Of a stretch of DNA of 64,000 nucleotides, positions 1 to 64,000 are shown piece after piece (the first letter of the stretch is position 1; each line of letters starts with the position of its first letter). The translations under genes and the position numbers were made by a program. Source of the stretch: Bdellovibrio bacteriovorus (GTDB lineage: Bacteria > Bdellovibrionota > Bdellovibrionia > Bdellovibrionales > Bdellovibrionaceae); assembly GCF_002208115.1 (NCBI RefSeq), contig NZ_CP020946.1, forward strand, positions 62,001 through 126,000, read 5' to 3'. Below the pieces are notes generated by a model. The model ran no database searches, had not been told where the DNA came from, and saw only the letters and a program-made list of their open reading frames with translations.

Positions 1-2
1 CC

Positions 3-917
3 GCCTGGGTGAACATCACCAAAGAAAAGCACCCTACACCGGCGGCAAGGATTGAAGCTTTGCAGGCGTTTTATCAGGAAAATGATTTTACCTACACTTT
101 GAATCCCGGTGCTTATGGTGGCGTCAACGAACTGGAATCGTTTTTGTTCCATCGAAGACGCGGTTTTTGTGAACACTTTGCTGGCAGTTACGCGACCCTT
201 GCCAGGGCTTTGGGGATTCCGGCCCGGGTGATCGTGGGTTATCAGGGTGGCAGATACAATCCGATGGGGGAATTCTGGCGGGTCAGTCAGCGCGATGCCC
301 ATGCCTGGGTTGAAATTTTCAACGACGGCCGCTGGCAACGGGTGGATCCCACCCAGTGGGTGGCGCCGTTACGTTTGGTGATCGGTGCCGAAGATTTCTT
401 CAATCTGTCGGAAGAAGACCAAAAGGTCTTTGCCCGGGATATTCAGTGGCGTCCAAAGGCGGGGGATAGCATCACGTTGTGGGACCGCGTGGGCTTTGTG
501 ATGGATGATCTGAACTATCGATGGACCTACTTCCTGGTGGATTTTGATCGCACCTCGCAAAAAAGCTTCTGGCAAAGTCTGATCGATCTGAAACTGCAGC
601 TTGTGGTGGGATTGATCTTTGTGGCGGTTCTTTGTGTTTTGATTTTCCGCAGTCTTTTCAAAAACAAAGGTTTACTGAGCGAAGAACAAGTTTTGTATCA
701 CGCGGTTTTAAGCTGGGGTCAAAAGCAGGACATCTTCCCGGAAGAAGCTGAAACTCCGCTGCAGTATCTCGAGCGTTTGGGGAAAGAACATCCATCCAAA
801 AAAGCGATTTTACGCAAGGTCAGTGAATACTATGACCAGAAGGCTTACGCGAAAAAGCCGCTTTCCGGAGAAGGCGCAAAAATTCTGACGGAATGGAAAG
901 AGGCCAGCCGGAATTAA
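3..917 (+). CDS. Transglutaminase-like membrane protein (TgpA type), 5' end outside window
   Basis: The reading frame is open to the left edge, so the N-terminus lies outside the window; the GTG at position 9 is only the first in-window start-like codon. A transglutaminase core is visible with Cys in GFCEHF, His in DAHAW and Asp in RVDPT (about residues 54, 98 and 113 counted from the GTG), in the order of the Cys-His-Asp triad. A membrane segment follows near residues 198-216, then a charged cytoplasmic-looking tail. This resembles TgpA/DUF3488-DUF4129 proteins, which have N-terminal membrane helices, an external transglutaminase domain and a final helix. The substrate is unknown. It converges with and slightly overlaps the patatin gene. 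Confidence 0.8.
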   Translation, partial: AWVNITKEKHPTPAARIEALQAFYQENDFTYTLNPGAYGGVNELESFLFHRRRGFCEHFAGSYATLARALGIPARVIVGYQGGRYNPMGEFWRVSQRDAHAWVEIFNDGRWQRVDPTQWVAPLRLVIGAEDFFNLSEEDQKVFARDIQWRPKAGDSITLWDRVGFVMDDLNYRWTYFLVDFDRTSQKSFWQSLIDLKLQLVVGLIFVAVLCVLIFRSLFKNKGLLSEEQVLYHAVLSWGQKQDIFPEEAETPLQYLERLGKEHPSKKAILRKVSEYYDQKAYAKKPLSGEGAKILTEWKEASRN

Positions 918-2113
918 ATATCGTGCTGGCGAAGGGCATTGATCCCGGATTTGAAACCGATGCGCACGATGCGCGCCAGGATTTCCGGATTCAAGCTGAA
1001 GTGATCGACAAAGAACATTTCATAGTTCTGTGGGCGCGGAGCCACATAGATGTAATCCACTTCCGGACGATAGTTCACACGATTCCTAATGATTTCAAGG
1101 ATCTTGTCCCGGTGTTCGCCCGGCAAGTTCTGCTGCTTGAAGTAACCATCGACTGCGTTGTAGATACCGCGGATGTCGTTTTTATACTGGATATGACGGG
1201 TGATCTTTTGCTGCACCACCTGATACAGCGCCTGATTGGCGATCAGGGGAATCCCATAATCATGAAGCGAGCCCATCTCTTTAGTGTAGTGATAGGGCTG
1301 GATGGAATATGAGGAAATCACAAGATCCGCGCCATAGTCCGCCGCCACGTGGGTGGACAGGGTGTCGCGGATTTCGCCGTCATAATAGAAGATCTCTTTG
1401 CCATCCGGGCGTTTGATTCCATACGGAGAAAACACCGGAGGCAAAGCCGTCGAACAAGCCACCGCATCACTGATCGTCGCATAGTTGATGTATTTGGTGG
1501 TCTCGGTTTTAAAGGAATCGGGGAAGTTCCCGAAGATGGCTTTGCGGGTGTGATTCAGTTGAGTTCCGATGATAAAGAGCTCAACCCCCAAACGGGCAAA
1601 GTCATTGTCGACCAGAACCTCTTTGCGCAGATAGTTCTCAATCCCCTTTGTGGAAAACAGGCCATTCAGTTTCAGCCCGTTTTTCAAAATGGATTCAAGA
1701 CCCCCGGTGACCAGGGCTTTTTCCATGATCGAACGCGGGATGAACTTCATCAGGCCGGAAGAGTTTAAGTTAAACAGGCTGCGATAAGAAATCGGCTTCA
1801 GATAACGAAGATCGGATTTATCAAAAGTAGGATCAGAACCCGAACCGACCTGGAAAGCGTTGATCAAAGATTCCACTGGATAACCAGCGGCAAGAACCGA
1901 AGCGACAAACGCCCCGGCGCTCGAACCGACATAAAGACGGATCGTCATCGGATCATCGGACCCGAAGTTCTGACGCACCATCTCTTTGGTGCCGCCGGCA
2001 AATTTGAATCCCTTTTCTTGAAGGGCCAAGCAAACCCCGATGTGGAAGGCGGCGGCTTTGATGCCTCCACCACTTAGAACCAGGGCTACTTTCTTTTTAT
2101 CTCTGATACGCAT
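914..2113 (-). CDS. Patatin-like phospholipase
   Basis: A 399-residue protein with the patatin layout: a glycine-rich oxyanion loop (SGGGIK, about residues 14-19), the nucleophile elbow GSSAG with Ser65, and the catalytic Asp in YDGE near residue 245. Patatins use a Ser-Asp dyad to hydrolyse acyl esters of membrane lipids. No signal peptide is evident; the start is followed by a basic stretch and then the first beta strand, so it is probably cytosolic or exported by a non-Sec route. In a predator a role in prey-lipid breakdown is plausible but is inference. Its stop overlaps the transglutaminase stop. Confidence 0.88.
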   Translation of the reverse strand: MRIRDKKKVALVLSGGGIKAAAFHIGVCLALQEKGFKFAGGTKEMVRQNFGSDDPMTIRLYVGSSAGAFVASVLAAGYPVESLINAFQVGSGSDPTFDKSDLRYLKPISYRSLFNLNSSGLMKFIPRSIMEKALVTGGLESILKNGLKLNGLFSTKGIENYLRKEVLVDNDFARLGVELFIIGTQLNHTRKAIFGNFPDSFKTETTKYINYATISDAVACSTALPPVFSPYGIKRPDGKEIFYYDGEIRDTLSTHVAADYGADLVISSYSIQPYHYTKEMGSLHDYGIPLIANQALYQVVQQKITRHIQYKNDIRGIYNAVDGYFKQQNLPGEHRDKILEIIRNRVNYRPEVDYIYVAPRPQNYEMFFVDHFSLNPEILARIVRIGFKSGINALRQHDI

Positions 2114-2193
2114 ATAGCTAATTTAAATTATCGGGTCTTTGGTCAAAAGGCGCAAAGAATTCTTTTATTCCACCAGAAATCCATGACTTAGGG

Positions 2194-2326
2194 TTGCGTA
2201 GTCAGACTTTGGTCCAGTGAATAGGCAATGGCTAACCAGATCAAGGTCCTGAATTTAGTTGAATTTGAGTAAGTGTTCACACAAAATTTGACAGACTGAA
2301 GTCCTGTGATAATGTTGACTACGCAA
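2194..2326. repeat. 11-bp inverted repeat flanking a promoter region
   Basis: TTGCGTAGTCA at 2194-2204 is repeated in perfect inverted orientation as TGACTACGCAA at 2316-2326. The arms are 112 bp apart and bracket the -35/-10-like sequences before the HTH/coiled-coil gene. It could be a paired operator; no known regulator motif is recognised. Confidence 0.5.
2288..2313 (+). promoter_or_regulatory. Possible promoter for the HTH/coiled-coil gene
   Basis: TTGACA at 2288-2293 and GATAAT at 2308-2313 resemble sigma-70 hexamers, but the 14-bp spacer is short. It would give a 5' leader of roughly 85-90 nt. Confidence 0.35.
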
Positions 2327-2330
2327 GCTG

Positions 2331-2403
2331 AGTAGGGATACCACCTTCCTAAAAGGCTAGCTACTGAAGCTTCGGCGCCACCGAGGCAGAAAGTATAAGA
2401 GGA
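2331..2403 (+). promoter_or_regulatory. Structured 5' leader with ribosome-binding site
   Basis: Possible pairings are AGTAG 2331-2335 with CTACT 2361-2365, enclosing a CCTT/AAGG hairpin (2344-2356), then a 7-bp hairpin 2369-2387 (GCTTCGG/CCGAGGC with loop CGCCA). The Shine-Dalgarno AAGAGGA follows at 2397-2403, 4 nt before the ATG. It does not match the c-di-GMP, TPP, SAM or cobalamin riboswitch cores I know. Confidence 0.4.
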
Positions 2404-2407
2404 TTTA

Positions 2408-2893
2408 ATGAACGTTGAGAGCTACGGTTCTTGGTTACCGCTAACGGACTACTCTACTAAATACAAAATTAGTGTGAGTACCCTCCGCCGACGAATCAAA
2501 GCCGACGACATTAAGTTCCGCTTTGAAGACGGCAAGTACTTCATCATGGACGAACCGATGGGTACCCATCAAAGAGTACATCGCCCCTCCCAAGAAAGCG
2601 ACCTGGCTTTGGTGGGTGCTCATCAAGGAATGATGAAAGGTTATGAAATGGCCACTTCAAAGGACGAAACAAAGACCACAGACCTTGCCGACAAAGTGGT
2701 AAAGGTGAAAAACGATGAGCCCATCCTGACAGCGGCCAACAAGCTGCTGAATGAGCTCAAGAAGGCCTACACCCAAATCCTTCATGAAAAAGAGGAGCAA
2801 ATCCTCCACCTGAAGGAAGAAGTGACGGACCTGAAGACTCTTGTTCGTGTTCTTGAATCCGAAAACGACCGTTTAAAAGGTTTTAAACAGTAA
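2408..2893 (+). CDS. HTH (excisionase/MerR-like) and coiled-coil protein
   Basis: A 161-residue soluble protein not recognised by name. The N-terminus (about residues 11-50: LTDYSTKYKIS, STLRRRI, then FEDGKYFI) has the pattern of a winged helix of the excisionase/MerR type that reads DNA. The middle is polar. The last 60 residues are heptad-like and rich in Glu, Lys and Leu (KEEQILHLKEEV, LVRVLESEND), consistent with a dimerising coiled coil. The start is fixed by a good ribosome-binding site. It precedes the giant lipoprotein on the same strand by 133 bp, without visible coupling. It may be a small regulator or scaffold; this is inference. Confidence 0.6.
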   Translation: MNVESYGSWLPLTDYSTKYKISVSTLRRRIKADDIKFRFEDGKYFIMDEPMGTHQRVHRPSQESDLALVGAHQGMMKGYEMATSKDETKTTDLADKVVKVKNDEPILTAANKLLNELKKAYTQILHEKEEQILHLKEEVTDLKTLVRVLESENDRLKGFKQ

Positions 2894-3026
2894 ATTCTTT
2901 TAAGTTCTTGTAATACTCTAACTGTTATTTCGTAGAGTCTCTTTTGCGAAATATTTTTTATATCTATCGTTTCACTTTGAAACAAGCCTGTTAAAGAATG
3001 ATCTAAAATACTCCGTAAAGACTGTT

Positions 3027-6000
3027 ATGCGGTTTATACGGAATTTTTTAAAACACACCGTCAGTATAACGACGATTCTAATTTCCCTTATGGGTTGTTC
3101 CGAGCAACAATTGGACTGGGTTGGTACCGGCAGTAAAATTTCGGGAAAGCTGGCCGGCTTTAATTTAGAAGGACTTTCAAATAAATCCGAATTTTCTACG
3201 CTGAGCTGTTCAGCTCCGCAAATCGAACTTTACAAGCTATCGACTAAAGGCGAACGAATTGAACCCGTGTTGGCGACCACCCCGGTGGCTGCCGACGGGA
3301 CATATTCGTTCGTATTAAAAGATCTGAAACTAAAGTTGGTCGAAGGTAAGCCCACGGAGCCACTCATTCTGTCTGCCGTAGGATGCAATTCTCAGTTATC
3401 TCTGCGACCGGTCACTGGGTATTCCGAGCAGGATATTTCCAAAGGCTCCTCGTTGATCTCTTATATTCTGAATACCGACTATAGAGAACGCGTTATAGAG
3501 GTCTTAAAGGAAAAGCCCGAACAACTTAATCAGTTGATCGCAGCCCTGCAAAGTACGACGACCCTTGAAGAGGCTTATTCTGTTCTTTCTGGAAGTTCGA
3601 CTGCAAATACCAGGTTTACTGAGATTTTCGGTGGATCTCCCAATATCCTGGTGTCCGCGGCACCTGAGGTGCAAGGTGTCAGTGTTCCAAGCATGACGTC
3701 GGAATTGCAAGTATTGAAGATGTCCGTGACGGTGACTCATTGGTCGCAAAGCTACGTTCCCACTTACAGATGGTTCCTGGATAACGTTTTAATTGGTAGC
3801 TCATCATCAGTGAGCACGACACCTGGGGCTAATTCTCAGGGGAATAAAACTGTGAAGCTATTGATTGGCGAAGCAGATGGGCATGGAGCAGTAGATCTTA
3901 CGAAGCCCTATAAAGAGCTTACTTACATACTAAAGATTGAAAACAATGTCTTACCTACGGCGCCATCATTTACCGTAAAAAGCCCTGTTTTGACAGGAGC
4001 ATCCCCAATAGGTACGCGCAGTCTTGTCCTTGAATTAAACACGGGTACACTGAAGGCTAACTGCGATTCATTTACCAATCTGCTGATAACTGAAAATAAA
4101 TCAGCCCAACCGAAGAGTTCAGACTTTTCGTCTCTTTCGTGTACTAGCGAGGGAACTCAGGACATTAGTTATACCTTGTCGTCATCAGGAGACGGGGTAA
4201 AGACCCTCAGATTATGGGTGATGGACAGCGCGGGGACTGTTTCAAGTCTTCCATCCGAGGTATCCATTTCTATAGATACGGGAGCTCCGATCATCGACAG
4301 TCTGTCAACGCCTGCGACAATTACAAGCTTAGCTTCGCAGTCGTTTACATTCCAGGGCTCTGATAACGGTGGAGTGTTGGATCGTTATGAATGTCGTTTA
4401 AATTCAGAGCCTTTTTCTCCGTGCTCATCTCCTTTTACTGTGGGCCCGGTTGGACAGGGAAGCCATAAGTTTTCCGTGAAAGCCATCGACACCGCAGGAA
4501 ATGAATCCGCAATAGTAGATAGAACTTGGATTGTGGATTTAACAGCACCCGTGCTGACTTTACTGTCGAAACCGATGACTCCCAATAATCAGTCTCTTCA
4601 GGAGTTCACTTTTAGTGCGACTGATCTTGGCGGTGGAGCCGTTGCTGGATACGTTTGTAAAGTTGACAGCGGTGCCTGGCAAAGCTGTTCATCTCCATTT
4701 TCGCTAGCGTTGCCTGCGGACACTCATTCATTCAGCGTAAAGGCCAAGGACACTGCCGGAAATACTTCTGATGCGGCTGTTTATAACTGGATTATCGATA
4801 TGACGGCACCGAACGTGGCGCTTTTATCAAAACCACTGGCGACTACGAATGCAACGACGGCAAGTTTCTCTTTTGCTGGTTCGGACGTAGGCGGAGCTGG
4901 GGTTGCGGGATATCAGTGTAAGATTGATTCGGCTGATTTTTCATCCTGTACCAGCTCAAAATCCTATTCGGGTCTTTCGGCAGGAGGCCATACATTCGCA
5001 GTGCGTGCTTTGGATCATGCGGGCAACGTAGGCAGTGCCGCGTCTTATAGTTGGACCATTGATCTTACGACACCTTTAGCATCTATAAACGCATATCCTT
5101 CCAGTATCACAAATAACACCACAGCCACTTTTGAGTTTTCGGCGAACAACCCCAGTGGCGGAACGATTACTGGATATGAATGCTCTTTAGATGGAGCTTC
5201 CTTTGTAAATTGCGCCAGTCCCGCGGTATTTCCCGGATTGAGTGCAGGTAGCCATTCTTTCTCAGTAAGGTCTGTAGACAACAATGGCAGCAGAAGCAGC
5301 GCCAGTTTGTATTCATGGACGATTGATCTTAATAAGCCCGTACTTTCAATTATCAGCAAACCTGCAGCGCTGACTAATGATTCAACGGCAAGCTTCGTCT
5401 TTTCCTCTGTCGACACCGGCGGAGGATCGGTTGTCTTATTTGAATGTAAAATGAACTCGGGTGCATTTGTTCCTTGTGCTTCTCCGATCAATTTAAGTTC
5501 GTTAAGTCAGGGATCTTACGTCTATGAAATCAGATCATTGGACAGTGCAGGCAACTATTCTGATAGTGCGACGGTAAGTTGGAACATTGACTTAACTTCG
5601 CCGACTATTGTGATTAGTGCCAATCCTCAGGCTATTACCAATGCGCAAACAGGCACGTTCCAATTTTCTGGATCCGACACGGGTGGTGCGGGTGTAGATA
5701 AATATGAGTGTTCTTTAAATGGCGCAGAGTATTCATCTTGTGTCAGTCCTAAGACTTTCACTGGCATTTCCGCGGGATCGCAAGTTTTCAAGGTGAGGGC
5801 TTTGGATAAAGCCGGGAACTACAGCTTAGAGCAGAGCTTTAACTGGACTATTGATCTTATCCCTCCGACTGTTGCGATATACTCTAAACCTGCGGCAATT
5901 ACTAATCAAACGTCTTCGGTGTTTTCATTTACAGGAAGTGACACGGGCGGTGGCCTGATAGATCACTATGAGTGTAAAATTGATTCAGGTTCTTATTCTG

Positions 6001-9000
6001 CCTGTACCACGGGCATTTCATATACGCTGACCCAAGGGGTTAGAACTTTCAAAGTGAAAGCGATAGACACCGCTGGCAATGTCAGTGCCGAGGAAAGCTA
6101 TAGCTGGACCATTGATACGACCGCGCCCACGCTGGCCATTGCGACACCATCATCCAACGGGTCGGTAGTTCCAGCAAGCTCGGTTTCAAGTTTTGTAATT
6201 ACGGGCACCTGTTCTGAAAATGGTCGCTCGGTTCAGATTTCCGGATCTGTAACAAGCACATCTTCTTGTAGCAGCGGGTTGTGGTCGACAACGATGGATC
6301 TTTCATCTGTAAGTGATGGAACATTGTCAGTCACGGCTTTGCAGACCGACGCCGCTGGAAATTCCGGATCAAGTTCAGCAAGAACATTTATAAAAGATAC
6401 AATATCGCCGCAAATAAATATTACGACGCCTATACTGACTCGCGGGAATGGAACTTACGGATCTGTTTTCTGGACACTGACAGAATCCAATGTTGTCTCT
6501 GGATCAAGCTTTACTGTTGAACTGTATGATGGATCGCAATGGAATTCAGTGGGAAGCAAGGCTTTAACTCCGGGAGCAAACTCAAATACTTCATACAGTC
6601 TGATTAATTTCTTAGTTCCGGCTGTGGAATCTGCGGCAGCAATGATTCGTATTTCAGTTGTGGATGCGGCTGGAAATTCATCAACAAAGAACTCAGGCAC
6701 GTTCACGATTGATTCCACCAGTCCGACTCTGAATAATGGATCATTCACCATTAATAATGGCGCATCCGAAACGGGCAGCAATTACCTTTCTCTTAACTTT
6801 GGTTTATCCGACAACAGAAGTGTGCACTCTTTCTGTGTAAAGCATAACTCAACGATACAGCCTGCCGCTGATGATACTTGTTGGGTTGAGGTGTCTGCGC
6901 CTATTGCCGGTTCTCATACACCGGGTCCTGTCATTTCGATTGCAGATTATGCTTATCAGTTGGGGTTTGGTGCTGGTAACTACCAAGTGTATCTTTGGGC
7001 TAAGGATGCGGCGGGAAATATTTCAACTCTTTCTAATTCCGGATCCGGTACCGCGGGTAAAGACTTTGCTATGATCAATTTTGATCCAGGGGCTGCGCCG
7101 GCCATTGTATCTTTTACTGCAACCGCGGTCGATTTGCCTCAGTCCCCGCCGTCCAGATCTGAACTTTCAGCGCCACTGAATTCAGATCTATATATTAGAT
7201 GGCGAGTCACAGACGACCGGGCTTTGCCATCGGGTTCGATTTCTTTGTTCTACTATAATCTTACGAATAGCTCTTGGACTCAAATTCCGGGTGCCGCTGG
7301 ACTTTCTAACGGCAGTGGATCGGGCTGTACGATAGATAATCCGGCTACTTCTCTTGAAGAGACCGGTTGTTTCCGCTGGACAGGAGGATCTCCGTCATCC
7401 AGTTCATATCAGATTCAAATTCGAGTTACAGATAGCAATGCGATGACATCGTTGACGACCTCGGCGCCCTTGAATTCTGGCAATATTCGAGTCATTGCCG
7501 GAAATACGGACCTGGGCGTTGGCGGCAGTGCCAAAGGTGCGATCTTTAAGATGGTTGGTGGCGGCGACCAAACCTGGCTTAATCAATTTGTTGTGGCTCC
7601 AAATGGATATATCTTTATCAGACAATCAGACGGGGTTTATCGAATTAAACCAAGTGATGGCGTACTTCGCCTTTTCTTAAAACAGAATGCATCTGCAGAC
7701 AATGGAATTGGTGGGGTCGTTAGTGCCGCTTCATTTAGGTCTGTTAGCAGTCTTGCACTTGATCACTTTGGGCGAGTTTATGCGCGAACCTCCGGGGGAA
7801 TATACAGATTCAATTCAGTCGATGAAGATCCGATTATTAGCCGTGTTGTTGGGGGAGGAACGTCAACAGAGGATGGCGTGACCTTGAATCAAGTGGCGAT
7901 GGAAGGCACGAACATGGACTATCTTGTCATGACTATCACACCCAATAATAAAATCTATCTACCAGGCAACAATCGCCTTCGTGTTTTTGATCTGGATAAT
8001 AATATAGCAAGCAGTATTAGTTTCACTGGAAAAGGCTTGTACGGATATCCCAATGTGGACATAGCCCAATGTCATCGTCCTGTAAACTATGGGTTGGCCT
8101 ATAACAAGTCCACATCAGATTTGACGTACTTCTTGCTTGGTAACTGGCAGGTTCTAACTGAAGTTTGCGGAAATACCGGAAATGTATCTATGGGGCGTAT
8201 CAATCCATCTACATTTGCGTTGATGAGTTCTTCCACTCAGCCTGCGAATACCGTCAGTCAAAGTTGGACGATGTTGGGAGCATTCAAAACGGGCATGGAT
8301 GGTCGTATGTACACGACGTATCTTAAGGGTGGACGTTTTGCCGTTCTTAATGAGGCGACGAATACCTTTGATAACATTCTGGCAATTGGACAGGGAAATT
8401 GTATTGACGGCACTTTAGCAAAAGACTGTAAGGCTTCGCCTCAAGATATTTTTGTGGCACAAAATGGAACAATTTACTTCATTGATGCCGGACGTATTCG
8501 TACGATTTTGCCGGATAAGACAGTTAAGACCCTTTATGGTGCCTGGGGAGCCGACGGTGATGATGGCAGTCCTTTGGCGGCGCGACTAAGTGACGCTAAC
8601 TATATTCAGAAAGCGACGGATGGAACTATTCAGGTCTTCCAGAATGCTTTCCATGTTATTCGTGAGTTTACTCAAAGTGGAAACATCACAAGACTGGCGG
8701 GAGACGGTAATGAGGCAAATCCGTCGCCATCCGTTGTTGCAAATGAAACTTCTATCAGAGGCACTAACTCTTGGAGTCTGACACCTAACTTCTATATGGA
8801 CCCTGCGACCAAAGATACTTATTTGGCAATGCAAGATGCTGGTGTTTACAAACTGACCTATTCCACCAAAAAATGGACGAGAATTATGGGAACAGGCAGT
8901 GGCAGTGGGACCAATCCAGACGTTTCCGACGGAGTCGGTGGCATGTCCATTCGTGCAAATGGTGGTAACATCAATATTCTGGGAATTTACGATGGAAAGA

Positions 9001-9569
9001 TTTATGTCAGTTTCCAAAGACAGATCGGTGGACCGACAGCGGGAACCTCTGCAGATCAAAAGCTGATTAAAACATATGATTTGGCATCACCTTATACCCA
9101 AAATCATTTTATCGGTGTGAATACATATGAGACCTCCGGCAACACATGTTCGGATGGCATGGCCTATTCCAGTTGCTATTTTAAACCAAGTATCAGCAAT
9201 GGTGTTCCGGTCTATGATTCGGTTGGAGGTCGGTGGTACTTCCCGGCCGGTACGGAAGTATACTTAAGAAATTCGGATGGCACCTTCAAGAAAAAGACAA
9301 CTCCTCGGAATTTCAATGTCAGTGCCTATCGAAGGATACCATTTGTGGCTCCGGCGACAGAGGACACAGAGCTGCTTTACTACTGCAGCAGCGGCCGATT
9401 GTACAAATGGAATCTAAATACGAATGTTGAGACCGCTCTTCCTTGGATCAGCGATACCAGTTTCTCTTGTGCGGGAAAGACGATGCTTTATGACAACTCT
9501 ATTGGAAGCTTGGTTTTTGTTTACTCCAAGAATGGACTTAACGGCGTAGCTGAATACTATGATCCTTAG
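3027..9569 (+). CDS. Giant lipoprotein with tandem Ig-like repeats and propeller-like C-terminus
   Basis: 2180 residues. An N-terminal signal with lipobox LMGC (Cys24) marks it as a lipoprotein. At least seven tandem Ig-like repeats of about 88-92 residues lie at nt 4272-6126. Each has a conserved pair of cysteines (YEC and a later C before SP), a KAxDTAGN-type loop and a W-x-ID-x-T-x-P boundary. Three more divergent Ig-like units follow. From about residue 1500 the sequence turns into short Gly/Asp-rich strands (DGVYRI, GRVYART, NGTIYF) typical of NHL or propeller folds. This is probably a long surface adhesin or prey-contact protein; that function is inferred. It converges on a pseudopilin operon. 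Confidence 0.75.
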   Translation: MRFIRNFLKHTVSITTILISLMGCSEQQLDWVGTGSKISGKLAGFNLEGLSNKSEFSTLSCSAPQIELYKLSTKGERIEPVLATTPVAADGTYSFVLKDLKLKLVEGKPTEPLILSAVGCNSQLSLRPVTGYSEQDISKGSSLISYILNTDYRERVIEVLKEKPEQLNQLIAALQSTTTLEEAYSVLSGSSTANTRFTEIFGGSPNILVSAAPEVQGVSVPSMTSELQVLKMSVTVTHWSQSYVPTYRWFLDNVLIGSSSSVSTTPGANSQGNKTVKLLIGEADGHGAVDLTKPYKELTYILKIENNVLPTAPSFTVKSPVLTGASPIGTRSLVLELNTGTLKANCDSFTNLLITENKSAQPKSSDFSSLSCTSEGTQDISYTLSSSGDGVKTLRLWVMDSAGTVSSLPSEVSISIDTGAPIIDSLSTPATITSLASQSFTFQGSDNGGVLDRYECRLNSEPFSPCSSPFTVGPVGQGSHKFSVKAIDTAGNESAIVDRTWIVDLTAPVLTLLSKPMTPNNQSLQEFTFSATDLGGGAVAGYVCKVDSGAWQSCSSPFSLALPADTHSFSVKAKDTAGNTSDAAVYNWIIDMTAPNVALLSKPLATTNATTASFSFAGSDVGGAGVAGYQCKIDSADFSSCTSSKSYSGLSAGGHTFAVRALDHAGNVGSAASYSWTIDLTTPLASINAYPSSITNNTTATFEFSANNPSGGTITGYECSLDGASFVNCASPAVFPGLSAGSHSFSVRSVDNNGSRSSASLYSWTIDLNKPVLSIISKPAALTNDSTASFVFSSVDTGGGSVVLFECKMNSGAFVPCASPINLSSLSQGSYVYEIRSLDSAGNYSDSATVSWNIDLTSPTIVISANPQAITNAQTGTFQFSGSDTGGAGVDKYECSLNGAEYSSCVSPKTFTGISAGSQVFKVRALDKAGNYSLEQSFNWTIDLIPPTVAIYSKPAAITNQTSSVFSFTGSDTGGGLIDHYECKIDSGSYSACTTGISYTLTQGVRTFKVKAIDTAGNVSAEESYSWTIDTTAPTLAIATPSSNGSVVPASSVSSFVITGTCSENGRSVQISGSVTSTSSCSSGLWSTTMDLSSVSDGTLSVTALQTDAAGNSGSSSARTFIKDTISPQINITTPILTRGNGTYGSVFWTLTESNVVSGSSFTVELYDGSQWNSVGSKALTPGANSNTSYSLINFLVPAVESAAAMIRISVVDAAGNSSTKNSGTFTIDSTSPTLNNGSFTINNGASETGSNYLSLNFGLSDNRSVHSFCVKHNSTIQPAADDTCWVEVSAPIAGSHTPGPVISIADYAYQLGFGAGNYQVYLWAKDAAGNISTLSNSGSGTAGKDFAMINFDPGAAPAIVSFTATAVDLPQSPPSRSELSAPLNSDLYIRWRVTDDRALPSGSISLFYYNLTNSSWTQIPGAAGLSNGSGSGCTIDNPATSLEETGCFRWTGGSPSSSSYQIQIRVTDSNAMTSLTTSAPLNSGNIRVIAGNTDLGVGGSAKGAIFKMVGGGDQTWLNQFVVAPNGYIFIRQSDGVYRIKPSDGVLRLFLKQNASADNGIGGVVSAASFRSVSSLALDHFGRVYARTSGGIYRFNSVDEDPIISRVVGGGTSTEDGVTLNQVAMEGTNMDYLVMTITPNNKIYLPGNNRLRVFDLDNNIASSISFTGKGLYGYPNVDIAQCHRPVNYGLAYNKSTSDLTYFLLGNWQVLTEVCGNTGNVSMGRINPSTFALMSSSTQPANTVSQSWTMLGAFKTGMDGRMYTTYLKGGRFAVLNEATNTFDNILAIGQGNCIDGTLAKDCKASPQDIFVAQNGTIYFIDAGRIRTILPDKTVKTLYGAWGADGDDGSPLAARLSDANYIQKATDGTIQVFQNAFHVIREFTQSGNITRLAGDGNEANPSPSVVANETSIRGTNSWSLTPNFYMDPATKDTYLAMQDAGVYKLTYSTKKWTRIMGTGSGSGTNPDVSDGVGGMSIRANGGNINILGIYDGKIYVSFQRQIGGPTAGTSADQKLIKTYDLASPYTQNHFIGVNTYETSGNTCSDGMAYSSCYFKPSISNGVPVYDSVGGRWYFPAGTEVYLRNSDGTFKKKTTPRNFNVSAYRRIPFVAPATEDTELLYYCSSGRLYKWNLNTNVETALPWISDTSFSCAGKTMLYDNSIGSLVFVYSKNGLNGVAEYYDP
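4272..6126 (+). repeat. Seven tandem Ig-like coding repeats
   Basis: Seven in-frame units of about 265-275 bp encode the Ig-like domains of the giant lipoprotein. Boundaries read W-x-ID-x-x-x-P. DNA identity between units is diluted, so the array is old rather than freshly amplified. It is a protein repeat, not a CRISPR or satellite. Confidence 0.8.
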
Positions 9570-9592
9570 TTTGGCCCGCAAAGCCGCCTGAA

Positions 9593-10645
9593 TTATTGGC
9601 AACTGAGTGGCCGCTTTAAATTCAAATTCTGGGAAAAGACCGTGCGCTGACGGCTGATTTTGGTTTGGATATCCCCGACGGTCTGTCCTTGATTTCGTTT
9701 TATGTAGCTTTCCGAAGCGTCCAGCTTCAGATCAAAAAGCACCGTATTAAAGCAGACATTGTTAGCGGCATTCAGCATGTCCGGGATGAAGTTGGCCGGC
9801 TCCACCCGCTGGCCTGATCTGGTGGCCAGGTACCCGATGTTGAAGGAATTGATGGTGAAATCCACATGGGGGTTTTGCAAAAGAACGGTTTCAGCCCGGG
9901 TGTTTTCATCCAGCTTGATCAAACTGCGATCGCTTTTTCGTAAACACAGATAATAAGTATTTGATGAGTACACTTCCGTCCCGGTGATAAACACTGAGGT
10001 TTTCGGCGTGATGCTGCTGCCGTTGGCCGTGGGCGGGGATTTCAAAATCACACTCACATAGTTAAACTTAATGGGGTTCCCCGCCGAGTCCACCCGTGCC
10101 TGGTCATCATAGGGATCCAAAGTCGCATTCAAGCGCATCGTGTGGGTGGACACCTTGTAGCGCCGGATGTACCGGCGATCGGCATCGACCAGAACAAGTT
10201 CCCGCGGCGATTTCGAAGTCCCGAACATGGAGCTGGTGGTGGCATCCGCCGTCAGGCGCAGTTCATGAGAGCTGCCGGTTTTATTCACATCAGCCATTTC
10301 AGACCAGGCGCGAAGCACACGTTCTGAACGCTGCTTTCGATCCAAAGTGGTGTAGCGGATGACCGAACCCGTGGAATCGTTCAGGCACACCGACGGTTCA
10401 AGGCCGGGTGTCAGAGAGGTCAGCCCGAAATAGGTAACACTGGAAGCTGAGGTCAGATTTTCCACCGGATCAAAACGGATGACATTACGGATGTCGCCTT
10501 CGGCATTTTTTAAAGCCATCGACATTTCAAGTTGTCCACCGGACCAGACTTCCAAATTGCGCTGCTCGGAAAAGAAGTTGTGAATCAGATAGGTCACAAT
10601 CCCGATCACCACCGTGGAAATGCTTACCGCCAGCAAAAGCTCCAT
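9593..10645 (-). CDS. PilW-like minor pseudopilin, N-terminus uncertain
   Basis: From the first ATG the 350-residue protein begins MELLLAVSIS, which is the middle of a prepilin signature. The codons just upstream, in the same open frame, read SGDSV before MELLL, giving the classic Gly|x-x-x-x-Glu(+5) prepilin peptidase site. No ATG, GTG or TTG exists upstream in that frame before a stop, so either the start is non-canonical or an indel lies nearby. The rest is a long variable globular domain, like PilW/GspJ minor pilins that sit at the pilus tip. It overlaps the preceding PilV-like gene by 22 nt. Confidence 0.65.
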   Translation of the reverse strand: MELLLAVSISTVVIGIVTYLIHNFFSEQRNLEVWSGGQLEMSMALKNAEGDIRNVIRFDPVENLTSASSVTYFGLTSLTPGLEPSVCLNDSTGSVIRYTTLDRKQRSERVLRAWSEMADVNKTGSSHELRLTADATTSSMFGTSKSPRELVLVDADRRYIRRYKVSTHTMRLNATLDPYDDQARVDSAGNPIKFNYVSVILKSPPTANGSSITPKTSVFITGTEVYSSNTYYLCLRKSDRSLIKLDENTRAETVLLQNPHVDFTINSFNIGYLATRSGQRVEPANFIPDMLNAANNVCFNTVLFDLKLDASESYIKRNQGQTVGDIQTKISRQRTVFSQNLNLKRPLSCQ

Positions 10646-11139
10646 GACAGAGTCACCTGATTGTGAATCAGGCGGGCTCCGGTTCCGCTGGAATACCCGT
10701 GCACATGCAGGGTCACTTTTTTCAGTGTGTTGGAATATTTTGGAAGCTTCAACGACGGAGAACTGAAATCCGCACTGATACTGGTGGCAGGTTCAACCTC
10801 CCATACAACTTGAATGCTGTCTTTGGAGGGCTCCGGAAGTCCGCACAGCGGCGGGTTTCCGGCTTGAGTCACTTCGTTTTGAAATTCAGTCTGGTAATTG
10901 TATGTCCGAACGATGCAATTCCCGGGAAGGGGGATATCCGTGACCGCGCGGCCTTTCAGCTCGATGGCGTTGTTGGTCAGAATTTCTTTGAGGATGATAG
11001 AGCGATCCACTTCGGATTTGTGAGTGCGATTGGAAAGAGTCAGCTGCATCAGTACTGTCAAGCTGATCAGGGAAATCCCGATTGCAACAAGCACCTCCAC
11101 CAGCGTCATGCCGGAATTGTTCAGAGGTTTCATATGCAT
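10624..11139 (-). CDS. PilV-like minor pseudopilin
   Basis: 171 residues with a textbook type IV prepilin leader: a short basic leader, then SG|MTLVEVLVAIGISLISL, with Glu at +5 and a hydrophobic helix. Prepilin peptidase would cut after the Gly at about residue 10. It matches PilV/GspI minor pseudopilins, which help initiate pilus assembly. It lies directly after the 578-residue protein (stop and start abut) and overlaps the PilW-like gene, so these are co-transcribed. Confidence 0.75.
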   Translation of the reverse strand: MHMKPLNNSGMTLVEVLVAIGISLISLTVLMQLTLSNRTHKSEVDRSIILKEILTNNAIELKGRAVTDIPLPGNCIVRTYNYQTEFQNEVTQAGNPPLCGLPEPSKDSIQVVWEVEPATSISADFSSPSLKLPKYSNTLKKVTLHVHGYSSGTGARLIHNQVTLSWSFCWR

Positions 11140-12876
11140 CTATTGTCGGGTCTCCAGAATAGGCTGGTCAATCCCGATGATAGAGCCCAGGTTGCGGTAA
11201 TCCACAGGTGGATCAGCATGAACAAAGATATAGCGTCCGTTATTCACTGATGGTTGAGTGCCATAGTAATCCGGCTGACTGGAGTAAGCTGCTTCCCGGT
11301 GAGTCAGGTTGGCCACAAGACAGGGCGTTCCCGGCGCCATCGGATTGTAATAAGCAGAGCTGGTCCATTGCATGTTTTTATGGGCCAAAGAAAACTGCGT
11401 TCCATAGTTTCCGCGCGTGTCGGTCACGGTGTGAAGTGGAGTGTTCAGATTTCTTTTTCCTGAAGGAACAAAATCATCAAATGTCGTGTACATGCGAATG
11501 CCGGTGAAAACCAGATCAGATTCCTCGCGAGTGGCATTAAGACCCGCGGCCCGCTGAACCCAGAAGATCGCAGAATAGTAGGATCTTGGGAAACGATCCG
11601 TGACACCATTATAGTATCTGGAACTGAGCGGAGGAATCGGAGAATTCGGTGCTGAATGATAAGGGGGAATATTGGCCGTCGTCAGAATGTCGTTGCCCGG
11701 AACGGGAGTCAGAGTGTGTCCCGCCATGGAAACCATACACAGATTGGAAGGGAACTGACTGTCGGTGGAATCAGGTCCGCTCCACAGGCCTCTCATTACA
11801 AAAGGATTTGAGGTGTCGATATTGGCATTGGTGATCAGACTGACATTTTCCATGCGGAAGGTGCGATACCCATAGCGGAAGCCGTCGTTTTCCTGGCGAA
11901 TGTAATCTGTATAATTGTGCAATACAGGCCGAATCTGCCCGCTGACAACGGGCCAGTATCCCTGCAAATAGTTGTAGGTAGCTGGAACATATTGGGGACT
12001 CAGTAAGTGCACGCGTTCTGGCGACAGCAAAACCATCGGCAGCGGTTCTTTGCCCGCATTCGTGGCATCAGCATTAAAGACCACTTCGCGCAATCGTCCT
12101 GGATCCGTGTCCAGTGGCGAAGTGTTGTCCTGCTGATATCCGCGCAAGGCCAGAGTGTCTTCGGAAACAACCCACAAAGAAAAATTCTTTCTTGCCGCAT
12201 TCGCCGACAGAGAGCCCAGCATCAAACCCTGAGAGGCGGTCTGGCGAATCTCGGTGGGTACTTTTGTGTAAACCACACGACGAAGAAGGCGCTCTTTTAA
12301 GGCCGGATTCGTCAGTTGCCCTGGATTGAAATTATTCAGGGCCAGGGAATTCATGTCGATGGTGGAAACCTGCCCACAGACGTTGGATCCGGAACTGGTG
12401 GCATATTTTTTCTGGAACTCCAGATCCCAGATGTCGCAATCCTGATAAGGGCTGGTGGGGGTGCTGATGACGGTGCCGCACGCTTGCGCATCTTCTTCAA
12501 GCGCTTCCATGTTATCCCAGTTCAAACTTGGAGAAGGAATTTCTTCCGCATCCGCGGTGAAAAGAGTTCCTTCAAGTCCTGCATCCTGACGCCATTTGGA
12601 AAAACCGCGCGGGAAGTGTTCGGAATGAGAACAGATCTTTTTAGTCGTGCCCGCATCGGATCTGGAAATACAGGTGGCATCAATACGGATACCAAAGCCG
12701 TTGGCCCCACCCCAGGCGTAGTTAAAGATGCTGTAGCGATCCGGATTATTAAAATAAGTCCCTGAATCTGTCGCGGACCATGATTGCAGGGGAGGTGTCC
12801 CGCCAAACAGGGCAATCGGATAAACTTCGCTGGCCACCGAGGCCTTGCTAAGCGGGCCCGGGGTTGCGTCAATCAC
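11140..12876 (-). CDS. C-terminal part of a probable frameshifted pilus-associated protein
   Basis: 578 codons from a GTG with no signal peptide and no convincing ribosome-binding site. Its frame stays open upstream to 12924, reading SYSKAQTLKQQ before the GTG, and overlaps the end of the preceding 120-residue ORF. A single missing base between 12888 and 12924 would join the two into one protein of about 700 residues with an N-terminal membrane helix. The body is an Asn/Ser/Tyr-rich globular domain I do not recognise. Position before PilV- and PilW-like genes suggests a PilX/GspK-like or tip-associated role. Confidence 0.6.
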   Translation of the reverse strand: MIDATPGPLSKASVASEVYPIALFGGTPPLQSWSATDSGTYFNNPDRYSIFNYAWGGANGFGIRIDATCISRSDAGTTKKICSHSEHFPRGFSKWRQDAGLEGTLFTADAEEIPSPSLNWDNMEALEEDAQACGTVISTPTSPYQDCDIWDLEFQKKYATSSGSNVCGQVSTIDMNSLALNNFNPGQLTNPALKERLLRRVVYTKVPTEIRQTASQGLMLGSLSANAARKNFSLWVVSEDTLALRGYQQDNTSPLDTDPGRLREVVFNADATNAGKEPLPMVLLSPERVHLLSPQYVPATYNYLQGYWPVVSGQIRPVLHNYTDYIRQENDGFRYGYRTFRMENVSLITNANIDTSNPFVMRGLWSGPDSTDSQFPSNLCMVSMAGHTLTPVPGNDILTTANIPPYHSAPNSPIPPLSSRYYNGVTDRFPRSYYSAIFWVQRAAGLNATREESDLVFTGIRMYTTFDDFVPSGKRNLNTPLHTVTDTRGNYGTQFSLAHKNMQWTSSAYYNPMAPGTPCLVANLTHREAAYSSQPDYYGTQPSVNNGRYIFVHADPPVDYRNLGSIIGIDQPILETRQ

Positions 12877-12884
12877 CTGCTGCT

Positions 12885-13247
12885 TTAAGGTCTGTGCTTT
12901 GCTGTATGACCTTCCGAGATCAGTTCATAGTTCTTGGTGGTGAAATTGTACTTGGCTGAAACTTTCCACTTCATGCCGCCGGCAAGTTCGCCCTCGACAT
13001 TGAAGTCCTCCGACTTCAGACAGGCGTTGTCCGGTGGCGGTTCCCACATGCGTCTTTGCAAAGCCGCTTCCATCACGGCAAAAGCTGACGTGGTGACTTC
13101 GTTCAAAAGCACCTGATCGTAATCTTTGGTTTTATAGTCGTAGTTGCGTTTGTGGATATCAGCCGAATTCAGGACGAAAATAGTCCCGATAGCACACAAT
13201 ACAGTTACGAACAGAAGGGTGCTTTGCTCCAGGCGGTTGAGTGTCAT
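12885..13247 (-). CDS. N-terminal part of a pilus-associated protein (PilX-like leader)
   Basis: 120 residues: a short polar leader, then a hydrophobic helix (STLLFVTVLCAIGTIFVL, about residues 9-26) as in PilX-type minor pilin proteins, then a globular segment that stops abruptly in HTAKHRP. The stop probably reflects a frameshift, because the next ORF continues in another frame with no start of its own. It is the first gene of the reverse-strand pseudopilin operon. The upstream region 13248-13360 holds two TCGTGA copies and no clear sigma-70 promoter. Confidence 0.55.
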   Translation of the reverse strand: MTLNRLEQSTLLFVTVLCAIGTIFVLNSADIHKRNYDYKTKDYDQVLLNEVTTSAFAVMEAALQRRMWEPPPDNACLKSEDFNVEGELAGGMKWKVSAKYNFTTKNYELISEGHTAKHRP

Positions 13248-13364
13248 TACTTACAGAGTATGACTGTTAGTTGTTTAGCACAAGTTACAGGGGGTGTTTC
13301 TGGTCTTGCAGTGACAGAAAGTGTGTCATCACGAGACACATTCACGAGTGTGATTCCAAATAGA

Positions 13365-13391
13365 CAGAAGGCCGGGTTTACCGGCCTTCTG
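13365..13391 (-). terminator. Hairpin terminator after lon
   Basis: An 11-bp perfect stem (CAGAAGGCCGG/CCGGCCTTCTG, loop GTTTA) lies about 45 nt past the lon stop. Only a weak U-rich tail (TCTATTT on the minus strand) follows, so it may be factor-assisted. Confidence 0.55.
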
Positions 13392-13434
13392 CTGTAACAT
13401 CACTTTTTGGGAGGGGCGATGTGTGGCTTGCGGA

Positions 13435-15840
13435 TTAGGCCGCAAGCGATTTGGTCTTTTTCGGATCTTTCTTCGCGGCAGGCTTTTTCTCCTGACCTTT
13501 TGCCGACTTGTCGAAGGCAACTGCGAAGACTTCGTCCAGATTTTCTGCAAGGATGAAGTTGATCTTATCCTTGAACACCTTAGGGATATCAGCAAGATCC
13601 TTTTGGCAAGCCATCGGGATGATGATGTTTGTAATACCCAGGTTCAAAGCGGCAAGACACTTCTCACGGATACCACCGACCGGCAGTACACGTCCTTGCA
13701 AGGTCACTTCACCAGTCATCGCGATATCGTGACGAACCGGAGTGCCTGTCATCAAACTCACAAGAGCGGTCGTGAGAGTGATACCTGCAGATGGACCGTC
13801 TTTCGGGATCGCACCGGCTGGCAAGTGCACATGCACATCGTACTTTTCAAAGAAGTCCTCTGGGATACCCAGTTCTTCCTGGTGAGCACGAGCGTAAGAC
13901 ATTGCTGCGTGAGCGGACTCTTTCATCACGTCGCCAAGCTGGCCCGTCAATGCAAGATGTCCTTTACCTTTCATTTTCAAAGCTTCGATAGTGAGAACTT
14001 CACCACCCGCTTGTGTCCAGGCAAGACCCTGAACCACGCCCACCTGAGAATCCGCGATCTTGTCATCACGCTGGAATCTTGGAGGACCCAGAAGCTCCGG
14101 AACGGTTGTTGCGTTTACTTCAACAAAGTTCGTTTCTTCCATCACCACCATCTTAGCCACTTTACGGCAGACGGAACCCACTTCACGCTCCAGGTTACGA
14201 AGACCCGCTTCGCGAGTGTAGCCTGCGATCAGGTATTTGATACCTTCGTCAGTGAACTTGATGTTTTCCTCAGTGATACCGTTGGCTTCGATCTGTCTGC
14301 GGATCAAGTGTTTCTTCGTGATCAACAGCTTGTCATTCTCGGTGTAACCAGGAATGTTCAGGATCTCCATACGGTCACGCAAAGCTGGTGGAATATTTTC
14401 CAACACGTTGGCTGTTGCGATGAACAACACATTTGAAAGGTCGAAGTCGACATTCAGATAGTTGTCACGGAAAGTGGCGTTTTGTTCCGGATCCAGCACT
14501 TCCAGCATTGCTGCAGAAGGGTCACCACGGAAGTCAGAACCCAATTTGTCAATTTCATCCAGTACGATCACTGGATTGCTTGTTTTAGCCTGACGAAGAG
14601 CCTGGATGATTTTACCCGGCATCGCGCCCACATAAGTGCGGCGGTGACCACGGATTTCCGCTTCATCCTTCACGCCGCCCAGAGCGATACGGAAGTATTC
14701 ACGGCCCATCGCACGAGCGATGGATTTACCCAGGGATGTTTTACCCACACCCGGAGGACCGCCGAAGCACAGGATTGGTCCTTTCAGGTTTGGTTTCAGC
14801 TTGCGAACCGCCAGGAATTCCATGATGCGGTCTTTGGCTTTTTCCAGTTCATAGTGATCTTCGTCCAGAATTTCTTTGGAACGTTTCAGGTCAATATGAT
14901 CTTCAGATTTCTTGCTCCAAGGAAGATCCGCCATCCAGTCAAGGTATGTGCGAACCATTGTGGCTTCAGATGCATCCGGGTGCATACGCTCCAGACGGCC
15001 CAGTTGTTTCAGGGCTTCTGCTTCCACATGAGGAGGCATGCCGGCGTTCACCAGCTTTTCGCGCAACTCATCCATTTCCTCTGATTTGGAGTCGCCTTCT
15101 CCAAGCTCATTCTTTATAGCCTTCATCTGCTCACGCAGGAAGTATTCGCGCTGGGACTTGGACATGTCGTCCTTGGCGCCTGTGCGATTTTTGGATTGTG
15201 TCTGCATCACTTCAAGTTCAGCAGCCAGAATCTCGTTAACCAGTTTCAGTCTTTCTGTAGCATCAGAAGTTTCCAGAACCTTCTGTGCGTCCTGAACTTT
15301 GATGCCCAGGTTGGAAGCGATAAGGTCAGCAATACGGCCTGGATCAGAAACATCATCCAGAACCAGCAGGATGTCCGGAGAAAGAGGACGGCCCAAAGCG
15401 ATGATGCGCTCGATGTGCTCTTTCGCGGTTCTGATCAAAGCTTCGTTTTCAACAACGGTTTTTTGAACCGGTGTTTCCTCGATCTTTTCAACAGCCACTT
15501 CAAAGGAAGGGGAGGTCTTGGTGAAATTTTTCACGCGGCCTTTAGCGACACCTTGGATAAGGATTTTCACGCGGCCGTCGGAAAGTTTTCTCATTCTCAT
15601 GATCATCGCCACTGTACCAACAGTGTAGATGTTGTCTGGAGATGGATTTTCTTCAGTGATGTCTTTCTGGGAAGCCAGGAAGATCAGGCGATTTTTTGCC
15701 AAAGCTTCTTCAACTGAGCGGATCGAAGCGTCTCTGCCTACGAACAAAGGAATGATCATGTAGGGGAATACTACGATGTCTCTCACAGGTAGCATGGGAA
15801 GGGTCTGTGGGATTTCTAGGACTTTATCGTCAAAACTCAT
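13435..15840 (-). CDS. lon: ATP-dependent Lon protease
   Basis: 801 residues, full length for bacterial LonA. An N-terminal substrate-binding domain (about 10-200) and coiled-coil region lead into an AAA+ module with Walker A GPPGVGKTS (361-369) and Walker B VIVLDEID (424-431). The C-terminal protease domain has Ser684 in DGPSAG and Lys727 in GIREKC, the Ser-Lys dyad. It degrades misfolded and regulatory proteins in the cytosol. The start has a strong GGAGGAG site. A terminator separates it from the upstream dksA-like gene, so it probably has its own promoter in 15841-15934, where a 6-bp inverted repeat (15901-15917) lies. The end of a grpE-dnaJ-dksA stress block. Confidence 0.97.
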   Translation of the reverse strand: MSFDDKVLEIPQTLPMLPVRDIVVFPYMIIPLFVGRDASIRSVEEALAKNRLIFLASQKDITEENPSPDNIYTVGTVAMIMRMRKLSDGRVKILIQGVAKGRVKNFTKTSPSFEVAVEKIEETPVQKTVVENEALIRTAKEHIERIIALGRPLSPDILLVLDDVSDPGRIADLIASNLGIKVQDAQKVLETSDATERLKLVNEILAAELEVMQTQSKNRTGAKDDMSKSQREYFLREQMKAIKNELGEGDSKSEEMDELREKLVNAGMPPHVEAEALKQLGRLERMHPDASEATMVRTYLDWMADLPWSKKSEDHIDLKRSKEILDEDHYELEKAKDRIMEFLAVRKLKPNLKGPILCFGGPPGVGKTSLGKSIARAMGREYFRIALGGVKDEAEIRGHRRTYVGAMPGKIIQALRQAKTSNPVIVLDEIDKLGSDFRGDPSAAMLEVLDPEQNATFRDNYLNVDFDLSNVLFIATANVLENIPPALRDRMEILNIPGYTENDKLLITKKHLIRRQIEANGITEENIKFTDEGIKYLIAGYTREAGLRNLEREVGSVCRKVAKMVVMEETNFVEVNATTVPELLGPPRFQRDDKIADSQVGVVQGLAWTQAGGEVLTIEALKMKGKGHLALTGQLGDVMKESAHAAMSYARAHQEELGIPEDFFEKYDVHVHLPAGAIPKDGPSAGITLTTALVSLMTGTPVRHDIAMTGEVTLQGRVLPVGGIREKCLAALNLGITNIIIPMACQKDLADIPKVFKDKINFILAENLDEVFAVAFDKSAKGQEKKPAAKKDPKKTKSLAA

Positions 15841-15900
15841 ACCGCTCCTCCGCGTGATGCGGGAATTTATGTTTCTGGTATGAGTCTTCTCGGTGTGAGA

Positions 15901-15917
15901 CAGTTTTTTCTAAACTG
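15901..15917. promoter_or_regulatory. Inverted repeat upstream of lon
   Basis: CAGTTT-N5-AAACTG lies about 60 bp before the lon start, in the only intergenic region that could hold its promoter. It is a possible operator; the regulator is unknown. Confidence 0.3.
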
Positions 15918-15934
15918 CAATCGTTGAATAATTT

Positions 15935-15964
15935 AAAAAATTGGACTGACATCCATGTCAGTGG
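15935..15964 (-). terminator. Intrinsic terminator after the dksA-type gene
   Basis: On the minus strand an 8-bp inverted repeat (ACTGACAT/ATGTCAGT, 15945-15962) is followed by AATTTTTT. It lies about 30 nt past the zinc-finger gene stop and separates that gene from lon. Confidence 0.65.
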
Positions 15965-15993
15965 ACCTCATCCAATGAGTTTAAATATGAATG

Positions 15994-16374
15994 TTATTGG
16001 AAGAGGCCAGTCTGGCTTTCTTGTTCTTCCATGCAGTCAATACAAAGGGCTGTGAAAGGTCGTGCCTGCAGACGGCGAGCATTGATAATTTCAGTGCAGG
16101 ATTCGCACTGGCCGTAGGTCCCGTCAGCGATCTTTCCCAAAGCTCTTTCGATCGCGTACAAAGCGGTACGGTCACGTTCGTGCAAGTGAATAGAGATATT
16201 GTTGGAGATATCCTGAGAAGCGGCTTCCGCTTCATCCGCAACCGCAGCCATGCTGGATTGTTCCTCTTTAAATTCATGTGATTTATTGAGGATCGTGCTC
16301 TTTTGGAAGAGCAGGGATTCTTTTAGATTTTGCAGTTCAGTTTCAGTCAACTCTGTGAGTTCGGTTGCGTTCAT
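15994..16374 (-). CDS. DksA/TraR-type zinc-finger protein
   Basis: 126 residues with an acidic helical N-terminus and the four zinc cysteines C90/C93 and C111/C114 (CESC, CIDC) of the DksA C4 finger. DksA family proteins enter the secondary channel of RNA polymerase and, often with ppGpp, retune promoter choice. The protein is shorter than E. coli DksA (151 residues) and its coiled coil is compact. It is preceded by a second DksA-like gene on the same strand 92 bp away and followed by a terminator. Which promoters it controls cannot be told. Confidence 0.85.
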   Translation of the reverse strand: MNATELTELTETELQNLKESLLFQKSTILNKSHEFKEEQSSMAAVADEAEAASQDISNNISIHLHERDRTALYAIERALGKIADGTYGQCESCTEIINARRLQARPFTALCIDCMEEQESQTGLFQ

Positions 16375-16466
16375 CTCACCCCCCGATATGATGATCCTTG
16401 GCCGAAAATTGATCGCATATTACGGGGGAATGATTATCTGTCACTAAAAATGCACAGCGTGATTAT

Positions 16467-16838
16467 TTATCGCGCAAACTTACGACTTACCGCTTCTCGC
16501 ATCTCGGCACCCTCGATGGACAAGCGAGTCCACGGAATTGCCAGCAACCTTTCAGATTCGATAAGTTCCTCGGTCTCTTCGCAGATTCCGAATGTGCCTT
16601 GCTCGATGCGAGCCAGGGCCATCTCGATCTCGACCAGTTGATTTCTCATGCGTGCTTGGGATATCAAAAAAGAATGTTCTTCGATGTGGGCGACAGATTG
16701 ATCTGCTTCGTCACCGCCACGCTCCGCATGGACCAGTTCGCGCTGGGCTGTTCTGAAACGATTCAAAACATCCTGTTTCGCGGTAAGAAGTTTTCTTCTG
16801 CACTCCATCACTAAGTTTTCAGAGATACGACTTGTCAT
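16467..16838 (-). CDS. DksA-like protein lacking the zinc cysteines
   Basis: 123 residues aligning over its length with DksA/TraR: helical hairpin, then FGICEETEE...ERLLAIP...LSIEGAE in place of the zinc finger. Only Cys86 remains; the other three zinc positions read Thr89, Ser107 and Gly110. Cysteine-poor DksA variants that fold without zinc are known in other bacteria (for example P. aeruginosa DksA2). The adjacent four-Cys paralogue suggests a zinc-replete/zinc-poor or division-of-labour pair. Its ribosome-binding site is embedded in a strong long-range stem. Confidence 0.8.
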   Translation of the reverse strand: MTSRISENLVMECRRKLLTAKQDVLNRFRTAQRELVHAERGGDEADQSVAHIEEHSFLISQARMRNQLVEIEMALARIEQGTFGICEETEELIESERLLAIPWTRLSIEGAEMREAVSRKFAR

Positions 16839-16841
16839 AAC

Positions 16842-16914
16842 AACCCCCTTCTAAAGATTTGCGACTCTCTTGGTCGCTGGTGTTCCTAAGACAGGGCACC
16901 ACAAGAAGGGGGTT
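16842..16914 (-). promoter_or_regulatory. Predicted three-way-junction leader sequestering the ribosome-binding site
   Basis: Reading on the minus strand, an 11-bp perfect stem pairs 16904-16914 with 16842-16852; the latter contains the AAGGGGG Shine-Dalgarno 5-9 nt before the ATG at 16838. Inside are two hairpins: GCGAC/GTCGC (16861-16877) and TGGTG/CACCA with an inner CCT/AGG pair (16878-16901). The layout resembles a riboswitch or RNA thermometer that hides the start site. No known family matched. Confidence 0.5.
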
Positions 16915-16945
16915 AAAAAATCGTCATTAAATTAACTTATAGCTG

Positions 16946-18616
16946 CTATTTGCGGACTTTAAGGGGAATTACTTCGCCTTTTTCAATAGTTAGAGCGGTC
17001 ACCGGGCGCTCAATTTCGCGCTCAGCATTAATACTGAGGCTTCCTAGCGATCCAGGGAACTTGTTGAGCTGGCCTAGCTTCTGCACCAATTCCTCGCGGG
17101 AGCTGGCTCCGGCGGCAATCAACTGACGCAGAATAAGACCCGCATCATAGGCCTGAATTTCAATCAATGAAGGTGGTTCATTGTAAAGGCTGCGGTATTC
17201 GTTCACGAAACGTGAGCGGTCCTGATTCGCTGGAGTCATGCTGTCCACAAACACCAGATTCTGCGCAAAGTTGCCGGCACGTTTGGCGATGTCTTTGGTG
17301 TTCCAAAGATTGGTGCCCAGAAGTTTCACACCACGCACGTCATTGTAAGACAGCATCGCTGAGATCTGTCCCATGGCGCGGGCCGAGTCGGGGATAAAGA
17401 TCGCATCAAAGTCGGTGATGGGTGGCAGCACATTTTCAAGATTGCTCTGACGAACTGAGTGTTTCTTGCCGGAGCTTTGCAGTTCTTTTAAACGCATGTT
17501 GAACTCATCCTGACGGGCCTCACCGAAGTAAGTTCCCACCAGACGCTGCACAACCAGGCGGAAGTCTGTCTCTTTTACAGAGTAAGTCTGAACAGCGGTG
17601 ATCTCGCCTCCACGGGCCAGCACCTCATCCCAGAAGATGTTGGTGAATTCGATGCCATAGGGATCGTTCGGGTAAAGCACCGCGAACTTTTTCATGCCCA
17701 TGTCTTCCATCGCCGTGCGAACCAGCGCGCGCACCTGCATGCCGCTGGTCAGAGAATTTCTGAACACGGTCGGGCCCACTTCCGTCAAACCGGAACGCTG
17801 GGAAAGGGCAATGGTCGGCACACCCAGTTCATCGGACTTCGCCGCCACAGCCGGAGCCGTCTTGGAAAGCAAGCTTCCCACGATGGCGATAACGTTGTCT
17901 TCTTTCACCAGACGCTCGACTCCGCGGCGGGCGGAGTCAGGATTGCCTTCACTGTCCATCACGGCCAATTGGAAGCCCGAGCCGGGGATATGAAGGCCCA
18001 GGCCCATTTCAAGGCCCCGCAGCGCACGCTGGCCCACAGGGGCGTTACGGCCACTCAGTGGCAGCACCACGCCCACGGTCTGGGACTTTACGTTCTTGGC
18101 GGAATCAAGCTGCAGTATGATCTCCTGGGCTCTCAGTGCCAGATCGCTGCCCGGAACAAACTCCGTCACAGAATTAAAATACATTTTTGCATCGGAGGTG
18201 TCTTTTTTATCCAGGGAAATTTCCCCCAGGCGGAACATCGCATGCCCGCGCAGGAATCCAAAGTCGGATTCATCCGCCACGTCCTCAAGCTGATCTTCGT
18301 TCAATTTGTTTTCAACGATGTCGATTGCTTTAAGGCGGTAAGATTCCTGATCTGCTTTGCTGGGTGCTTGCACGGCCTGATTTACGAGGGACTTGAGTTG
18401 TCCCAGCACATCGGCGGTTGGAGTGGCAGGCACGCTCAAGGTTTCACTTTCAATCTGCTCTGGCGGTTTTCCGGTGGTCAGACCGCCGACGGCTTTTGGT
18501 TTTTTACCCGCAGCGGCCGTCGTTGCGGCCGGTTTCATCGGGGTGCGTTTCGTAGCTACTGTCGTACAGGAAGCCAGAAGGCCGGCCGTCAGCAAGAGTG
18601 AAAAGTAGAGTTTCAT
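16946..18616 (-). CDS. LppC/LpoA-like lipoprotein with periplasmic-binding fold
   Basis: 556 residues. Signal peptide with lipobox LLASC (Cys17). After a Lys/Ala/Thr linker and a helical TPR-like stretch (about 70-165) comes a Peripla_BP_6-type domain starting [11 protein letters not shown] near residue 176, as in branched-chain amino acid binding proteins. This N-terminal helical plus C-terminal binding-fold arrangement is that of LpoA (YraM/LppC), an outer-membrane activator of peptidoglycan synthase PBP1A. Orthology is suggested, not proven; a solute-receptor role is the alternative. Its ATG overlaps the dnaJ stop (ATGA), so the two are translationally coupled. Confidence 0.75.
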
Positions 18617-19620
18617 TTACGCGTCCTCATCAGTTGTGCGACTTTATCCTGGAAGGCTTTCACCAGCGGACTTGTGTCCGTGGTCTTGGCAAGTTCTTCC
18701 ACCAGTTCTTTTTGTTTGTTGCTCAGGCTGCTTGGGGTGTCCACCAGAACGCGCACAAGCATGTCGCCGGATCCAAAGCCGCCCAGTTTAGGGAAACCTT
18801 TGCCCTTCAGACGGAAGGTCTGGCCAGAGTGTGTTCCCGGAGGAATGCGGATCATGGCTTTTCCCGTCAGGGTCGGAACTTCGATGTTGGTTCCCAAAAT
18901 CGCATCGGTGTAAACAATCGGAAGATCCAATGTCACATCGTTTTCGTTTCGTTTAAACAGCGGGTGTTCCTGAATGTTGATAATCACATACAGGTCTCCG
19001 GCGGCAGCGCCTCCGGAAGCATCACCTTCGCCGGCCAGTTTCAGGCGCTGGCCTTCTTTCACGCCGGCAGGAACATTCACGGAAAGTTTCGCAGGCTCTT
19101 CACGGCCGCCACGCTGGCGCATGAAGCTGATGACTTTTTCGCTGCCCAAGGCGGATTCTTCAAAAGAGATATTCAGTGTATAGCGCAGGTCCGTGCCTTT
19201 GGAAGGACGGCGCGCGCGAGCTCCACCAGCTCCGGGTCCGCCACGGGCATTGCCGAAGATCTCACCAAAGACATCCCCGAAGATGTCCTGGAAGGGATCG
19301 CCACCGGCCCCGGCTCCAGCACCGCCAGCTCCGGCACCACCAAAGCCACCGAATCCCCCGGCACCGCCGAACGGGCCGCCAGCTCCGCCAAAGCCCTGGG
19401 CCCCGGCGTGACCGAACTGGTCGTACATTTCACGTTTTTTGGTATCACTCAAAACCTCGTAGGCTTCGGTGATTTCCTTGAATTTTTCCTCGGCCTTTTT
19501 ATCGCCGGGATTTTTGTCCGGGTGATACTGCATAGCCAGCTTGCGATAAGATTTTTTGATCTCATCAGCAGTGGCCGAGCGGGAAACATTCAAAAGGGAG
19601 TAAAAATCTTTTTTAGACAA
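18613..19620 (-). CDS. DnaJ-family co-chaperone, class II (CbpA-like)
   Basis: 335 residues: N-terminal J domain with HPD at 33-35, a Gly/Phe/Ala-rich linker (about 75-125), then two beta-barrel substrate-binding domains and a C-terminal dimerisation end. The four CxxCxGxG repeats of class I DnaJ are absent, so this is a CbpA/DnaJB-type protein. It would stimulate DnaK ATPase on unfolded clients. It sits 9 nt after grpE and overlaps the LppC-like gene by 4 nt, so it belongs to one transcription unit. dnaK is not in the window. Confidence 0.93.
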
Positions 19621-19629
19621 GCAGGTTCC

Positions 19630-20148
19630 TTACTCTGGCTTCTTGGCAACAACCACTTGGCCAGGTCTGATCACTTTATCATGAAGTTTGTAAGGCTTTT
19701 TAAACACACGCACCACGTGGCCAGGGGCCATTTGGTCTGTCGCTTCGCTGCTCAGCGCTTCGTGAACGTTCGGATCAAACGGTGCGCCTTGCGCCGGGAT
19801 TTCGGTCACATTGTGACGCTGAAGCAGGGATTTTAATTCCTGAGCGGTCATATCCACACCCTGTTTGAAGGTGTTGAAGTTCTCAGCACTCACGTTCACG
19901 CTCAGGGCGCGGTCGAAATTGTCCACCACTTCCAGCAGGTCGCGCACCAGACGCTCGCCGCCGTACTTCGTCAACTCGGAACGTTCCTTGATCGCGTTGC
20001 GTTTGTAGTTTTCAAACTCAGCGCGCAGATAAAGATAGTCGTTTTTGAACTTTTCCGCTTGTTCCTGAAGTTTCTGGATCTCAGAAGCGATTTCGCCATT
20101 TTCTGGATTGGGAGGATTGGAGTTTTGAGAGTTGTTTTCTTCTGACAT
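19630..20148 (-). CDS. grpE: GrpE nucleotide-exchange factor
   Basis: 172 residues from the chosen ATG at 20148, which has AGGAAG upstream; a longer frame exists but lacks support. An acidic Asn-rich N-terminus and long coiled coil (about 20-75) lead to the conserved core with YLRAEFENYKRN, LLEVVDNFDRAL and the C-terminal beta wing ending VVVAKK. GrpE releases ADP from DnaK. It is followed closely by the dnaJ-like gene. No CIRCE-type operator is visible upstream in 20149-20232. Confidence 0.95.
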   Translation of the reverse strand: MSEENNSQNSNPPNPENGEIASEIQKLQEQAEKFKNDYLYLRAEFENYKRNAIKERSELTKYGGERLVRDLLEVVDNFDRALSVNVSAENFNTFKQGVDMTAQELKSLLQRHNVTEIPAQGAPFDPNVHEALSSEATDQMAPGHVVRVFKKPYKLHDKVIRPGQVVVAKKPE

Positions 20149-20232
20149 GAGACTTCCTTTCGCAATACTTAAGATTGTGTATTCACGAAGCAATGTCAAT
20201 GTCAGGGGGGCGGAAGAAAAACTCCTAGCCCC

Positions 20233-21405
20233 TTAGAGATCTTCTTGAAGGAAAGTCAGTTCCTGGAAAACACGGTTGCTCAGCACAAGGCCCTCGCGCG
20301 TCAGTGACCAATGCCCGTTGTCATGGCGAATCCAGGATTTTTCTTCCAGATTTTTCATGATTTGCAGGACCTTTTCGCTGACGTTTTGCGGGAATTTGGC
20401 TTGAAGCTGGCCCACATTGAGTCCACGCATCAGACGCATCGAAGTATGACAAAAGTCTGTAAGCGCCTGATGCATTTCCAGCACTTCCACCTGATTCGAT
20501 GGCAGATGGCGCACCGGAGAATCAAATTCCTGACCGTCAAATGCCAGAATTTGCTTTTGGTATTCGTTGATGGAATTGATGTTCCAGTAACGCGTGCCCC
20601 AGGCGGATTCTTTGGAATAGGAATGTGCGCTCAGGCCCAGGCTCCAATATGGTTCATCGACCCAGTAAAGCATGTTGTGACGGGACTCAAAACCGGGCAG
20701 GGCAAAGTTGGATATTTCGTACTGCTGAAAACCTTTGCGCGTCAGTTCATCAGCGATGATGTCAAACATTTCAACCTGTTCGTCGTCAATCGGGCGGCCT
20801 TTTGACAAAGGATGCCCGTCGGGAACTGTCAGACAATAAGGGCTGATATGTTTGGCCCCTTGTTCAACAGCGATTTCCACATCACGGCGCAGGCCCTCGA
20901 CAGTTTGTGAAGGCAGTGCAAACAGAATATCAAAGCTGAAATTCACTCCATGAGCCCGAAGAAGGTCGAGAGTCTCCAGGGTTTGTTTGGCCGAATGCTC
21001 GCGATGAACCATTTTCAACAGGCGATCATCAAAGGTTTGAGCACCCACACTGAAACGGTTGATGCCGTTATCCAGATAGGTTTTCAGTTTTTCTTTGCTG
21101 ACGGTCGCCGGATTGATCTCGATGGTGATCTCGGTGTCAGGTCTAGTTGTAAATCCATATCTACCCAGCTCTTTGATAATCGCTACAATGAGATTTGCAG
21201 GGATGAGGCTCGGCGTGCCTCCACCAAAGTAAATGGTGTCCAGACTTTGGGGAGTGTAATAGCGGTGCTTCTGGCGAATCTCCTTAAACAGGAGTTCGAC
21301 GTACTGATCCGGCGGCAGAATCTTGCTTTGCTCATAAGTGGCAAAATCGCAGTAAGTACAGCGCTGGATACAGTAGGGAATGTGGATATAGACGCCAAAT
21401 GCCAT
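20233..21405 (-). CDS. hemW: Radical SAM HemW-type protein
   Basis: 390 residues with the radical SAM cluster at the N-terminus (C12, C16 and C19 in CIQRCTYC), the YFGGGTPS glycine-rich SAM motif, and NRFSVGAQTF, all as in HemW. HemW was long annotated as coproporphyrinogen III oxidase but is now viewed as a heme-binding chaperone that inserts heme into enzymes. The short N-terminus before the cysteines favours HemW over HemN. Its start is 16 bp from the divergent M16 peptidase start, and no clear ribosome-binding site is visible for it. Confidence 0.9.
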   Translation of the reverse strand: MAFGVYIHIPYCIQRCTYCDFATYEQSKILPPDQYVELLFKEIRQKHRYYTPQSLDTIYFGGGTPSLIPANLIVAIIKELGRYGFTTRPDTEITIEINPATVSKEKLKTYLDNGINRFSVGAQTFDDRLLKMVHREHSAKQTLETLDLLRAHGVNFSFDILFALPSQTVEGLRRDVEIAVEQGAKHISPYCLTVPDGHPLSKGRPIDDEQVEMFDIIADELTRKGFQQYEISNFALPGFESRHNMLYWVDEPYWSLGLSAHSYSKESAWGTRYWNINSINEYQKQILAFDGQEFDSPVRHLPSNQVEVLEMHQALTDFCHTSMRLMRGLNVGQLQAKFPQNVSEKVLQIMKNLEEKSWIRHDNGHWSLTREGLVLSNRVFQELTFLQEDL

Positions 21406-21421
21406 GGGAGTTATGTAGAGT

Positions 21422-24028
21422 ATGTCTAAGAAATTTCAACTAAAAAACGGTATGAAAGTCCTTTTACTGGAAAGCCACAAGTCTCCGGTGGTCTCAGTGC
21501 AAATGTGGGTGAAAACAGGCTCGGCGGATGAAAAAAAGACCGAAGAGGGGATCTCTCACTTTATCGAGCATTTGGTGTTTAAGGGGACCCGCAAGTACAA
21601 GGTGGGTGAGATCGCGGCCACCGTGGAAGGCTCCGGCGGGGAGCTGAATGCCTACACCTCTTTTGACCAAACTGTGTTTTATGTGACCATTTCCAAACAA
21701 TTCTCGGATGTGGCGCTGGATGTGATCAGCGAAATGATGGGCTATCCCACTTTTGACCCCCAGGAAATCGACAACGAACGCGAAGTGGTTCTGGAAGAGA
21801 TCAAACGCGGACAGGACAGCCCGGGCCGCAGAGCCAGTCAGCTGCTATTCACCAACGTCTTCCCAAAAAGCCCTTACGGCATTCCGGTGATTGGTTATGA
21901 CAAGGTCGTAAAAAAAGTTTCCGCAAAAAAAATCCGCGAATTTTATCAGTCCCGTTATGTGCCATCAAATATGTTCCTGGTGGTGTCCGGCGACTTTGAT
22001 TCGAAAGAAATGAAGACCCGCGTGCAGCAGATGTTTGGCGGTTTTGCGCCGTACAAGCTGCGCAAAGTGGCGCGCAAAAAAGAACCGGCGCAAAAAACCG
22101 TCCGCATCAAGGTTGAGCAGGCGAAATTTGAACAGACCACCGCCTATCTGACCTGGAGAATCCCAAGCGTCAAACACAAGGACATCGCGGCCCTTGAGGT
22201 GATGTCAGCGATTCTGGGGCAGGGGGATTCCTGCCGTCTGATGCAGACCTTGCGCATTAAGGAGCCTCTGACCAATTCGGTGGGGTCATTTGCCTATTCC
22301 ATGCAGGACGACGGTCTATTTGCCGTGTCGCTGGGCCTTGAAAAAGAGAATCTGACCAAAGCGCTCAGCGCGCTGATTCCGGAACTGGTCCGGATTGTGA
22401 CGGAGCCACCCACGGTCGCAGAAATGCAAAAAGCCATCACCAACTTTGCCAGCCACGAAGTTTATTCCATGGAGACAGTGGATAACATTGCGAGAAAAGC
22501 CGGAAGTAACGAGTTCTATTACGGCGATCATGACTACTACAAAAAGTACATGAAGCAGGTCTATGCGCTGAAACCGGAAGATATTCAGAAGATCGCCAAA
22601 AAATATCTAAAGGCGGACAGCTTTGGTCTGTCCATGATGACAAACATGGATAAGAAAAACGCGGACCGCATCCTGAAAGCGTTTGCCAAAGACTTAAGAA
22701 AAGCCCTGCGTGAGGCAAAAGTCGTAAAGCAGAAAGCACCGCGCTTTGCCGCGAAGAAATTCAATATCAATGCCGGCGCGGCCAAGGGCGTTCCAACCAC
22801 GGAGCGTATTGTACTGGATTCCGGTGCGACCCTGTTGATTCGCGAACAAAGTGATACGCCGTACGTGGCGATGAAAGCCGCGTTCCTGGGCGGGGCGCGT
22901 GTTGAGCCGGAAGGTCAAAACGGTCTGACGGAACTCTTTGCCAGAAACTGGATGTCGGGATCCAAAAACTTCACTGAAGATGACATCAATCTTCGGGTGG
23001 ACGAGTTGGCAGCGGGGATTGGCGCATTTGGCGGCCGAAATTCCGCAGGTCTTTCCATGGATTACCTTTCACCATTTGAAGACAAAATGCTGGAGATCTA
23101 TGCCGACTCCCTGCTGGCGCCGCAGTTCCCGGAAATCATCCTGGAGCGCGAAAAGGTTGTCCTGAAAAATCAGATCAAAGCCCGCAATGACAATCCGGCC
23201 CAGCTTTGCATTCTGGCCTTTATGCAGGAGATCTTCAAAGGGCATCCGTACTCCCGCGATCTGGTGGGAAGTGAGACGACGGTAAACGCCATCTCGTCCG
23301 CCGACCTTCTGGGCTATTACAAAAAAATCGCCATGGCGAAGAACGTGACGTTCTCGGTCGTCGGGGATGTGGACACCAAAAAATGGGTGAAGATGCTGAA
23401 TGAAATCACGAAAGAGCTTCCCAAAGGGGAGCGCGTGAAAAATCATTTTGCCGCACCAAAAATCACAGAGTCCAAACGCCTGTTCCGTGAACTTAAAAAA
23501 GAACAAAGCCACATTATCGTGGGCTATCAGGGTCTGACACTTTCAAGTCCAGAGCGCTACACGATGGAAATCATTCAGTCCATCTTAAGTGGTCAGGGGG
23601 GACGGCTGTTCATCGAGCTTCGTGATAAAAACTCGTTGGCTTATTCCGTGTCACCAATGCACATGGAAGGGATTGAGTGTGGATATTTCGGTGGATACAT
23701 CGGTTGTTCACCCGAGAAATCAGAAAAAGCCATCCAGATGCTGAAGGCGGAATTCAACAAGCTGGCGACAACGAAGATTTCCCCGGAAGAACTGGTGCGC
23801 GCGCAGAGATATTTGATCGGCAGACACGATATCGAACTGCAAAGAAAGAGCACCATCGGCAATGCCATCTTGTTCGATGATATCTATGGCCTGGATTATC
23901 GTGAAAGCCTGGATGTGGCGGACAAGTACTTTGCGGTCAGCCCTGAGGATGTTCAGAAGCTCGCGCAAAAAATCTTTTCCCAGCCTTCGATCGTCAGTCT
24001 GGTGGGACCTACGGATGTGAAATCCTAA
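21422..24028 (+). CDS. Two-domain M16 family zinc peptidase
   Basis: 868 residues. The N-terminal half has the inverted zinc motif HxxEH (H46, E49, H50) and a downstream Glu in VVLEEI at about residue 126, the third ligand. The C-terminal half repeats the M16 fold but lacks HxxEH, as expected for the inactive partner domain that forms the clamshell. No signal peptide is evident, so it may act in the cytosol or be exported by another route. It probably degrades peptides or processes a secreted protein. Its 3' end overlaps a convergent secreted metallopeptidase gene by 4 bp. Confidence 0.92.
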   Translation: MSKKFQLKNGMKVLLLESHKSPVVSVQMWVKTGSADEKKTEEGISHFIEHLVFKGTRKYKVGEIAATVEGSGGELNAYTSFDQTVFYVTISKQFSDVALDVISEMMGYPTFDPQEIDNEREVVLEEIKRGQDSPGRRASQLLFTNVFPKSPYGIPVIGYDKVVKKVSAKKIREFYQSRYVPSNMFLVVSGDFDSKEMKTRVQQMFGGFAPYKLRKVARKKEPAQKTVRIKVEQAKFEQTTAYLTWRIPSVKHKDIAALEVMSAILGQGDSCRLMQTLRIKEPLTNSVGSFAYSMQDDGLFAVSLGLEKENLTKALSALIPELVRIVTEPPTVAEMQKAITNFASHEVYSMETVDNIARKAGSNEFYYGDHDYYKKYMKQVYALKPEDIQKIAKKYLKADSFGLSMMTNMDKKNADRILKAFAKDLRKALREAKVVKQKAPRFAAKKFNINAGAAKGVPTTERIVLDSGATLLIREQSDTPYVAMKAAFLGGARVEPEGQNGLTELFARNWMSGSKNFTEDDINLRVDELAAGIGAFGGRNSAGLSMDYLSPFEDKMLEIYADSLLAPQFPEIILEREKVVLKNQIKARNDNPAQLCILAFMQEIFKGHPYSRDLVGSETTVNAISSADLLGYYKKIAMAKNVTFSVVGDVDTKKWVKMLNEITKELPKGERVKNHFAAPKITESKRLFRELKKEQSHIIVGYQGLTLSSPERYTMEIIQSILSGQGGRLFIELRDKNSLAYSVSPMHMEGIECGYFGGYIGCSPEKSEKAIQMLKAEFNKLATTKISPEELVRAQRYLIGRHDIELQRKSTIGNAILFDDIYGLDYRESLDVADKYFAVSPEDVQKLAQKIFSQPSIVSLVGPTDVKS

Positions 24029-25083
24029 AGTTCGCGACGGAAGTCCTCGATGATTCTTTGATTGAGGGCTTCCAGATTCTTGAATCCGCGGGGTTTGAGT
24101 TCTTCAGGCCCCTTGTTCAGCTCCAAGTTTAGATGTCTTTCTAAAATCGCAAACACCTTTGGAATCAAAGTGCGCTGATAGTTATCACTGCCAATGCGGG
24201 TTTTTACGATCTGCCAAAGTTCCCAACGCGCGGGCAGGAAGGCATAGTACAGATCACCGCCGAACTGCGAATAGAAAGGATATTCTTTTTTCCAGCGCTG
24301 GCGCGACAGGTGGTGGCGGCCGTCGGTAAAGTCACGAAGCTGCAAAACGGTGGAAGTGTGCGGGCGATAGTTTTCCCCGGTGCTTTTTAAAACTTTGGAC
24401 ATGGCCTTGGGGTCCTTTGTTGCCACCATGGACAGCGAATCCGCAAAGAGCTCGTGTACGGCGCTGCGAAGACTCCAATGGGCCGAAAGCTCCTTGCGGC
24501 GCTCGGCGATGGCGTCGATTTCTTTGATGACTTCATAGATTCTTCGGTCCAGATCCTGGCGAACTGCCGGGTCGGTGGTCTTTTCCTGTTCGGCCATTAA
24601 AGCATCATTCTTTGCGTGCAGGAGGTCTTCGCGAGTATGCAGGGAAATCTGCTCTTCGCGCAAAGTTTTGTAGCCGGGGGATTTTAAGGTCATGTTCTTT
24701 TCAAAAACCGCGTGGGCGTACTCATGCATCAGGGTGTTTTGATTGATGGACGGATGTTTTTTACCCATTTTTTCCGGGCGCACACCGACACTGATCTGAT
24801 AGCTCTGGGCATTGAAGGTGGAAAAGATAAAAGCACTGTCGACCTGGATCTGCACTTCGTGGGGAACGGCGAGGTCACCCAAGAGGGAATTGATTTTATC
24901 AACTGTGTGGGCGTAGTCCCGGGCCGGAGGCCCTTTCTGACCGGAAGGTTTGACTTCAATCTGACCCAGCTTCGCATACTCGGAAGCAAAGACCGGCCCG
25001 CACTTTTCCCCGAAGGCCCACAGGGACCCGGGCGCAAAAGCGCTCAGCACTGCCAAAGTGATAGTCATCCATCTTAAGTTCAT
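24025..25083 (-). CDS. Secreted HExxH metallopeptidase-like protein
   Basis: 352 residues with a signal peptide ending near AFAPGSLWA. HEYAH (H120, E121, H124) is a classic HExxH zinc site. Further on, HELFADS supplies E211 and D215 in the ExxxD arrangement that gives the third ligand in gluzincins, although the family is not one I can name. The mature protein would act in the periplasm or outside, plausibly on prey or envelope proteins; the substrate is unknown. It ends inside the last codons of the M16 gene. Confidence 0.7.
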   Translation of the reverse strand: MNLRWMTITLAVLSAFAPGSLWAFGEKCGPVFASEYAKLGQIEVKPSGQKGPPARDYAHTVDKINSLLGDLAVPHEVQIQVDSAFIFSTFNAQSYQISVGVRPEKMGKKHPSINQNTLMHEYAHAVFEKNMTLKSPGYKTLREEQISLHTREDLLHAKNDALMAEQEKTTDPAVRQDLDRRIYEVIKEIDAIAERRKELSAHWSLRSAVHELFADSLSMVATKDPKAMSKVLKSTGENYRPHTSTVLQLRDFTDGRHHLSRQRWKKEYPFYSQFGGDLYYAFLPARWELWQIVKTRIGSDNYQRTLIPKVFAILERHLNLELNKGPEELKPRGFKNLEALNQRIIEDFRREL

Positions 25084-25224
25084 TCGGAGTACAGCTCCTT
25101 CAAACGGGCTTTCCTAAATGAAATGCAAAGAGGGCGCCGGAACAGTGTCCCATTGTGAGACTTTCGGCCAGCTTTGCAAAAAACAACTAACCGAAAACCA
25201 TTCAGAATTTGTTAAACTAGCAGT

Positions 25225-25860
25225 ATGCGGGAAAAGCGTTCGACACCGACAGTTGAGCTTTTTGTGAGCCCAGAGGGCTACTTCCAGGAACTGGTTCAGA
25301 AAGGTCTGTCCCAGCGTAAGGTTCAGACCTTTCCGATGGTTGAGGCCTATCTTGTGAACTTATTACAGCACTATTTGGATGCGCGAAATCTGCACGATCC
25401 AGCCTACGCCAGCGAAAGCGGCACCAGAAATCCCCAGACACTGGCAGAAATGTATCTGACAGCACAGAATGCCGAAAGTTTTGTGAAAGCTGAAATGCTG
25501 AGAAAACTCGGCGACCGAACTCTGTATATCAGCGGCTTCTTTGGGGATTCTCTTTCTCGCAAGATCATTGATGTGGATTACTATGCGGAGATTGGCGGAG
25601 CGGCTTACGCGTCATTGGCCCATTGCACCCGTGAAGACACCATGGCGCGTGTGTACACAGTATTCTCGGACCGTTTCCTGGAGTTTGTGGATGTGCTGAC
25701 GTACATCAGTCATCATTCGTTTATCAAAAGCGATGAAAGCATTTTGAGGCTGTATGAGCGCTACATGAGAACAGGATCTGAGCTGGCTCGAGAAAAGCTT
25801 GAGGAAATGGGAGTTTTGACCCTTCCTCAGGATCAAGTAAAGCTTGGCAAGCAGAGCTGA
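25225..25860 (+). CDS. Conserved hypothetical cytosolic protein
   Basis: 211 residues, not recognised. No signal peptide or membrane segment; mainly helical with FPMVEAYLVNLLQHYL, GDRTLYISGFFGDSLSR and YADIGG-like YAEIGGAAY segments. It lies 18 bp before tatB on the same strand, so it may be co-transcribed, but nothing ties its function to protein export. No Shine-Dalgarno precedes the ATG; a TAAACT hexamer ends 6 nt before it, which would suit a leaderless message. Confidence 0.6.
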   Translation: MREKRSTPTVELFVSPEGYFQELVQKGLSQRKVQTFPMVEAYLVNLLQHYLDARNLHDPAYASESGTRNPQTLAEMYLTAQNAESFVKAEMLRKLGDRTLYISGFFGDSLSRKIIDVDYYAEIGGAAYASLAHCTREDTMARVYTVFSDRFLEFVDVLTYISHHSFIKSDESILRLYERYMRTGSELAREKLEEMGVLTLPQDQVKLGKQS

Positions 25861-25878
25861 TTCCTCTATTCTGGCGCC

Positions 25879-26226
25879 ATGTTTGGCTTAGGTATGTCTG
25901 AAATTATCTTCCTTGCGGTTCTTGCCCTGATTGTCATCGGGCCCAAAGAGCTTCCGGAACTGGCAAGGACTTTGGGGCGCTTTCTCAACGAGTTGAAAAG
26001 AAGCACCGATTCCATGGGTGATGAACTCAAGCAACAGATGCGCTTGGATAAGTTAGACAAGTTGAATATGGACACCATCCGCAATCCTCAACAACAAGCC
26101 CATCAGAATGAAGCAGAGCAAGCGCCGCTGGCTGCTTCCGCTGAGGCCGCGCCGATCGTTGAAGAACAGCTGGAGTTCCCGCAAGCCACCGCTGACGAAA
26201 AATCAGAAGAACAGAAGCCTTCATGA
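25879..26226 (+). CDS. tatB: Twin-arginine translocase subunit TatB-like
   Basis: 115 residues: one N-terminal membrane helix (MSEIIFLAVLALIVIG), the GPKELPELARTLGR hinge and amphipathic helix, then a charged Gln/Glu/Ala-rich tail. The early Glu in the helix and the tail length fit TatB more than TatA. With TatC it forms the receptor for folded proteins bearing RR signals. Its stop overlaps the tatC start (ATGA). A separate TatA is not in the window. Confidence 0.88.
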   Translation: MFGLGMSEIIFLAVLALIVIGPKELPELARTLGRFLNELKRSTDSMGDELKQQMRLDKLDKLNMDTIRNPQQQAHQNEAEQAPLAASAEAAPIVEEQLEFPQATADEKSEEQKPS

Positions 26227-26984
26227 GACGCGAAGAACTCGATTCCAAAGCCCAATCTTTGTATGAGCACCTGTCAGATCTTCGTAAATGTCTGATCAAC
26301 TGTGTCTGGATTTTGCTGATCGCAACCGGAATCTGTTACGGCTTCAGCGAAAAGATTTTCGATTTCGTGCGTGAACCAATTCGTCCCTACCTTCCAGGTG
26401 GCGGTCTGATCTATACCGGTCCTTTGGATAAATTCATCGCTCACTTAAAGCTATCCTTCGTGTGCGGGATCCTGTTGTCTTGCCCGTTCTGGCTTTATCA
26501 GGTTTGGAAGTTTATTGCTCCGGGCCTGTATGCCAAAGAACGCAAGTACACCATGGGCTTTATTGTTTCCGGCACGGGTTTGTTTGTGTTGGGGGCGGCG
26601 TTTTCTTATTGGATCGCGCTCCCGATGGCTTTCCAATTCCTGATGACTTTCGGGGGCGAGGTCGACAAGCCGATGATATCCATCGACCAGTACATGGGTT
26701 TCTTCACCCAGATGTGTTTGATGTTCGGTGTGGCGTTTGAGTTGCCGCTGGTGATTGTGGTTCTGGGAATGATGGGCATTGTGTCCCAGTCCTTCCTGCG
26801 CAAGAACCGTCGTTATGCCATCATGACCATTGCGGTGATTGCTGCCATCATCACTCCACCGGACCTTTTGAGCATGGTGATGATGCTGGCGCCGATGTGG
26901 GTTCTTTACGAAGCGGCGGTCCTGATCGTCGGTGTCTTTGAAAAGAAGCGTGAAGACAGCTACGCTGTAAACGAGCGCGAGTAG
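26223..26984 (+). CDS. tatC: Twin-arginine translocase subunit TatC
   Basis: 253 residues with about six membrane helices and typical TatC features: LYEHLSDLRKCL near the N-terminus (cytosolic receptor segment), FIAHLKLSFVCGILLSCPFWLYQVWKF, and AIITPPD before the last helices. TatC recognises the twin-arginine signal and assembles the pore with TatA/TatB. It is coupled to tatB by a 4-nt overlap and followed by a 7-bp GC hairpin (26997-27014). Confidence 0.96.
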   Translation: MRREELDSKAQSLYEHLSDLRKCLINCVWILLIATGICYGFSEKIFDFVREPIRPYLPGGGLIYTGPLDKFIAHLKLSFVCGILLSCPFWLYQVWKFIAPGLYAKERKYTMGFIVSGTGLFVLGAAFSYWIALPMAFQFLMTFGGEVDKPMISIDQYMGFFTQMCLMFGVAFELPLVIVVLGMMGIVSQSFLRKNRRYAIMTIAVIAAIITPPDLLSMVMMLAPMWVLYEAAVLIVGVFEKKREDSYAVNERE

Positions 26985-26996
26985 CCATAGTTCCTG

Positions 26997-27014
26997 CCCC
27001 GACAACAGTCGGGG
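26997..27014 (+). terminator. Hairpin after tatC
   Basis: CCCCGAC/GTCGGGG with loop AACA, 12 nt past the tatC stop. The tail is only weakly T-rich, so termination strength is uncertain. Confidence 0.45.
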
Positions 27015-27099
27015 TGTTCGGCATTTAATGTGAAATATGAGAATCTTAAGAGTACGCTCAAAAAGTGTACAAATGCATTCTTACGTTCATGGAGGAACT

Positions 27100-28092
27100 G
27101 TGAAGTCTTTGATCTTCTTGTCCCTGATGGGTCTTTCTTTGTCTGCGGCCGCCAATATTGCGGACTATGAAAAAGCATCAAAACAGTTTGCGTGTATCAA
27201 TCAAGTCAACATGGCGACGATGGATATGGGCTTCGGCACAGAGCCGGACGGTGCTGCATTCGCTATCGGCACTGATGGTAAAACCAATGTTTTGGATTCC
27301 GGAAAAATCGTTTCCCGCGAAACCAAAGACGGCGTTGAAACGATCGTTTATAAAGCGAAAGTGGTGACCGGATTCAAAGACGGCAAACCGGTTTTTGAAA
27401 CGGACCGCAAAACAGTGGCGATTCGCCGTGATGATCAGGGTCGCGTGGTGGCGGTGAACAAGGATATGAATCTGAAAACCCAGATTCAAAACCGTGATGC
27501 TTATCTGAAAACAGAATGGGGCAAACACGCCAAAGGTAACTATCCGTTGATCAAAGGAACTGAGTCCACGTTCACTTACGAAGGGGATTCCTGTGATGTC
27601 GCGCAAAGTGTTTACATGCAGATGCAGGACGAAAATTCCAAAGTGGAAAGTAAAGTCACTTATGACAAAGTTTTCTGCGACCGCATGAAGCCGATGATTT
27701 CTAAAATGGGTTCTCAGAACGCGGCTCAGTGTGGAAACTTGATCGGTATGGCTCAAGGCGCCTTCGATCAGCGTAACGCTGAACTTGCGAAAGAGGGCAA
27801 ATCTATGGCCGGTGGTGCATTCGGTATGTACGCGAATCCTTACGGTGGCGCACCTTCTTCCAATGCCAAAACCAAACAAGCGGCTCAAAGCAGCGCCTTT
27901 AATATCGGCGGTGCGATTGCCATGTGTGCCTCTATGGCTGATGGTGGCATGGGCATGATGGGTGGCTACTACGGCACGGGTATGGGTGGCATCATGGGTG
28001 GTACCGGTGGTATCGTCGGTACTGGAGGTATTGGGGGGAGCGTTCCAGCGAAAGCCAAAACGAACCAGAAAGACGCTAAAGGCACCAAGTAA
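27100..28092 (+). CDS. Secreted protein with Gly/Met-rich C-terminus
   Basis: 330 residues from a GTG at 27100, chosen because GGAGGA lies just upstream and the protein then opens with a clean signal peptide (KSLIFLSLMGLSLSAAA). In-frame ATGs at 27037 and 27073 would add a polar extension. The mature part has paired cysteines and a C-terminal low-complexity run of Gly, Met and Tyr (about residues 285-320), then a Lys-rich end. Not recognised. Probably periplasmic or secreted. A strong terminator follows. Confidence 0.65.
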   Translation: MKSLIFLSLMGLSLSAAANIADYEKASKQFACINQVNMATMDMGFGTEPDGAAFAIGTDGKTNVLDSGKIVSRETKDGVETIVYKAKVVTGFKDGKPVFETDRKTVAIRRDDQGRVVAVNKDMNLKTQIQNRDAYLKTEWGKHAKGNYPLIKGTESTFTYEGDSCDVAQSVYMQMQDENSKVESKVTYDKVFCDRMKPMISKMGSQNAAQCGNLIGMAQGAFDQRNAELAKEGKSMAGGAFGMYANPYGGAPSSNAKTKQAAQSSAFNIGGAIAMCASMADGGMGMMGGYYGTGMGGIMGGTGGIVGTGGIGGSVPAKAKTNQKDAKGTK

Positions 28093-28100
28093 GACAAAAT

Positions 28101-28137
28101 AAAAAAGGGGCTCCAAAGAGCCCCTTTTATTTTTTCC
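28101..28137. terminator. Bidirectional intrinsic terminator
   Basis: GGGGCTC/GAGCCCC stem (28107-28124, loop CAAA) flanked by A6 on the left and TTTTATTTTTT on the right. It can serve the secreted-protein gene on + and the carboxylase operon on -. Confidence 0.88.
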
Positions 28138-28154
28138 AAAATGTCGTCTGAAGA

Positions 28155-28682
28155 CTATGGTTCTTCGAACTTGATCAGAACCGCTCCGGATTCAACCGAA
28201 TCGCCCTGTTTCACGCGGATCTCTTTGATCTTCACATCACGAGTCGCACGCATTTCGTTTTCCATCTTCATCGCTTCCATGATCAGCAAAGGTTTGTTGG
28301 CCTTCACGATTTCACCTTCTTTGGCGAAGATTTCGATGATTTTGCCAGGCATACCGGATTTCAGTTCCTGATCGCCACCGAAACCGCCACCTTTCTTCAG
28401 GGATTCATGCAACAGCATTTCATCATTGAAGACCTTGATGGTGCGGAATGAGTTACGCGTAAAGACCGTGTACTCGGTGTCCTGTCCGATGACGTCGATC
28501 AGATAGGACTTACCGCCAAACAGGAAGCTGATGTATTGTTCAGCCTCTTTGTAGTCGTTTTTGGAGATGTCATAGTGGATCCAGTCTTTGCCCTCTTCCT
28601 GCAAGGAAACCTTCCAGGTCGTGCGGTGCTCGGTCACATCCACTTTAAATTTTTTACCTTTAAGTTCTGCCTCAAAGTACAT
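28155..28682 (-). CDS. Biotin carboxyl carrier subunit of an acyl-CoA carboxylase
   Basis: 175 residues. The last 75 form a biotinyl domain with the attachment Lys139 in EAMKMEN. The N-terminal 100 residues resemble the linker/BT region found before the biotinyl domain in propionyl- or methylcrotonyl-CoA carboxylase alpha chains. The biotin carboxylase and carrier are thus separate genes here, split at the point where many alpha chains are one protein. It follows the carboxylase gene by 2 nt and is the last gene of the operon. Confidence 0.88.
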   Translation of the reverse strand: MYFEAELKGKKFKVDVTEHRTTWKVSLQEEGKDWIHYDISKNDYKEAEQYISFLFGGKSYLIDVIGQDTEYTVFTRNSFRTIKVFNDEMLLHESLKKGGGFGGDQELKSGMPGKIIEIFAKEGEIVKANKPLLIMEAMKMENEMRATRDVKIKEIRVKQGDSVESGAVLIKFEEP

Positions 28683-28684
28683 GG

Positions 28685-30187
28685 TTACGTCCTCAATTGA
28701 AGTTTGCGGCTGATACGCTTCCAGTTGGAAGTCAGGTTCAGCTGGCGAACGTCTTTGGATTTACGATCGTTGTAAGCAGTGATTGCCGCCGCGATCAGGA
28801 ATACAGGGTCTTCAACTTCTTTGAAAAGATTTGGTTCGATCACTTCGAAGTTCTTTTCAATGAACTGAGTTGTGTAAGAGCCATCACGGAATTTTGCGTG
28901 ATCCAGGATGGTTTTATGAAGAACGATATTGGTTTTAATACCGGTCAACACGAACTCACTTAAAGCACGTTGCATTCTGTCGATGGCCTCTTCGCGCGTC
29001 TCACCCCAAGTGATCACTTTCGCGATCATTGGATCGTAGAAGATAGGCACTTCATAGCCAGGGTAGGCGTAGGAATCCACACGCATAAACGGACCTTGCG
29101 GGTGACGGCAGGCACGAATCACACCAGGGTGTGGTTTGTACGTGATCGGGTCTTCCGCGCAAATACGGGCTTCAATCGCGTGGCCTTTTTGTTTGATGTC
29201 TTCTTGTTTGAAGCTCAAAGGTTTGCCCGCAGCCACATAGATCTGCTCTTTCACCAGGTCATAACCCGTCACGATTTCGGTGATCGGATGTTCCACCTGA
29301 AGACGAGTGTTCATCTCCATGAAGTAGAATTCTTTGGTGGCGTTATCGAAGATGAACTCAATCGTTCCCGCGCCCACATAGTTGATCTGTTTTGCTGCGC
29401 GAACAGCGGCTTCACCCATGCGCAGGCGCACTTCGTGAGGCACAGATGGGGACGGACATTCCTCGATGATCTTCTGGTGACGGCGCTGCACAGAGCACTC
29501 ACGTTCAAACAGGTGAACGTGGTTGTTGTGAGTGTCGCCGAACACCTGGATCTCGATGTGTTTCGGGTCGTTGATGAATTTTTCGATATATACTGTCGGA
29601 TCCGCGAAATAGTTCTGACCTTCAGAGCGGCACGCACGGAAAGCGCTTTCCAGCTCGTCCATCTGACGAACCACACGCATCCCCTTACCACCACCACCGG
29701 CGGAAGCCTTGATGATGATTGGAAGGCCGATTTTTTCTGCGATCTTCTGGGCTTCCTCAACGGATTCAACGCCGCCATCAGAGCCTGGAACCGTCGGGAC
29801 ACCGGCTTTTTTCATCAAAGCCTTGGCGGAAAGTTTATCCCCCATGGCTTCAATGTTCGCAACTGTCGGTCCGATGAAGGTGATGCCTGCATCTTTCAAA
29901 GCTTGCGCAAAAGTGGTGTTTTCAGACAGGAAGCCGTAACCCGGGTGAACGGCGTCCACGCCGGCTTTTTTGCAGACCTCGATGATCTTGCTATAGTTCA
30001 GGTAGCTTTCACGCGAAGGGGACGGGCCAATGTGATAAGCCTCGTCCGCCAGGAATACGTGCAAACTGTCGCGGTCCGCATCGGAAAACACCGCCACAGA
30101 TCCGATACCCAGCTCGCGGCAGGCACGAGTGATACGGATGGCGATTTCCCCGCGGTTGGCGATCAGGATTTTTTTAAACAATGCCAT
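28685..30187 (-). CDS. Biotin carboxylase subunit (ATP-grasp)
   Basis: 500 residues with the three-part biotin carboxylase fold: N-terminal KILIANRGEIAIRI, the ATP-grasp glycine loop KASAGGGGKGMR (about 160-171), EMNTRLQVEHPITE in the active site, and the C-terminal cap. It carboxylates biotin on the carrier using ATP and bicarbonate. Neighbouring carboxyltransferase and carrier genes indicate an acyl-CoA carboxylase, most likely propionyl-CoA carboxylase. The AccC of fatty-acid synthesis is the alternative reading, but the beta subunit argues against it. Confidence 0.9.
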   Translation of the reverse strand: MALFKKILIANRGEIAIRITRACRELGIGSVAVFSDADRDSLHVFLADEAYHIGPSPSRESYLNYSKIIEVCKKAGVDAVHPGYGFLSENTTFAQALKDAGITFIGPTVANIEAMGDKLSAKALMKKAGVPTVPGSDGGVESVEEAQKIAEKIGLPIIIKASAGGGGKGMRVVRQMDELESAFRACRSEGQNYFADPTVYIEKFINDPKHIEIQVFGDTHNNHVHLFERECSVQRRHQKIIEECPSPSVPHEVRLRMGEAAVRAAKQINYVGAGTIEFIFDNATKEFYFMEMNTRLQVEHPITEIVTGYDLVKEQIYVAAGKPLSFKQEDIKQKGHAIEARICAEDPITYKPHPGVIRACRHPQGPFMRVDSYAYPGYEVPIFYDPMIAKVITWGETREEAIDRMQRALSEFVLTGIKTNIVLHKTILDHAKFRDGSYTTQFIEKNFEVIEPNLFKEVEDPVFLIAAAITAYNDRKSKDVRQLNLTSNWKRISRKLQLRT

Positions 30188-30195
30188 GTTCGCTC

Positions 30196-31764
30196 CTACA
30201 GAGGGATGTTTCCGTGCTTTTTAGCCGGAGTAACGTCACGTTTATGTTTCAGCATTTCCAAAGAGTCGATGATGCGTTTACGAGTCATCGCTGGCTCAAT
30301 AACCTCATCTGTGTAGCCCAGTTCAGCGGAGACGTATGGATTGCTGAACTTGGCTTCGTATTCTGCCGTCAGGCGCGCGCGCTCGGCCACAGGGTCTTTG
30401 GCTTTGTTGATCTCTTCACGGAAGATGATGCTGACCGCACCATCAGCGCCCATAACCGCGATTTCTGCAGACGGGTAAGCCAGGTTCACGTCAGAGCGAA
30501 GAAGTTTCGAGCCCATAACGATGTAAGCACCGCCGTAAGCTTTGCGGGTGATAACGGTGATTTTTGGCACCGTCGCCTCGGCATAAGCATAAAGAAGCTT
30601 CGCACCGTGAGTGATGATGCCATTCCATTCCTGGTCTTTACCCGGCAGGAAGCCTGGTACGTCCACGAAGGAAACAACCGGGATGTTGAAGGCGTCACAG
30701 AAGCGGATGAAACGAGCACCTTTGCGGGACGCTTCGATGTTCAGGCAGCCAGCAAGGATGTTGGGCTGATTCGCCACGATACCCACAGGACGGCCGTTGA
30801 AGCGTGCAAAGCCCACGATCAGATTCTGAGCGAAGTGTTTGTGCACTTCCAGGAAGTAACCCTCATCCACGCACTCTGTGATGACAGAGATCATGTCGTA
30901 AGGTTTCTTTGGATTTTCCGGGATCAAAGAATTCAAAGCTTCAGTCAAACGGTCCGGACGGTCGTTGGTTGGAAGAACCGGAGCATCGTCAAGATTGTTG
31001 GATGGAAGGAAGTTCATCATCTCGCGGATCAGAAGCAAGCAGTGCTTGTCATCTTCAGCAGCAAAGTGAGCCACGCCGGATTTTGCAGAGTGAGTGGTCG
31101 CTCCACCCAGTTCTTCCTTGGTCACATCTTCGTGAGTCACAGTCTTGATAACATCAGGACCGGTCACGAACATGTAAGAGGTGTTTTTCACCATGAAGAC
31201 AAAGTCCGTGATGGACGGGGAGTAAACCGCACCACCCGCGCACGGGCCCATGATAGCGGTGATCTGTGGGATCAAACCGGAAGCCATGGTGTTTCTGGTG
31301 AAGATGTCCGCGTAACCACCCAGGGATTCAATACCTTCCTGGATACGCGCGCCACCAGAGTCATTGATAGAGATAAAAGGAGCCCCGTTTTTCATCGCCA
31401 GATCCATCACTTTGCAGATCTTGTTGGCTTGAGTGCGGGACATGGATCCACCGATCACGGTGAAATCCTGAGAAGACAAATAAACCAGTTTGCCGTTGAT
31501 ACGGCCGTAACCCGTGATGACACCATCACCAGGAACCACGTTTTTATCCATGCCGAAGTTTGTGCAACGGTGAGAAACAAAACGATCCATTTCAACAAAG
31601 CTGCCTGGATCCAGCAAAACATCCACGCGCTCGCGTGCAGTCAGACGACCACCTTGTTTGTGTTTCGCCAAACGAGCTGCGCCACCACCGGCCATTGCGG
31701 CTTCGTTTCTTTTCTCAAGATCTGCCAATCGTGCTTGAATGCCAGATGAAACTTCTGTGCTCAT
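30196..31764 (-). CDS. Acyl-CoA (propionyl-CoA-type) carboxylase beta subunit
   Basis: 522 residues from the ATG at 31764, which has AAGGA upstream; a longer frame adds a poorly supported leader. It has the crotonase-like N and C carboxyltransferase halves with [28 protein letters not shown] and IVANQP, as in PccB/AccD5-type subunits. It moves the carboxyl from biotin to propionyl-CoA or a related acyl-CoA, feeding methylmalonyl-CoA and succinyl-CoA. It heads a three-gene operon and suits a predator oxidising prey odd-chain lipids and amino acids (inference). Confidence 0.9.
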
Positions 31765-31852
31765 AAAATTCCTTTTCTTGTGAGGAACCATCCTCAAAAA
31801 ACAAGGAACCAATCTAGCACTTCAGTTCAAAGAATCATCTTAAAACTAGAGA

Positions 31853-31879
31853 CGCAGAGCATACTTTTTATGCCCCGCG
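31853..31879 (-). terminator. Possible terminator after the subtilase gene
   Basis: A 10-bp stem with G-U pairs (31853-31862 with 31870-31879) lies 24 nt past the subtilase stop; the tail is only partly U-rich. Confidence 0.35.
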
Positions 31880-31902
31880 TGAATTGATCTATGTGTTTGA
31901 AA

Positions 31903-33132
31903 TTACGGAACTAACTGCTGAATGTACTGAAGCGCCTTTTCGACATTGATGCGCCCTCGAGTATTTACTTTAAACTCGTGTCCGGAAGACACGTCCACAG
32001 ACTTCAAAATTGCCTCTTTAACTTGCACTGCTGTGGCCGTCGGTTTGGCACTCCAAACCAGGGCTGCGGCACCACTGACGAACGGTGCTGCCATGCTGGT
32101 TCCTTCCATATAAGCAGTGGATCCGCCCGGCACGGTGGAAAGAATTCTTTCCCCCGGAGCCGCAACGTGCACCAGAGAAAAACCACTGTTGGACCAAGAG
32201 GTCATGAAGTCTGAAACCGAAGCGGCAGCCACTGTGATCTGATTGGCCATATTGAAGGACGCGGGGAATTCCGGATACACATCCACATCGCGCCCGTCAT
32301 TACCCGCAGCGACGACAACCAGAATGCCCTTTTTCTCAAGCTCTACAAAAGCGTTTCGCAAAGAGGCCACACACGGAGCTCCACCCCAGCTGGCGTTGAT
32401 GATCTTGGCCCCACGACTGGCAGAGTACTGCATGGCAAGAACGGCATCCCCCAAAGATCCACCGCCATCATTGGCAATAAACTGCGCGGGAATGATCTGC
32501 GCCTGGGGAGCCACACCTTCAATCGAACCATAGCGAGAATCCGCGGCGATGATACCCGCCACGTGTGAACCGTGCGAGCTTGGAGTCTGGTTGTTACCTG
32601 GCTGGGAAACAAAGGCCGCGCCATAGTAATCATCCACGATCCCGTTTTTATCGTCATCAATGCCGTTATTCGGGATTTCATCCGTGTTCACAGCAATGCG
32701 TGGAAGCAGTTGGGGATGGGACACATCCACGTAAGCATCCACCACGGCGACTTTCACGCCCTGGCCGTAAACGCCCTGGCTCCACACCGTCGGGGCGCCA
32801 ATGCGCTGCTGACCCCAGCTGTCGGTGAAGGCTGTTGCCGACACTTCGCTGGATCTTTGCAGTTGGATCACGCGATCGTAATCAACGTGTTTGATATTTT
32901 CCAATTGAGGTTTGATGAAATTTTCTTTGAATTCTTCGGCATTGGCCGCGGTTTCAGTTGTGAAACTGCCGTCCTCCCATTGCACGATGAATTTGTTTTC
33001 AAGAGCCTGACCACGACAGGCGCTGGAATCAAGCGCGCCATTTTCTGGAAAGACTGTTTCAGCGGATTTCTGGCTACAAGCTGCAAATACAAAGACGCAA
33101 GCGACCGCCGAGAGAATTTTTTGAACATCCAT
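31903..33132 (-). CDS. Subtilisin-like (S8) serine protease lipoprotein
   Basis: 409 residues from ATG 33132 (GGGAGTG upstream). Signal peptide with lipobox AAC, Cys19. A short I9-like propeptide region (about 45-90) precedes the S8 domain with catalytic D132 (VVDAY), H187 (HGSHVAG), oxyanion N278 (AAGNDG) and S346 (GTSMAAP). An Asp-rich DDDKNGIVDD loop probably binds calcium. It is anchored in a membrane facing the periplasm or surface and could degrade prey proteins (inference). The Asp is followed by Ala-Tyr rather than the usual Ser/Thr-Gly. Confidence 0.93.
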   Translation of the reverse strand: MDVQKILSAVACVFVFAACSQKSAETVFPENGALDSSACRGQALENKFIVQWEDGSFTTETAANAEEFKENFIKPQLENIKHVDYDRVIQLQRSSEVSATAFTDSWGQQRIGAPTVWSQGVYGQGVKVAVVDAYVDVSHPQLLPRIAVNTDEIPNNGIDDDKNGIVDDYYGAAFVSQPGNNQTPSSHGSHVAGIIAADSRYGSIEGVAPQAQIIPAQFIANDGGGSLGDAVLAMQYSASRGAKIINASWGGAPCVASLRNAFVELEKKGILVVVAAGNDGRDVDVYPEFPASFNMANQITVAAASVSDFMTSWSNSGFSLVHVAAPGERILSTVPGGSTAYMEGTSMAAPFVSGAAALVWSAKPTATAVQVKEAILKSVDVSSGHEFKVNTRGRINVEKALQYIQQLVP

Positions 33133-33209
33133 GTTCACTCCCTGTGCGAGCCCAACGGGTCCCATCAATGGGACGCACTACAAAGGCCCGACCGGTTAGC
33201 TCTTCGGCT

Positions 33210-33215
33210 ATTATA
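33210..33215 (-). promoter_or_regulatory. -10 hexamer for the subtilase gene
   Basis: A perfect TATAAT on the minus strand about 80 nt before the subtilase start; no good -35 at the proper distance, so confidence is low. Confidence 0.35.
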
Positions 33216-33250
33216 TGTCTTATTTTGAGGCTAAATTTCAGAAACTGGAC

Positions 33251-33271
33251 TGGACCGTTTTGTCAGGTCCA
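33251..33271 (-). terminator. Weak hairpin after punA
   Basis: A 6-bp stem TGGACC/GGTCCA just past the purine nucleoside phosphorylase stop, without a real U-tract. Confidence 0.3.
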
Positions 33272-33276
33272 ACCCA

Positions 33277-34092
33277 TTAGATATGAGCGATGAACTCGCG
33301 CAAAAACGAGGAGAATTGCATCTCTACTTGCTTGGCTGTCTCTGTCACTTCGTCGTGGGAAAGCTTTTGAGAAGAAATCCCTGCCGCCAAATTCGTGATG
33401 CAAGAAAGAGCCGCGACACGCAGACCCAAGTGGTTGGCTGCGATGGTTTCTGGAACCGTGCTCATGCCGACCGCTTTACCGCCAATCAGTTTCAAGTAAC
33501 GAACTTCAGACGGAGTTTCATAAGTAGGACCGCTCACACCGCAGTACACACCTTTGTGATAGCGTGTGCCCTGTTTCATCAGCACGTCTTCCATGATCTG
33601 GATCAGGCGCTTGTCGTAAGCTTCCGTCATGTCTGGGAAACGAGGGCCCAGTTCCTTGATGTTCGGACCCATCAAAGGATTCGTGCCCATCAGGTTGATG
33701 TGATCTTCGATGACCATGAAGTCACCGGCCTGCATGTTTTCACCGAAACCACCGGCAGAGTTGGTCAGAATCAAAGTTTCCACACCCAGCATCGCCAAAG
33801 TACGAGTCGGGAACACAACACTTTCCATGCTGTGGCCTTCGTAATAGTGGTTGCGACCCTGAAGGATCGCGATGGATTGACCATTGATTTTACCGAAGAT
33901 CAGATTTCCGGAATGTCCTTCGACAGTCGGAGGGGAGAAGTGAGGAATGTCTTTGTAAGGAATGGTCGTTTCAACTTCCACTTCTTTCACAAAAGCGCCA
34001 AGGCCCGATCCCAATACAACACCGATTTTCGGTTTTGCCGAAGTCTTGGTGCGGATGTAGGTCATGGATTCTTGTAGCTTATTGAGTACCAA
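33277..34092 (-). CDS. punA: Purine nucleoside phosphorylase (trimeric type)
   Basis: 271 residues with GVVLGSGLGAF (phosphate loop), QGRNHYYEGH, and LTNSAGG, as in the trimeric PNP family (PunA/human-type) rather than hexameric DeoD. It splits purine (deoxy)ribonucleosides with phosphate to base and (deoxy)ribose-1-phosphate. It is the third gene of deoC-deoA-punA, 27 nt after deoA. In a predator this set would recycle prey DNA and RNA. Confidence 0.93.
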   Translation of the reverse strand: MVLNKLQESMTYIRTKTSAKPKIGVVLGSGLGAFVKEVEVETTIPYKDIPHFSPPTVEGHSGNLIFGKINGQSIAILQGRNHYYEGHSMESVVFPTRTLAMLGVETLILTNSAGGFGENMQAGDFMVIEDHINLMGTNPLMGPNIKELGPRFPDMTEAYDKRLIQIMEDVLMKQGTRYHKGVYCGVSGPTYETPSEVRYLKLIGGKAVGMSTVPETIAANHLGLRVAALSCITNLAAGISSQKLSHDEVTETAKQVEMQFSSFLREFIAHI

Positions 34093-34119
34093 AATATTCT
34101 CCCTTTTCGACCTTGAGTA

Positions 34120-35439
34120 TTAGCTCAAAGTTTTGAGTATCAAACTAGGCTTTGTCGTCTTTTGCAAGGAAATTGTCATTGCTGAACGAAGCATCGGCAG
34201 AGCTGATTGCAGCAGATCTTTGTCGTCGCCATGCAATGTAAACACAGTGTCGCCGACCTTCACTTCATCACCCACTTTCACATGGAATTCGATGCCCGCA
34301 GTTGGGGCAATGATGTCCGTGGTTTGTGCGCGACCCGCCTTGATCAAGATGCCCGCAACGCCAATGCTTTCGGTGTGGAAGCCACCCACCCAGCCGGCTT
34401 TGTCAGATTTGACTTCGATGGAATGTTTCGGTTTTGGCAGGGCCTTCAAATTGCCACCGTGGATGGAGCAAAGTTCTTCAAACTTCGCCATCGCTTTACC
34501 GGACACCAGAATGTCTTCAGCAATCTTGTAGGATTCTTCTTCGTTCTTGCCAACACCCGCCAAAAGCAGCATGTGCGCAGAAAGTTGCAGACTCAGTTCA
34601 CGAGTGTCTTCGTAAAGATCATAACCGGCAGGGCCGATGAATTTTTCATTTTTCATGATGGCCACGCATTCTTCGACTTCCACCGAGTTGCCGGCATAGC
34701 GGCCCAGGGGCTGATCCATATTGGTCAGCAACGCGGTGACTTTTTTGCCGTAGCCTTTGGCAATCGCCATCAGGTTCACCGCCAGTTCTTCCGCCAGCAC
34801 CGGGGTTTTCATGAAGGCACCGGATCCGAACTTCACGTCCAGCACCAGGCCATCAATGCCTTCCGCCATTTTCTTGGACATGATCGAAGCACAAATCAAC
34901 GGCAGGCTTTCTACCGTCGCAGTCACATCACGAAGCGCATAGATTTTTTTATCAGCCGGGCAGATCTCTTTGGTCTGACCGATGAAGCAGATTTTGTGTT
35001 TGTGAACCAGCTCGATAAATTCAGGCAGGGACTTTTGCGTATTGAACCCCGGAATGGATTCCAGTTTGTCCAAGGTTCCGCCGGTGTGACCCAGGCCACG
35101 GCCGGAAATCATCGGCACCGGAATGCCGGCGGCGGCCACGATCGGCCCCAGAATCAAACTTGTCTTGTCGCCCACGCCACCGGTGGAGTGTTTGTCCACT
35201 TTGAATTCTTTTACGGAAGAAAAATCCACAACTTCACCGGAGTGAAGCATGGCTTTCGTCAACGAAAGAGTTTCTTCGGTGTTCATGCCACGGAAGAAGA
35301 TCGCCATCAGCAAGGCTGACATCTGATAATCAGGAATCTGCCCGCGCGCATAGCCCAGGATGAATTCGTTGATTTCTTCATAAGAAAGCACGCCACCGTT
35401 GCGTTTGATTTTAATAATTTCAGCAGGAAGAAAAGCCAT
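34120..35439 (-). CDS. deoA: Pyrimidine-nucleoside/thymidine phosphorylase
   Basis: 439 residues with KHSTGGVGDKTSL (phosphate binding, about 84-96) and the family signature SGRGLGHTGGTLDKLESIPG, an alpha/beta C-terminal domain and KVGDEVKVGD near the end. It cleaves thymidine and possibly uridine/deoxyuridine to base and sugar-1-phosphate. Whether it is strictly DeoA or the broader Pdp cannot be told by eye. Its start overlaps the deoC stop by one base (TAATG). Confidence 0.92.
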   Translation of the reverse strand: MAFLPAEIIKIKRNGGVLSYEEINEFILGYARGQIPDYQMSALLMAIFFRGMNTEETLSLTKAMLHSGEVVDFSSVKEFKVDKHSTGGVGDKTSLILGPIVAAAGIPVPMISGRGLGHTGGTLDKLESIPGFNTQKSLPEFIELVHKHKICFIGQTKEICPADKKIYALRDVTATVESLPLICASIMSKKMAEGIDGLVLDVKFGSGAFMKTPVLAEELAVNLMAIAKGYGKKVTALLTNMDQPLGRYAGNSVEVEECVAIMKNEKFIGPAGYDLYEDTRELSLQLSAHMLLLAGVGKNEEESYKIAEDILVSGKAMAKFEELCSIHGGNLKALPKPKHSIEVKSDKAGWVGGFHTESIGVAGILIKAGRAQTTDIIAPTAGIEFHVKVGDEVKVGDTVFTLHGDDKDLLQSALPMLRSAMTISLQKTTKPSLILKTLS

Positions 35440-36113
35440 TAGTAACCACCTTGTACAGAGCCGCCTTGAATAATTGTGATCCCTGAGCTTGTGCCAAGAC
35501 GGGTGGCTCCAGCGTCGATCATTGCTTTTGCTTGTTGGGCATCTTTGATGCCGCCGGAAGCTTTGACTTCCATGGATGAGCCCACAACGGACTTCATCAG
35601 TTTCACATCATCCACCGTGGCGCCGCCGCCCCCGAAGCCGGTGGAGGTCTTAACAAAATGTGCTCCGGCTTCCAGGGCTGCCTTGCACGCCAGGGTTTTG
35701 TCTTCCTGATTCAGCAACGAAGTTTCGATGATGACTTTCACGGTGTGACCAGCCGCTGCCTGAACCACGGCCTTGATGTCGTCACGAACATAGTTCAGAC
35801 GGCGGTCTTTCAGTGCGCCGATCTGAATGACCATGTCGATTTCCTGCGCGCCGTTGGCGATGGCCGTTTTGGTTTCAAAGGCTTTGCTGGCCGTGTCCAT
35901 GGCACCCAAAGGAAAGCCCACCACGCAGCAGACTTTCACAGAAGAGCCTTTCAAAAGTTCAGCGCAGGTTTTCACATAGGACGTGTTCACGCAGACAGAG
36001 AAGAAGTTGTGCTCTTTGGCTTCCGCGCACAGCTTTTCGATCTGGGCGGTTTGGGCTTCAGGCTTTAAAAGAGTATGGTCAATGTAACGACTTAGTTGCA
36101 CGGGGCACCTCAA
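35439..36113 (-). CDS. deoC: Deoxyribose-phosphate aldolase
   Basis: 224 residues, TIM-barrel Deo[10 protein letters not shown] at the N-terminus, the active-site region EIDMVIQIG (Asp93) and the Schiff-base Lys155 in FVKTSTGF are all present; VKASGGIK holds the second lysine. It cleaves deoxyribose-5-phosphate to glyceraldehyde-3-phosphate and acetaldehyde, completing deoxynucleoside breakdown started by the next two genes. First gene of the operon; the promoter must lie in the 47 bp shared with the divergent small secreted protein. Confidence 0.95.
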
Positions 36114-36160
36114 GAATGTTTAAATTAAAAAGTTATCTCAGATCATTGCAGGAGGCAATC

Positions 36161-36538
36161 ATGACACCACAGAAGTGGACCTCAGTTTTACTCATATCTT
36201 TGCTCATTTTCACTTCATCCACTTCGACGGCCCAGGCCAATCGCAGTGTAAAACGCAATGTCGCCGCCGTCCTGTTTTCCACTCTGGGCGGGGCCATTCT
36301 GGGATTAAGCACGCTGTCTTTTTACGGTGAACCGCAGGAACACACCGGCAATATCACGACCGGTGCTCTGGTGGGTTTGTTAGGCGGGGTGGGGTATGTT
36401 ATTTATGACTCTTCGCGCCCAGCGGCGCCTCAGTATGAGTATTCCCAGAACCTGGGGATGGACTTTAAAAACCGAAGGGCCTCGGAAACTTTCGTCGCCA
36501 AGGCCCCTCCCATGATTCAGTATTCGTTTACTTTCTAG
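36161..36538 (+). CDS. Small secreted/membrane protein, unknown
   Basis: 125 residues from ATG 36161, chosen for its GGAGG site; a longer frame from 36116 starts inside the divergent deoC leader. Signal peptide (VLLISLLIFTSSTSTAQA), then a Gly-rich hydrophobic hairpin (AVLFSTLGGAILGLSTLSF and ITTGALVGLLGGVGYVIY) resembling glycine-zipper segments, and a polar tail ending SFTF. Probably envelope-associated. It converges on pilT. Confidence 0.6.
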   Translation: MTPQKWTSVLLISLLIFTSSTSTAQANRSVKRNVAAVLFSTLGGAILGLSTLSFYGEPQEHTGNITTGALVGLLGGVGYVIYDSSRPAAPQYEYSQNLGMDFKNRRASETFVAKAPPMIQYSFTF

Positions 36539-36539
36539 T

Positions 36540-37640
36540 TTAGCCCACTTTGGTGCGTGGGGTGCCGCCAGCCATGGTCGCCCCTGGCTGTACGCTGGTG
36601 TCGCCACCACCGGCCTGACCCAGGAAGGTCTTGGCATCGGCTGCGGAAACTTTACCCTTACGAACCAGATCCTCAATGTACTTTTCAAACAGAACCATAC
36701 CTTGAGTGGCACCGGTCTGCATGGCAGATGGGATCTGGTGGACTTTACCTTCACGAACCAAGTTCGAGATGGCTTTGGTGTTTCTCATGATCTCGTAAGC
36801 CGCCACACGACCTTGTCCGTCCGCGCGGGAGAACAGGGTCTGAGCGACAACTCCGCGCAGGGATTCAGCCAGCATCGTTCGGATCTGTTGCTGTTGACCG
36901 GCAGGGAATACGTCAATGATACGATCGATGGTTTTCGCCGCACTGTTGGTGTGCAGGGTTCCGAAAACGATATGACCTGTTTCGGCAGCAGTCAGTGCCA
37001 AAGAAATTGTTTCTAGGTCACGAAGCTCACCCACCAGCAGAATATCCGGGTCTTCACGCAGGGCCGCTTTCAGGGCGTTGGCGAAACTTTTGGTGTGGCT
37101 TCCCACCTCACGCTGATTGACCAAAGATTTCAAATTCGGGTGAACGAACTCGATCGGGTCTTCCACCGTGATGATGTGGGCTTCACGGGTCATGTTAATT
37201 TGGTGAATCATCGCCGCCAGAGTTGTGGACTTACCAGAACCTGTCGGACCGGTGACAAGAATCAGACCACGATCGCAATCGATCATGTCCATCACGGCCG
37301 GAGGCAATCCCAGTTCTTGGGCGGTTTTGATTTTTTCCGGGATGATACGCATAACGGCGCCAAGGCCTTTACGCTGCATAAAGATATTGCAACGGAAACG
37401 CCCGATACCTGACAAAGTGTAGGCGAAATCCAGTTCCCATTTTTCCACGAAAGCTTTTTTCTGCTTTTCAGAAAGAATCTCAAACAGCAGTCCCTGTACG
37501 TCCTGATTTGTGAGCTCGCGATAGTTCAATGGAACCATGTTTCCATGCAGGCGCAAATAAGGGGCGGCTCCACTTGTGATATGCAAGTCGGAGGCACCTT
37601 GTTCCACCATGAGTTTGAACAATTCATCAATTGTTGCCAT
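36540..37640 (-). CDS. pilT: Type IV pilus retraction ATPase PilT
   Basis: 366 residues: PAS-like N-terminal domain, Walker A GPTGSGKST (131-139), Asp box ITVEDPIEFVH, Walker B and the PilT-specific retraction motif here reading IMRNTKAISNLVREGKVHQI. A Gly/Ala/Thr-rich tail is extra. The hexamer drives pilus disassembly and twitching; type IV pili matter for prey entry in Bdellovibrio (established for HD100). It stands alone, with its promoter probably in 37641-37787. Confidence 0.95.
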   Translation of the reverse strand: MATIDELFKLMVEQGASDLHITSGAAPYLRLHGNMVPLNYRELTNQDVQGLLFEILSEKQKKAFVEKWELDFAYTLSGIGRFRCNIFMQRKGLGAVMRIIPEKIKTAQELGLPPAVMDMIDCDRGLILVTGPTGSGKSTTLAAMIHQINMTREAHIITVEDPIEFVHPNLKSLVNQREVGSHTKSFANALKAALREDPDILLVGELRDLETISLALTAAETGHIVFGTLHTNSAAKTIDRIIDVFPAGQQQQIRTMLAESLRGVVAQTLFSRADGQGRVAAYEIMRNTKAISNLVREGKVHQIPSAMQTGATQGMVLFEKYIEDLVRKGKVSAADAKTFLGQAGGGDTSVQPGATMAGGTPRTKVG

Positions 37641-37787
37641 CGTCGTCTCCTAAGGTCTCTAATTCAGTGATCTTTTCGGTCAGATATGTTTCAATATTAA
37701 ATATTAATTGCTATCGGTCTTGTTTCTGGACTATTGAACTAAGACCAGCCCCGTTCAAGAGGGGTTATATTCGCCAAGGAGTCGCCT

Positions 37788-39305
37788 GTGTCTGCTGAAA
37801 TTCTGATTAACGTTCGACCACAAGAGACACGTGTAGCCTATGTTGACGGCGGGATCCTGACCGATTTGAAAATTGAACGAAAAACGTCCCCCACCTTGGT
37901 CGGGTCCATCCATCGGGGCACGGTGATTCGTGTTCTTCCGGGCATGCAGGCGGCGTTTGTGGATATTGGTCTGGAAAAAGCAGCATTCCTGTATGTCGGG
38001 GATATCCGCGAAGACGTCGATGACAACTTCCTTTCCGCGGTGGACCGTGAAGAGCCGATGGATGAAGGGGATGACGACAAGCCGCTGACTCACGCAAATA
38101 AAACTCCGATTCAGGATCTAGTGAAAGAAGGCCAGAGCATTCTGGTTCAGGTTTCCAAGGATCCGCTGGGCACCAAGGGAGCACGTTTGACGACGCACCT
38201 GTCCCTGCCAGGCCGTTTCGTGGTGTTTTTGCCGACGGTGCGCCACCTGGGTATTTCCCGTCGTATCGAAGACGAAGGCGAGCGCGAGCGCCTAAGAAAA
38301 CTGGTTCAGAAAATCAATCCTTCCGGTGGCGTGATCGTAAGAACCGCCGGGGATGGGGCTTCGGAAGAGATGTTGAAAGCCGACATCGAGTATCTGGATC
38401 GTTTGAGCAAAGAGATTTTCAAAAACTACGAAAAGAAAAAAACGCCGGGTCCGCTGCACACCGAACTTGATGTCGAGCTGCGCGCCCTTCGTGATCTGAT
38501 GAGTGAGGACGTCACGAGCGTCTGGGTCGATGACGTTGAGATTCACAAAAAAGTTGTGAAGTTCGTGTCCCAGTTCATGCCCAAGTACAAACAAAACATC
38601 GTGCTTTATGAAGAGAAAAAGCCGTTGTTTGACCTGTACGACATCGATATTGAGATCTCCCGCTCGATGGAGCGCAAGATCTGGCTTAAATCCGGCGGTT
38701 ACATCGTGATCGATGAAGCCGAAGCCCTGGTGGTTATCGACGTGAACACCGGTAAGTTCGTCGGTAAAAAAGATCTGGAAGACACCATCTTAAAAACCAA
38801 TCTGGAAGCGGTTCGCGAGACCGCGCACCAACTGCGTGTGCGTAACTGCGGCGGCATTATCATCATCGACTTTATCGATATGGAAAAAGAATCCCACCGC
38901 GAAAAAGTTCTGGAGGCCTTGGCCGAAGAACTGGCGCGCGACCGTGCCCGCACCAACATCGTTTCCATGTCCCAGTTGGGCTTGGTGGAAATGACCCGTA
39001 AGCGCATCCGCCCAAGTCTGATCAAGACTTTGTGTGAACCGTGCTCTTACTGTGAAGGTAAAGGCTACATCAAACGCAAATCCACGGTGGCCAATGAAAT
39101 CTTCCGTGAACTTGAGCGTGACGCTGACATGCTGATCAATAAAAAAACCAACGTGGTCATTCATTGTCACAGTGAAGTGGTGGACTGGATCTACGAAGTC
39201 GAAGGCGAAAGCCTGGAAGGCATCGAAAAGAAACTGGGCCGCTCTGTCGCGTTCAAAATCGAACCAAATTATCACCTAGAACAATACGAAATCTTCTTCG
39301 TCTAG
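37788..39305 (+). CDS. rng: Ribonuclease E/G family endoribonuclease
   Basis: 505 residues, RNase G size without the RNase E scaffold tail. S1 domain (about 37-125), the 5'-sensor, and the DNase I-like catalytic domain with Asp in ALVVIDVNTG and IIIIDFIDM, then the zinc-link CEPCSYCEGKG. It makes single-strand cuts in mRNA and rRNA precursors. Start is GTG at 37788 with AGGAG upstream. A hairpin terminator follows. Upstream 37641-37787 is AT-rich with an AATATTAAATATT palindrome. Confidence 0.94.
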   Translation: MSAEILINVRPQETRVAYVDGGILTDLKIERKTSPTLVGSIHRGTVIRVLPGMQAAFVDIGLEKAAFLYVGDIREDVDDNFLSAVDREEPMDEGDDDKPLTHANKTPIQDLVKEGQSILVQVSKDPLGTKGARLTTHLSLPGRFVVFLPTVRHLGISRRIEDEGERERLRKLVQKINPSGGVIVRTAGDGASEEMLKADIEYLDRLSKEIFKNYEKKKTPGPLHTELDVELRALRDLMSEDVTSVWVDDVEIHKKVVKFVSQFMPKYKQNIVLYEEKKPLFDLYDIDIEISRSMERKIWLKSGGYIVIDEAEALVVIDVNTGKFVGKKDLEDTILKTNLEAVRETAHQLRVRNCGGIIIIDFIDMEKESHREKVLEALAEELARDRARTNIVSMSQLGLVEMTRKRIRPSLIKTLCEPCSYCEGKGYIKRKSTVANEIFRELERDADMLINKKTNVVIHCHSEVVDWIYEVEGESLEGIEKKLGRSVAFKIEPNYHLEQYEIFFV

Positions 39306-39306
39306 G

Positions 39307-39341
39307 GCGGCTGAACCCTTTTGACCAGCCGCTAAGTTTTT
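39307..39341 (+). terminator. Terminator after rng
   Basis: GCGGCTG/CAGCCGC stem (39307-39332, 12-nt loop) directly after the stop, followed by TAAGTTTTT. Confidence 0.7.
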
Positions 39342-39419
39342 CGGGAATTGTGGAATCATTTTGGGATTGCTGGACCTTGGGCTGTTGAGCCGGGGGTCTG
39401 GTGTTCCGATAGATTCTGT

Positions 39420-41021
39420 ATGAAACATCTTTTGATTTTTCTTTTAGGCATTCTATTTTCTTTCGTTGCACACTCCGAGCCGCTTTTTTGCGGCCCGAAG
39501 CCTTACCAGCTAAAAGCTCTGGCGGATGTTTCCCGCAACACTTGTATGGAGACTTTGAAGTCCAAAGAGTGTCAGGATCTTTTTGCGAAGATGCGCGCCA
39601 ATGGGGAAAAGCCTGAGGATAAAGCGCTGAAGTGCCATGATCAAAGCTCTCTTTCGCGTGTGGCGGAAAGCACCTGGGGTTACACTTCGGGTTGTGCGGT
39701 GGGTGGCTGGAATTTTGTAAAAGACTCTTTTGTCGCTATTGGTACGGCGATTGGTGAAGGGGCGGCGAAGATCGCGCTGGATATGGAAGCGGAAGCGGCT
39801 GCCAACAAAGCCTGCGAAGCTGATCCCAAAGGTAAAGAAAACCTGTTCAAACAATATAACAGCACGGTGCCGAAACTTTTGCAGGTGCAGATGCCTGAAG
39901 CCTCTGTTTTAAAGCGCGCCAACTGTGCGACCGTAAAACGCATCATCAAAATGCAGGGCATGGACAAGGGCAATGCAACCCTTCGCCTTGTTATGATGAA
40001 GGGGGATAAAAATCTTTCTGCCGATGAACGGGAATATGTTCAGTGGAGTCAGAAACAGGTCACGCCCTCAAACGTTGATCTGGTGGGGATGGCTAAAGCC
40101 AAACTTAAAGAGATGGGTGTGCAGATCGAATGCTACAACGCCCAGCAGGCCGCGGCGATCGTCTGTGAAGCTGTGGCCGAGGTGGCGACTTTGGCCGGCG
40201 GACCAGCCGGAGCGGCACTGAAGGCCGCCAAAGCCAAGAACATCATGAAACTGGCCGGGGTGAGTGCGGATGCTGGAAAGGCCTCTGCCGCGACCAGAAC
40301 CGTGGCTTCTGCAGCGGAACTGGAAAAGGCCGCCAAGTTGTCTAATATAGAGCGTGTGGCCGCGGCGGAAAAATCCCTGGGTCGATCTTTAAGTGAGGCG
40401 GAAAAGAAAGCGCTGATCTCGGCCCATGAAGTGGGTAAGGGCACCGGCCGGGGTTATGGGACCTATTCAAAGACGGATCTCAGCGACAAGGCCAATATAT
40501 TGAAGAACGCCGGGTTCAAAGCTGAAGAGCGCGATCTATTAATGCGTCAGGGATTGGCGGGAAGCCTGTCTGACACCAAGGCCGCGCGGGACTTTGCCAA
40601 CAAGGCCCGTTTGGAAGCTGATAAGCTGCGTGTGTCCGGAAATATCTCAGAATCTACCAATAGTTACCGCAAGGCGTCTGACTCTTATGAAGTCTTTATG
40701 AACGATGTTAAAGCGCCCAAATCTTCGCGCGATTATTGGGTCGGGGCGAAGATGAATGCCTCGGCTGAAAGATATGATAAGGCTGCGGAATATTTCATCA
40801 AAACCGAGCAGGCCACCAGCCGTTCGGACGTGAAAGCGCAGAACATCTTTGATGCCCTTAACCGTGAAAAAGATGAGTTGCGCGTTATTGCTGCCCGGAA
40901 TCCTGCCAGCAAGTCCGCCCAGAAAAATTATCAGGATCACAAAAAGCTGATTGAAGCGGTGGTTAATAGTAAAAATCTGCAGTTGGGTGACGCCTGGAAA
41001 CGGGAACTTTTGAAGCCGTGA
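39420..41021 (+). CDS. Large secreted helical protein, unknown
   Basis: 533 residues from ATG 39420, where a clean signal peptide begins (HLLIFLLGILFSFVAHS). The N-terminal 150 residues carry several cysteines. A long Ala/Lys-rich helical middle includes AAEKSLGRSLSEAEKKALISAHEVG followed by KANILKNAGFKAEERDLLMRQGLAG, a segment type I have seen in other secreted proteins but cannot name. The C-terminal 150 residues look like TPR-style helical pairs. No catalytic motif. Its upstream ATG-rich frame from 39348 lacks support. Followed by the L21 promoter region. Confidence 0.6.
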   Translation: MKHLLIFLLGILFSFVAHSEPLFCGPKPYQLKALADVSRNTCMETLKSKECQDLFAKMRANGEKPEDKALKCHDQSSLSRVAESTWGYTSGCAVGGWNFVKDSFVAIGTAIGEGAAKIALDMEAEAAANKACEADPKGKENLFKQYNSTVPKLLQVQMPEASVLKRANCATVKRIIKMQGMDKGNATLRLVMMKGDKNLSADEREYVQWSQKQVTPSNVDLVGMAKAKLKEMGVQIECYNAQQAAAIVCEAVAEVATLAGGPAGAALKAAKAKNIMKLAGVSADAGKASAATRTVASAAELEKAAKLSNIERVAAAEKSLGRSLSEAEKKALISAHEVGKGTGRGYGTYSKTDLSDKANILKNAGFKAEERDLLMRQGLAGSLSDTKAARDFANKARLEADKLRVSGNISESTNSYRKASDSYEVFMNDVKAPKSSRDYWVGAKMNASAERYDKAAEYFIKTEQATSRSDVKAQNIFDALNREKDELRVIAARNPASKSAQKNYQDHKKLIEAVVNSKNLQLGDAWKRELLKP

Positions 41022-41164
41022 GTTAAGCTAAGGTGCTGAAAATATAGGCTTTTATTTAGCACCTAGACCTTGCCAACTTTTTCCAAAAATATTTGCATTT
41101 GAGGGGGGTTAAAGCTAACCTCTCTTTCTCTCGTAAAAAGCTGAAAAAAATAGCATGTATTAGG

Positions 41165-41194
41165 TTGACAAAGCCTAGTGCAAAGTGGCATTTA
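41165..41194 (+). promoter_or_regulatory. Possible promoter for rplU
   Basis: TTGACA at 41165-41170 is a perfect -35, but the expected -10 (CATTTA at 41189-41194) is poor. It would leave a short leader ending in the GGAGG site at 41218-41222. Confidence 0.35.
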
Positions 41195-41228
41195 CCATTG
41201 GCTTAATTCGGGTAGCTGGAGGTATTAC

Positions 41229-41864
41229 ATGTACGCGATTATTCGTACTGGCGGGAAACAATATAAAGTTCAAGCTGGTGACGTAGTTCAGGTTGATAAA
41301 CTTGAACAAGCACTTGGTGCAGAGTTTGAAATCAACGAAGTTTTGATGGTTGGTGGTGAGTCCACTGCTGTTGGTCAACCTCTTGTTAAAGGTGCGAAAG
41401 TAACTGTTGTTGTTACTAAACAAGCTAAGACAAGAAAAGAGATCGTCTTCAAAAAGAAGCGTCGTCAAGGTTACAGAAAGTTCGCAACTCACAAACAAGA
41501 GTTCACCGAGCTGTTTGTTAAAGCAATTTCCTTCGATGGAAAAACTGCTAAATCTGATGAAGCAGCAACTGTTGTTGACGTGAAAGCAGTTCGTGCTGAA
41601 AAAGCACAAGCTCGCGTAGCAGCTCGTAAAGAGCGCGCAGCGAACAAAGGTACTGCAGAAGTTGTAAAAAAAGCGGCTAAAAAAGTAGCGAAAAAGAAAG
41701 TTGCGAAAAAAGCAGTTAAAAAGACTGGTACTAAATTCCACTTGGGTAACAACGTAAAAATGGGTCGCGACTACACTATCTATTCTGTAGTTGAAGGTCT
41801 TGTTAAATTTGAACGTTTCTCCAAAGAGCGTTTCAAAGTTAGCGTTTATCCTAAAGCTGTTTAA
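41229..41864 (+). CDS. rplU: Ribosomal protein L21 fused in frame to the C-terminal half of L27
   Basis: 211 residues from ATG 41229 (GGAGG 6 nt upstream). Residues 1-102 are bL21 ([23 protein letters not shown]). Residues 103-165 are an Ala/Lys-rich tail. Residues 166-211 match the C-terminal half of bL27 ([23 protein letters not shown]). The first 40 or so residues of L27, which contact the peptidyl-transferase centre, are missing. No other L27 is in the window, and obg follows as it does after rpmA elsewhere. Either a natural fusion with loss, or a deletion in this assembly that merged rplU and rpmA. Confidence 0.85.
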
Positions 41865-41903
41865 TCAGTCTTAAGATAAACCGATACATTTTTTCACAAA
41901 TGG

Positions 41904-41933
41904 AAAAGGAGCCATCCCATGGCTCCTTTTTTG
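41904..41933 (+). terminator. Strong intrinsic terminator between L21/L27 and obg
   Basis: A 12-bp perfect stem AAAAGGAGCCAT/ATGGCTCCTTTT with loop CCC (41904-41930) runs into T residues. obg must therefore rely on readthrough or its own promoter. Confidence 0.85.
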
Positions 41934-41951
41934 TTGTATAGACAGTCAGTT

Positions 41952-43035
41952 ATGAAATTCATTGATGAAGTCAGTATCTCTTTAGCTTCGGGACGTGGCG
42001 GCCCGGGTTGTGTAATGTGTATAAGAGACAGCTTTAGCTTCGGGACGTGGCGGCCCGGGTTGTGTCAGTTTTCGCCGCGAGTCCATGCAAGCCCGTGGCG
42101 GCCCAGACGGGGGCAACGGCGGCAAGGGCGGGGATGTTATTATCCGTACATCTCGTCATATCAATTCTCTGGTAGATATTAGACAAAATAAAAGATACGC
42201 CGCTCAATCTGGAAGAATGGGTGAGGGTCGTCAGAAATCCGGTATGGATGGCGAAGACCTTATCCTTGTTGTTCCTCAAGGCACTGTATTCCGTAATATG
42301 GATGGTGAAATCATCATCGATATGACCGGAATTTCCGAGCACACCCTGCTTAAAGGCGGTCGTGGTGGAAAAGGAAATGAGTTTTTCAAAAACAGTGTGA
42401 ATCAGGCTCCAGAACATGCGCAACCCGGTGAAGAAGGTCAGGAAATTGAAGTTCGTCTGGAACTGAAACTGATTGCGGATGTGGGTATCGTTGGATTCCC
42501 GAACGCCGGCAAGTCCACACTGATTTCCCGTATTTCTGCAGCAAGACCGAAAATTGCGGATTATCCGTTCACAACCCTGACTCCGAATCTGGGAGTGGTG
42601 AAGGCCGGGGACTATTCCTCGTTCGTGGTGGCGGATATTCCGGGACTGGTGAAGGGCGCACACGCGGGTGTGGGTCTGGGTATCCAGTTCTTGAAACATA
42701 TTGAACGTACACGCCTGTTCATCCATCTGGTTGATGCATCCGGAATGTCAGGCCGTGATCCTTTAGAGGATTTTACGGATATTAACAACGAACTTAAAAT
42801 GTACGATGAAAACAACCAGGACAAAGAGGGTTTCTTCCCTCTATCCACGCGTCCTCAATTGGTTGTGCTGAACAAGATCGACACTTTAAGTGAATCTCAG
42901 CTGACGAAGCTGAAAAAACAGTTCAGGGAAGCCAGCGGCAGCGAGCCGTTTGCGATTTCCGCAGTGACTGGCAAAAACATCAAAGAATTTGTTCAGGAAC
43001 TGGCTCGTCAGATTCTGAAAGAGGAAGAAGAATAA
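41952..43035 (+). pseudogene. obg: Obg GTPase, frame broken by a 52-bp artefact
   Basis: As written, translation from ATG 41952 shifts frame after CV at residue 21 and stops at 42182; the remainder is open from 42085. Deleting 52 bp (42014-42065) restores a seamless 343-residue Obg with GRGGPGCVSFRRE, the glycine-rich OBG fold, G1 GFPNAGKS (164-171), G3 DIPG and NKID. Obg is an essential GTPase in 50S assembly and stress, so a true break is very unlikely. It sits in rplU-L27-obg-nadD order, and its stop overlaps nadD (TAATG). Confidence 0.92.
41980..42065. other. Tn5/Nextera mosaic-end sequence and 34-bp duplication (artefact)
   Basis: Bases 42015-42031 are ATGTGTATAAGAGACAG, an exact 17-base match to the Tn5 mosaic end used in tagmentation libraries. 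The 34 bp 41980-42013 are repeated perfectly as 42032-42065. In frame the join reads MCIRDS, a well-known adapter peptide in databases. Real Tn5 insertion would leave a 9-bp target duplication and the element between two ends, neither seen here. Confidence 0.95.
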
Positions 43036-44063
43036 TGAAAATAGGTATTTTCGGAGGCAGTTTCAACCCTCCACACATGGGTCACATCAACGCCATTCAA
43101 ACCGTAGCGAAGAAAGCCGGTTTGGGCAAAGTTCACATCATCCCTGCGGCTCAGAATCCTCTGAAAACTCCGGTGGAAGGTCCAACGCCTGAACAGCGTG
43201 TGGAACTGACTCGTCTGGCGTTTGCCCAGTACGGTGAAACTTACTTCGTGGACGATCAGGAAATCAAACGTGGTGGCATGAGCTACACAGTTGATACCGT
43301 GATGAATCTGCGCAAATCCTATGATGCCAACGACCTTTACCTGGTTGTGGGCGCAGATAAATTTGAAGAGCTGGCTCAATGGAAGGACTATCAAAAGATC
43401 CTGACCGAGGCGAATCTGATTGTCACAACCCGCCCGGGTTACGACATGCCGGAATCTCTGGAAGAGATGCCGGGTTTCCTGAAGCCCCTGGTTGCAGAAT
43501 TTGATTTCAACTTCATCGAACTGAACACGGGCCGCAACATCCAGTTCATCACTTTGCGTGATGTGGAAGTTTCCTCCAGCGAAGTTCGTAAATGGCTTCG
43601 TTCCGGCAAGCCGGTTGAAAAATACCTGCCATTGTCTGTTGAATCCTACATCAAGGAACACAAGCTTTACCGCAATCTGGGTGACCGTATTGGGGACTAC
43701 AAAAAGTTCACCGCGTTCTGCGCCGATGTTCTGTTTGCGAAAAAAGGCATCAACGTCCGTGGTTTTGACCTGACTTCCATGTCGGCTCCAAGTGAATACA
43801 CTTTGATCGCGTCCGGTACCTCCACCCGTCATGCGGCGGCGATGGCGGAAAACATCGTGATGGCGGTGAAAGAGGAATACAACGTACACCCACAAAGCAT
43901 CGAGGGTGTGGACGAGGGCCGCTGGGTTCTTGTCGATTACGGTTCTTTGATCATCCACGTCTTCTACGACTTCGTTCGCCAGGAATACAGCCTGGAAAAC
44001 CTGTGGAGAGAAGGCAAAGACATGGGATTGAAAGATCCTTATGTTGGCAAGGGTGAGCAGTAG
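43035..44063 (+). CDS. nadD: NadD-RsfS fusion: nicotinate-nucleotide adenylyltransferase and ribosome silencing factor
   Basis: 342 residues. Residues 1-200 are NadD with the nucleotidyltransferase motif GGSFNPPHMGH (7-17) and the SSSEVRKWL motif; it makes deamido-NAD from NaMN. From about residue 225 the sequence is RsfS/Iojap (DUF143): FTAFCADVLFAKKG, RHAAAMAENI, WVLVDYGSLIIHVF, EYSLENLW. RsfS binds L14 and blocks subunit joining in starvation. The two are usually neighbours; here one frame covers both with no stop. Coupled to obg by a one-base overlap and followed 2 nt later by rlmH. Confidence 0.92.
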   Translation: MKIGIFGGSFNPPHMGHINAIQTVAKKAGLGKVHIIPAAQNPLKTPVEGPTPEQRVELTRLAFAQYGETYFVDDQEIKRGGMSYTVDTVMNLRKSYDANDLYLVVGADKFEELAQWKDYQKILTEANLIVTTRPGYDMPESLEEMPGFLKPLVAEFDFNFIELNTGRNIQFITLRDVEVSSSEVRKWLRSGKPVEKYLPLSVESYIKEHKLYRNLGDRIGDYKKFTAFCADVLFAKKGINVRGFDLTSMSAPSEYTLIASGTSTRHAAAMAENIVMAVKEEYNVHPQSIEGVDEGRWVLVDYGSLIIHVFYDFVRQEYSLENLWREGKDMGLKDPYVGKGEQ

Positions 44064-44065
44064 TC

Positions 44066-44536
44066 ATGAAGTTCATTTTGTACAACCTCGCAACGGCCAA
44101 GGAAGCCTGGGCGGACGAGGTCAGCGAGTTGTACAAGAAGAAGATTTCCTTCTTCATTCCCTTCGACATTCAGTCACTAAAAGCCAAAAAGTCCGCGCGT
44201 GAAGACGCGGACTTTAAGCGCAGCGAAGAATCCGATTTAATCCTTAAAAATATCAACAGCGACGACTATGTCGTGCTCTTTGACGAGCGCGGGTCCGTGC
44301 TGGATTCGATTCAGTTTTCAAAAAAAGTGGAAAACATTCTGGGAAGCTCCAAGAAGCGCGCGATTTTCATTATTGGCGGCGCTTTCGGAGTCAATGAAGA
44401 CGTCCGTAAACGTGCGGACCTGAAGGTGGCTTTATCGCCCATGGTGATGAATCATCTGATGGCCCAGGCGATGAGCTTGGAGCAAATCTACCGGGCCTTT
44501 ACGATCATCAAAAAAATCCCGTACCACAATATCTAG
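44066..44536 (+). CDS. rlmH: 23S rRNA pseudouridine-1915 methyltransferase
   Basis: 156 residues, full-length SPOUT methyltransferase RlmH with FDERGSVLDSIQFS, FIIGGAFGVNEDVRKRAD and the C-terminal AFTIIKKIPYHN that forms the SAM and rRNA site. It methylates pseudouridine 1915 in helix 69 of 23S rRNA on assembled ribosomes. It ends the ribosome-assembly cluster. Its stop overlaps the convergent glutaminase-like gene by 4 bp. Confidence 0.96.
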   Translation: MKFILYNLATAKEAWADEVSELYKKKISFFIPFDIQSLKAKKSAREDADFKRSEESDLILKNINSDDYVVLFDERGSVLDSIQFSKKVENILGSSKKRAIFIIGGAFGVNEDVRKRADLKVALSPMVMNHLMAQAMSLEQIYRAFTIIKKIPYHNI

Positions 44537-45291
44537 AGCCAAGGTGGCTCGTTACCCAGTTCTTTTTCCGGATCACGGTCCAGATCCAGCAGGCGGTTCC
44601 ATTCAAGGCTTAGGAAGCTCTTTTGCTCCGAGATCGCCTCTTGTTCTGTCAGGGCCCGTGGATTCAGGCAGTCTGAACCCGGATCAAATGTTTTGTGGGA
44701 GCAGATGGTGTATTGCACCTGGCTTTTTTCGCCACCGACGGCTTTGTTCCATTCAACCAGTGTCACGGGTTTTTCCGGATTGATGGCTGGATCAAAAACA
44801 TAAACGTCGTTACCCACGCGGTAAGTAACTGCGACGTGATACCACCAGGAAACGGAACCGCCCGGTGCGTTCTGAGTCGGCGCATACAAGTTTCCGAAGA
44901 CAAAAATTTTCTTCGGTGTTGTGAAGTGATGTTCAATCAGCTCGGTGGCGGCCATTTCGGCGCGGGCATAACAGCCATCGTCCGGATACATCCAGGTCAG
45001 GCGGCGGGCAAAGGGTTCTGCATCGGTGATGAAGCGGGTGTCGCGAACGTATTTGAATTCACGCTCAAGATCCGCGTAAGAACCCACATCGGGAATCTCC
45101 TGGATGTTCAGCTCTTTCATGGGTTTTTTCATGCGATCAGGATAGCTGTTGCGACCGAAGAGTTCCCACACCGGAGTGCTGCGCTGGCGGGCAGCCTCAA
45201 AAGATTCACCAGAGTGTCGGATGGAAGAAAGACCGGCCACGGCCGTGGCGGAAGCAGACAGAATCATCAACGAAACGAAAAATGCCCTCAT
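44533..45291 (-). CDS. Secreted protein-glutaminase-like enzyme
   Basis: 252 residues with a signal peptide (FFVSLMILSASATAVAG). DGCYARA holds Cys107, WWYHVAV His152 and YVFDPAI Asp167, a Cys-His-Asp triad in the spacing and sequence context of the protein-glutaminase/deamidase fold (Chryseobacterium protein glutaminase type, papain-like). Such enzymes deamidate Gln side chains in proteins. It may act on prey periplasmic proteins (inference). The same motif is used by some related effector-like deamidases, so substrate assignment is open. Confidence 0.7.
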   Translation of the reverse strand: MRAFFVSLMILSASATAVAGLSSIRHSGESFEAARQRSTPVWELFGRNSYPDRMKKPMKELNIQEIPDVGSYADLEREFKYVRDTRFITDAEPFARRLTWMYPDDGCYARAEMAATELIEHHFTTPKKIFVFGNLYAPTQNAPGGSVSWWYHVAVTYRVGNDVYVFDPAINPEKPVTLVEWNKAVGGEKSQVQYTICSHKTFDPGSDCLNPRALTEQEAISEQKSFLSLEWNRLLDLDRDPEKELGNEPPWL

Positions 45292-45361
45292 AAACCCCTC
45301 ACTCTTTCGGTTCTAGGCCCGCTGTCAGGGACTGTCAAAGAATTTGCAGTGACGCGAAAGA

Positions 45362-46036
45362 ATGAATTCTGTGTTGAAAACCCTTAAGACCCGACTGTCC
45401 GCCTGTCTGCATTGCGGATCGTTTCAGGTGGAACAGGCGGGCCTGTGTGTTCCCTGCCATGAGGTGCTGAATCATTACCCGCATCGCGCGCGCCGACGGC
45501 AGGATTGGCTGAGGGCTCTATATTCTTGGAATCCCGGGGAAAGTGATCTGTTGTCAGCACTGGTGCTCAGTTTGAAAGGCCGGCATAACAAGGCGGGGTG
45601 GGAGCACTTTGCCCGGAAGATGGTGCAGCAGCAGGTGCCCCGTCTTTCCGGCGGGCGAAGGTTGCACTTTGTTCCTGCTCCGTCGAAGTCCGGTGCTGAA
45701 GATCATGCTTCACTTTTTGCCCGGGCGCTGGCAGCGCACATGGGTGGTGTTTTTAACCCGTGTCTTCGTAAAGCCTCGTCAGGAAAACAAAGGCGGTCCG
45801 ACCGGGGAGAGCGGGCTCTGATCGCCATGGAGCTGGTTGAAAAAAATACAGAGCTGTCTATAAACTCGACAGACATCCTCTGGATCTTTGTCGACGACAT
45901 CCTAACCACCGGCTCTACAGCGCGCGCCGCCCGGCTGGCGCTCGGGAGTCCCCCTCACTTTGAAGTTTGGGTCTTGGCAGAGAGGGGCCTCTCTTGCGGA
46001 GCGTCCACGGATATGCTACAAAACCCGCATGCTTAG
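45362..46036 (+). CDS. ComF-family phosphoribosyltransferase-like protein
   Basis: 224 residues: N-terminal zinc ribbon (C15, C18, C29, C32), then a phosphoribosyltransferase fold with the PRPP loop IFVDDILTTGSTARAA. ComF proteins take part in DNA uptake during transformation, possibly in nucleotide handling; the biochemical activity is unsettled. Its end overlaps the LolA-like start by 8 nt, which may just reflect compact packing. Confidence 0.85.
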   Translation: MNSVLKTLKTRLSACLHCGSFQVEQAGLCVPCHEVLNHYPHRARRRQDWLRALYSWNPGESDLLSALVLSLKGRHNKAGWEHFARKMVQQQVPRLSGGRRLHFVPAPSKSGAEDHASLFARALAAHMGGVFNPCLRKASSGKQRRSDRGERALIAMELVEKNTELSINSTDILWIFVDDILTTGSTARAARLALGSPPHFEVWVLAERGLSCGASTDMLQNPHA

Positions 46037-46679
46037 ATCGACTCTTTCCCTGGTCCTGACATTCCTGTTTTCTTTGAGTGCTATGGCGGCCGTCACCGGC
46101 AACGGCGCTCTTCAGAAAGTCGCAAAAAAATACCGCACCACCAAGCTTGTGGAAATGAATGTGGAAAAGACTGTGAAGTCTGAACTGCTTGGCAAAGAAA
46201 CCAAGTACGACGGCAAGATCTATCTGGCGAACGGAAAGTTCCGCTGGGAAAACACCAAGCCGGAAGAAACTCTGCTGGTGTTCGACGGTAAAACCATCTG
46301 GAGCGTGCAGGTGCCGCCAAAAGAATTCGGCGGACCGGTGCAGGTGGCAAAGGGCATCGTCGACAAAAAGACGAAATCCCATATCCTGATTTCCTCTTTG
46401 CTGGGCGAGGATCTGAACAAGAACTTCAAGATCCTGAAAGAGGAAAAAGACGGGGAGCTGGTCAACATCGAAGTGCAGCCGCTGAATGACGGCCTGACCG
46501 TGAAATCCCTGAAGCTGACTGTGAAGTCCAAGGACAACACTCTGCAGACGATTTCCTACCTGGACGATATCGGAAACCTGACGACCATGAAGTTTTCCGA
46601 TGTGAAGTTCCTGAAAAAAGAAAATAAGAAACTGTTCAAATATCAACCGCCAAAAGATGCACAGGTAACCGACCTATGA
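46029..46679 (+). CDS. LolA-like outer-membrane lipoprotein carrier
   Basis: 216 residues from ATG 46029, where the signal peptide begins (TLSLVLTFLFSLSAMAA). Then KVAKKYRTTKLVEMNVEKT and GKFRWENTKPEETLLVFDGKTIWSV, the half-barrel pattern of LolA with an Arg-rich strand. LolA escorts lipoproteins from the LolCDE exporter to the outer membrane. A diverged LolA-fold protein (e.g. DUF2092 type) is possible. Its stop overlaps rimO (ATGA). Confidence 0.78.
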   Translation: MLRSTLSLVLTFLFSLSAMAAVTGNGALQKVAKKYRTTKLVEMNVEKTVKSELLGKETKYDGKIYLANGKFRWENTKPEETLLVFDGKTIWSVQVPPKEFGGPVQVAKGIVDKKTKSHILISSLLGEDLNKNFKILKEEKDGELVNIEVQPLNDGLTVKSLKLTVKSKDNTLQTISYLDDIGNLTTMKFSDVKFLKKENKKLFKYQPPKDAQVTDL

Positions 46680-48049
46680 AACAAGAGACTGCTCAAAACA
46701 AAAAAGTTCACTTTATCTCTCTGGGTTGCCCGAAGAATCTTGTCGACAGCGAAATCATGGCCGGCACTTTGATGAAAGACGGCTATGAAGTTGTGGGCGA
46801 AGCGGATCAGGCCGACACGGTTATCGTGAACACCTGTGGTTTCATCGAAGACTCCAAAAAAGAATCCATTCAGCGCATTCTGGACATGAGTGACCTGAAA
46901 CAGGAAGGCAAAATCAAAAAGGTTGTTGTCGCGGGTTGCCTGACCCAGCGTTATAAAGACGACCTGGTGGAAGGTTTGCCGGAAGCGGACTTGTTCGTGG
47001 GCTCTGGTGAGTTCCAGAACATCGCAAAAATCCTGAAAAACTCTGACGAAGGCGAAAAACAGAAAACCTTCTTCAACCTGCCGACCTATCTGCAGGAAGA
47101 GGCGACTCCGCGTGTGAACTCCCAGCCGGGTCACCGCGCATATTTGAAAATCTCTGAAGGCTGCATGAAGCGTTGTGCATTCTGCGCGATCCCTCTGATC
47201 CGCGGCAACCTGCAGTCCCGCTCGATCGACGCGATCGTGGCCGAAGCCAAATTGCTGGTTGCCGGTGGCGTGAAAGAGCTGATCATCATCAGTCACGATT
47301 TCACTGATTACGGTTTTGATATCCGTCGTAAAGATCCGACTCGCAAGGAAAGCCCGGTGGAGCTTTTGAAAGCTCTGGATCAGGTTGAAGGTCTGCAGTG
47401 GATCCGTTTGATGTATCTGTATCCAGATGGCATCACGCAGGAAATGGTTCAGGTTATCAAAAACAGCACCAAGATCGTGAAATACTTCGACATGCCTTTG
47501 CAGCACGTGAACGATCAGGTTCTGAAATCCATGAACCGTAAAATGACCCGTGACGAAATCGAAACGGCACTGATGAACATCCGTGAACATCTGCCGGAAG
47601 CGGTGATCCGCACGCAGTTCATCGTGGGCTTCCCGGGTGAAACCCAGGAACAGTTCGAAGAGCTTCTGAACTTCGTGGCGGAACAGCAGTTCGACCGCGT
47701 GGGTTGCTTCAAGTACTCTCCGGAAGAAAACACTCCGGGCGGTCGCATGGAAAACCAGATCGACGAAGAAACAAAACAATACCGTCACGACGCTTTGATG
47801 GAAGTTCAGCAGAACATCTCCCGTGAAAAGCACAGCGACTTTGTGGGTAAAACTTTGCAGGTGATCGTGGAAGGCTTCTCAGAGGAAACAGACCTGTTGT
47901 TGCAGGGCCGTTTCTGGGGTCAGGCTCCGGACATCGACGGTGTGGTTCTGATCAATGACGGTCAGGCGCAGGTCGGTGACATGGTTAAAGTTCACATCAC
48001 CGACAACATGGAATACGATCTCATTGGTGAGATCGTGGTGGAAAACTAG
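46676..48049 (+). CDS. rimO: Ribosomal protein S12 methylthiotransferase RimO
   Basis: 457 residues: N-terminal MTTase domain with cluster cysteines C18, C54 and C88, radical SAM cluster C163/C167/C170 (CMKRCAFC), the SAM barrel and a C-terminal TRAM domain. HFISLGCPKNLVDSE is the RimO (not MiaB) signature. It adds a methylthio group to Asp in ribosomal protein S12. It is coupled to the LolA-like gene by a 4-nt overlap and converges with the TPR gene. Confidence 0.96.
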   Translation: MKQETAQNKKVHFISLGCPKNLVDSEIMAGTLMKDGYEVVGEADQADTVIVNTCGFIEDSKKESIQRILDMSDLKQEGKIKKVVVAGCLTQRYKDDLVEGLPEADLFVGSGEFQNIAKILKNSDEGEKQKTFFNLPTYLQEEATPRVNSQPGHRAYLKISEGCMKRCAFCAIPLIRGNLQSRSIDAIVAEAKLLVAGGVKELIIISHDFTDYGFDIRRKDPTRKESPVELLKALDQVEGLQWIRLMYLYPDGITQEMVQVIKNSTKIVKYFDMPLQHVNDQVLKSMNRKMTRDEIETALMNIREHLPEAVIRTQFIVGFPGETQEQFEELLNFVAEQQFDRVGCFKYSPEENTPGGRMENQIDEETKQYRHDALMEVQQNISREKHSDFVGKTLQVIVEGFSEETDLLLQGRFWGQAPDIDGVVLINDGQAQVGDMVKVHITDNMEYDLIGEIVVEN

Positions 48050-49377
48050 AACGTACAGTTTTCCGACGCCTGTTCAAACTGGTCGGTCCATTTGTTATTT
48101 TTCGCGTTTCTTAAAACTGTCGTGGCTCTTCTAAAGGCCACGGCATTTTTTTTATCAAATTTGCAGGCGTTTTTGTAAGCCATCAGTGAAATGTCATACT
48201 TGCGCAGCTCAAACGACGTGGTGGCAAGCCCCAGCCACGATCTTGCCGCCTGGCTGTCGGCTTCCGTGCCGGATTTAAACACCTTCATCGCATCGATATA
48301 ATTCTTCTGCTCTTCCAGCAGGGCGCCATAGTGGTACTGCGCCAGCTCTGACTTGGGGAAGTCGTTGGCGGCCTTTTTAAGCGTTTTTACCGCGATGGCG
48401 TCTTCCCCCAGGGCCTTGTATGAAAGTCCCAGATAAACGTAAGCATCGGCGATTTTAGGGTCTTTCTGGATGGCTTCCTTGCAGGACTGCACCGCCGGTT
48501 CGTAAGTGCCGTCACGGGTGTTGATCTCACACAGCTTTCTTAAGTACTGCGGGCGCGGGCCGATGTTTTGAACCATGTCCTGCAAAAGAATGCGCAGTTC
48601 GTACAGATTCGGCGTATCGCGCTTTTCATAAAGCGAGATCAGACCGTCGTAAGCCGGTTCGTATTTCGCATTCAACTCGATGGATTTTTTGTAGGATTCC
48701 ATCGCGTCCTTGGTTTTTCGCTGAAGGGTGTAGGCATTCCCCATCAGGCTGTAAGCCTCAAAGTCCTTTTCATCCTTACCCAGAAGCACGTTCAGGGAGC
48801 GGATCATTTCGGTGGGCTCTTTGCGTTTTTCATGGGATCTCGCCAGAATCAGAAGTCCGCGACGGTCGATTTTGTCGACGTGTTTCCACAAAAGCAAAGT
48901 GACCTTTTCGTATTCCTCTTTTTTGTAAAGCTCGTCAGCCAGATCGACAATCAGGCGGGCGTTTTTGGGGCTGGCGCGGATTTCCTTTTTCAGGCGCTCG
49001 ATTTTTTGCTCAGGTGTTTCATCTGTCGGAACAGCTGCGACCGGAGCGGTAACCGCCTCGGGCTTTGGCACGGTGGCAGTTGCTTTTTCCGGAGCGGCCG
49101 GAGTGGCCGGTGCCGCAGGTGTGTCGACTTTCGGAGTCTCCACTTTGGGTGCCGTCACCGTAGGTTTAGTTACGGTCGGTTTGCTGATGGTGGGGGCGGT
49201 GGGTTTTACGACCGGAGGAGTCGGTGTCGCCGCCGGCTTCAGTTCCTCTTCAAAGAGAGAGAACTCGTCTTTGGTCTGCTCTGCCGCAAGGGCACGGGGC
49301 GGATCAATGACCAGAAATGAGACAAAAGCCAAGAACACTGTAAATATGAGTCGATTGAAATTCAGTCCATTGGGCAT
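48046..49377 (-). CDS. Secreted TPR protein with Pro/Thr/Ala linker
   Basis: 443 residues. An N-terminal hydrophobic stretch (FTVFLAFVSFLVIDPPRALAA) works as signal or anchor. Residues 40-115 are a Pro/Thr/Val/Ala-rich linker suited to crossing the periplasm. The remaining 320 residues are about eight TPRs (e.g. AYSLMGNAYTLQRKTKDAMESYKKSI). TPRs bind proteins; the partner is unknown. Its start is 19 bp from the divergent Flp-like gene, so both promoters must overlap. Confidence 0.8.
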   Translation of the reverse strand: MPNGLNFNRLIFTVFLAFVSFLVIDPPRALAAEQTKDEFSLFEEELKPAATPTPPVVKPTAPTISKPTVTKPTVTAPKVETPKVDTPAAPATPAAPEKATATVPKPEAVTAPVAAVPTDETPEQKIERLKKEIRASPKNARLIVDLADELYKKEEYEKVTLLLWKHVDKIDRRGLLILARSHEKRKEPTEMIRSLNVLLGKDEKDFEAYSLMGNAYTLQRKTKDAMESYKKSIELNAKYEPAYDGLISLYEKRDTPNLYELRILLQDMVQNIGPRPQYLRKLCEINTRDGTYEPAVQSCKEAIQKDPKIADAYVYLGLSYKALGEDAIAVKTLKKAANDFPKSELAQYHYGALLEEQKNYIDAMKVFKSGTEADSQAARSWLGLATTSFELRKYDISLMAYKNACKFDKKNAVAFRRATTVLRNAKNNKWTDQFEQASENCTF

Positions 49378-49383
49378 ATGCTG

Positions 49384-49389
49384 TATTAT
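49384..49389 (+). promoter_or_regulatory. -10-like TATTAT 7 nt before an ATG
   Basis: TATTAT ends 7 nt before the ATG at 49397 and no Shine-Dalgarno is present, as expected of a leaderless message; the -35 is not convincing. Confidence 0.3.
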
Positions 49390-49396
49390 GACCTAA

Positions 49397-50278
49397 ATGC
49401 TCTTACGAGTGAAGAAATCTCAACTTACATCTGGACTACCCAGCGAGCGAGGTCAGGCCGCGCTCGAGTATGTCCTTATGCTCGTGATCATTGTCGCATT
49501 ATTGATCGGGCTGACGTCTCAAATTATCAAACCCATGGATGCCTTCATCAAAAACTACATGGGTTCTTACGTGCAATGTTTGCTGGAAATGGGTGAGCTT
49601 CCTTCCGTGGGAAGTGAAGACACCACCGTAGCCGATGAAGGGTGCAACACCCGATTCCAGGCGGGAACGTGGGCGAACGGCCGTCCTCCGAATGGTAGTG
49701 GCGGCGGGGGTTCCAGCGGCAGTGGTTCGGGCTCCAATAAAGATGGATCAGGCAGCGGTTCTGGCAGTGATGGCGGTGGCGGCAGCGGAAGTGGTTCCAG
49801 TGGCGGCACTTATGCCGGTTCTCAGTCCCGTGGGGGCAGTCGTTTCATAAACCGGGGTCGTCGTCCGTCGTCCGGGGTGGAATCCGGTGGAGGCGCTCAA
49901 GGCAAGGTCGTTGAAATCGCCCTGGAGGGCGGTGGCAGCGGTGGATTCTTCCGGGGCAGCAGTGGTGGCAGCTATGGGCCCCGTCCCGTTAAAACCCGTT
50001 CCGTGGCGATTTCGGGGTTGACCGAAGCAGAGCGCAAAAAGCTTGAAAAGAAATCAAATGGCGAAGGAAAAGCCTCGATTGTTACGGGAGAGTCCTTGAC
50101 TCCTCCGGTGAAGAAGCTGGCGGTGAAAAAACCGCCAGTCCAAACCTTTGAAAAAGAGGAAGAACCTTTCACCATTGGAAATTTTATAAGAATCCTGTTC
50201 ATCGTCGCCATCATTCTGGCGCTGGTGGTGTTCTTGGGCGGTCAGGCACTGCAAATGTCGAAGAGTTTTGAAAAATAG
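49397..50278 (+). CDS. Flp-pilin-like protein with Gly/Ser linker and C-terminal membrane anchor
   Basis: 293 residues. The leader RGQAALEYVLMLVIIVALLIGL has the Flp/class III prepilin site (G|QAALEY with Glu+5). Unlike 50-70 residue Flp pilins, it continues with a short Cys-containing domain, a 60-residue Gly/Ser-rich linker (about 95-150), a basic segment and a second membrane helix (IRILFIVAIILALVVFLGG) near the C-terminus. It could be an anchored pseudopilin or a spacer in a Tad-like apparatus. Function not known; no other Tad genes are in the window. Confidence 0.65.
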   Translation: MLLRVKKSQLTSGLPSERGQAALEYVLMLVIIVALLIGLTSQIIKPMDAFIKNYMGSYVQCLLEMGELPSVGSEDTTVADEGCNTRFQAGTWANGRPPNGSGGGGSSGSGSGSNKDGSGSGSGSDGGGGSGSGSSGGTYAGSQSRGGSRFINRGRRPSSGVESGGGAQGKVVEIALEGGGSGGFFRGSSGGSYGPRPVKTRSVAISGLTEAERKKLEKKSNGEGKASIVTGESLTPPVKKLAVKKPPVQTFEKEEEPFTIGNFIRILFIVAIILALVVFLGGQALQMSKSFEK

Positions 50279-50400
50279 TCTGCGTCGCGTTTAGAAATTC
50301 TTCATAGAAATTCTTAAGTTGTCTGTCATGTCGTTAATTTCTTGAAACAGTACATTCTTTAAAGGATACAGCCTATCTGTTCAGTGATGGGGGAGTTCCT

Positions 50401-50763
50401 TTGGAAAATGTGATTGAAATCAATCGCAATAAAACGTTCAGCTTGGATGAAGCACGCAAACTGCTTCCCGTCATTTACCGTATGACCGAAGAGGCCTGCC
50501 GTGAGGTGAAACAGCACCTGAACCGCATCGATGCCTATTCCGATAAAAGCCACCCGTCGGTGGCGGTTATTGAAACCCAGATCAACACCGTTATCGACCG
50601 CTGGCAGGTTAAAATCGAAAAGCTGGGCGGCGAGCCCAAGGGCCTGTGGATGGCTGATTTTGACAATGGGGATGGCTACTATTGCTGGAAGTATCCAGAA
50701 GTTGAAATTAATCACTGGCACGGCTACCAAGATGGCTTTTCTGGGCGTATAACGATTGAATGA
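50401..50763 (+). CDS. DUF2203-family protein
   Basis: 120 residues starting at TTG 50401, chosen because GGGGGAG lies 8 nt upstream and the protein begins at the expected position. FSLDEARKLLPVIYRM and the C-terminal GDGYYCWKYPEVEINHWHGYQDGFSGR are the DUF2203 signature. The family function is unknown; a Cys/His-rich end may bind metal. Its stop overlaps nadE (ATGA), suggesting coupling to NAD synthesis. Confidence 0.85.
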   Translation: MENVIEINRNKTFSLDEARKLLPVIYRMTEEACREVKQHLNRIDAYSDKSHPSVAVIETQINTVIDRWQVKIEKLGGEPKGLWMADFDNGDGYYCWKYPEVEINHWHGYQDGFSGRITIE

Positions 50764-52382
50764 GAATCGCCGTCGCCCAAATAAATCCAGTTCTTGCGGA
50801 CTTTCAGTTTAACAAAGAAAAGATCCTCGATTTCGTCAACCAGGCCGTGCAAAGAAAATGTGATCTGGTTGTCTTCCCTGAATGCACCTTGTTTGGTTAT
50901 CACCCGTTTGATCTTTTGGAGCGTGAAAAGCTCGTCGCCAAACAAGAATCCGAATTCAAAGACCTGATAAAAAAGCTTCCTAAAAATATCGGCGTGATCA
51001 TGGGCCTGATCACCAAGAACCCGGCAAAAAAAGGGCGTCCCTATTTCAACAGTGCCGCTTTGATTGCCAAAGGTGAAAAGCCGCGCTTCTTCCATAAACA
51101 GCTTCTGCCGACGGGTGACGTCTTTGATGAAGCCCGTTTTATTGAGTCCGGCGATTTGTCGAAAAACTATTTCAAATGGAAAGGGAAGAAGTTCTTCCTG
51201 ACCATCTGTGAAGACATCTGGGCGTGGCCCGATGCAAAAGGGAATTCGCCTTACCGTGAAAACCCCCTTTCCAAAGTTAAAAAACAAAAGATCGACATGG
51301 TCATCAATCTGAGCGCTTCGCCTTACTTTGTAGGCAAGATGAAGCAGCGGGAATATGTCACCCAGAAAACGGCGGCGTATTTCAATGCTCCGATCATGTA
51401 TGTGAATCTGGTGGGCGCGCAGGATGAGATCATCTTTGATGGTGGCAGTTTCGTGCTGGATAAAAAAGGCAAAAAACTTCTGACCTGCCAGCAGTTTAGT
51501 GAAGACATTAACGTGATTGATCTTAACACCCAGGAAGTCTGGAACAAGAATCCCAAACTTGAAGCCATAGAAGAACTTCGTCGTGCGCTGGTGTTGGGAA
51601 TCCGTGATTTCTGTGAAAAGACCGGCATTAAAAAAGTTCATTTGGGTCTTAGCGGCGGCATTGATTCCGCTGTTGTGGCGGCTTTGGCGGTGGATGCCCT
51701 GGGTCCTGCGAATGTTGTGGGTGTGGGGTTGCCGGGTCCGTTCAATGCTCCACAAAGTCTGACTTTGGCAAAAGATCTGGCATCCAATATGGGCGTGGAT
51801 TTCAAAACTGTCGAAATCGGTCCGATGTATGAGTCCGTGTTGAAGGCTTTGAACAAGGGCCTGGGTCTTGAGGGTTTTAGCATCGTGAATGAAAATCTGC
51901 AGGCGCGTTTGCGTGGCCTGACTTTGATGGCGTGGTCCAACAAAGAAAACAGCATGCTGCTGACGACAGGAAACAAAAGTGAATATGCGTCCGGCTATTC
52001 CACTTTGTACGGGGATATGTGCGGTGGTTTGGCGCCACTGGGGGACCTGACCAAGGCGCAAGTGTATGCTCTGGCCCGATACTATAACAAACAAGGTGAA
52101 GTGATTCCGCAAGAGATCATTGACCGGCCACCATCGGCGGAACTTCGTCCGAACCAGAAAGATCAGGACTCTTTGCCTGAGTACGATGACCTGGACAAGG
52201 CTGTGACTTACTTGGTGGAAAAATCAGGTCCGGCAAAATCAGCGACTGAAAAATGGCTGTTGCCTGTTTTGATGCGCACGGAATTCAAGCGCTGGCAGGC
52301 GCCGCCGATTCTGAAAGTGTCGCAGCACTCGTTCGGCCGGGGCAGAAGATATCCGGTGGCTCACCGGGCGCGGGAAATCTAG
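50760..52382 (+). CDS. nadE: Glutamine-dependent NAD+ synthetase
   Basis: 540 residues. N-terminal nitrilase-type glutaminase with E41, K113 and C150 (PECTLFGYHPFDLL, FFHKQLLPTGD, LTICEDIW) and C-terminal ammonia-using synthetase with the ATP loop SGGIDS (298-303). It converts deamido-NAD to NAD with glutamine. With the NadD domain upstream, the window holds two consecutive steps of NAD synthesis, though at separate loci. A bidirectional terminator follows. Confidence 0.96.
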   Translation: MRIAVAQINPVLADFQFNKEKILDFVNQAVQRKCDLVVFPECTLFGYHPFDLLEREKLVAKQESEFKDLIKKLPKNIGVIMGLITKNPAKKGRPYFNSAALIAKGEKPRFFHKQLLPTGDVFDEARFIESGDLSKNYFKWKGKKFFLTICEDIWAWPDAKGNSPYRENPLSKVKKQKIDMVINLSASPYFVGKMKQREYVTQKTAAYFNAPIMYVNLVGAQDEIIFDGGSFVLDKKGKKLLTCQQFSEDINVIDLNTQEVWNKNPKLEAIEELRRALVLGIRDFCEKTGIKKVHLGLSGGIDSAVVAALAVDALGPANVVGVGLPGPFNAPQSLTLAKDLASNMGVDFKTVEIGPMYESVLKALNKGLGLEGFSIVNENLQARLRGLTLMAWSNKENSMLLTTGNKSEYASGYSTLYGDMCGGLAPLGDLTKAQVYALARYYNKQGEVIPQEIIDRPPSAELRPNQKDQDSLPEYDDLDKAVTYLVEKSGPAKSATEKWLLPVLMRTEFKRWQAPPILKVSQHSFGRGRRYPVAHRAREI

Positions 52383-52386
52383 AAAC

Positions 52387-52415
52387 TAAAAAGCCCCTTT
52401 GCAGGGGCTTTTTTT
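52387..52415. terminator. Bidirectional intrinsic terminator
   Basis: AAAAGCCCCT/AGGGGCTTTT (52389-52412, loop TTGC) with T-runs reading in both directions. It serves nadE on + and the small cysteine ORF on -. Confidence 0.85.
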
Positions 52416-52536
52416 ATTTCGCACAGACAGAGACATCTTTGCAAAGCTGGATGCACTCGCGCTGGGCTCCGGCGATGGCGCCCCGGCACTCGGCTTCGGC
52501 CAGCATCTTCAGAACACGATCAAGGCCTTCGGGCAT
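52414..52536 (-). CDS. Small cysteine-containing ORF (40 residues)
   Basis: 40 codons: MPEGLDRVLKML, then four Cys at 17, 28, 32 and 38 and an AK end. A perfect AAGGAG (52556-52561) sits 6 nt before an ATG at 52549 that is in another frame and reads only nine codons (MSKLDARRP), so the annotated start at 52536 is 19 nt from the site. A one-base indel near 52537 would join MSKL to the 40-residue frame. The terminator right after the stop supports a real gene. Function unknown. Confidence 0.45.
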   Translation of the reverse strand: MPEGLDRVLKMLAEAECRGAIAGAQRECIQLCKDVSVCAK

Positions 52537-52575
52537 CGAGTTTAGACATTTAAAACTCCTTGAGCTGATAGAAAT

Positions 52576-52595
52576 AAAAAAGGCCCCGAAGGGCC
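52576..52595 (-). terminator. Terminator after the DnaQ-like gene
   Basis: Minus strand: GGCCC-TTCG-GGGCC tetraloop hairpin followed by TTTTTT, 5 nt past the exonuclease stop. Confidence 0.85.
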
Positions 52596-52600
52596 GTTTC

Positions 52601-53218
52601 TTAAAGACCTCCGAAGAAGTCCATTTGTTTTGGCTGGCGCACGATTTGCGGGAAACGCAGTTCGGGTTTGCCGGTCAGGGCGATCAGGTTTCCGACCTGC
52701 GGGGCCTGTCCGCCGATCGAGATTCTTTTCATCATCTGGCTGAACATGTGGCCCAGATAAGTCGCATCTTCTTCAGCGCGGTGGAAGTTGGAAGTTGGGA
52801 TTTTCAAATGCTGAACCAAAGTTCCCAGTTTGTAGTTCGGAAGACCCGGGAAGACCTTACGCGCGATTGGCAGGCTGTCCAGAATCACTCCGCGAGGAGC
52901 TGTGGTTTCATGCTTTTTGATGTCAGCAATCAGGAACTGGGAGTCAAAAGGAGCATTGTGCGCCACCAGCACATCTTCACCGCAGAACTCAGCAAAGGCC
53001 GGCAGGATGGTGTCGATCAGGGGTTTGCCTTTAACCATATCATCAGAGATACCATTCACGGCGGAAGCCCCCGGCGGAATCGGGCGAAGTGGGTCAATCA
53101 AAGTGGCAAAGATCGCCTCGGGCTGGCCATCGATAAAACGAACGGCACCGATTTCTACGATTTGATCTACTCCAGGAACTGTACCAGTGGTCTCTAAGTC
53201 AAAAGCTATGAATCTCAT
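52601..53218 (-). CDS. DnaQ-family 3'-5' exonuclease
   Basis: 205 residues from ATG 53218, which begins right at the ExoI motif FDLETTG (D7, E9); an upstream ATG at 53254 adds a leader with no support, and neither start has a clear ribosome-binding site. ExoII (HNAPFDSQFL) and ExoIII (HRAEEDATYLG) motifs with His and Asp are present. This is the DEDDh fold of the polymerase III epsilon subunit or RNase T. Whether it proofreads DNA or trims RNA is not clear. Its 5' end faces the ferredoxin gene closely. Confidence 0.85.
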   Translation of the reverse strand: MRFIAFDLETTGTVPGVDQIVEIGAVRFIDGQPEAIFATLIDPLRPIPPGASAVNGISDDMVKGKPLIDTILPAFAEFCGEDVLVAHNAPFDSQFLIADIKKHETTAPRGVILDSLPIARKVFPGLPNYKLGTLVQHLKIPTSNFHRAEEDATYLGHMFSQMMKRISIGGQAPQVGNLIALTGKPELRFPQIVRQPKQMDFFGGL

Positions 53219-53287
53219 AAAAACATTGATACAAAATGGATGGGGCTGTTTCAACTAAAGAGTGTCCCCGTGAAGGAGTTCCTGACT

Positions 53288-53599
53288 GTGTCATCCAAGT
53301 CTGGAAAAATTATAAGCTTTTTGCCTGAAAATATTGATGTCTCAGTGAGTCAAAAGGATCATTCCGTTTTGGATGTGGCCTTGCGGGCGAAGGTGCCGTT
53401 GAACCACACCTGTGGCGGAAACGCGACCTGCGGGACGTGCCGGGTTTTCGTGGTGAAGGGGCTGGAAAAGCTGCCTCCACGCAATGAGCTGGAGCAGGAG
53501 ATGGCCGAGGACCGGGGCTTTCAGCCTTCGGAGCGGCTGGCCTGTCAGATCGAGCCCGTGGACGGGCTCACGGTTGAAATTCCACTAGCAGATGATTAA
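53288..53599 (+). CDS. 2Fe-2S ferredoxin
   Basis: 103 residues from GTG 53288 (AAGGAG 9 nt upstream); a longer frame adds 16 unsupported residues. Cysteines C42, C48, C51 and C86 form the CX5CX2C...C pattern that binds a 2Fe-2S cluster in the plant/adrenodoxin fold. It carries electrons to an unknown partner. No reductase or Fe-S assembly gene is nearby. The stop overlaps the PHP-like gene by 4 bp. Confidence 0.9.
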   Translation: MSSKSGKIISFLPENIDVSVSQKDHSVLDVALRAKVPLNHTCGGNATCGTCRVFVVKGLEKLPPRNELEQEMAEDRGFQPSERLACQIEPVDGLTVEIPLADD

Positions 53600-54807
53600 G
53601 GGCGAACGTAGAACGGGTTTGTGTAAATCCACGTGATCCATTTTTTGGCGTCCGGGATGGGCAGCATCGGACTGACCCGCACTTGCACGCGATAAGTTCC
53701 GGGCTCTTTCAGCTCAAACACCGTTTCAGGTTCGTTCTTTCTTGCCACCACTTCGCCGTCTTTGATGATCATGATTTCAAAAAAGTCCTGAGGCTTCGCG
53801 GGCAGAGTCACTTTCAGACTCATGTTTTTGCTGAATTTCACCTCTGAACCCATCATGTGGCTGTGACTGCCGTCTTCGATGGTGGCGGAAAACCCTTTCG
53901 GGTCACCCAGCGTGTCCAGTGCAATATAGAAGCTTCCGTTTTTAATGGCGTTGAAGATCTTGGTGCGGTCACTGTTGAAGCTTCCGGTCAGTTCGGATTT
54001 CAGCAGCACGTGATTGCTCATGAATTCAAAGCTGCGTTTGTAGCTTGGGAAGCGGATGAAATAATTCGCCAGTGGAATCGCCCGCGCCGAGGCTTCAGTT
54101 CCGGCATAAACAACCACTTTGCGCTGCTGGCTGAGTTTGTTTAAAAGCGCGATTTCATCCGTGGGTTCGGTGTAAAGTCGAATGAACGCCAGGCGCGGAT
54201 TGAAAGGGTAAATCAAAAGACTCCAGATGGTAGAGACCTTGGATTCCGCCCAGGCGCGATTGATCAGACTTTTCATGTTCAAAAGCTCAAATCCATCAAG
54301 ACCCGAAGGAATTTCACCGGACCAGGAATAACCCGCTTTGTAGGGATGAGCCAGAATCGTCAGGGTGTCTTTGCTGGCGCCGGTTTTCTGTGAAAGCAGA
54401 TCGGACAGCTTCACCTGGGCGTCGCCAAGGTTTGCGCCGATGCTTTCCTGATTCAGGGAATAGTAGATAAGCCGTGAATCCAGATAGCTGTACTTGCCGG
54501 CGTTAAAGACGAGCAGATTTCCATGGTAGGATTCAAACGTCGTCGGGATGTTGAAGATATTGTAGTCGGTGAAAAAGATGAAATCCAGGTTGGCAAGTTT
54601 TGCCGACGTGATGACAAAACTTGAAGTGGCCGAACCACTGGAAAGATCGGTGTGCACGTTCAGCACACCTTTGTAGTCATACAGGTTTCTGGAGGAATGT
54701 TGCGAGGTGATCTGTGGCGGCACCACAGCCAGTTCGTACTGATTCAGATAAAATCCGTACAAGAAGAAGGTCACCAGTAAAAAAGAAAGAGTCGCAATTA
54801 CTTTCAT
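53596..54807 (-). CDS. Membrane-anchored PHP-like metallohydrolase
   Basis: 403 residues. An N-terminal helix anchors it (IATLSFLLVTFFLYGFYL). YKGVLNVHTDLSSGSAT has the first PHP histidine and DG-like loop, and LDFIFFTDYN and LTILAHP supply later metal-site strands. PHP proteins hydrolyse phosphoesters using two or three metals. The C-terminal 100 residues form a beta-rich accessory domain. Some ligands are degenerate (HTD rather than HxH), so activity is uncertain. It overlaps the glycosyltransferase by 4 nt. Confidence 0.65.
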   Translation of the reverse strand: MKVIATLSFLLVTFFLYGFYLNQYELAVVPPQITSQHSSRNLYDYKGVLNVHTDLSSGSATSSFVITSAKLANLDFIFFTDYNIFNIPTTFESYHGNLLVFNAGKYSYLDSRLIYYSLNQESIGANLGDAQVKLSDLLSQKTGASKDTLTILAHPYKAGYSWSGEIPSGLDGFELLNMKSLINRAWAESKVSTIWSLLIYPFNPRLAFIRLYTEPTDEIALLNKLSQQRKVVVYAGTEASARAIPLANYFIRFPSYKRSFEFMSNHVLLKSELTGSFNSDRTKIFNAIKNGSFYIALDTLGDPKGFSATIEDGSHSHMMGSEVKFSKNMSLKVTLPAKPQDFFEIMIIKDGEVVARKNEPETVFELKEPGTYRVQVRVSPMLPIPDAKKWITWIYTNPFYVRP

Positions 54808-56120
54808 GGTCTTGTGAATTCCAACAGGACAAAGTCAGGAGAGATTTTTCGAATCTCTTTCATCTGCCATTGTTGTTCGGAAATCCACTTTGGTAAACCA
54901 TTTCTCTCGCGCTTCACCAAATAAAAAACATTCCCTTGCGGTTCGGCCTCGGGAAGTGTGTCAAAGAAGTCATAACGGCTGATTCCCTTGAGCTTAAACA
55001 CCGGAACCTTGCTGAAATACCAAAGTGAGGACGCCATCTGATAACTGCTGGCGTAAAGTGGACTCACTTCTTTGGCCACGGTGCTCAGTTCCTGGAAGAC
55101 ATAAGGTTCTTCCACTTTGTCACTGAGTTTGCGCAAAGATGGAGTGAACAGGGTGGCGAGCACAACAGCGACAATCGCTCCCCAGAAGATCATGTACACC
55201 TTGGTCCACTTTTGTACTTTAGGATGGAATAGGGCCAACGCCAGCACCGCCGGATAGGCGATGATCGGCCAGTTGGCCTCCACTAAAGCGCGGAAGGACG
55301 TGAACAGGAAAAACAGCAGTGGCCCCCAGCCAAAGTAAAATAGCCAGCGCAGGGTAGTGGGAACCTTCGCACGCAGGGCCGCCCAGAAAATCAGCGGGAA
55401 CACGATCAGGATCTGTCCCAGAATATAGGACAGTGTCCATTCCGGATTGTAAGAGCTTTTTTCAAGGCCGTGTTTGATCTGAAATTCAAACGACGCAAAG
55501 TCGTTTTGATAATTCCACAAAAGAACCGGCGTGCAGAAGATCAGGCCGGACACTAGAGTCAGCAAAACCCCGCTCCAGCGCACATCCTTCCAGCGTTTTT
55601 CCAGGGTCAGATACGCCAGCAGGCACGGCACGAACAAAACGATGTGGTACTTGGAGCAGAATCCCAGACCCAAAGCCACACCCAGCCAGAGGTAGCTGGA
55701 AAGAGCTTTTTTGTCGAGAGCCTGCAGGGATAACAAGATGGCCAGGGACCAGAAGAACATCACCGGCAGATCCGGTGTTACGATCAAAGAGCCAAATCCC
55801 AGAAGCGGGGAGAACAGCACCAGATAGGTCCAAACTTTGATTTTATCAAAGTCGATCTTGTCTTTCAGGATATAGAACCATACTGCCAGTAAACCGTGGC
55901 CCAGAATCACTGCCGGCCAGCGGACCGCGTGCATGAAAGGCTCAAGGAAGTGTCCAAGATAGAACAGCCAGGACACCAGTGGGGGATGGTCGAAGTAGCT
56001 AAGCTGCGGGCGCTGCGCCCACACCCAGTAGTAAGCTTCATCAGCACTCAACGGGATGAGTGCTGACAGAACAAGTTTCACCAGAAGGCTGATCCACCAG
56101 ATGCGGAATAGATCTTTCAA
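54804..56120 (-). CDS. ArnT/PMT-like membrane glycosyltransferase (GT39/GT83)
   Basis: 438 residues with about ten membrane helices. ADEAYYWVWAQRPQLSYFDHPPLVSW carries the acidic catalytic DE motif and DHPP of the PMT_2/ArnT family, which transfers sugar from a polyprenyl-phosphate carrier to a lipid or protein outside the inner membrane. Acceptor unknown; lipid A or a surface polymer is plausible. It is downstream of the RodZ-like gene by 2 nt and overlaps the PHP-like gene, so all are co-transcribed. Confidence 0.82.
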   Translation of the reverse strand: MKDLFRIWWISLLVKLVLSALIPLSADEAYYWVWAQRPQLSYFDHPPLVSWLFYLGHFLEPFMHAVRWPAVILGHGLLAVWFYILKDKIDFDKIKVWTYLVLFSPLLGFGSLIVTPDLPVMFFWSLAILLSLQALDKKALSSYLWLGVALGLGFCSKYHIVLFVPCLLAYLTLEKRWKDVRWSGVLLTLVSGLIFCTPVLLWNYQNDFASFEFQIKHGLEKSSYNPEWTLSYILGQILIVFPLIFWAALRAKVPTTLRWLFYFGWGPLLFFLFTSFRALVEANWPIIAYPAVLALALFHPKVQKWTKVYMIFWGAIVAVVLATLFTPSLRKLSDKVEEPYVFQELSTVAKEVSPLYASSYQMASSLWYFSKVPVFKLKGISRYDFFDTLPEAEPQGNVFYLVKRERNGLPKWISEQQWQMKEIRKISPDFVLLEFTRP

Positions 56121-56122
56121 GA

Positions 56123-57238
56123 TTAGTAGCTCAGACGGATTGGTTTACCAAGATCACCCGGAATGCCGATTTCTTTTCCATTCAAAATCAGATTCACAGC
56201 GCCACCGTTGGAGAAATTGATCTTCAGACCGCTTTTGCTTTTAAAGGTGTGAACCTGCTCTGCAGAAAGACGGATCTTTTGTGGTTTGCCGTTTGGAGCG
56301 GAGTACTCGATCTCCACAGAATCCAGTGCCTCAACGATCAGCTCAACAGGCTTTCCAGCCTCAGGTTTCGGAGTCGGAGTGGGTGTCGGGCTTGGAGACG
56401 GCGAAGCCACTGGCGTCGGCGACGGAGTGACTGTTGGAGCAGGACTTGGAGTTGTCGTCGGCTTCGGCGTTGCGGTCGGGGAAGCCGCCGGGGTCGCCGG
56501 CGTGGACACTGCCGGAGTCGGAGACGCTGCAGGGGTTGCTGTGGAGGACACCGGTGCCGCAGGCGTTGGTGCCGTCGTCAGGTTGCCCAACGGACCGGGA
56601 GTGGTGTTTGGTTCCACTTCCGTCAAAGTGCCGCCATCAATGGAGGTGTCGACCACCACCGGAGTTGCGCCTTCCATGGTTTGTGCCACTTCGGCGCTTG
56701 GAACTTCGGCTTCCTTGGAATACTTGTCGATCATTTTTTTTGTAAACAGAATCAAGCCGACCAGAACAACACCCAGACCCAGAATGATATAGGTTTTGGT
56801 GTTCTTGTTTTCTTTCAGGGACTGCATTCCGTGATTGGAGCTGGTTGGTGGCGGAGTCTTGCGAATCGGAGTGACCGTGGCTTCCGGAGCCGCTGTCGTT
56901 TCGGCAGTCACTTCGGTTGAGGCTGTTGCCGGTTTTGCCTCGGGTTCGGCCGGGGCCGCCGCTTTGGGTTCGTCAGTCTGGCGAATGTAAGGCTTTGGTT
57001 TTGTGGAACCCATTTCCTCGTAGAAGACTTCAAGGACCTGATCGGAGTTCAAGTGCAGGAAGTTGGCATAACTCTGTACAAAGCCGCGCAGGAAGGTCTT
57101 TGCCGGCAATTGGGTTTCGTCGCCCTCTTCAATGGCTTTCAGAACCTTGCTGCTGATTTTCAAAGAAAGACCAATTTCGTGCAGGGAGAGGCCTTTTTCC
57201 TCGCGGGCTTTCTTTAGAATTTCTCCGGTCTTTTTCAT
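56123..57238 (-). CDS. RodZ-like HTH membrane protein
   Basis: 371 residues: N-terminal HTH (ILKKAREEKGLSLHEIGLSLKI, about 6-70) as in RodZ, one membrane helix (TYIILGLGVVLVGLILF, about 149-165), a long Pro/Thr/Ser/Ala-rich linker (about 210-290), and a C-terminal beta domain of DUF4115 type. RodZ links MreB filaments to the elongasome and shapes the rod. The Pro-Thr linker is longer than usual. Coupled to the PilF-like gene with a one-base overlap. Confidence 0.85.
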   Translation of the reverse strand: MKKTGEILKKAREEKGLSLHEIGLSLKISSKVLKAIEEGDETQLPAKTFLRGFVQSYANFLHLNSDQVLEVFYEEMGSTKPKPYIRQTDEPKAAAPAEPEAKPATASTEVTAETTAAPEATVTPIRKTPPPTSSNHGMQSLKENKNTKTYIILGLGVVLVGLILFTKKMIDKYSKEAEVPSAEVAQTMEGATPVVVDTSIDGGTLTEVEPNTTPGPLGNLTTAPTPAAPVSSTATPAASPTPAVSTPATPAASPTATPKPTTTPSPAPTVTPSPTPVASPSPSPTPTPTPKPEAGKPVELIVEALDSVEIEYSAPNGKPQKIRLSAEQVHTFKSKSGLKINFSNGGAVNLILNGKEIGIPGDLGKPIRLSY

Positions 57239-57993
57239 TAATGTCCCTTTCGAATCAAACTGAGCATTCCCTTGGCTTTGTCGCGGTACTTACCGGTGGG
57301 ATAATATTTTATCAACTCTTCAAAGCGGGCGACAGATTTGGATTTTTCGCCCAGACGATAGTAGGAAAGTGCACTGTAGTAGTGGGGCTCATCGAACAGA
57401 ATCTTCTGACAGAACCCGATGGCGCGATCCAAAGCTTCGGCAGCACGACCATAGTCCTTTTCCTCAAAGAATGTACGGCCGTAATAAGTGTTGGCAACGC
57501 AGTCGTCCGTTTGTGTGTCCATGACTTTGCCAAAAGCGGTGCGGGCAGCGCCGTACTCTTTTTGATTGAATTTCACCAGTCCCAGATTGATGTAGGCTTT
57601 TTCCGGATTTCCGTAGGTCAGATCATTGATCACCGTGCGAATTTCTTTTTCTGCGTCGGCGTAGCGGCCTTCTTCAATCAGCACGCGGCCCAGATTGTTG
57701 CGGGCGTCGGAATAGCGCGGCTCAAATTCCAGTGCCTGACGAAGATGTTTCTCGGCCAGATCAAAGCGATCGCGATAGAAATACACCTGACCCAGGTTGT
57801 TTTGAATGACGGGATTTTTCGGATCCAGCTCCTGAGCTTTCAGCAGTTCCTGCAAAGCGTAGGGATAGTTGCCGCTTTCAATGTGTGCAGCACCCAAACG
57901 AAGGTGAAGTTCAGCTTTTTGTTTTTCCTGTGCTGATCGGCTGGCACAACCCAGCATGGTCAGGGCGCACAGAGCGAGAATCCATTTACGCAT
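57238..57993 (-). CDS. PilF/PilW-type TPR lipoprotein
   Basis: 251 residues with lipobox LGC (Cys16), then about six TPRs (LGAAHIESGNYPYALQELLKAQELDP is the first). This size and layout match PilF, the outer-membrane pilotin that helps secretin PilQ multimerise in type IV pilus systems. A generic TPR lipoprotein remains possible. It is upstream of the RodZ-like gene and 23 nt from the RlmD-like gene. Confidence 0.8.
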   Translation of the reverse strand: MRKWILALCALTMLGCASRSAQEKQKAELHLRLGAAHIESGNYPYALQELLKAQELDPKNPVIQNNLGQVYFYRDRFDLAEKHLRQALEFEPRYSDARNNLGRVLIEEGRYADAEKEIRTVINDLTYGNPEKAYINLGLVKFNQKEYGAARTAFGKVMDTQTDDCVANTYYGRTFFEEKDYGRAAEALDRAIGFCQKILFDEPHYYSALSYYRLGEKSKSVARFEELIKYYPTGKYRDKAKGMLSLIRKGH

Positions 57994-58016
57994 GCTAAAA
58001 AGGTATCATTAGAGGA

Positions 58017-59198
58017 CTAAGAGTCAACCCTGAGTTCCGCAATAGTTTCCACATGATCCGTCTGCGGGAACATCTCGAAAGTCTGCACCCGGTCGAGCTT
58101 GTACTTGATGCCCATTTTCTGCGTCTGAGCAAAGAACCAGTTAAGATCCCGAGCCAAAGACACCGGATGGCAGCTGATGTAAATGATCTTGCGCGGCTGG
58201 GCGGCGGCGAGGGTCTGCATGGTGTATTCACTGGCTCCGGCCCGCGGCGGATCCAGGACCACCAGATCATCTTTCCCGATGCTGGCCCGGCGCATGTAGG
58301 TTTCCACGTCCGACATGAAGTAGGTCATGCGTTTATCGGTGATTTTGGAGCGGGCGCGCTCCACGAGCTTCGGATTCAGCTCGACACCGATGATTTCTGA
58401 ACTGGCGTATTTCGCGGCAAGGGGGAAGGTGAAGTTTCCGGCACCCGCATACAGGTCATAAACTTTTTTGTACGGACCGTCGCCCGCCCAGTCCAAAGCC
58501 GTGCGCAGCAGGTCTTCGTTCTGAAAGCGATTCACTTGAGAAAAACCGATGCCGTCATCCTCGTCCGTGATCAGGCCGTAGCGCACATCGCCTTCTTCAG
58601 CGATGTACATCTCAAGACGCTGAAGATCTTTCGCATTTTTCTTTTCGGCCCAGGCTTTCACCTCGGCAAACTTGTCGGTCAGGGTTTCTTCCGTGATCAG
58701 GCAGTCCATCGTTTCCACGATTTGGTGGGAATTGCGCGCAAAGAAGCCGAAGCGGCCGTTTTTGAACTTCGGCTGAATGCGGTTGCGATAGCGCAGCACA
58801 CGTGGACTGGGCTGGATCGGCAGATAGTTGAATTCCAGATCGCGGTTGAACTTCTTGATCGTTTCCAGAACCAGAGTGTGTTTTTGGCGGCGCTGTTCTT
58901 CCTCGGTGATGTGCTGCCAGTTGCAGCCGCCGCAAGTGTGCGCCACCGGGCACGGTGGTTCGCGACGATGAGGGCTGGCGGACAGAACTTCGACCACGCG
59001 GGCTTCCATGAAGTTCTTTTTTACCAGAGTGATTTCCGCCAGGATTTCTTCATTGGGCGCTGCTTGAGGAACGAAGACAACCATGCCCTCGTGTCGAGCG
59101 ACTCCAGCACCGCCAATGGCGAGTTTTTCAATATTCAATTTGATCTTTGAACCAAGAAGGGGAGCTTTCGCTCCCCTTTGGTTTGATTTCGCAGACAT
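58017..59198 (-). CDS. 23S rRNA (uracil-5)-methyltransferase, RlmD/RumA type
   Basis: 393 residues. N-terminal TRAM domain, 4Fe-4S cysteines C83, C89, C92 and C166 in RlmD spacing, SAM-binding LYAGAGNFTFPLA, DPPRAG, and the catalytic Cys343 in YISCHPVSLARD. RlmD methylates U1939 of 23S rRNA at C5. RlmC/TrmFO-like alternatives have fewer cysteines or a different fold; the exact target uridine is not proven by sequence alone. Confidence 0.88.
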   Translation of the reverse strand: MSAKSNQRGAKAPLLGSKIKLNIEKLAIGGAGVARHEGMVVFVPQAAPNEEILAEITLVKKNFMEARVVEVLSASPHRREPPCPVAHTCGGCNWQHITEEEQRRQKHTLVLETIKKFNRDLEFNYLPIQPSPRVLRYRNRIQPKFKNGRFGFFARNSHQIVETMDCLITEETLTDKFAEVKAWAEKKNAKDLQRLEMYIAEEGDVRYGLITDEDDGIGFSQVNRFQNEDLLRTALDWAGDGPYKKVYDLYAGAGNFTFPLAAKYASSEIIGVELNPKLVERARSKITDKRMTYFMSDVETYMRRASIGKDDLVVLDPPRAGASEYTMQTLAAAQPRKIIYISCHPVSLARDLNWFFAQTQKMGIKYKLDRVQTFEMFPQTDHVETIAELRVDS

Positions 59199-59235
59199 TT
59201 TATATCGCTAATTTCAAATTTGAATCTGTGAACGA

Positions 59236-59661
59236 TTAAACGTTGCAGATTTCGTGTTTTTCGAAGAACAAAGCCAATTCACGAGCTGCAGACTCTGGAG
59301 AGTCAGAACCGTGAACAGCGTTTTCACCCACGTTGTCGCCGAATTTCGCGCGAACTGTGCCTGGGTTGGCTTTTTTAGGGTCAGTAGCGCCCATGATTTC
59401 GCGGTTTTTCAAAACTGCGCCTTCACCTTGAAGACACATCAACATAACCGGACCGGAAGTCATGAAGGACACAAGCTCACCGAAGAATGGGCGTGCTTTG
59501 TGTTCAGCGTAGAACTCTTCAGCTTTTGCAGTTGTAAGAACGGTGATTTTCGCAGCAGCGATTTTCAAGCCGTTAGCTTCAAACATGCTCACGATATCGC
59601 CGATAGCGTTTTTCTTCATGGCATTTGGTTTGATGATAGAGAATGTTTGTTCGATAGACAT
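59236..59661 (-). CDS. ndk: Nucleoside diphosphate kinase
   Basis: 141 residues from ATG 59661 (AAGGAG upstream), the usual length; a longer frame is unsupported. Ordinary NDK fold with IKPNAM, active-site His117 in [10 protein letters not shown] and the C-terminal domain. It passes the gamma-phosphate among nucleotides via phospho-His. It sits 16 nt after the small secreted protein gene. Confidence 0.97.
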
Positions 59662-59677
59662 GGTGTCTCCTTGTTTA

Positions 59678-59977
59678 TTAATGACAAACTGTTTTAGTAA
59701 TCTCAAAGAACCTAGGAGTTTTAACGAATTGAGTGACACATGTCCACTCTTGGTTTCCTTGGTTTGCGGTGTTCACAACCAGTTTTGTCTGAACGGCCAG
59801 ATCGTGACCTTCGGACGGGGTGGTGAAGTTCTGGTAGGTGATCTGATAGCTTTCGCGGTTCTGCCAAAGATTCAGGGTGAACTCGACATCTTCGGTGGTC
59901 ATGATCTGGATTTCATCAATACGACCGGCGAACGCGGGACTGGCTGCCAGCAAGGCAAAAACCAATAATTTCTTCAT
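59678..59977 (-). CDS. Small secreted protein, unknown
   Basis: 99 residues with a clean signal peptide ([16 protein letters not shown]). The mature 80 residues are beta-rich with two cysteines (WTCV and the final VCH), likely a disulphide. Not recognised. Upstream of ndk in the same direction, 16 nt apart, so it may be co-transcribed. Confidence 0.65.
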
Positions 59978-60097
59978 CTTAGATCTCCTGGATGGCCCTT
60001 AAATAGAGGCCGGAAAGGGCGCTGTCAACGGAAAATTGCCGCATGGGGTTATAAGCTCTTCTATATTCGAACTGAATCCTGGGATAGCGTTTTTTCC

Positions 60098-60979
60098 ATG
60101 CACTCTGCTAGATGGATCCTCACTTCTGTCGCGATTCATGCCCTGGCTTTGTCAGCCCTGTGGTTGGGAAAACCCGTGCCTGTCCAAGCGCCCACCAGTT
60201 CTGATCCTGTCCCGGTGGAATTTGCAGTTGTTGAAAAATCCCCAGTGCCTTCCGCAGGCCCGAAAAAAGGGATCCCTTCCGGAGCATCGAGACTTGAGGG
60301 CGCGAAATCAGCGGCAATCACCAAGTCCCTGTTTAAAACCTATGACTTCAGTGATCGCGAGGATGTCGCCGTAAACTCTGCAGGTCCCCAGAAAGACTTC
60401 CGGGATCGCGCCACTTATGCGCTGGAAAGCGCCAATACTTTTGCTGACACCGACAACTGGGATTATCACCGCGAAGTCTTTAAACGCATCGACAGCGAGC
60501 TGATGTTTGATTCTATTCTGGCCCAGTATAATCACTTCGGCACCGTGATGCTGCAGTTTGAAGTCGATGCAAAAGGTTATCTGCTGGAAAAATCCCTGCG
60601 CGCCTTTTCTGAAGATGCCGTTTTGAAAGTGCATGCCGTGCGCGCCGTAAGAAAGGCCCTGAAAGAACAGTTTAACGAGCTGAAGTGGAGTTCAGAAAGC
60701 ACCATCTTCCAGGCCAAGTTTGAATTCCTGAGTGATTCGCATTCATTGAATTTTCGCAAGCAGCGGGAGTTTGGCAAACCGGTGCTGAATTTCACCCGCG
60801 CCACCCAAGAAAAGCCGGTGGCGACGAATCTGCAGGATCATCTGCTTTCCGGCGGAATTCATTACGACCCCTTTGCCCTGGCTGATCGATGGCAAAAGTA
60901 CAACAAAAGAAAGCGCCTGGCGGTGGGCGAATATGATCCTTTCGCCCACTATCGCAAAGACCCGGCGTATCGTCTTTAG
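60098..60979 (+). CDS. TonB-C-like envelope protein
   Basis: 293 residues with an N-terminal hydrophobic segment (WILTSVAIHALALSALWLG) as in TonB/TolA anchors, a Pro/Ser-rich spacer (about 30-70), and a C-terminal domain with FGTVMLQFEVDAKGYLLEKSLRAFSED, which looks like the TonB C-terminal strand-helix-strand. It has no Pro-Lys/Pro-Glu stretch of normal TonB and a long extra tail. A periplasmic energy or tether role is inferred. Converges with the next gene, 4-bp overlap. Confidence 0.55.
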   Translation: MHSARWILTSVAIHALALSALWLGKPVPVQAPTSSDPVPVEFAVVEKSPVPSAGPKKGIPSGASRLEGAKSAAITKSLFKTYDFSDREDVAVNSAGPQKDFRDRATYALESANTFADTDNWDYHREVFKRIDSELMFDSILAQYNHFGTVMLQFEVDAKGYLLEKSLRAFSEDAVLKVHAVRAVRKALKEQFNELKWSSESTIFQAKFEFLSDSHSLNFRKQREFGKPVLNFTRATQEKPVATNLQDHLLSGGIHYDPFALADRWQKYNKRKRLAVGEYDPFAHYRKDPAYRL

Positions 60980-61782
60980 AACCGAATCTTAAACGAGAAA
61001 CCCAGACTTAGCGGGAAGAAACTGTCGTCATCCTCGCTGTTAAGGCACTTTTTCAAAGACAGGCACAGGCCTTCCGGCAAAAAGAAACCCATCTCGAAAC
61101 GGTCCGGGCTTGCCGGTTCGTTGATTGACGTATTGATGTTATCCACAATATTCAACGACTGCAGAATGGATTTTTCTTTGGCCATGCCTTCTATCGACGA
61201 AGAGCGCAGGCGCACGCGGCGGATGATGCGGTCGCTGGCTTCGCGGTCCTCATCACTCAGATGACGGGGAATATTTCTAAGAATGAAATGCACAAACGTG
61301 TGCCCGCGTTTGATTTCCTGAAGCATCGAAAGATCCGACACACGCACTTGCGCCACGGTGGCCGCGTCCCGACGAACGGCCACACGGATCATGTTGTTGG
61401 ATTCCCGGGCTGAAGGCAGAAGGAACAACAGACTTGTGCGTCCGCCGCGCACGAAGCCGACATTGGAATCCCGGGCCGATCTTTCAGCCCTGCGCGAGCT
61501 GTCCACTTCGCCCATAAAGTCCCACTCATCAATTGGAATCGTCATCACCACAACACTGATGGGGTTGAGTTCATCAACGGCGCACAGATCCTCTTCCAAA
61601 GGCATAAAGGTTCGGATCTGATCCCGGGTTCTTTGGCAGTCGGCCTGATCGCGGGTGTCGGTGGCCACCATGATCCCGCGGGCATAGGTCTCGCGCTCTT
61701 CCAAGAACGAGTTCGCCTGCGTCGTCAGGGACGTCAGCATCATTGCAAATGTAAGTATCAGCTTGGCGTTTTTCATCGTCAA
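60976..61782 (-). CDS. Secreted protein, unknown
   Basis: 268 residues with a signal peptide (AKLILTFAMMLTSLTTQA). Contains cysteines in pairs (DCQRTRDQ, DLCAVDE, GLCLSLKKCL) and ends in SLGFSFKIRF, with a terminal Phe as in outer-membrane barrels, though it is too short and too charged to be a clear barrel. Not recognised. Downstream of the DUF4105-like gene by 18 nt, so the two are probably one operon. Confidence 0.6.
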   Translation of the reverse strand: MTMKNAKLILTFAMMLTSLTTQANSFLEERETYARGIMVATDTRDQADCQRTRDQIRTFMPLEEDLCAVDELNPISVVVMTIPIDEWDFMGEVDSSRRAERSARDSNVGFVRGGRTSLLFLLPSARESNNMIRVAVRRDAATVAQVRVSDLSMLQEIKRGHTFVHFILRNIPRHLSDEDREASDRIIRRVRLRSSSIEGMAKEKSILQSLNIVDNINTSINEPASPDRFEMGFFLPEGLCLSLKKCLNSEDDDSFFPLSLGFSFKIRF

Positions 61783-61800
61783 ATCTGTCTGTCCCTTGGG

Positions 61801-63735
61801 TTAAATGGAGCGCATAAAGCTAAGCGCAAATTCCACGTTCTTTTTAATAGCTTCAATTTCTTTCATCTGAGCCGAGTTGATCAGGCTTTCCACATTCTTT
61901 TGCACTTCATCATAGATGTCAGATCCCTGGCTTTGTTTGTGCGAGGAAAGACGCTGAACCTGTTCCCAGTCTTGTTCAGTTGGCAAACCGTAACCATCCG
62001 CACCCTTCAGGAAGGCCGCTGGTTGCGAGAACATGTCGCTGATCTCAGTCAGCGCGGTCACGATTTCTTTCTGGCGGGTGGTCTCGCCACGTTTGGCGGC
62101 TTGTTTTTCTTCTCTGATCACATGCTGGGTCAGATCCGCCTTGATCGCCGCCGTCAGGAAGCGGTGAGCACCGTTTTCCAGCAATACAATAGCGGCCGCA
62201 GCTTTACGGCGGGTTTTGCCTTCCAGCTTGTTGATGCGGGAATACAGACTGCCACGCTGGGCAGCCGTCAGGGCTAGCAGCTCGCGGAAATCTTTTTGAT
62301 TAACTCCAATGGTGTTTTTCAGAACCTTGAAGCTCATTTCATAACGGTCACGGTAAGAATCAAACAGGTAGCCGGTGTTGATGGCCTGAGTGCGGTTGGC
62401 AAAAACGCGGTTATCGGCAATCTTCAGACGCAACAGATCCTTTTCAAGACCAATCGGGGTTTTGGTTTGAAGATAGATCAGCTCGGGACGGAACAAAGAA
62501 CCCTTCATCAGGTTCAGTGATTCCACCGCGCAGTTGTTCGAGGTGAAATAGTAGCGGCCATCGTAAGACCAGTGTGTTTCGATTGTGCGGGTCACGAACT
62601 GACGGATTTCATCACGGGAAAGATTCATCGGCACACTTCGAAGATCGCGCAGCTCGGTCTTGGTGTATTCCTCGATCACCTGATGCATCGGCACCAGGAA
62701 CAGACGGGATGGATAGTCCCCGGTCAGACCTTTAAGGGTGTTGATTTGAATGCTGTTCACAAAGGCGCGGTAAGAAAGCACGATGTGCTGATCCAGATCT
62801 TTCAGGCAGTCAGGACCGACCTCTTTTCTTTCCGGAGCACACATCACCAGACGGAACATGGAATGACCCCAGCCGCTCATCATGGCTTCGCCCTCGGCCG
62901 CCAGCAGATAATGAACCTGATAGATGCGGCTTGGATCGATACTGCGAAGAGGGCTGTCTTTGCCTTTAAAGTCTGGAATCACATAGTTCAAAGGCACCTG
63001 ACAGCGACTGTTCGGGAATGGTGTGTGATTGAATTTGGAACGGAACAGGTGATACAGCGAAGGCCGACGGCAGGCATAGTCCGGGTCCATCAGGAAGTAT
63101 TCCATGTTCACCGGGAAGGACTCAAAGGCGCTGGTCAGCTCATAGATGTCAGGACTGCGGTGTTTCATCCACGATTCATCACTGTCGACAAAACCTGCGA
63201 TCATCGTGAAATAAGGATTCTGCGAATAACTGCGATACATGTTTTCGTAAGGACGGCACTCGGGGCTGGTCTGGTTGTTCTGGCGATCGTCTTTTTCTTC
63301 TTTGCAGATGCGGATCATGCGGGATTCATCGGCATCATGCACATTCAGTTTGTCATAGGCGTGAATGGTTTCGTGAACCACTGTGGCCAGAATCTCACGA
63401 TAGAAGGTTTTATGAGTGCGGTTGATGCGGGTGGCGTTGTTTTCACCACGGCGGATTTCTGCCACGGCCTTCAAATCAATGCGCACCTTGCCCCAGGACA
63501 GTTTTCCCAAGGCGTGATCGCCGTTTTCTTTTAAGCTTTCAAATCGGACTTCCAGTGGTTTTTTGAATTGGGATTTGATCGAAGCCGGCAGCAGTTGTTC
63601 TGCTTGTTTTAGCAGGATCTGGGCGTTTTGTCTGAACTGTTTGTCAGAAGGTCCCTCAGTCAAAGAGTAACTGAATGAAGCATGAGCGCTGGAAGCCATC
63701 AGCATCGCGGCGACAATCAATCCTGCTTTGTTCAT
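61801..63735 (-). CDS. Secreted DUF4105-like protein with HExxH motif
   Basis: 644 residues with a signal peptide (AGLIVAAMLMASSAHA). The first 200 residues carry HETIH in LATVVHETIHAYD, a possible zinc protease site. The middle (about 280-430: EGEAMMSGWGHSMFRLVMC, SRLFLVPMHQVIEEY, YYFTSNNCAVESLNLM) matches the DUF4105/Lnb N-terminal periplasmic domain, with the conserved His and Cys of a papain-like fold. The rest is helical. Two possible catalytic sites in one protein are unusual. A role on the periplasmic face or prey wall is inferred. Confidence 0.65.
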   Translation of the reverse strand: MNKAGLIVAAMLMASSAHASFSYSLTEGPSDKQFRQNAQILLKQAEQLLPASIKSQFKKPLEVRFESLKENGDHALGKLSWGKVRIDLKAVAEIRRGENNATRINRTHKTFYREILATVVHETIHAYDKLNVHDADESRMIRICKEEKDDRQNNQTSPECRPYENMYRSYSQNPYFTMIAGFVDSDESWMKHRSPDIYELTSAFESFPVNMEYFLMDPDYACRRPSLYHLFRSKFNHTPFPNSRCQVPLNYVIPDFKGKDSPLRSIDPSRIYQVHYLLAAEGEAMMSGWGHSMFRLVMCAPERKEVGPDCLKDLDQHIVLSYRAFVNSIQINTLKGLTGDYPSRLFLVPMHQVIEEYTKTELRDLRSVPMNLSRDEIRQFVTRTIETHWSYDGRYYFTSNNCAVESLNLMKGSLFRPELIYLQTKTPIGLEKDLLRLKIADNRVFANRTQAINTGYLFDSYRDRYEMSFKVLKNTIGVNQKDFRELLALTAAQRGSLYSRINKLEGKTRRKAAAAIVLLENGAHRFLTAAIKADLTQHVIREEKQAAKRGETTRQKEIVTALTEISDMFSQPAAFLKGADGYGLPTEQDWEQVQRLSSHKQSQGSDIYDEVQKNVESLINSAQMKEIEAIKKNVEFALSFMRSI

Positions 63736-63860
63736 CGGGCTCTCCTTGTTTCAAAATGAGACAAACCTGCCCGGACTTTGGAAAATCCAAGCCCTGCTCT
63801 GAAAGTTAATACAAATTCAGTGCCAGACTATGGGGACCTAAGTGATTGATTTGAAAATAA

Positions 63861-63888
63861 AAAAGGGCCACCTTGCGGCAGCCCTTTT
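63861..63888 (-). terminator. Intrinsic terminator after the right-edge gene
   Basis: Minus strand: AAAAGGGC/GCCCTTTT outer stem with an inner TGCC-GCAA-GGTG, followed by TTATTTT, 29 nt past the stop of the edge gene. Confidence 0.75.
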
Positions 63889-63917
63889 CCAGAGAAGAGG
63901 AGGAGATAAAGCGCGAA

Positions 63918-64000
63918 TTACATCTTCAAGATGCCTTCAGCGATCTCAAGATCGGAAGCCTGAAGTTTTGGGTTTTCAGCGCGGATTGCTTCCACAGCTT
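63918..64000 (-). CDS. C-terminal end of an unidentified gene cut by the window edge
   Basis: The last 26 codons of a reverse-strand gene: AVEAIRAENP, then LQASDLEIAEGILKM and a TAA, open to the right edge. It fits a helical C-terminus and is followed by a good terminator. Too short to identify. Confidence 0.6.
   Translation of the reverse strand, partial: AVEAIRAENPKLQASDLEIAEGILKM

Follow-up and report, generated by a model that had tools for sequence, protein, structure and literature searches.

The window, that is, the whole 64,000-nucleotide stretch of Bdellovibrio bacteriovorus DNA that was analysed, carries genes in the order dnaJ-lppC-dksA1-dksA2-lon on the same strand. The gene 5′ of dksA1, lppC (positions 16946 to 18616, minus strand), codes for an LppC-like lipoprotein with a periplasmic-binding-protein fold, and its stop codon stands 33 nt before a TAACC sequence. 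dksA1 itself (16467 to 16838, minus strand; ATG at 16838 to 16836) is followed by dksA2 (15994 to 16374, minus strand), a C4 zinc-finger DksA paralogue with the Pfam domain zf-dskA_traR, and by the lon protease gene (13435 to 15840, minus strand). A gene for a radical-SAM/HemN-type protein (assigned by Pfam) also lies upstream of dksA1. The first-pass annotation had placed dksA1 in a stress cluster, and the cluster members, GrpE, DnaJ, the LppC-like lipoprotein, two DksA paralogues, and Lon, confirm this setting.

By its predicted fold and its C-terminal motif, the dksA1 product (123 residues) belongs to the DksA/TraR family. It scores above the cut-off of PF01258 (zf-dskA_traR) in Pfam and, with 52 bits, below the cut-off of 115.5 for the NCBIfam dksA equivalog. 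The closest solved structure in a PDB search is 4ijj, a DksA/TraR-family protein (E = 2.7e-7), which we take to be DksA2 of Pseudomonas aeruginosa, a zinc-independent DksA; further matches are 2kq9 and 6ptg. The zinc motif of DksA1 is reduced to CxxT...SxxG (CEET...SIEG) and retains one of the four cysteines. The same single-cysteine state is seen in the aligned DksA1 orthologues and in a Bd3519-like paralogue; the dksA2 product keeps all four. Together with the match to 4ijj, the lost cysteines agree with the earlier description of DksA1 as a zinc-less DksA paralogue. According to PMC2797640, Bd3519 is a starvation-linked dksA that drops on exit from the attack phase. Judged by its position, Bd3519 is taken to be the other paralogue, with 62 to 63% identity. 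A sharing of the dksA1 leader with this Bd3519-like, likewise zinc-less paralogue was considered and rejected: the leader of that paralogue shows no match, and its Shine-Dalgarno (SD) sequence is less occluded.

The leader of dksA1 sits on the minus strand between lppC and dksA1. In the transcript, AACCCCCUUCU (16914 to 16904) pairs perfectly with AGAAGGGGGUU (16852 to 16842), which carries the dksA1 SD, GAAGGGGG; the corresponding plus-strand letters are AACCCCCTTCT (16842 to 16852) and AGAAGGGGGTT (16904 to 16914). The resulting helix, P1, in which the 5′ arm acts as the anti-SD strand, consists of 11 perfect Watson-Crick pairs and one extra U-G pair. In the MFE structure of the minus strand, P1 closes a three-way junction that encloses two hairpins, P2 (16879 to 16900) and P3 (16861 to 16877; GCGAC...GUCGC). 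An 11-bp perfect stem over the ribosome-binding site with two hairpins inside it had been read from the sequence before, and both parts were recovered, with the coordinates of the stem exact. The fold has a z of −5.28 for the plus-strand piece and −3.65 for a 130-nt minus-strand piece, and none of 200 shuffles was as stable in either case. Among the 53 predicted ORF leaders of the window, that of dksA1 has the third lowest z, and its energy is the lowest among the 12 lowest-z leaders listed; the pairing probability of its SD hexamer is 1.00. Opening this SD is calculated to cost 16.8 kcal/mol at 37 °C, compared to 3 to 5 kcal/mol for lppC, dnaJ, and grpE, whose SD hexamers were chosen by rule.

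An SD occluded beside heat-shock genes is typical of the ROSE and fourU thermometers, and indeed chaperone and Lon genes adjoin dksA1. However, opening the SD still requires 15.3 kcal/mol at 45 °C, and temperature alone cannot open it in the model. The SD accessibility of the window leader is 0.00 up to 70 °C, including the range of 25 to 45 °C in which a thermometer would be expected to open, and nine genus leaders among the 14 that were profiled change by no more than about 0.1. Unlike ROSE and fourU, the dksA1 leader is much too stable for melting at physiological temperatures, and it has no match in Rfam. Since the SD is shut at every modelled temperature, we regard temperature as an unlikely opener of P1. 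With an SD that stays shut to 65 to 70 °C in the model, the thermometer that the first-pass annotation had offered as one reading is very improbable.

The leader is conserved within the genus. In 23 genus leaders (L003 to L025), the dksA1 orthologue has lppC upstream and dksA2 and lon downstream; in the 24th genome of the genus, G004, the copy is divergent (L116), and the stretch retrieved contains no lppC match. All 23 leaders have a paired SD region (P = 0.75 to 1.0), with a median fold z of −4.4, and the proposal of a geometry for translational control, with the SD hidden in P1, thus holds throughout. P1 shifts in register and sequence among the leaders (for example, in L016, L017, and the clade L020/L021/L024/L025) while the SD stays paired, and 88.8% of the P1 cells are paired across the 23 sequences. 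A loss of the stem in related strains had been named as an observation that would speak against it; P1 pairing is kept within the genus. The spacing from TAACC to ATG is 76 to 79 nt in 20 of the 23 leaders. Covariance models R1 and R2 matched 21 and 22 of the 24 genus genomes, respectively, at E ≤ 0.1, each at the dksA1 leader, and one genus genome had an additional weak R2 match. According to these models, the leader is present in one copy per genome, always before dksA1, and with little variation in its distance from the start codon. The genome under study has a single copy as well; a second match, of 22 bases, is no more than expected by chance. Furthermore, the 18-base motif, allowed up to two mismatches, occurred elsewhere in the genus genomes about as often as its reversed control; with one copy in its own genome and this background, a repeat or mobile element was rejected. 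One product of the analysis is a working covariance model for a leader restricted to the genus.

Outside the genus, R2 was run against 140 genomes of the order and matched G035 (g13), the row of which was part of the R2 training alignment, and two further sites with E = 0.02 to 0.1. These weak matches, G088:C18:2925-2969 (minus strand) and G059:C7:155908-155984 (plus strand), are taken as chance; that in G059 lies on a different contig from the dksA1 match of the same genome. At 33 loci, R2 gave weak matches ending at the dksA1 ATG in L129, L090, L016, and L120 (E = 0.019 to 0.35) and off-target matches in L133 and L089. Syntenic leaders from other genera retain UAACC at their 5′ edge and often a GUC(U/C/G)-type element such as GUCUUA. 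The predicted fold of L030, L114 (g2), and L027 (g13) is a three-way junction in which P1 holds the SD and the P2 loop shows GUC; judged by complementarity, GUCUUA can instead pair with UAAGAC beside the SD in L120, L127, L129, L146, and L153. Of 27 distant syntenic leaders, only 2 hid the SD better than 95% of composition-matched shuffles did. Because so few distant leaders beat the shuffles, our structural claim is limited to the genus and, more weakly, to g2 and g13. A search for viral relatives found none.

How much of the pairing is due to base composition has a bearing on whether the leader is a regulated element at all. A C-rich leader opposite a G-rich SD pairs readily by chance: in composition-matched shuffles with the SD fixed, mean pairing was 0.85, and only 9 of the 23 genus leaders exceeded 95% of such shuffles in SD hiding. 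The part of the SD pairing that composition accounts for is in line with a stem that is not regulated, be it a GC-rich processing or stability hairpin or a chance pairing of the G-rich SD with a C-rich spacer. In CM-fitted alignments, which lean towards their own structure, 12 to 13 of 24 pairs had double changes, and none of 500 column shuffles reached any of five measures; the structure-fitted alignment had 12 double-change pairs versus 5.7 in shuffles. With a phylogenetic null (tree-based simulation with transition bias; 300 simulations), the double-change pairs of P1 in the fitted alignment were reached in 2 and its percentage paired in 10 of 300 simulations, and the percentage paired of P3 was reached in none. 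P2 as modelled (68.9% of the cells of the helix paired) showed no covariation, as 144 of 300 null simulations on the fitted alignment reached the observed percentage paired. On the sequence-only alignment, P1 was not significant (149/300 for percentage paired and 74/300 for double-change pairs), and in the subset alignment A2 the structure was not distinct from shuffles. Native P1 arms paired better than arms exchanged among species (fraction of permutations, 0.005), in a test that, like the shuffle tests, ignores relatedness. The covariance check suggested by the first-pass annotation is therefore answered only in part: P1 and P3 covary on the structure-fitted alignment, but P1 falls within the phylogenetic null on the sequence-only alignment. 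In sum, P1 is retained, with moderate covariation support; P3 has good support on the fitted alignment, and P2 is best described as a stem of variable sequence that displays a conserved loop. The failure of P1 on the sequence-only alignment and the fading of conservation beyond the genus would both fit a non-regulatory stem. However, such a stem leaves unexplained a fold z of about −4.4 across 23 leaders, the constant geometry, the conserved loop, the covarying P3, and the conserved SD-hiding leaders of dksA2 and lon, and we consider it improbable.

The most conserved internal sequence is that in the apical loop of P2, GUCUUAGGAAC (16882 to 16892, minus strand; genus consensus GUCUWAGGAAC), which by its conservation is a candidate recognition element; in addition, UUAACC is conserved at the 5′ edge. 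A conserved junction core, which the first-pass annotation had named as a sign of support, was not found: the junction nucleotides vary, and the P2 loop and UUAACC are conserved instead. A conserved apical loop (GUCUWA) near a locked SD is also a feature of protein-binding autoregulatory leaders, such as those of ribosomal proteins and of CsrA targets. Unlike in CsrA targets, GGA is not kept across the dksA1 leaders, and a CsrA site was rejected since GGA is lost in L007, L008, L016, L017, L023, and others.

Part of the loop may also pair in a competing helix, in which CCCUGUCUUAGGA (16884 to 16896) is bound by the 3′ strand UCUUUAGAAGGGG (16844 to 16859, minus strand). RNAalifold favoured the core of this helix (CCC-G-UCU-W-AGGA with UCYU-AA-AGA-A-GGGG) on the sequence-only alignment, and the pairing of its AGGA/UCYU part is kept beyond the phylogenetic null (5/300). 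The helix is weaker than P1, and it is 7 to 28 kcal/mol weaker than the free fold in the 13 of 23 sequences listed; the arm-swap test gave no signal (0.50). With the arm-swap null and the weaker energy, the competing helix was rejected as the main fold and treated as secondary. Furthermore, it covers the SD as well and, hence, offers no ON state; no fold that frees the SD was found among the 13 of 23 sequences listed.

These observations bear on whether the leader might be a translational riboswitch for a small molecule, of a class not described so far, in which P2, P3, and the junction would form the aptamer. By its fold, the genus leaders, and the opening cost, the SD is hidden where a riboswitch has its expression-platform stem. 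Three-way-junction riboswitches of the TPP and purine type that sequester the SD are likewise built from a stem that closes over two hairpins, and their regulatory pairing includes the SD. Rfam 15, searched at the gathering threshold over the whole window, has no match, and none was obtained at that threshold for six relatives of the leader; at a permissive threshold, the best score in 16700 to 17050 (351 bases) was 15.5 bits against a cut-off of 52. This is in agreement with the earlier statement that the leader resembles no known class and, along with the SD-sequestering junction, the conserved element, and the single regulated gene, it is what an undescribed riboswitch would show. However, the dksA1 leader differs from TPP and purine-type riboswitches in having neither a conserved junction core nor an Rfam match, and the variable junction residues and the failure to find an alternative SD-freeing fold speak against this reading. 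The element also lies before one gene only, and shared targets thus suggest no ligand. We judge a riboswitch to be improbable, about as much so as a non-regulatory stem.

A further possibility is suggested by the sequence between lppC and P1. A conserved block, TATAAG...TTTAATG...TTTTTTAACC, extends from 16941 to 16911 (minus strand) between the lppC stop and P1, and an AT-rich inverted repeat, CATAA...TTTATG, stands before UAACC also at a locus where the end of lppC is a long way off (L114). The block could act as a promoter or form a weak hairpin; promoter scoring gave no sigma-70-like promoter at the leader. An intrinsic terminator or attenuator is not supported, as no terminator-like site was found in 16700 to 17100 and there is no U run 3′ of P1. 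A tiny in-frame ORF (ATG ACG ATT TTT TAA; 16913 to 16927, minus strand) ends at the edge of P1 in 20 of the 23 genus leaders. It has no SD and is probably not translated; it was rejected as a true leader peptide since, besides lacking an SD, it is missing in 3 of the 23 leaders and absent from most other genera.

The main rival to a lock opened by an effector is translational coupling, in which P1 would be a passive lock within an lppC-dksA1 operon and ribosomes finishing lppC, or reinitiating on the tiny ORF with its stop at UUAACC, would cover the 5′ arm. The genes from dnaJ to lon do lie on the same strand, and, as in intercistronic coupling stems, the genus leaders have the SD locked by an upstream strand near the stop of the previous gene or of a tiny ORF. 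In 20 of the 23 genus leaders, exactly 33 nt separate the lppC stop from TAACC, and an in-frame ORF of 4 to 5 codons spans the gap in 20 of the 23; the stop is 0 to 12 nt before TAACC in L023, L027, L082, L089, L090, L126, L136, L146, and L148. However, the distance from stop to stem varies outside the genus, unlike in coupling stems: the lppC stop is 45 to 282 nt away in L030, L114, L115, L124, L127, L134, L083, and others, although UAACC is still at the start of the leader, and L084 has no TAACC in range. The absence of an SD from the tiny ORF and its loss in three genus leaders weaken the reinitiation variant, and coupling leaves the conserved GUCUWAGGAAC of the loop unexplained, an element that coupling stems do not have. 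In our view, coupling is possible but rather unlikely.

In our model, to which we give about an even chance, the dksA1 leader would be a genus-conserved, cis-acting translational lock that is opened by a putative factor or ligand. The mRNA would be transcribed from upstream of 16914, and translation of dksA1 would be off by default, with the SD held in P1. A factor, be it a protein, a small RNA, or a small molecule, might then read GUCUWAGGAAC in P2 and, in certain states of stress or of the life cycle, open P1. Should the lock be real, an RNA-polymerase regulator of the DksA type in a predatory bacterium would be controlled at the level of translation by an uncatalogued RNA fold. According to PMC3627812, Bdellovibrio has a global switch between attack and growth forms, and the transcription start sites of strain HD100 have been mapped. 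Were the lock real, control of a second DksA after transcription would add a layer to this switching. A search of openly available literature found no paper on such a dksA leader or on thermometers or SD-hiding leaders in Bdellovibrio, although absence is not proven by this.

The leaders of the two genes downstream also hide their start sites. In the dksA2 leader (about 16375 to 16436, minus strand), CCCCCGUAAUAUG and CAUAUCGGGGGG form a hairpin over the SD (CCCCCG...CGGGGG); it is conserved in the 22 genus leaders checked, with a mean of 0.94 for pairing of the SD. In the lon leader (about 15829 to 15900, minus strand), CUCAUACC pairs with GGUAUGAG over the AUG and CCCGC pairs with GCGGAGG over the SD; it is highly conserved, with means of 0.93 for pairing of the AUG and 0.75 for the SD in 22 genus leaders, and Rfam has no match for it. 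The lon leader resembles a thermometer in shape, but its computed SD opening cost falls only from 7.6 kcal/mol at 37 °C to 6.5 kcal/mol at 45 °C. Taken together, the predicted structures of the dksA1, dksA2, and lon leaders support a putative stress module that would be gated at translation. It is imaginable that they make up a new regulatory RNA class, each gene having its own start-site-hiding leader and dksA1 being freed by a trans-acting factor that recognises the hairpin with GUCUWAGGAAC; this wider reading is tentative and, like coupling, rather unlikely. If it were true, the stringent-response and proteolysis regulators of a predator would be gated at translation.

With a fold z of −4.5, the lon leader has the lowest value of the 53 leaders in the window. 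The second lowest (−3.9) belongs to the leader of a carboxyl-transferase-domain gene at 30196 to 31764 (minus strand).
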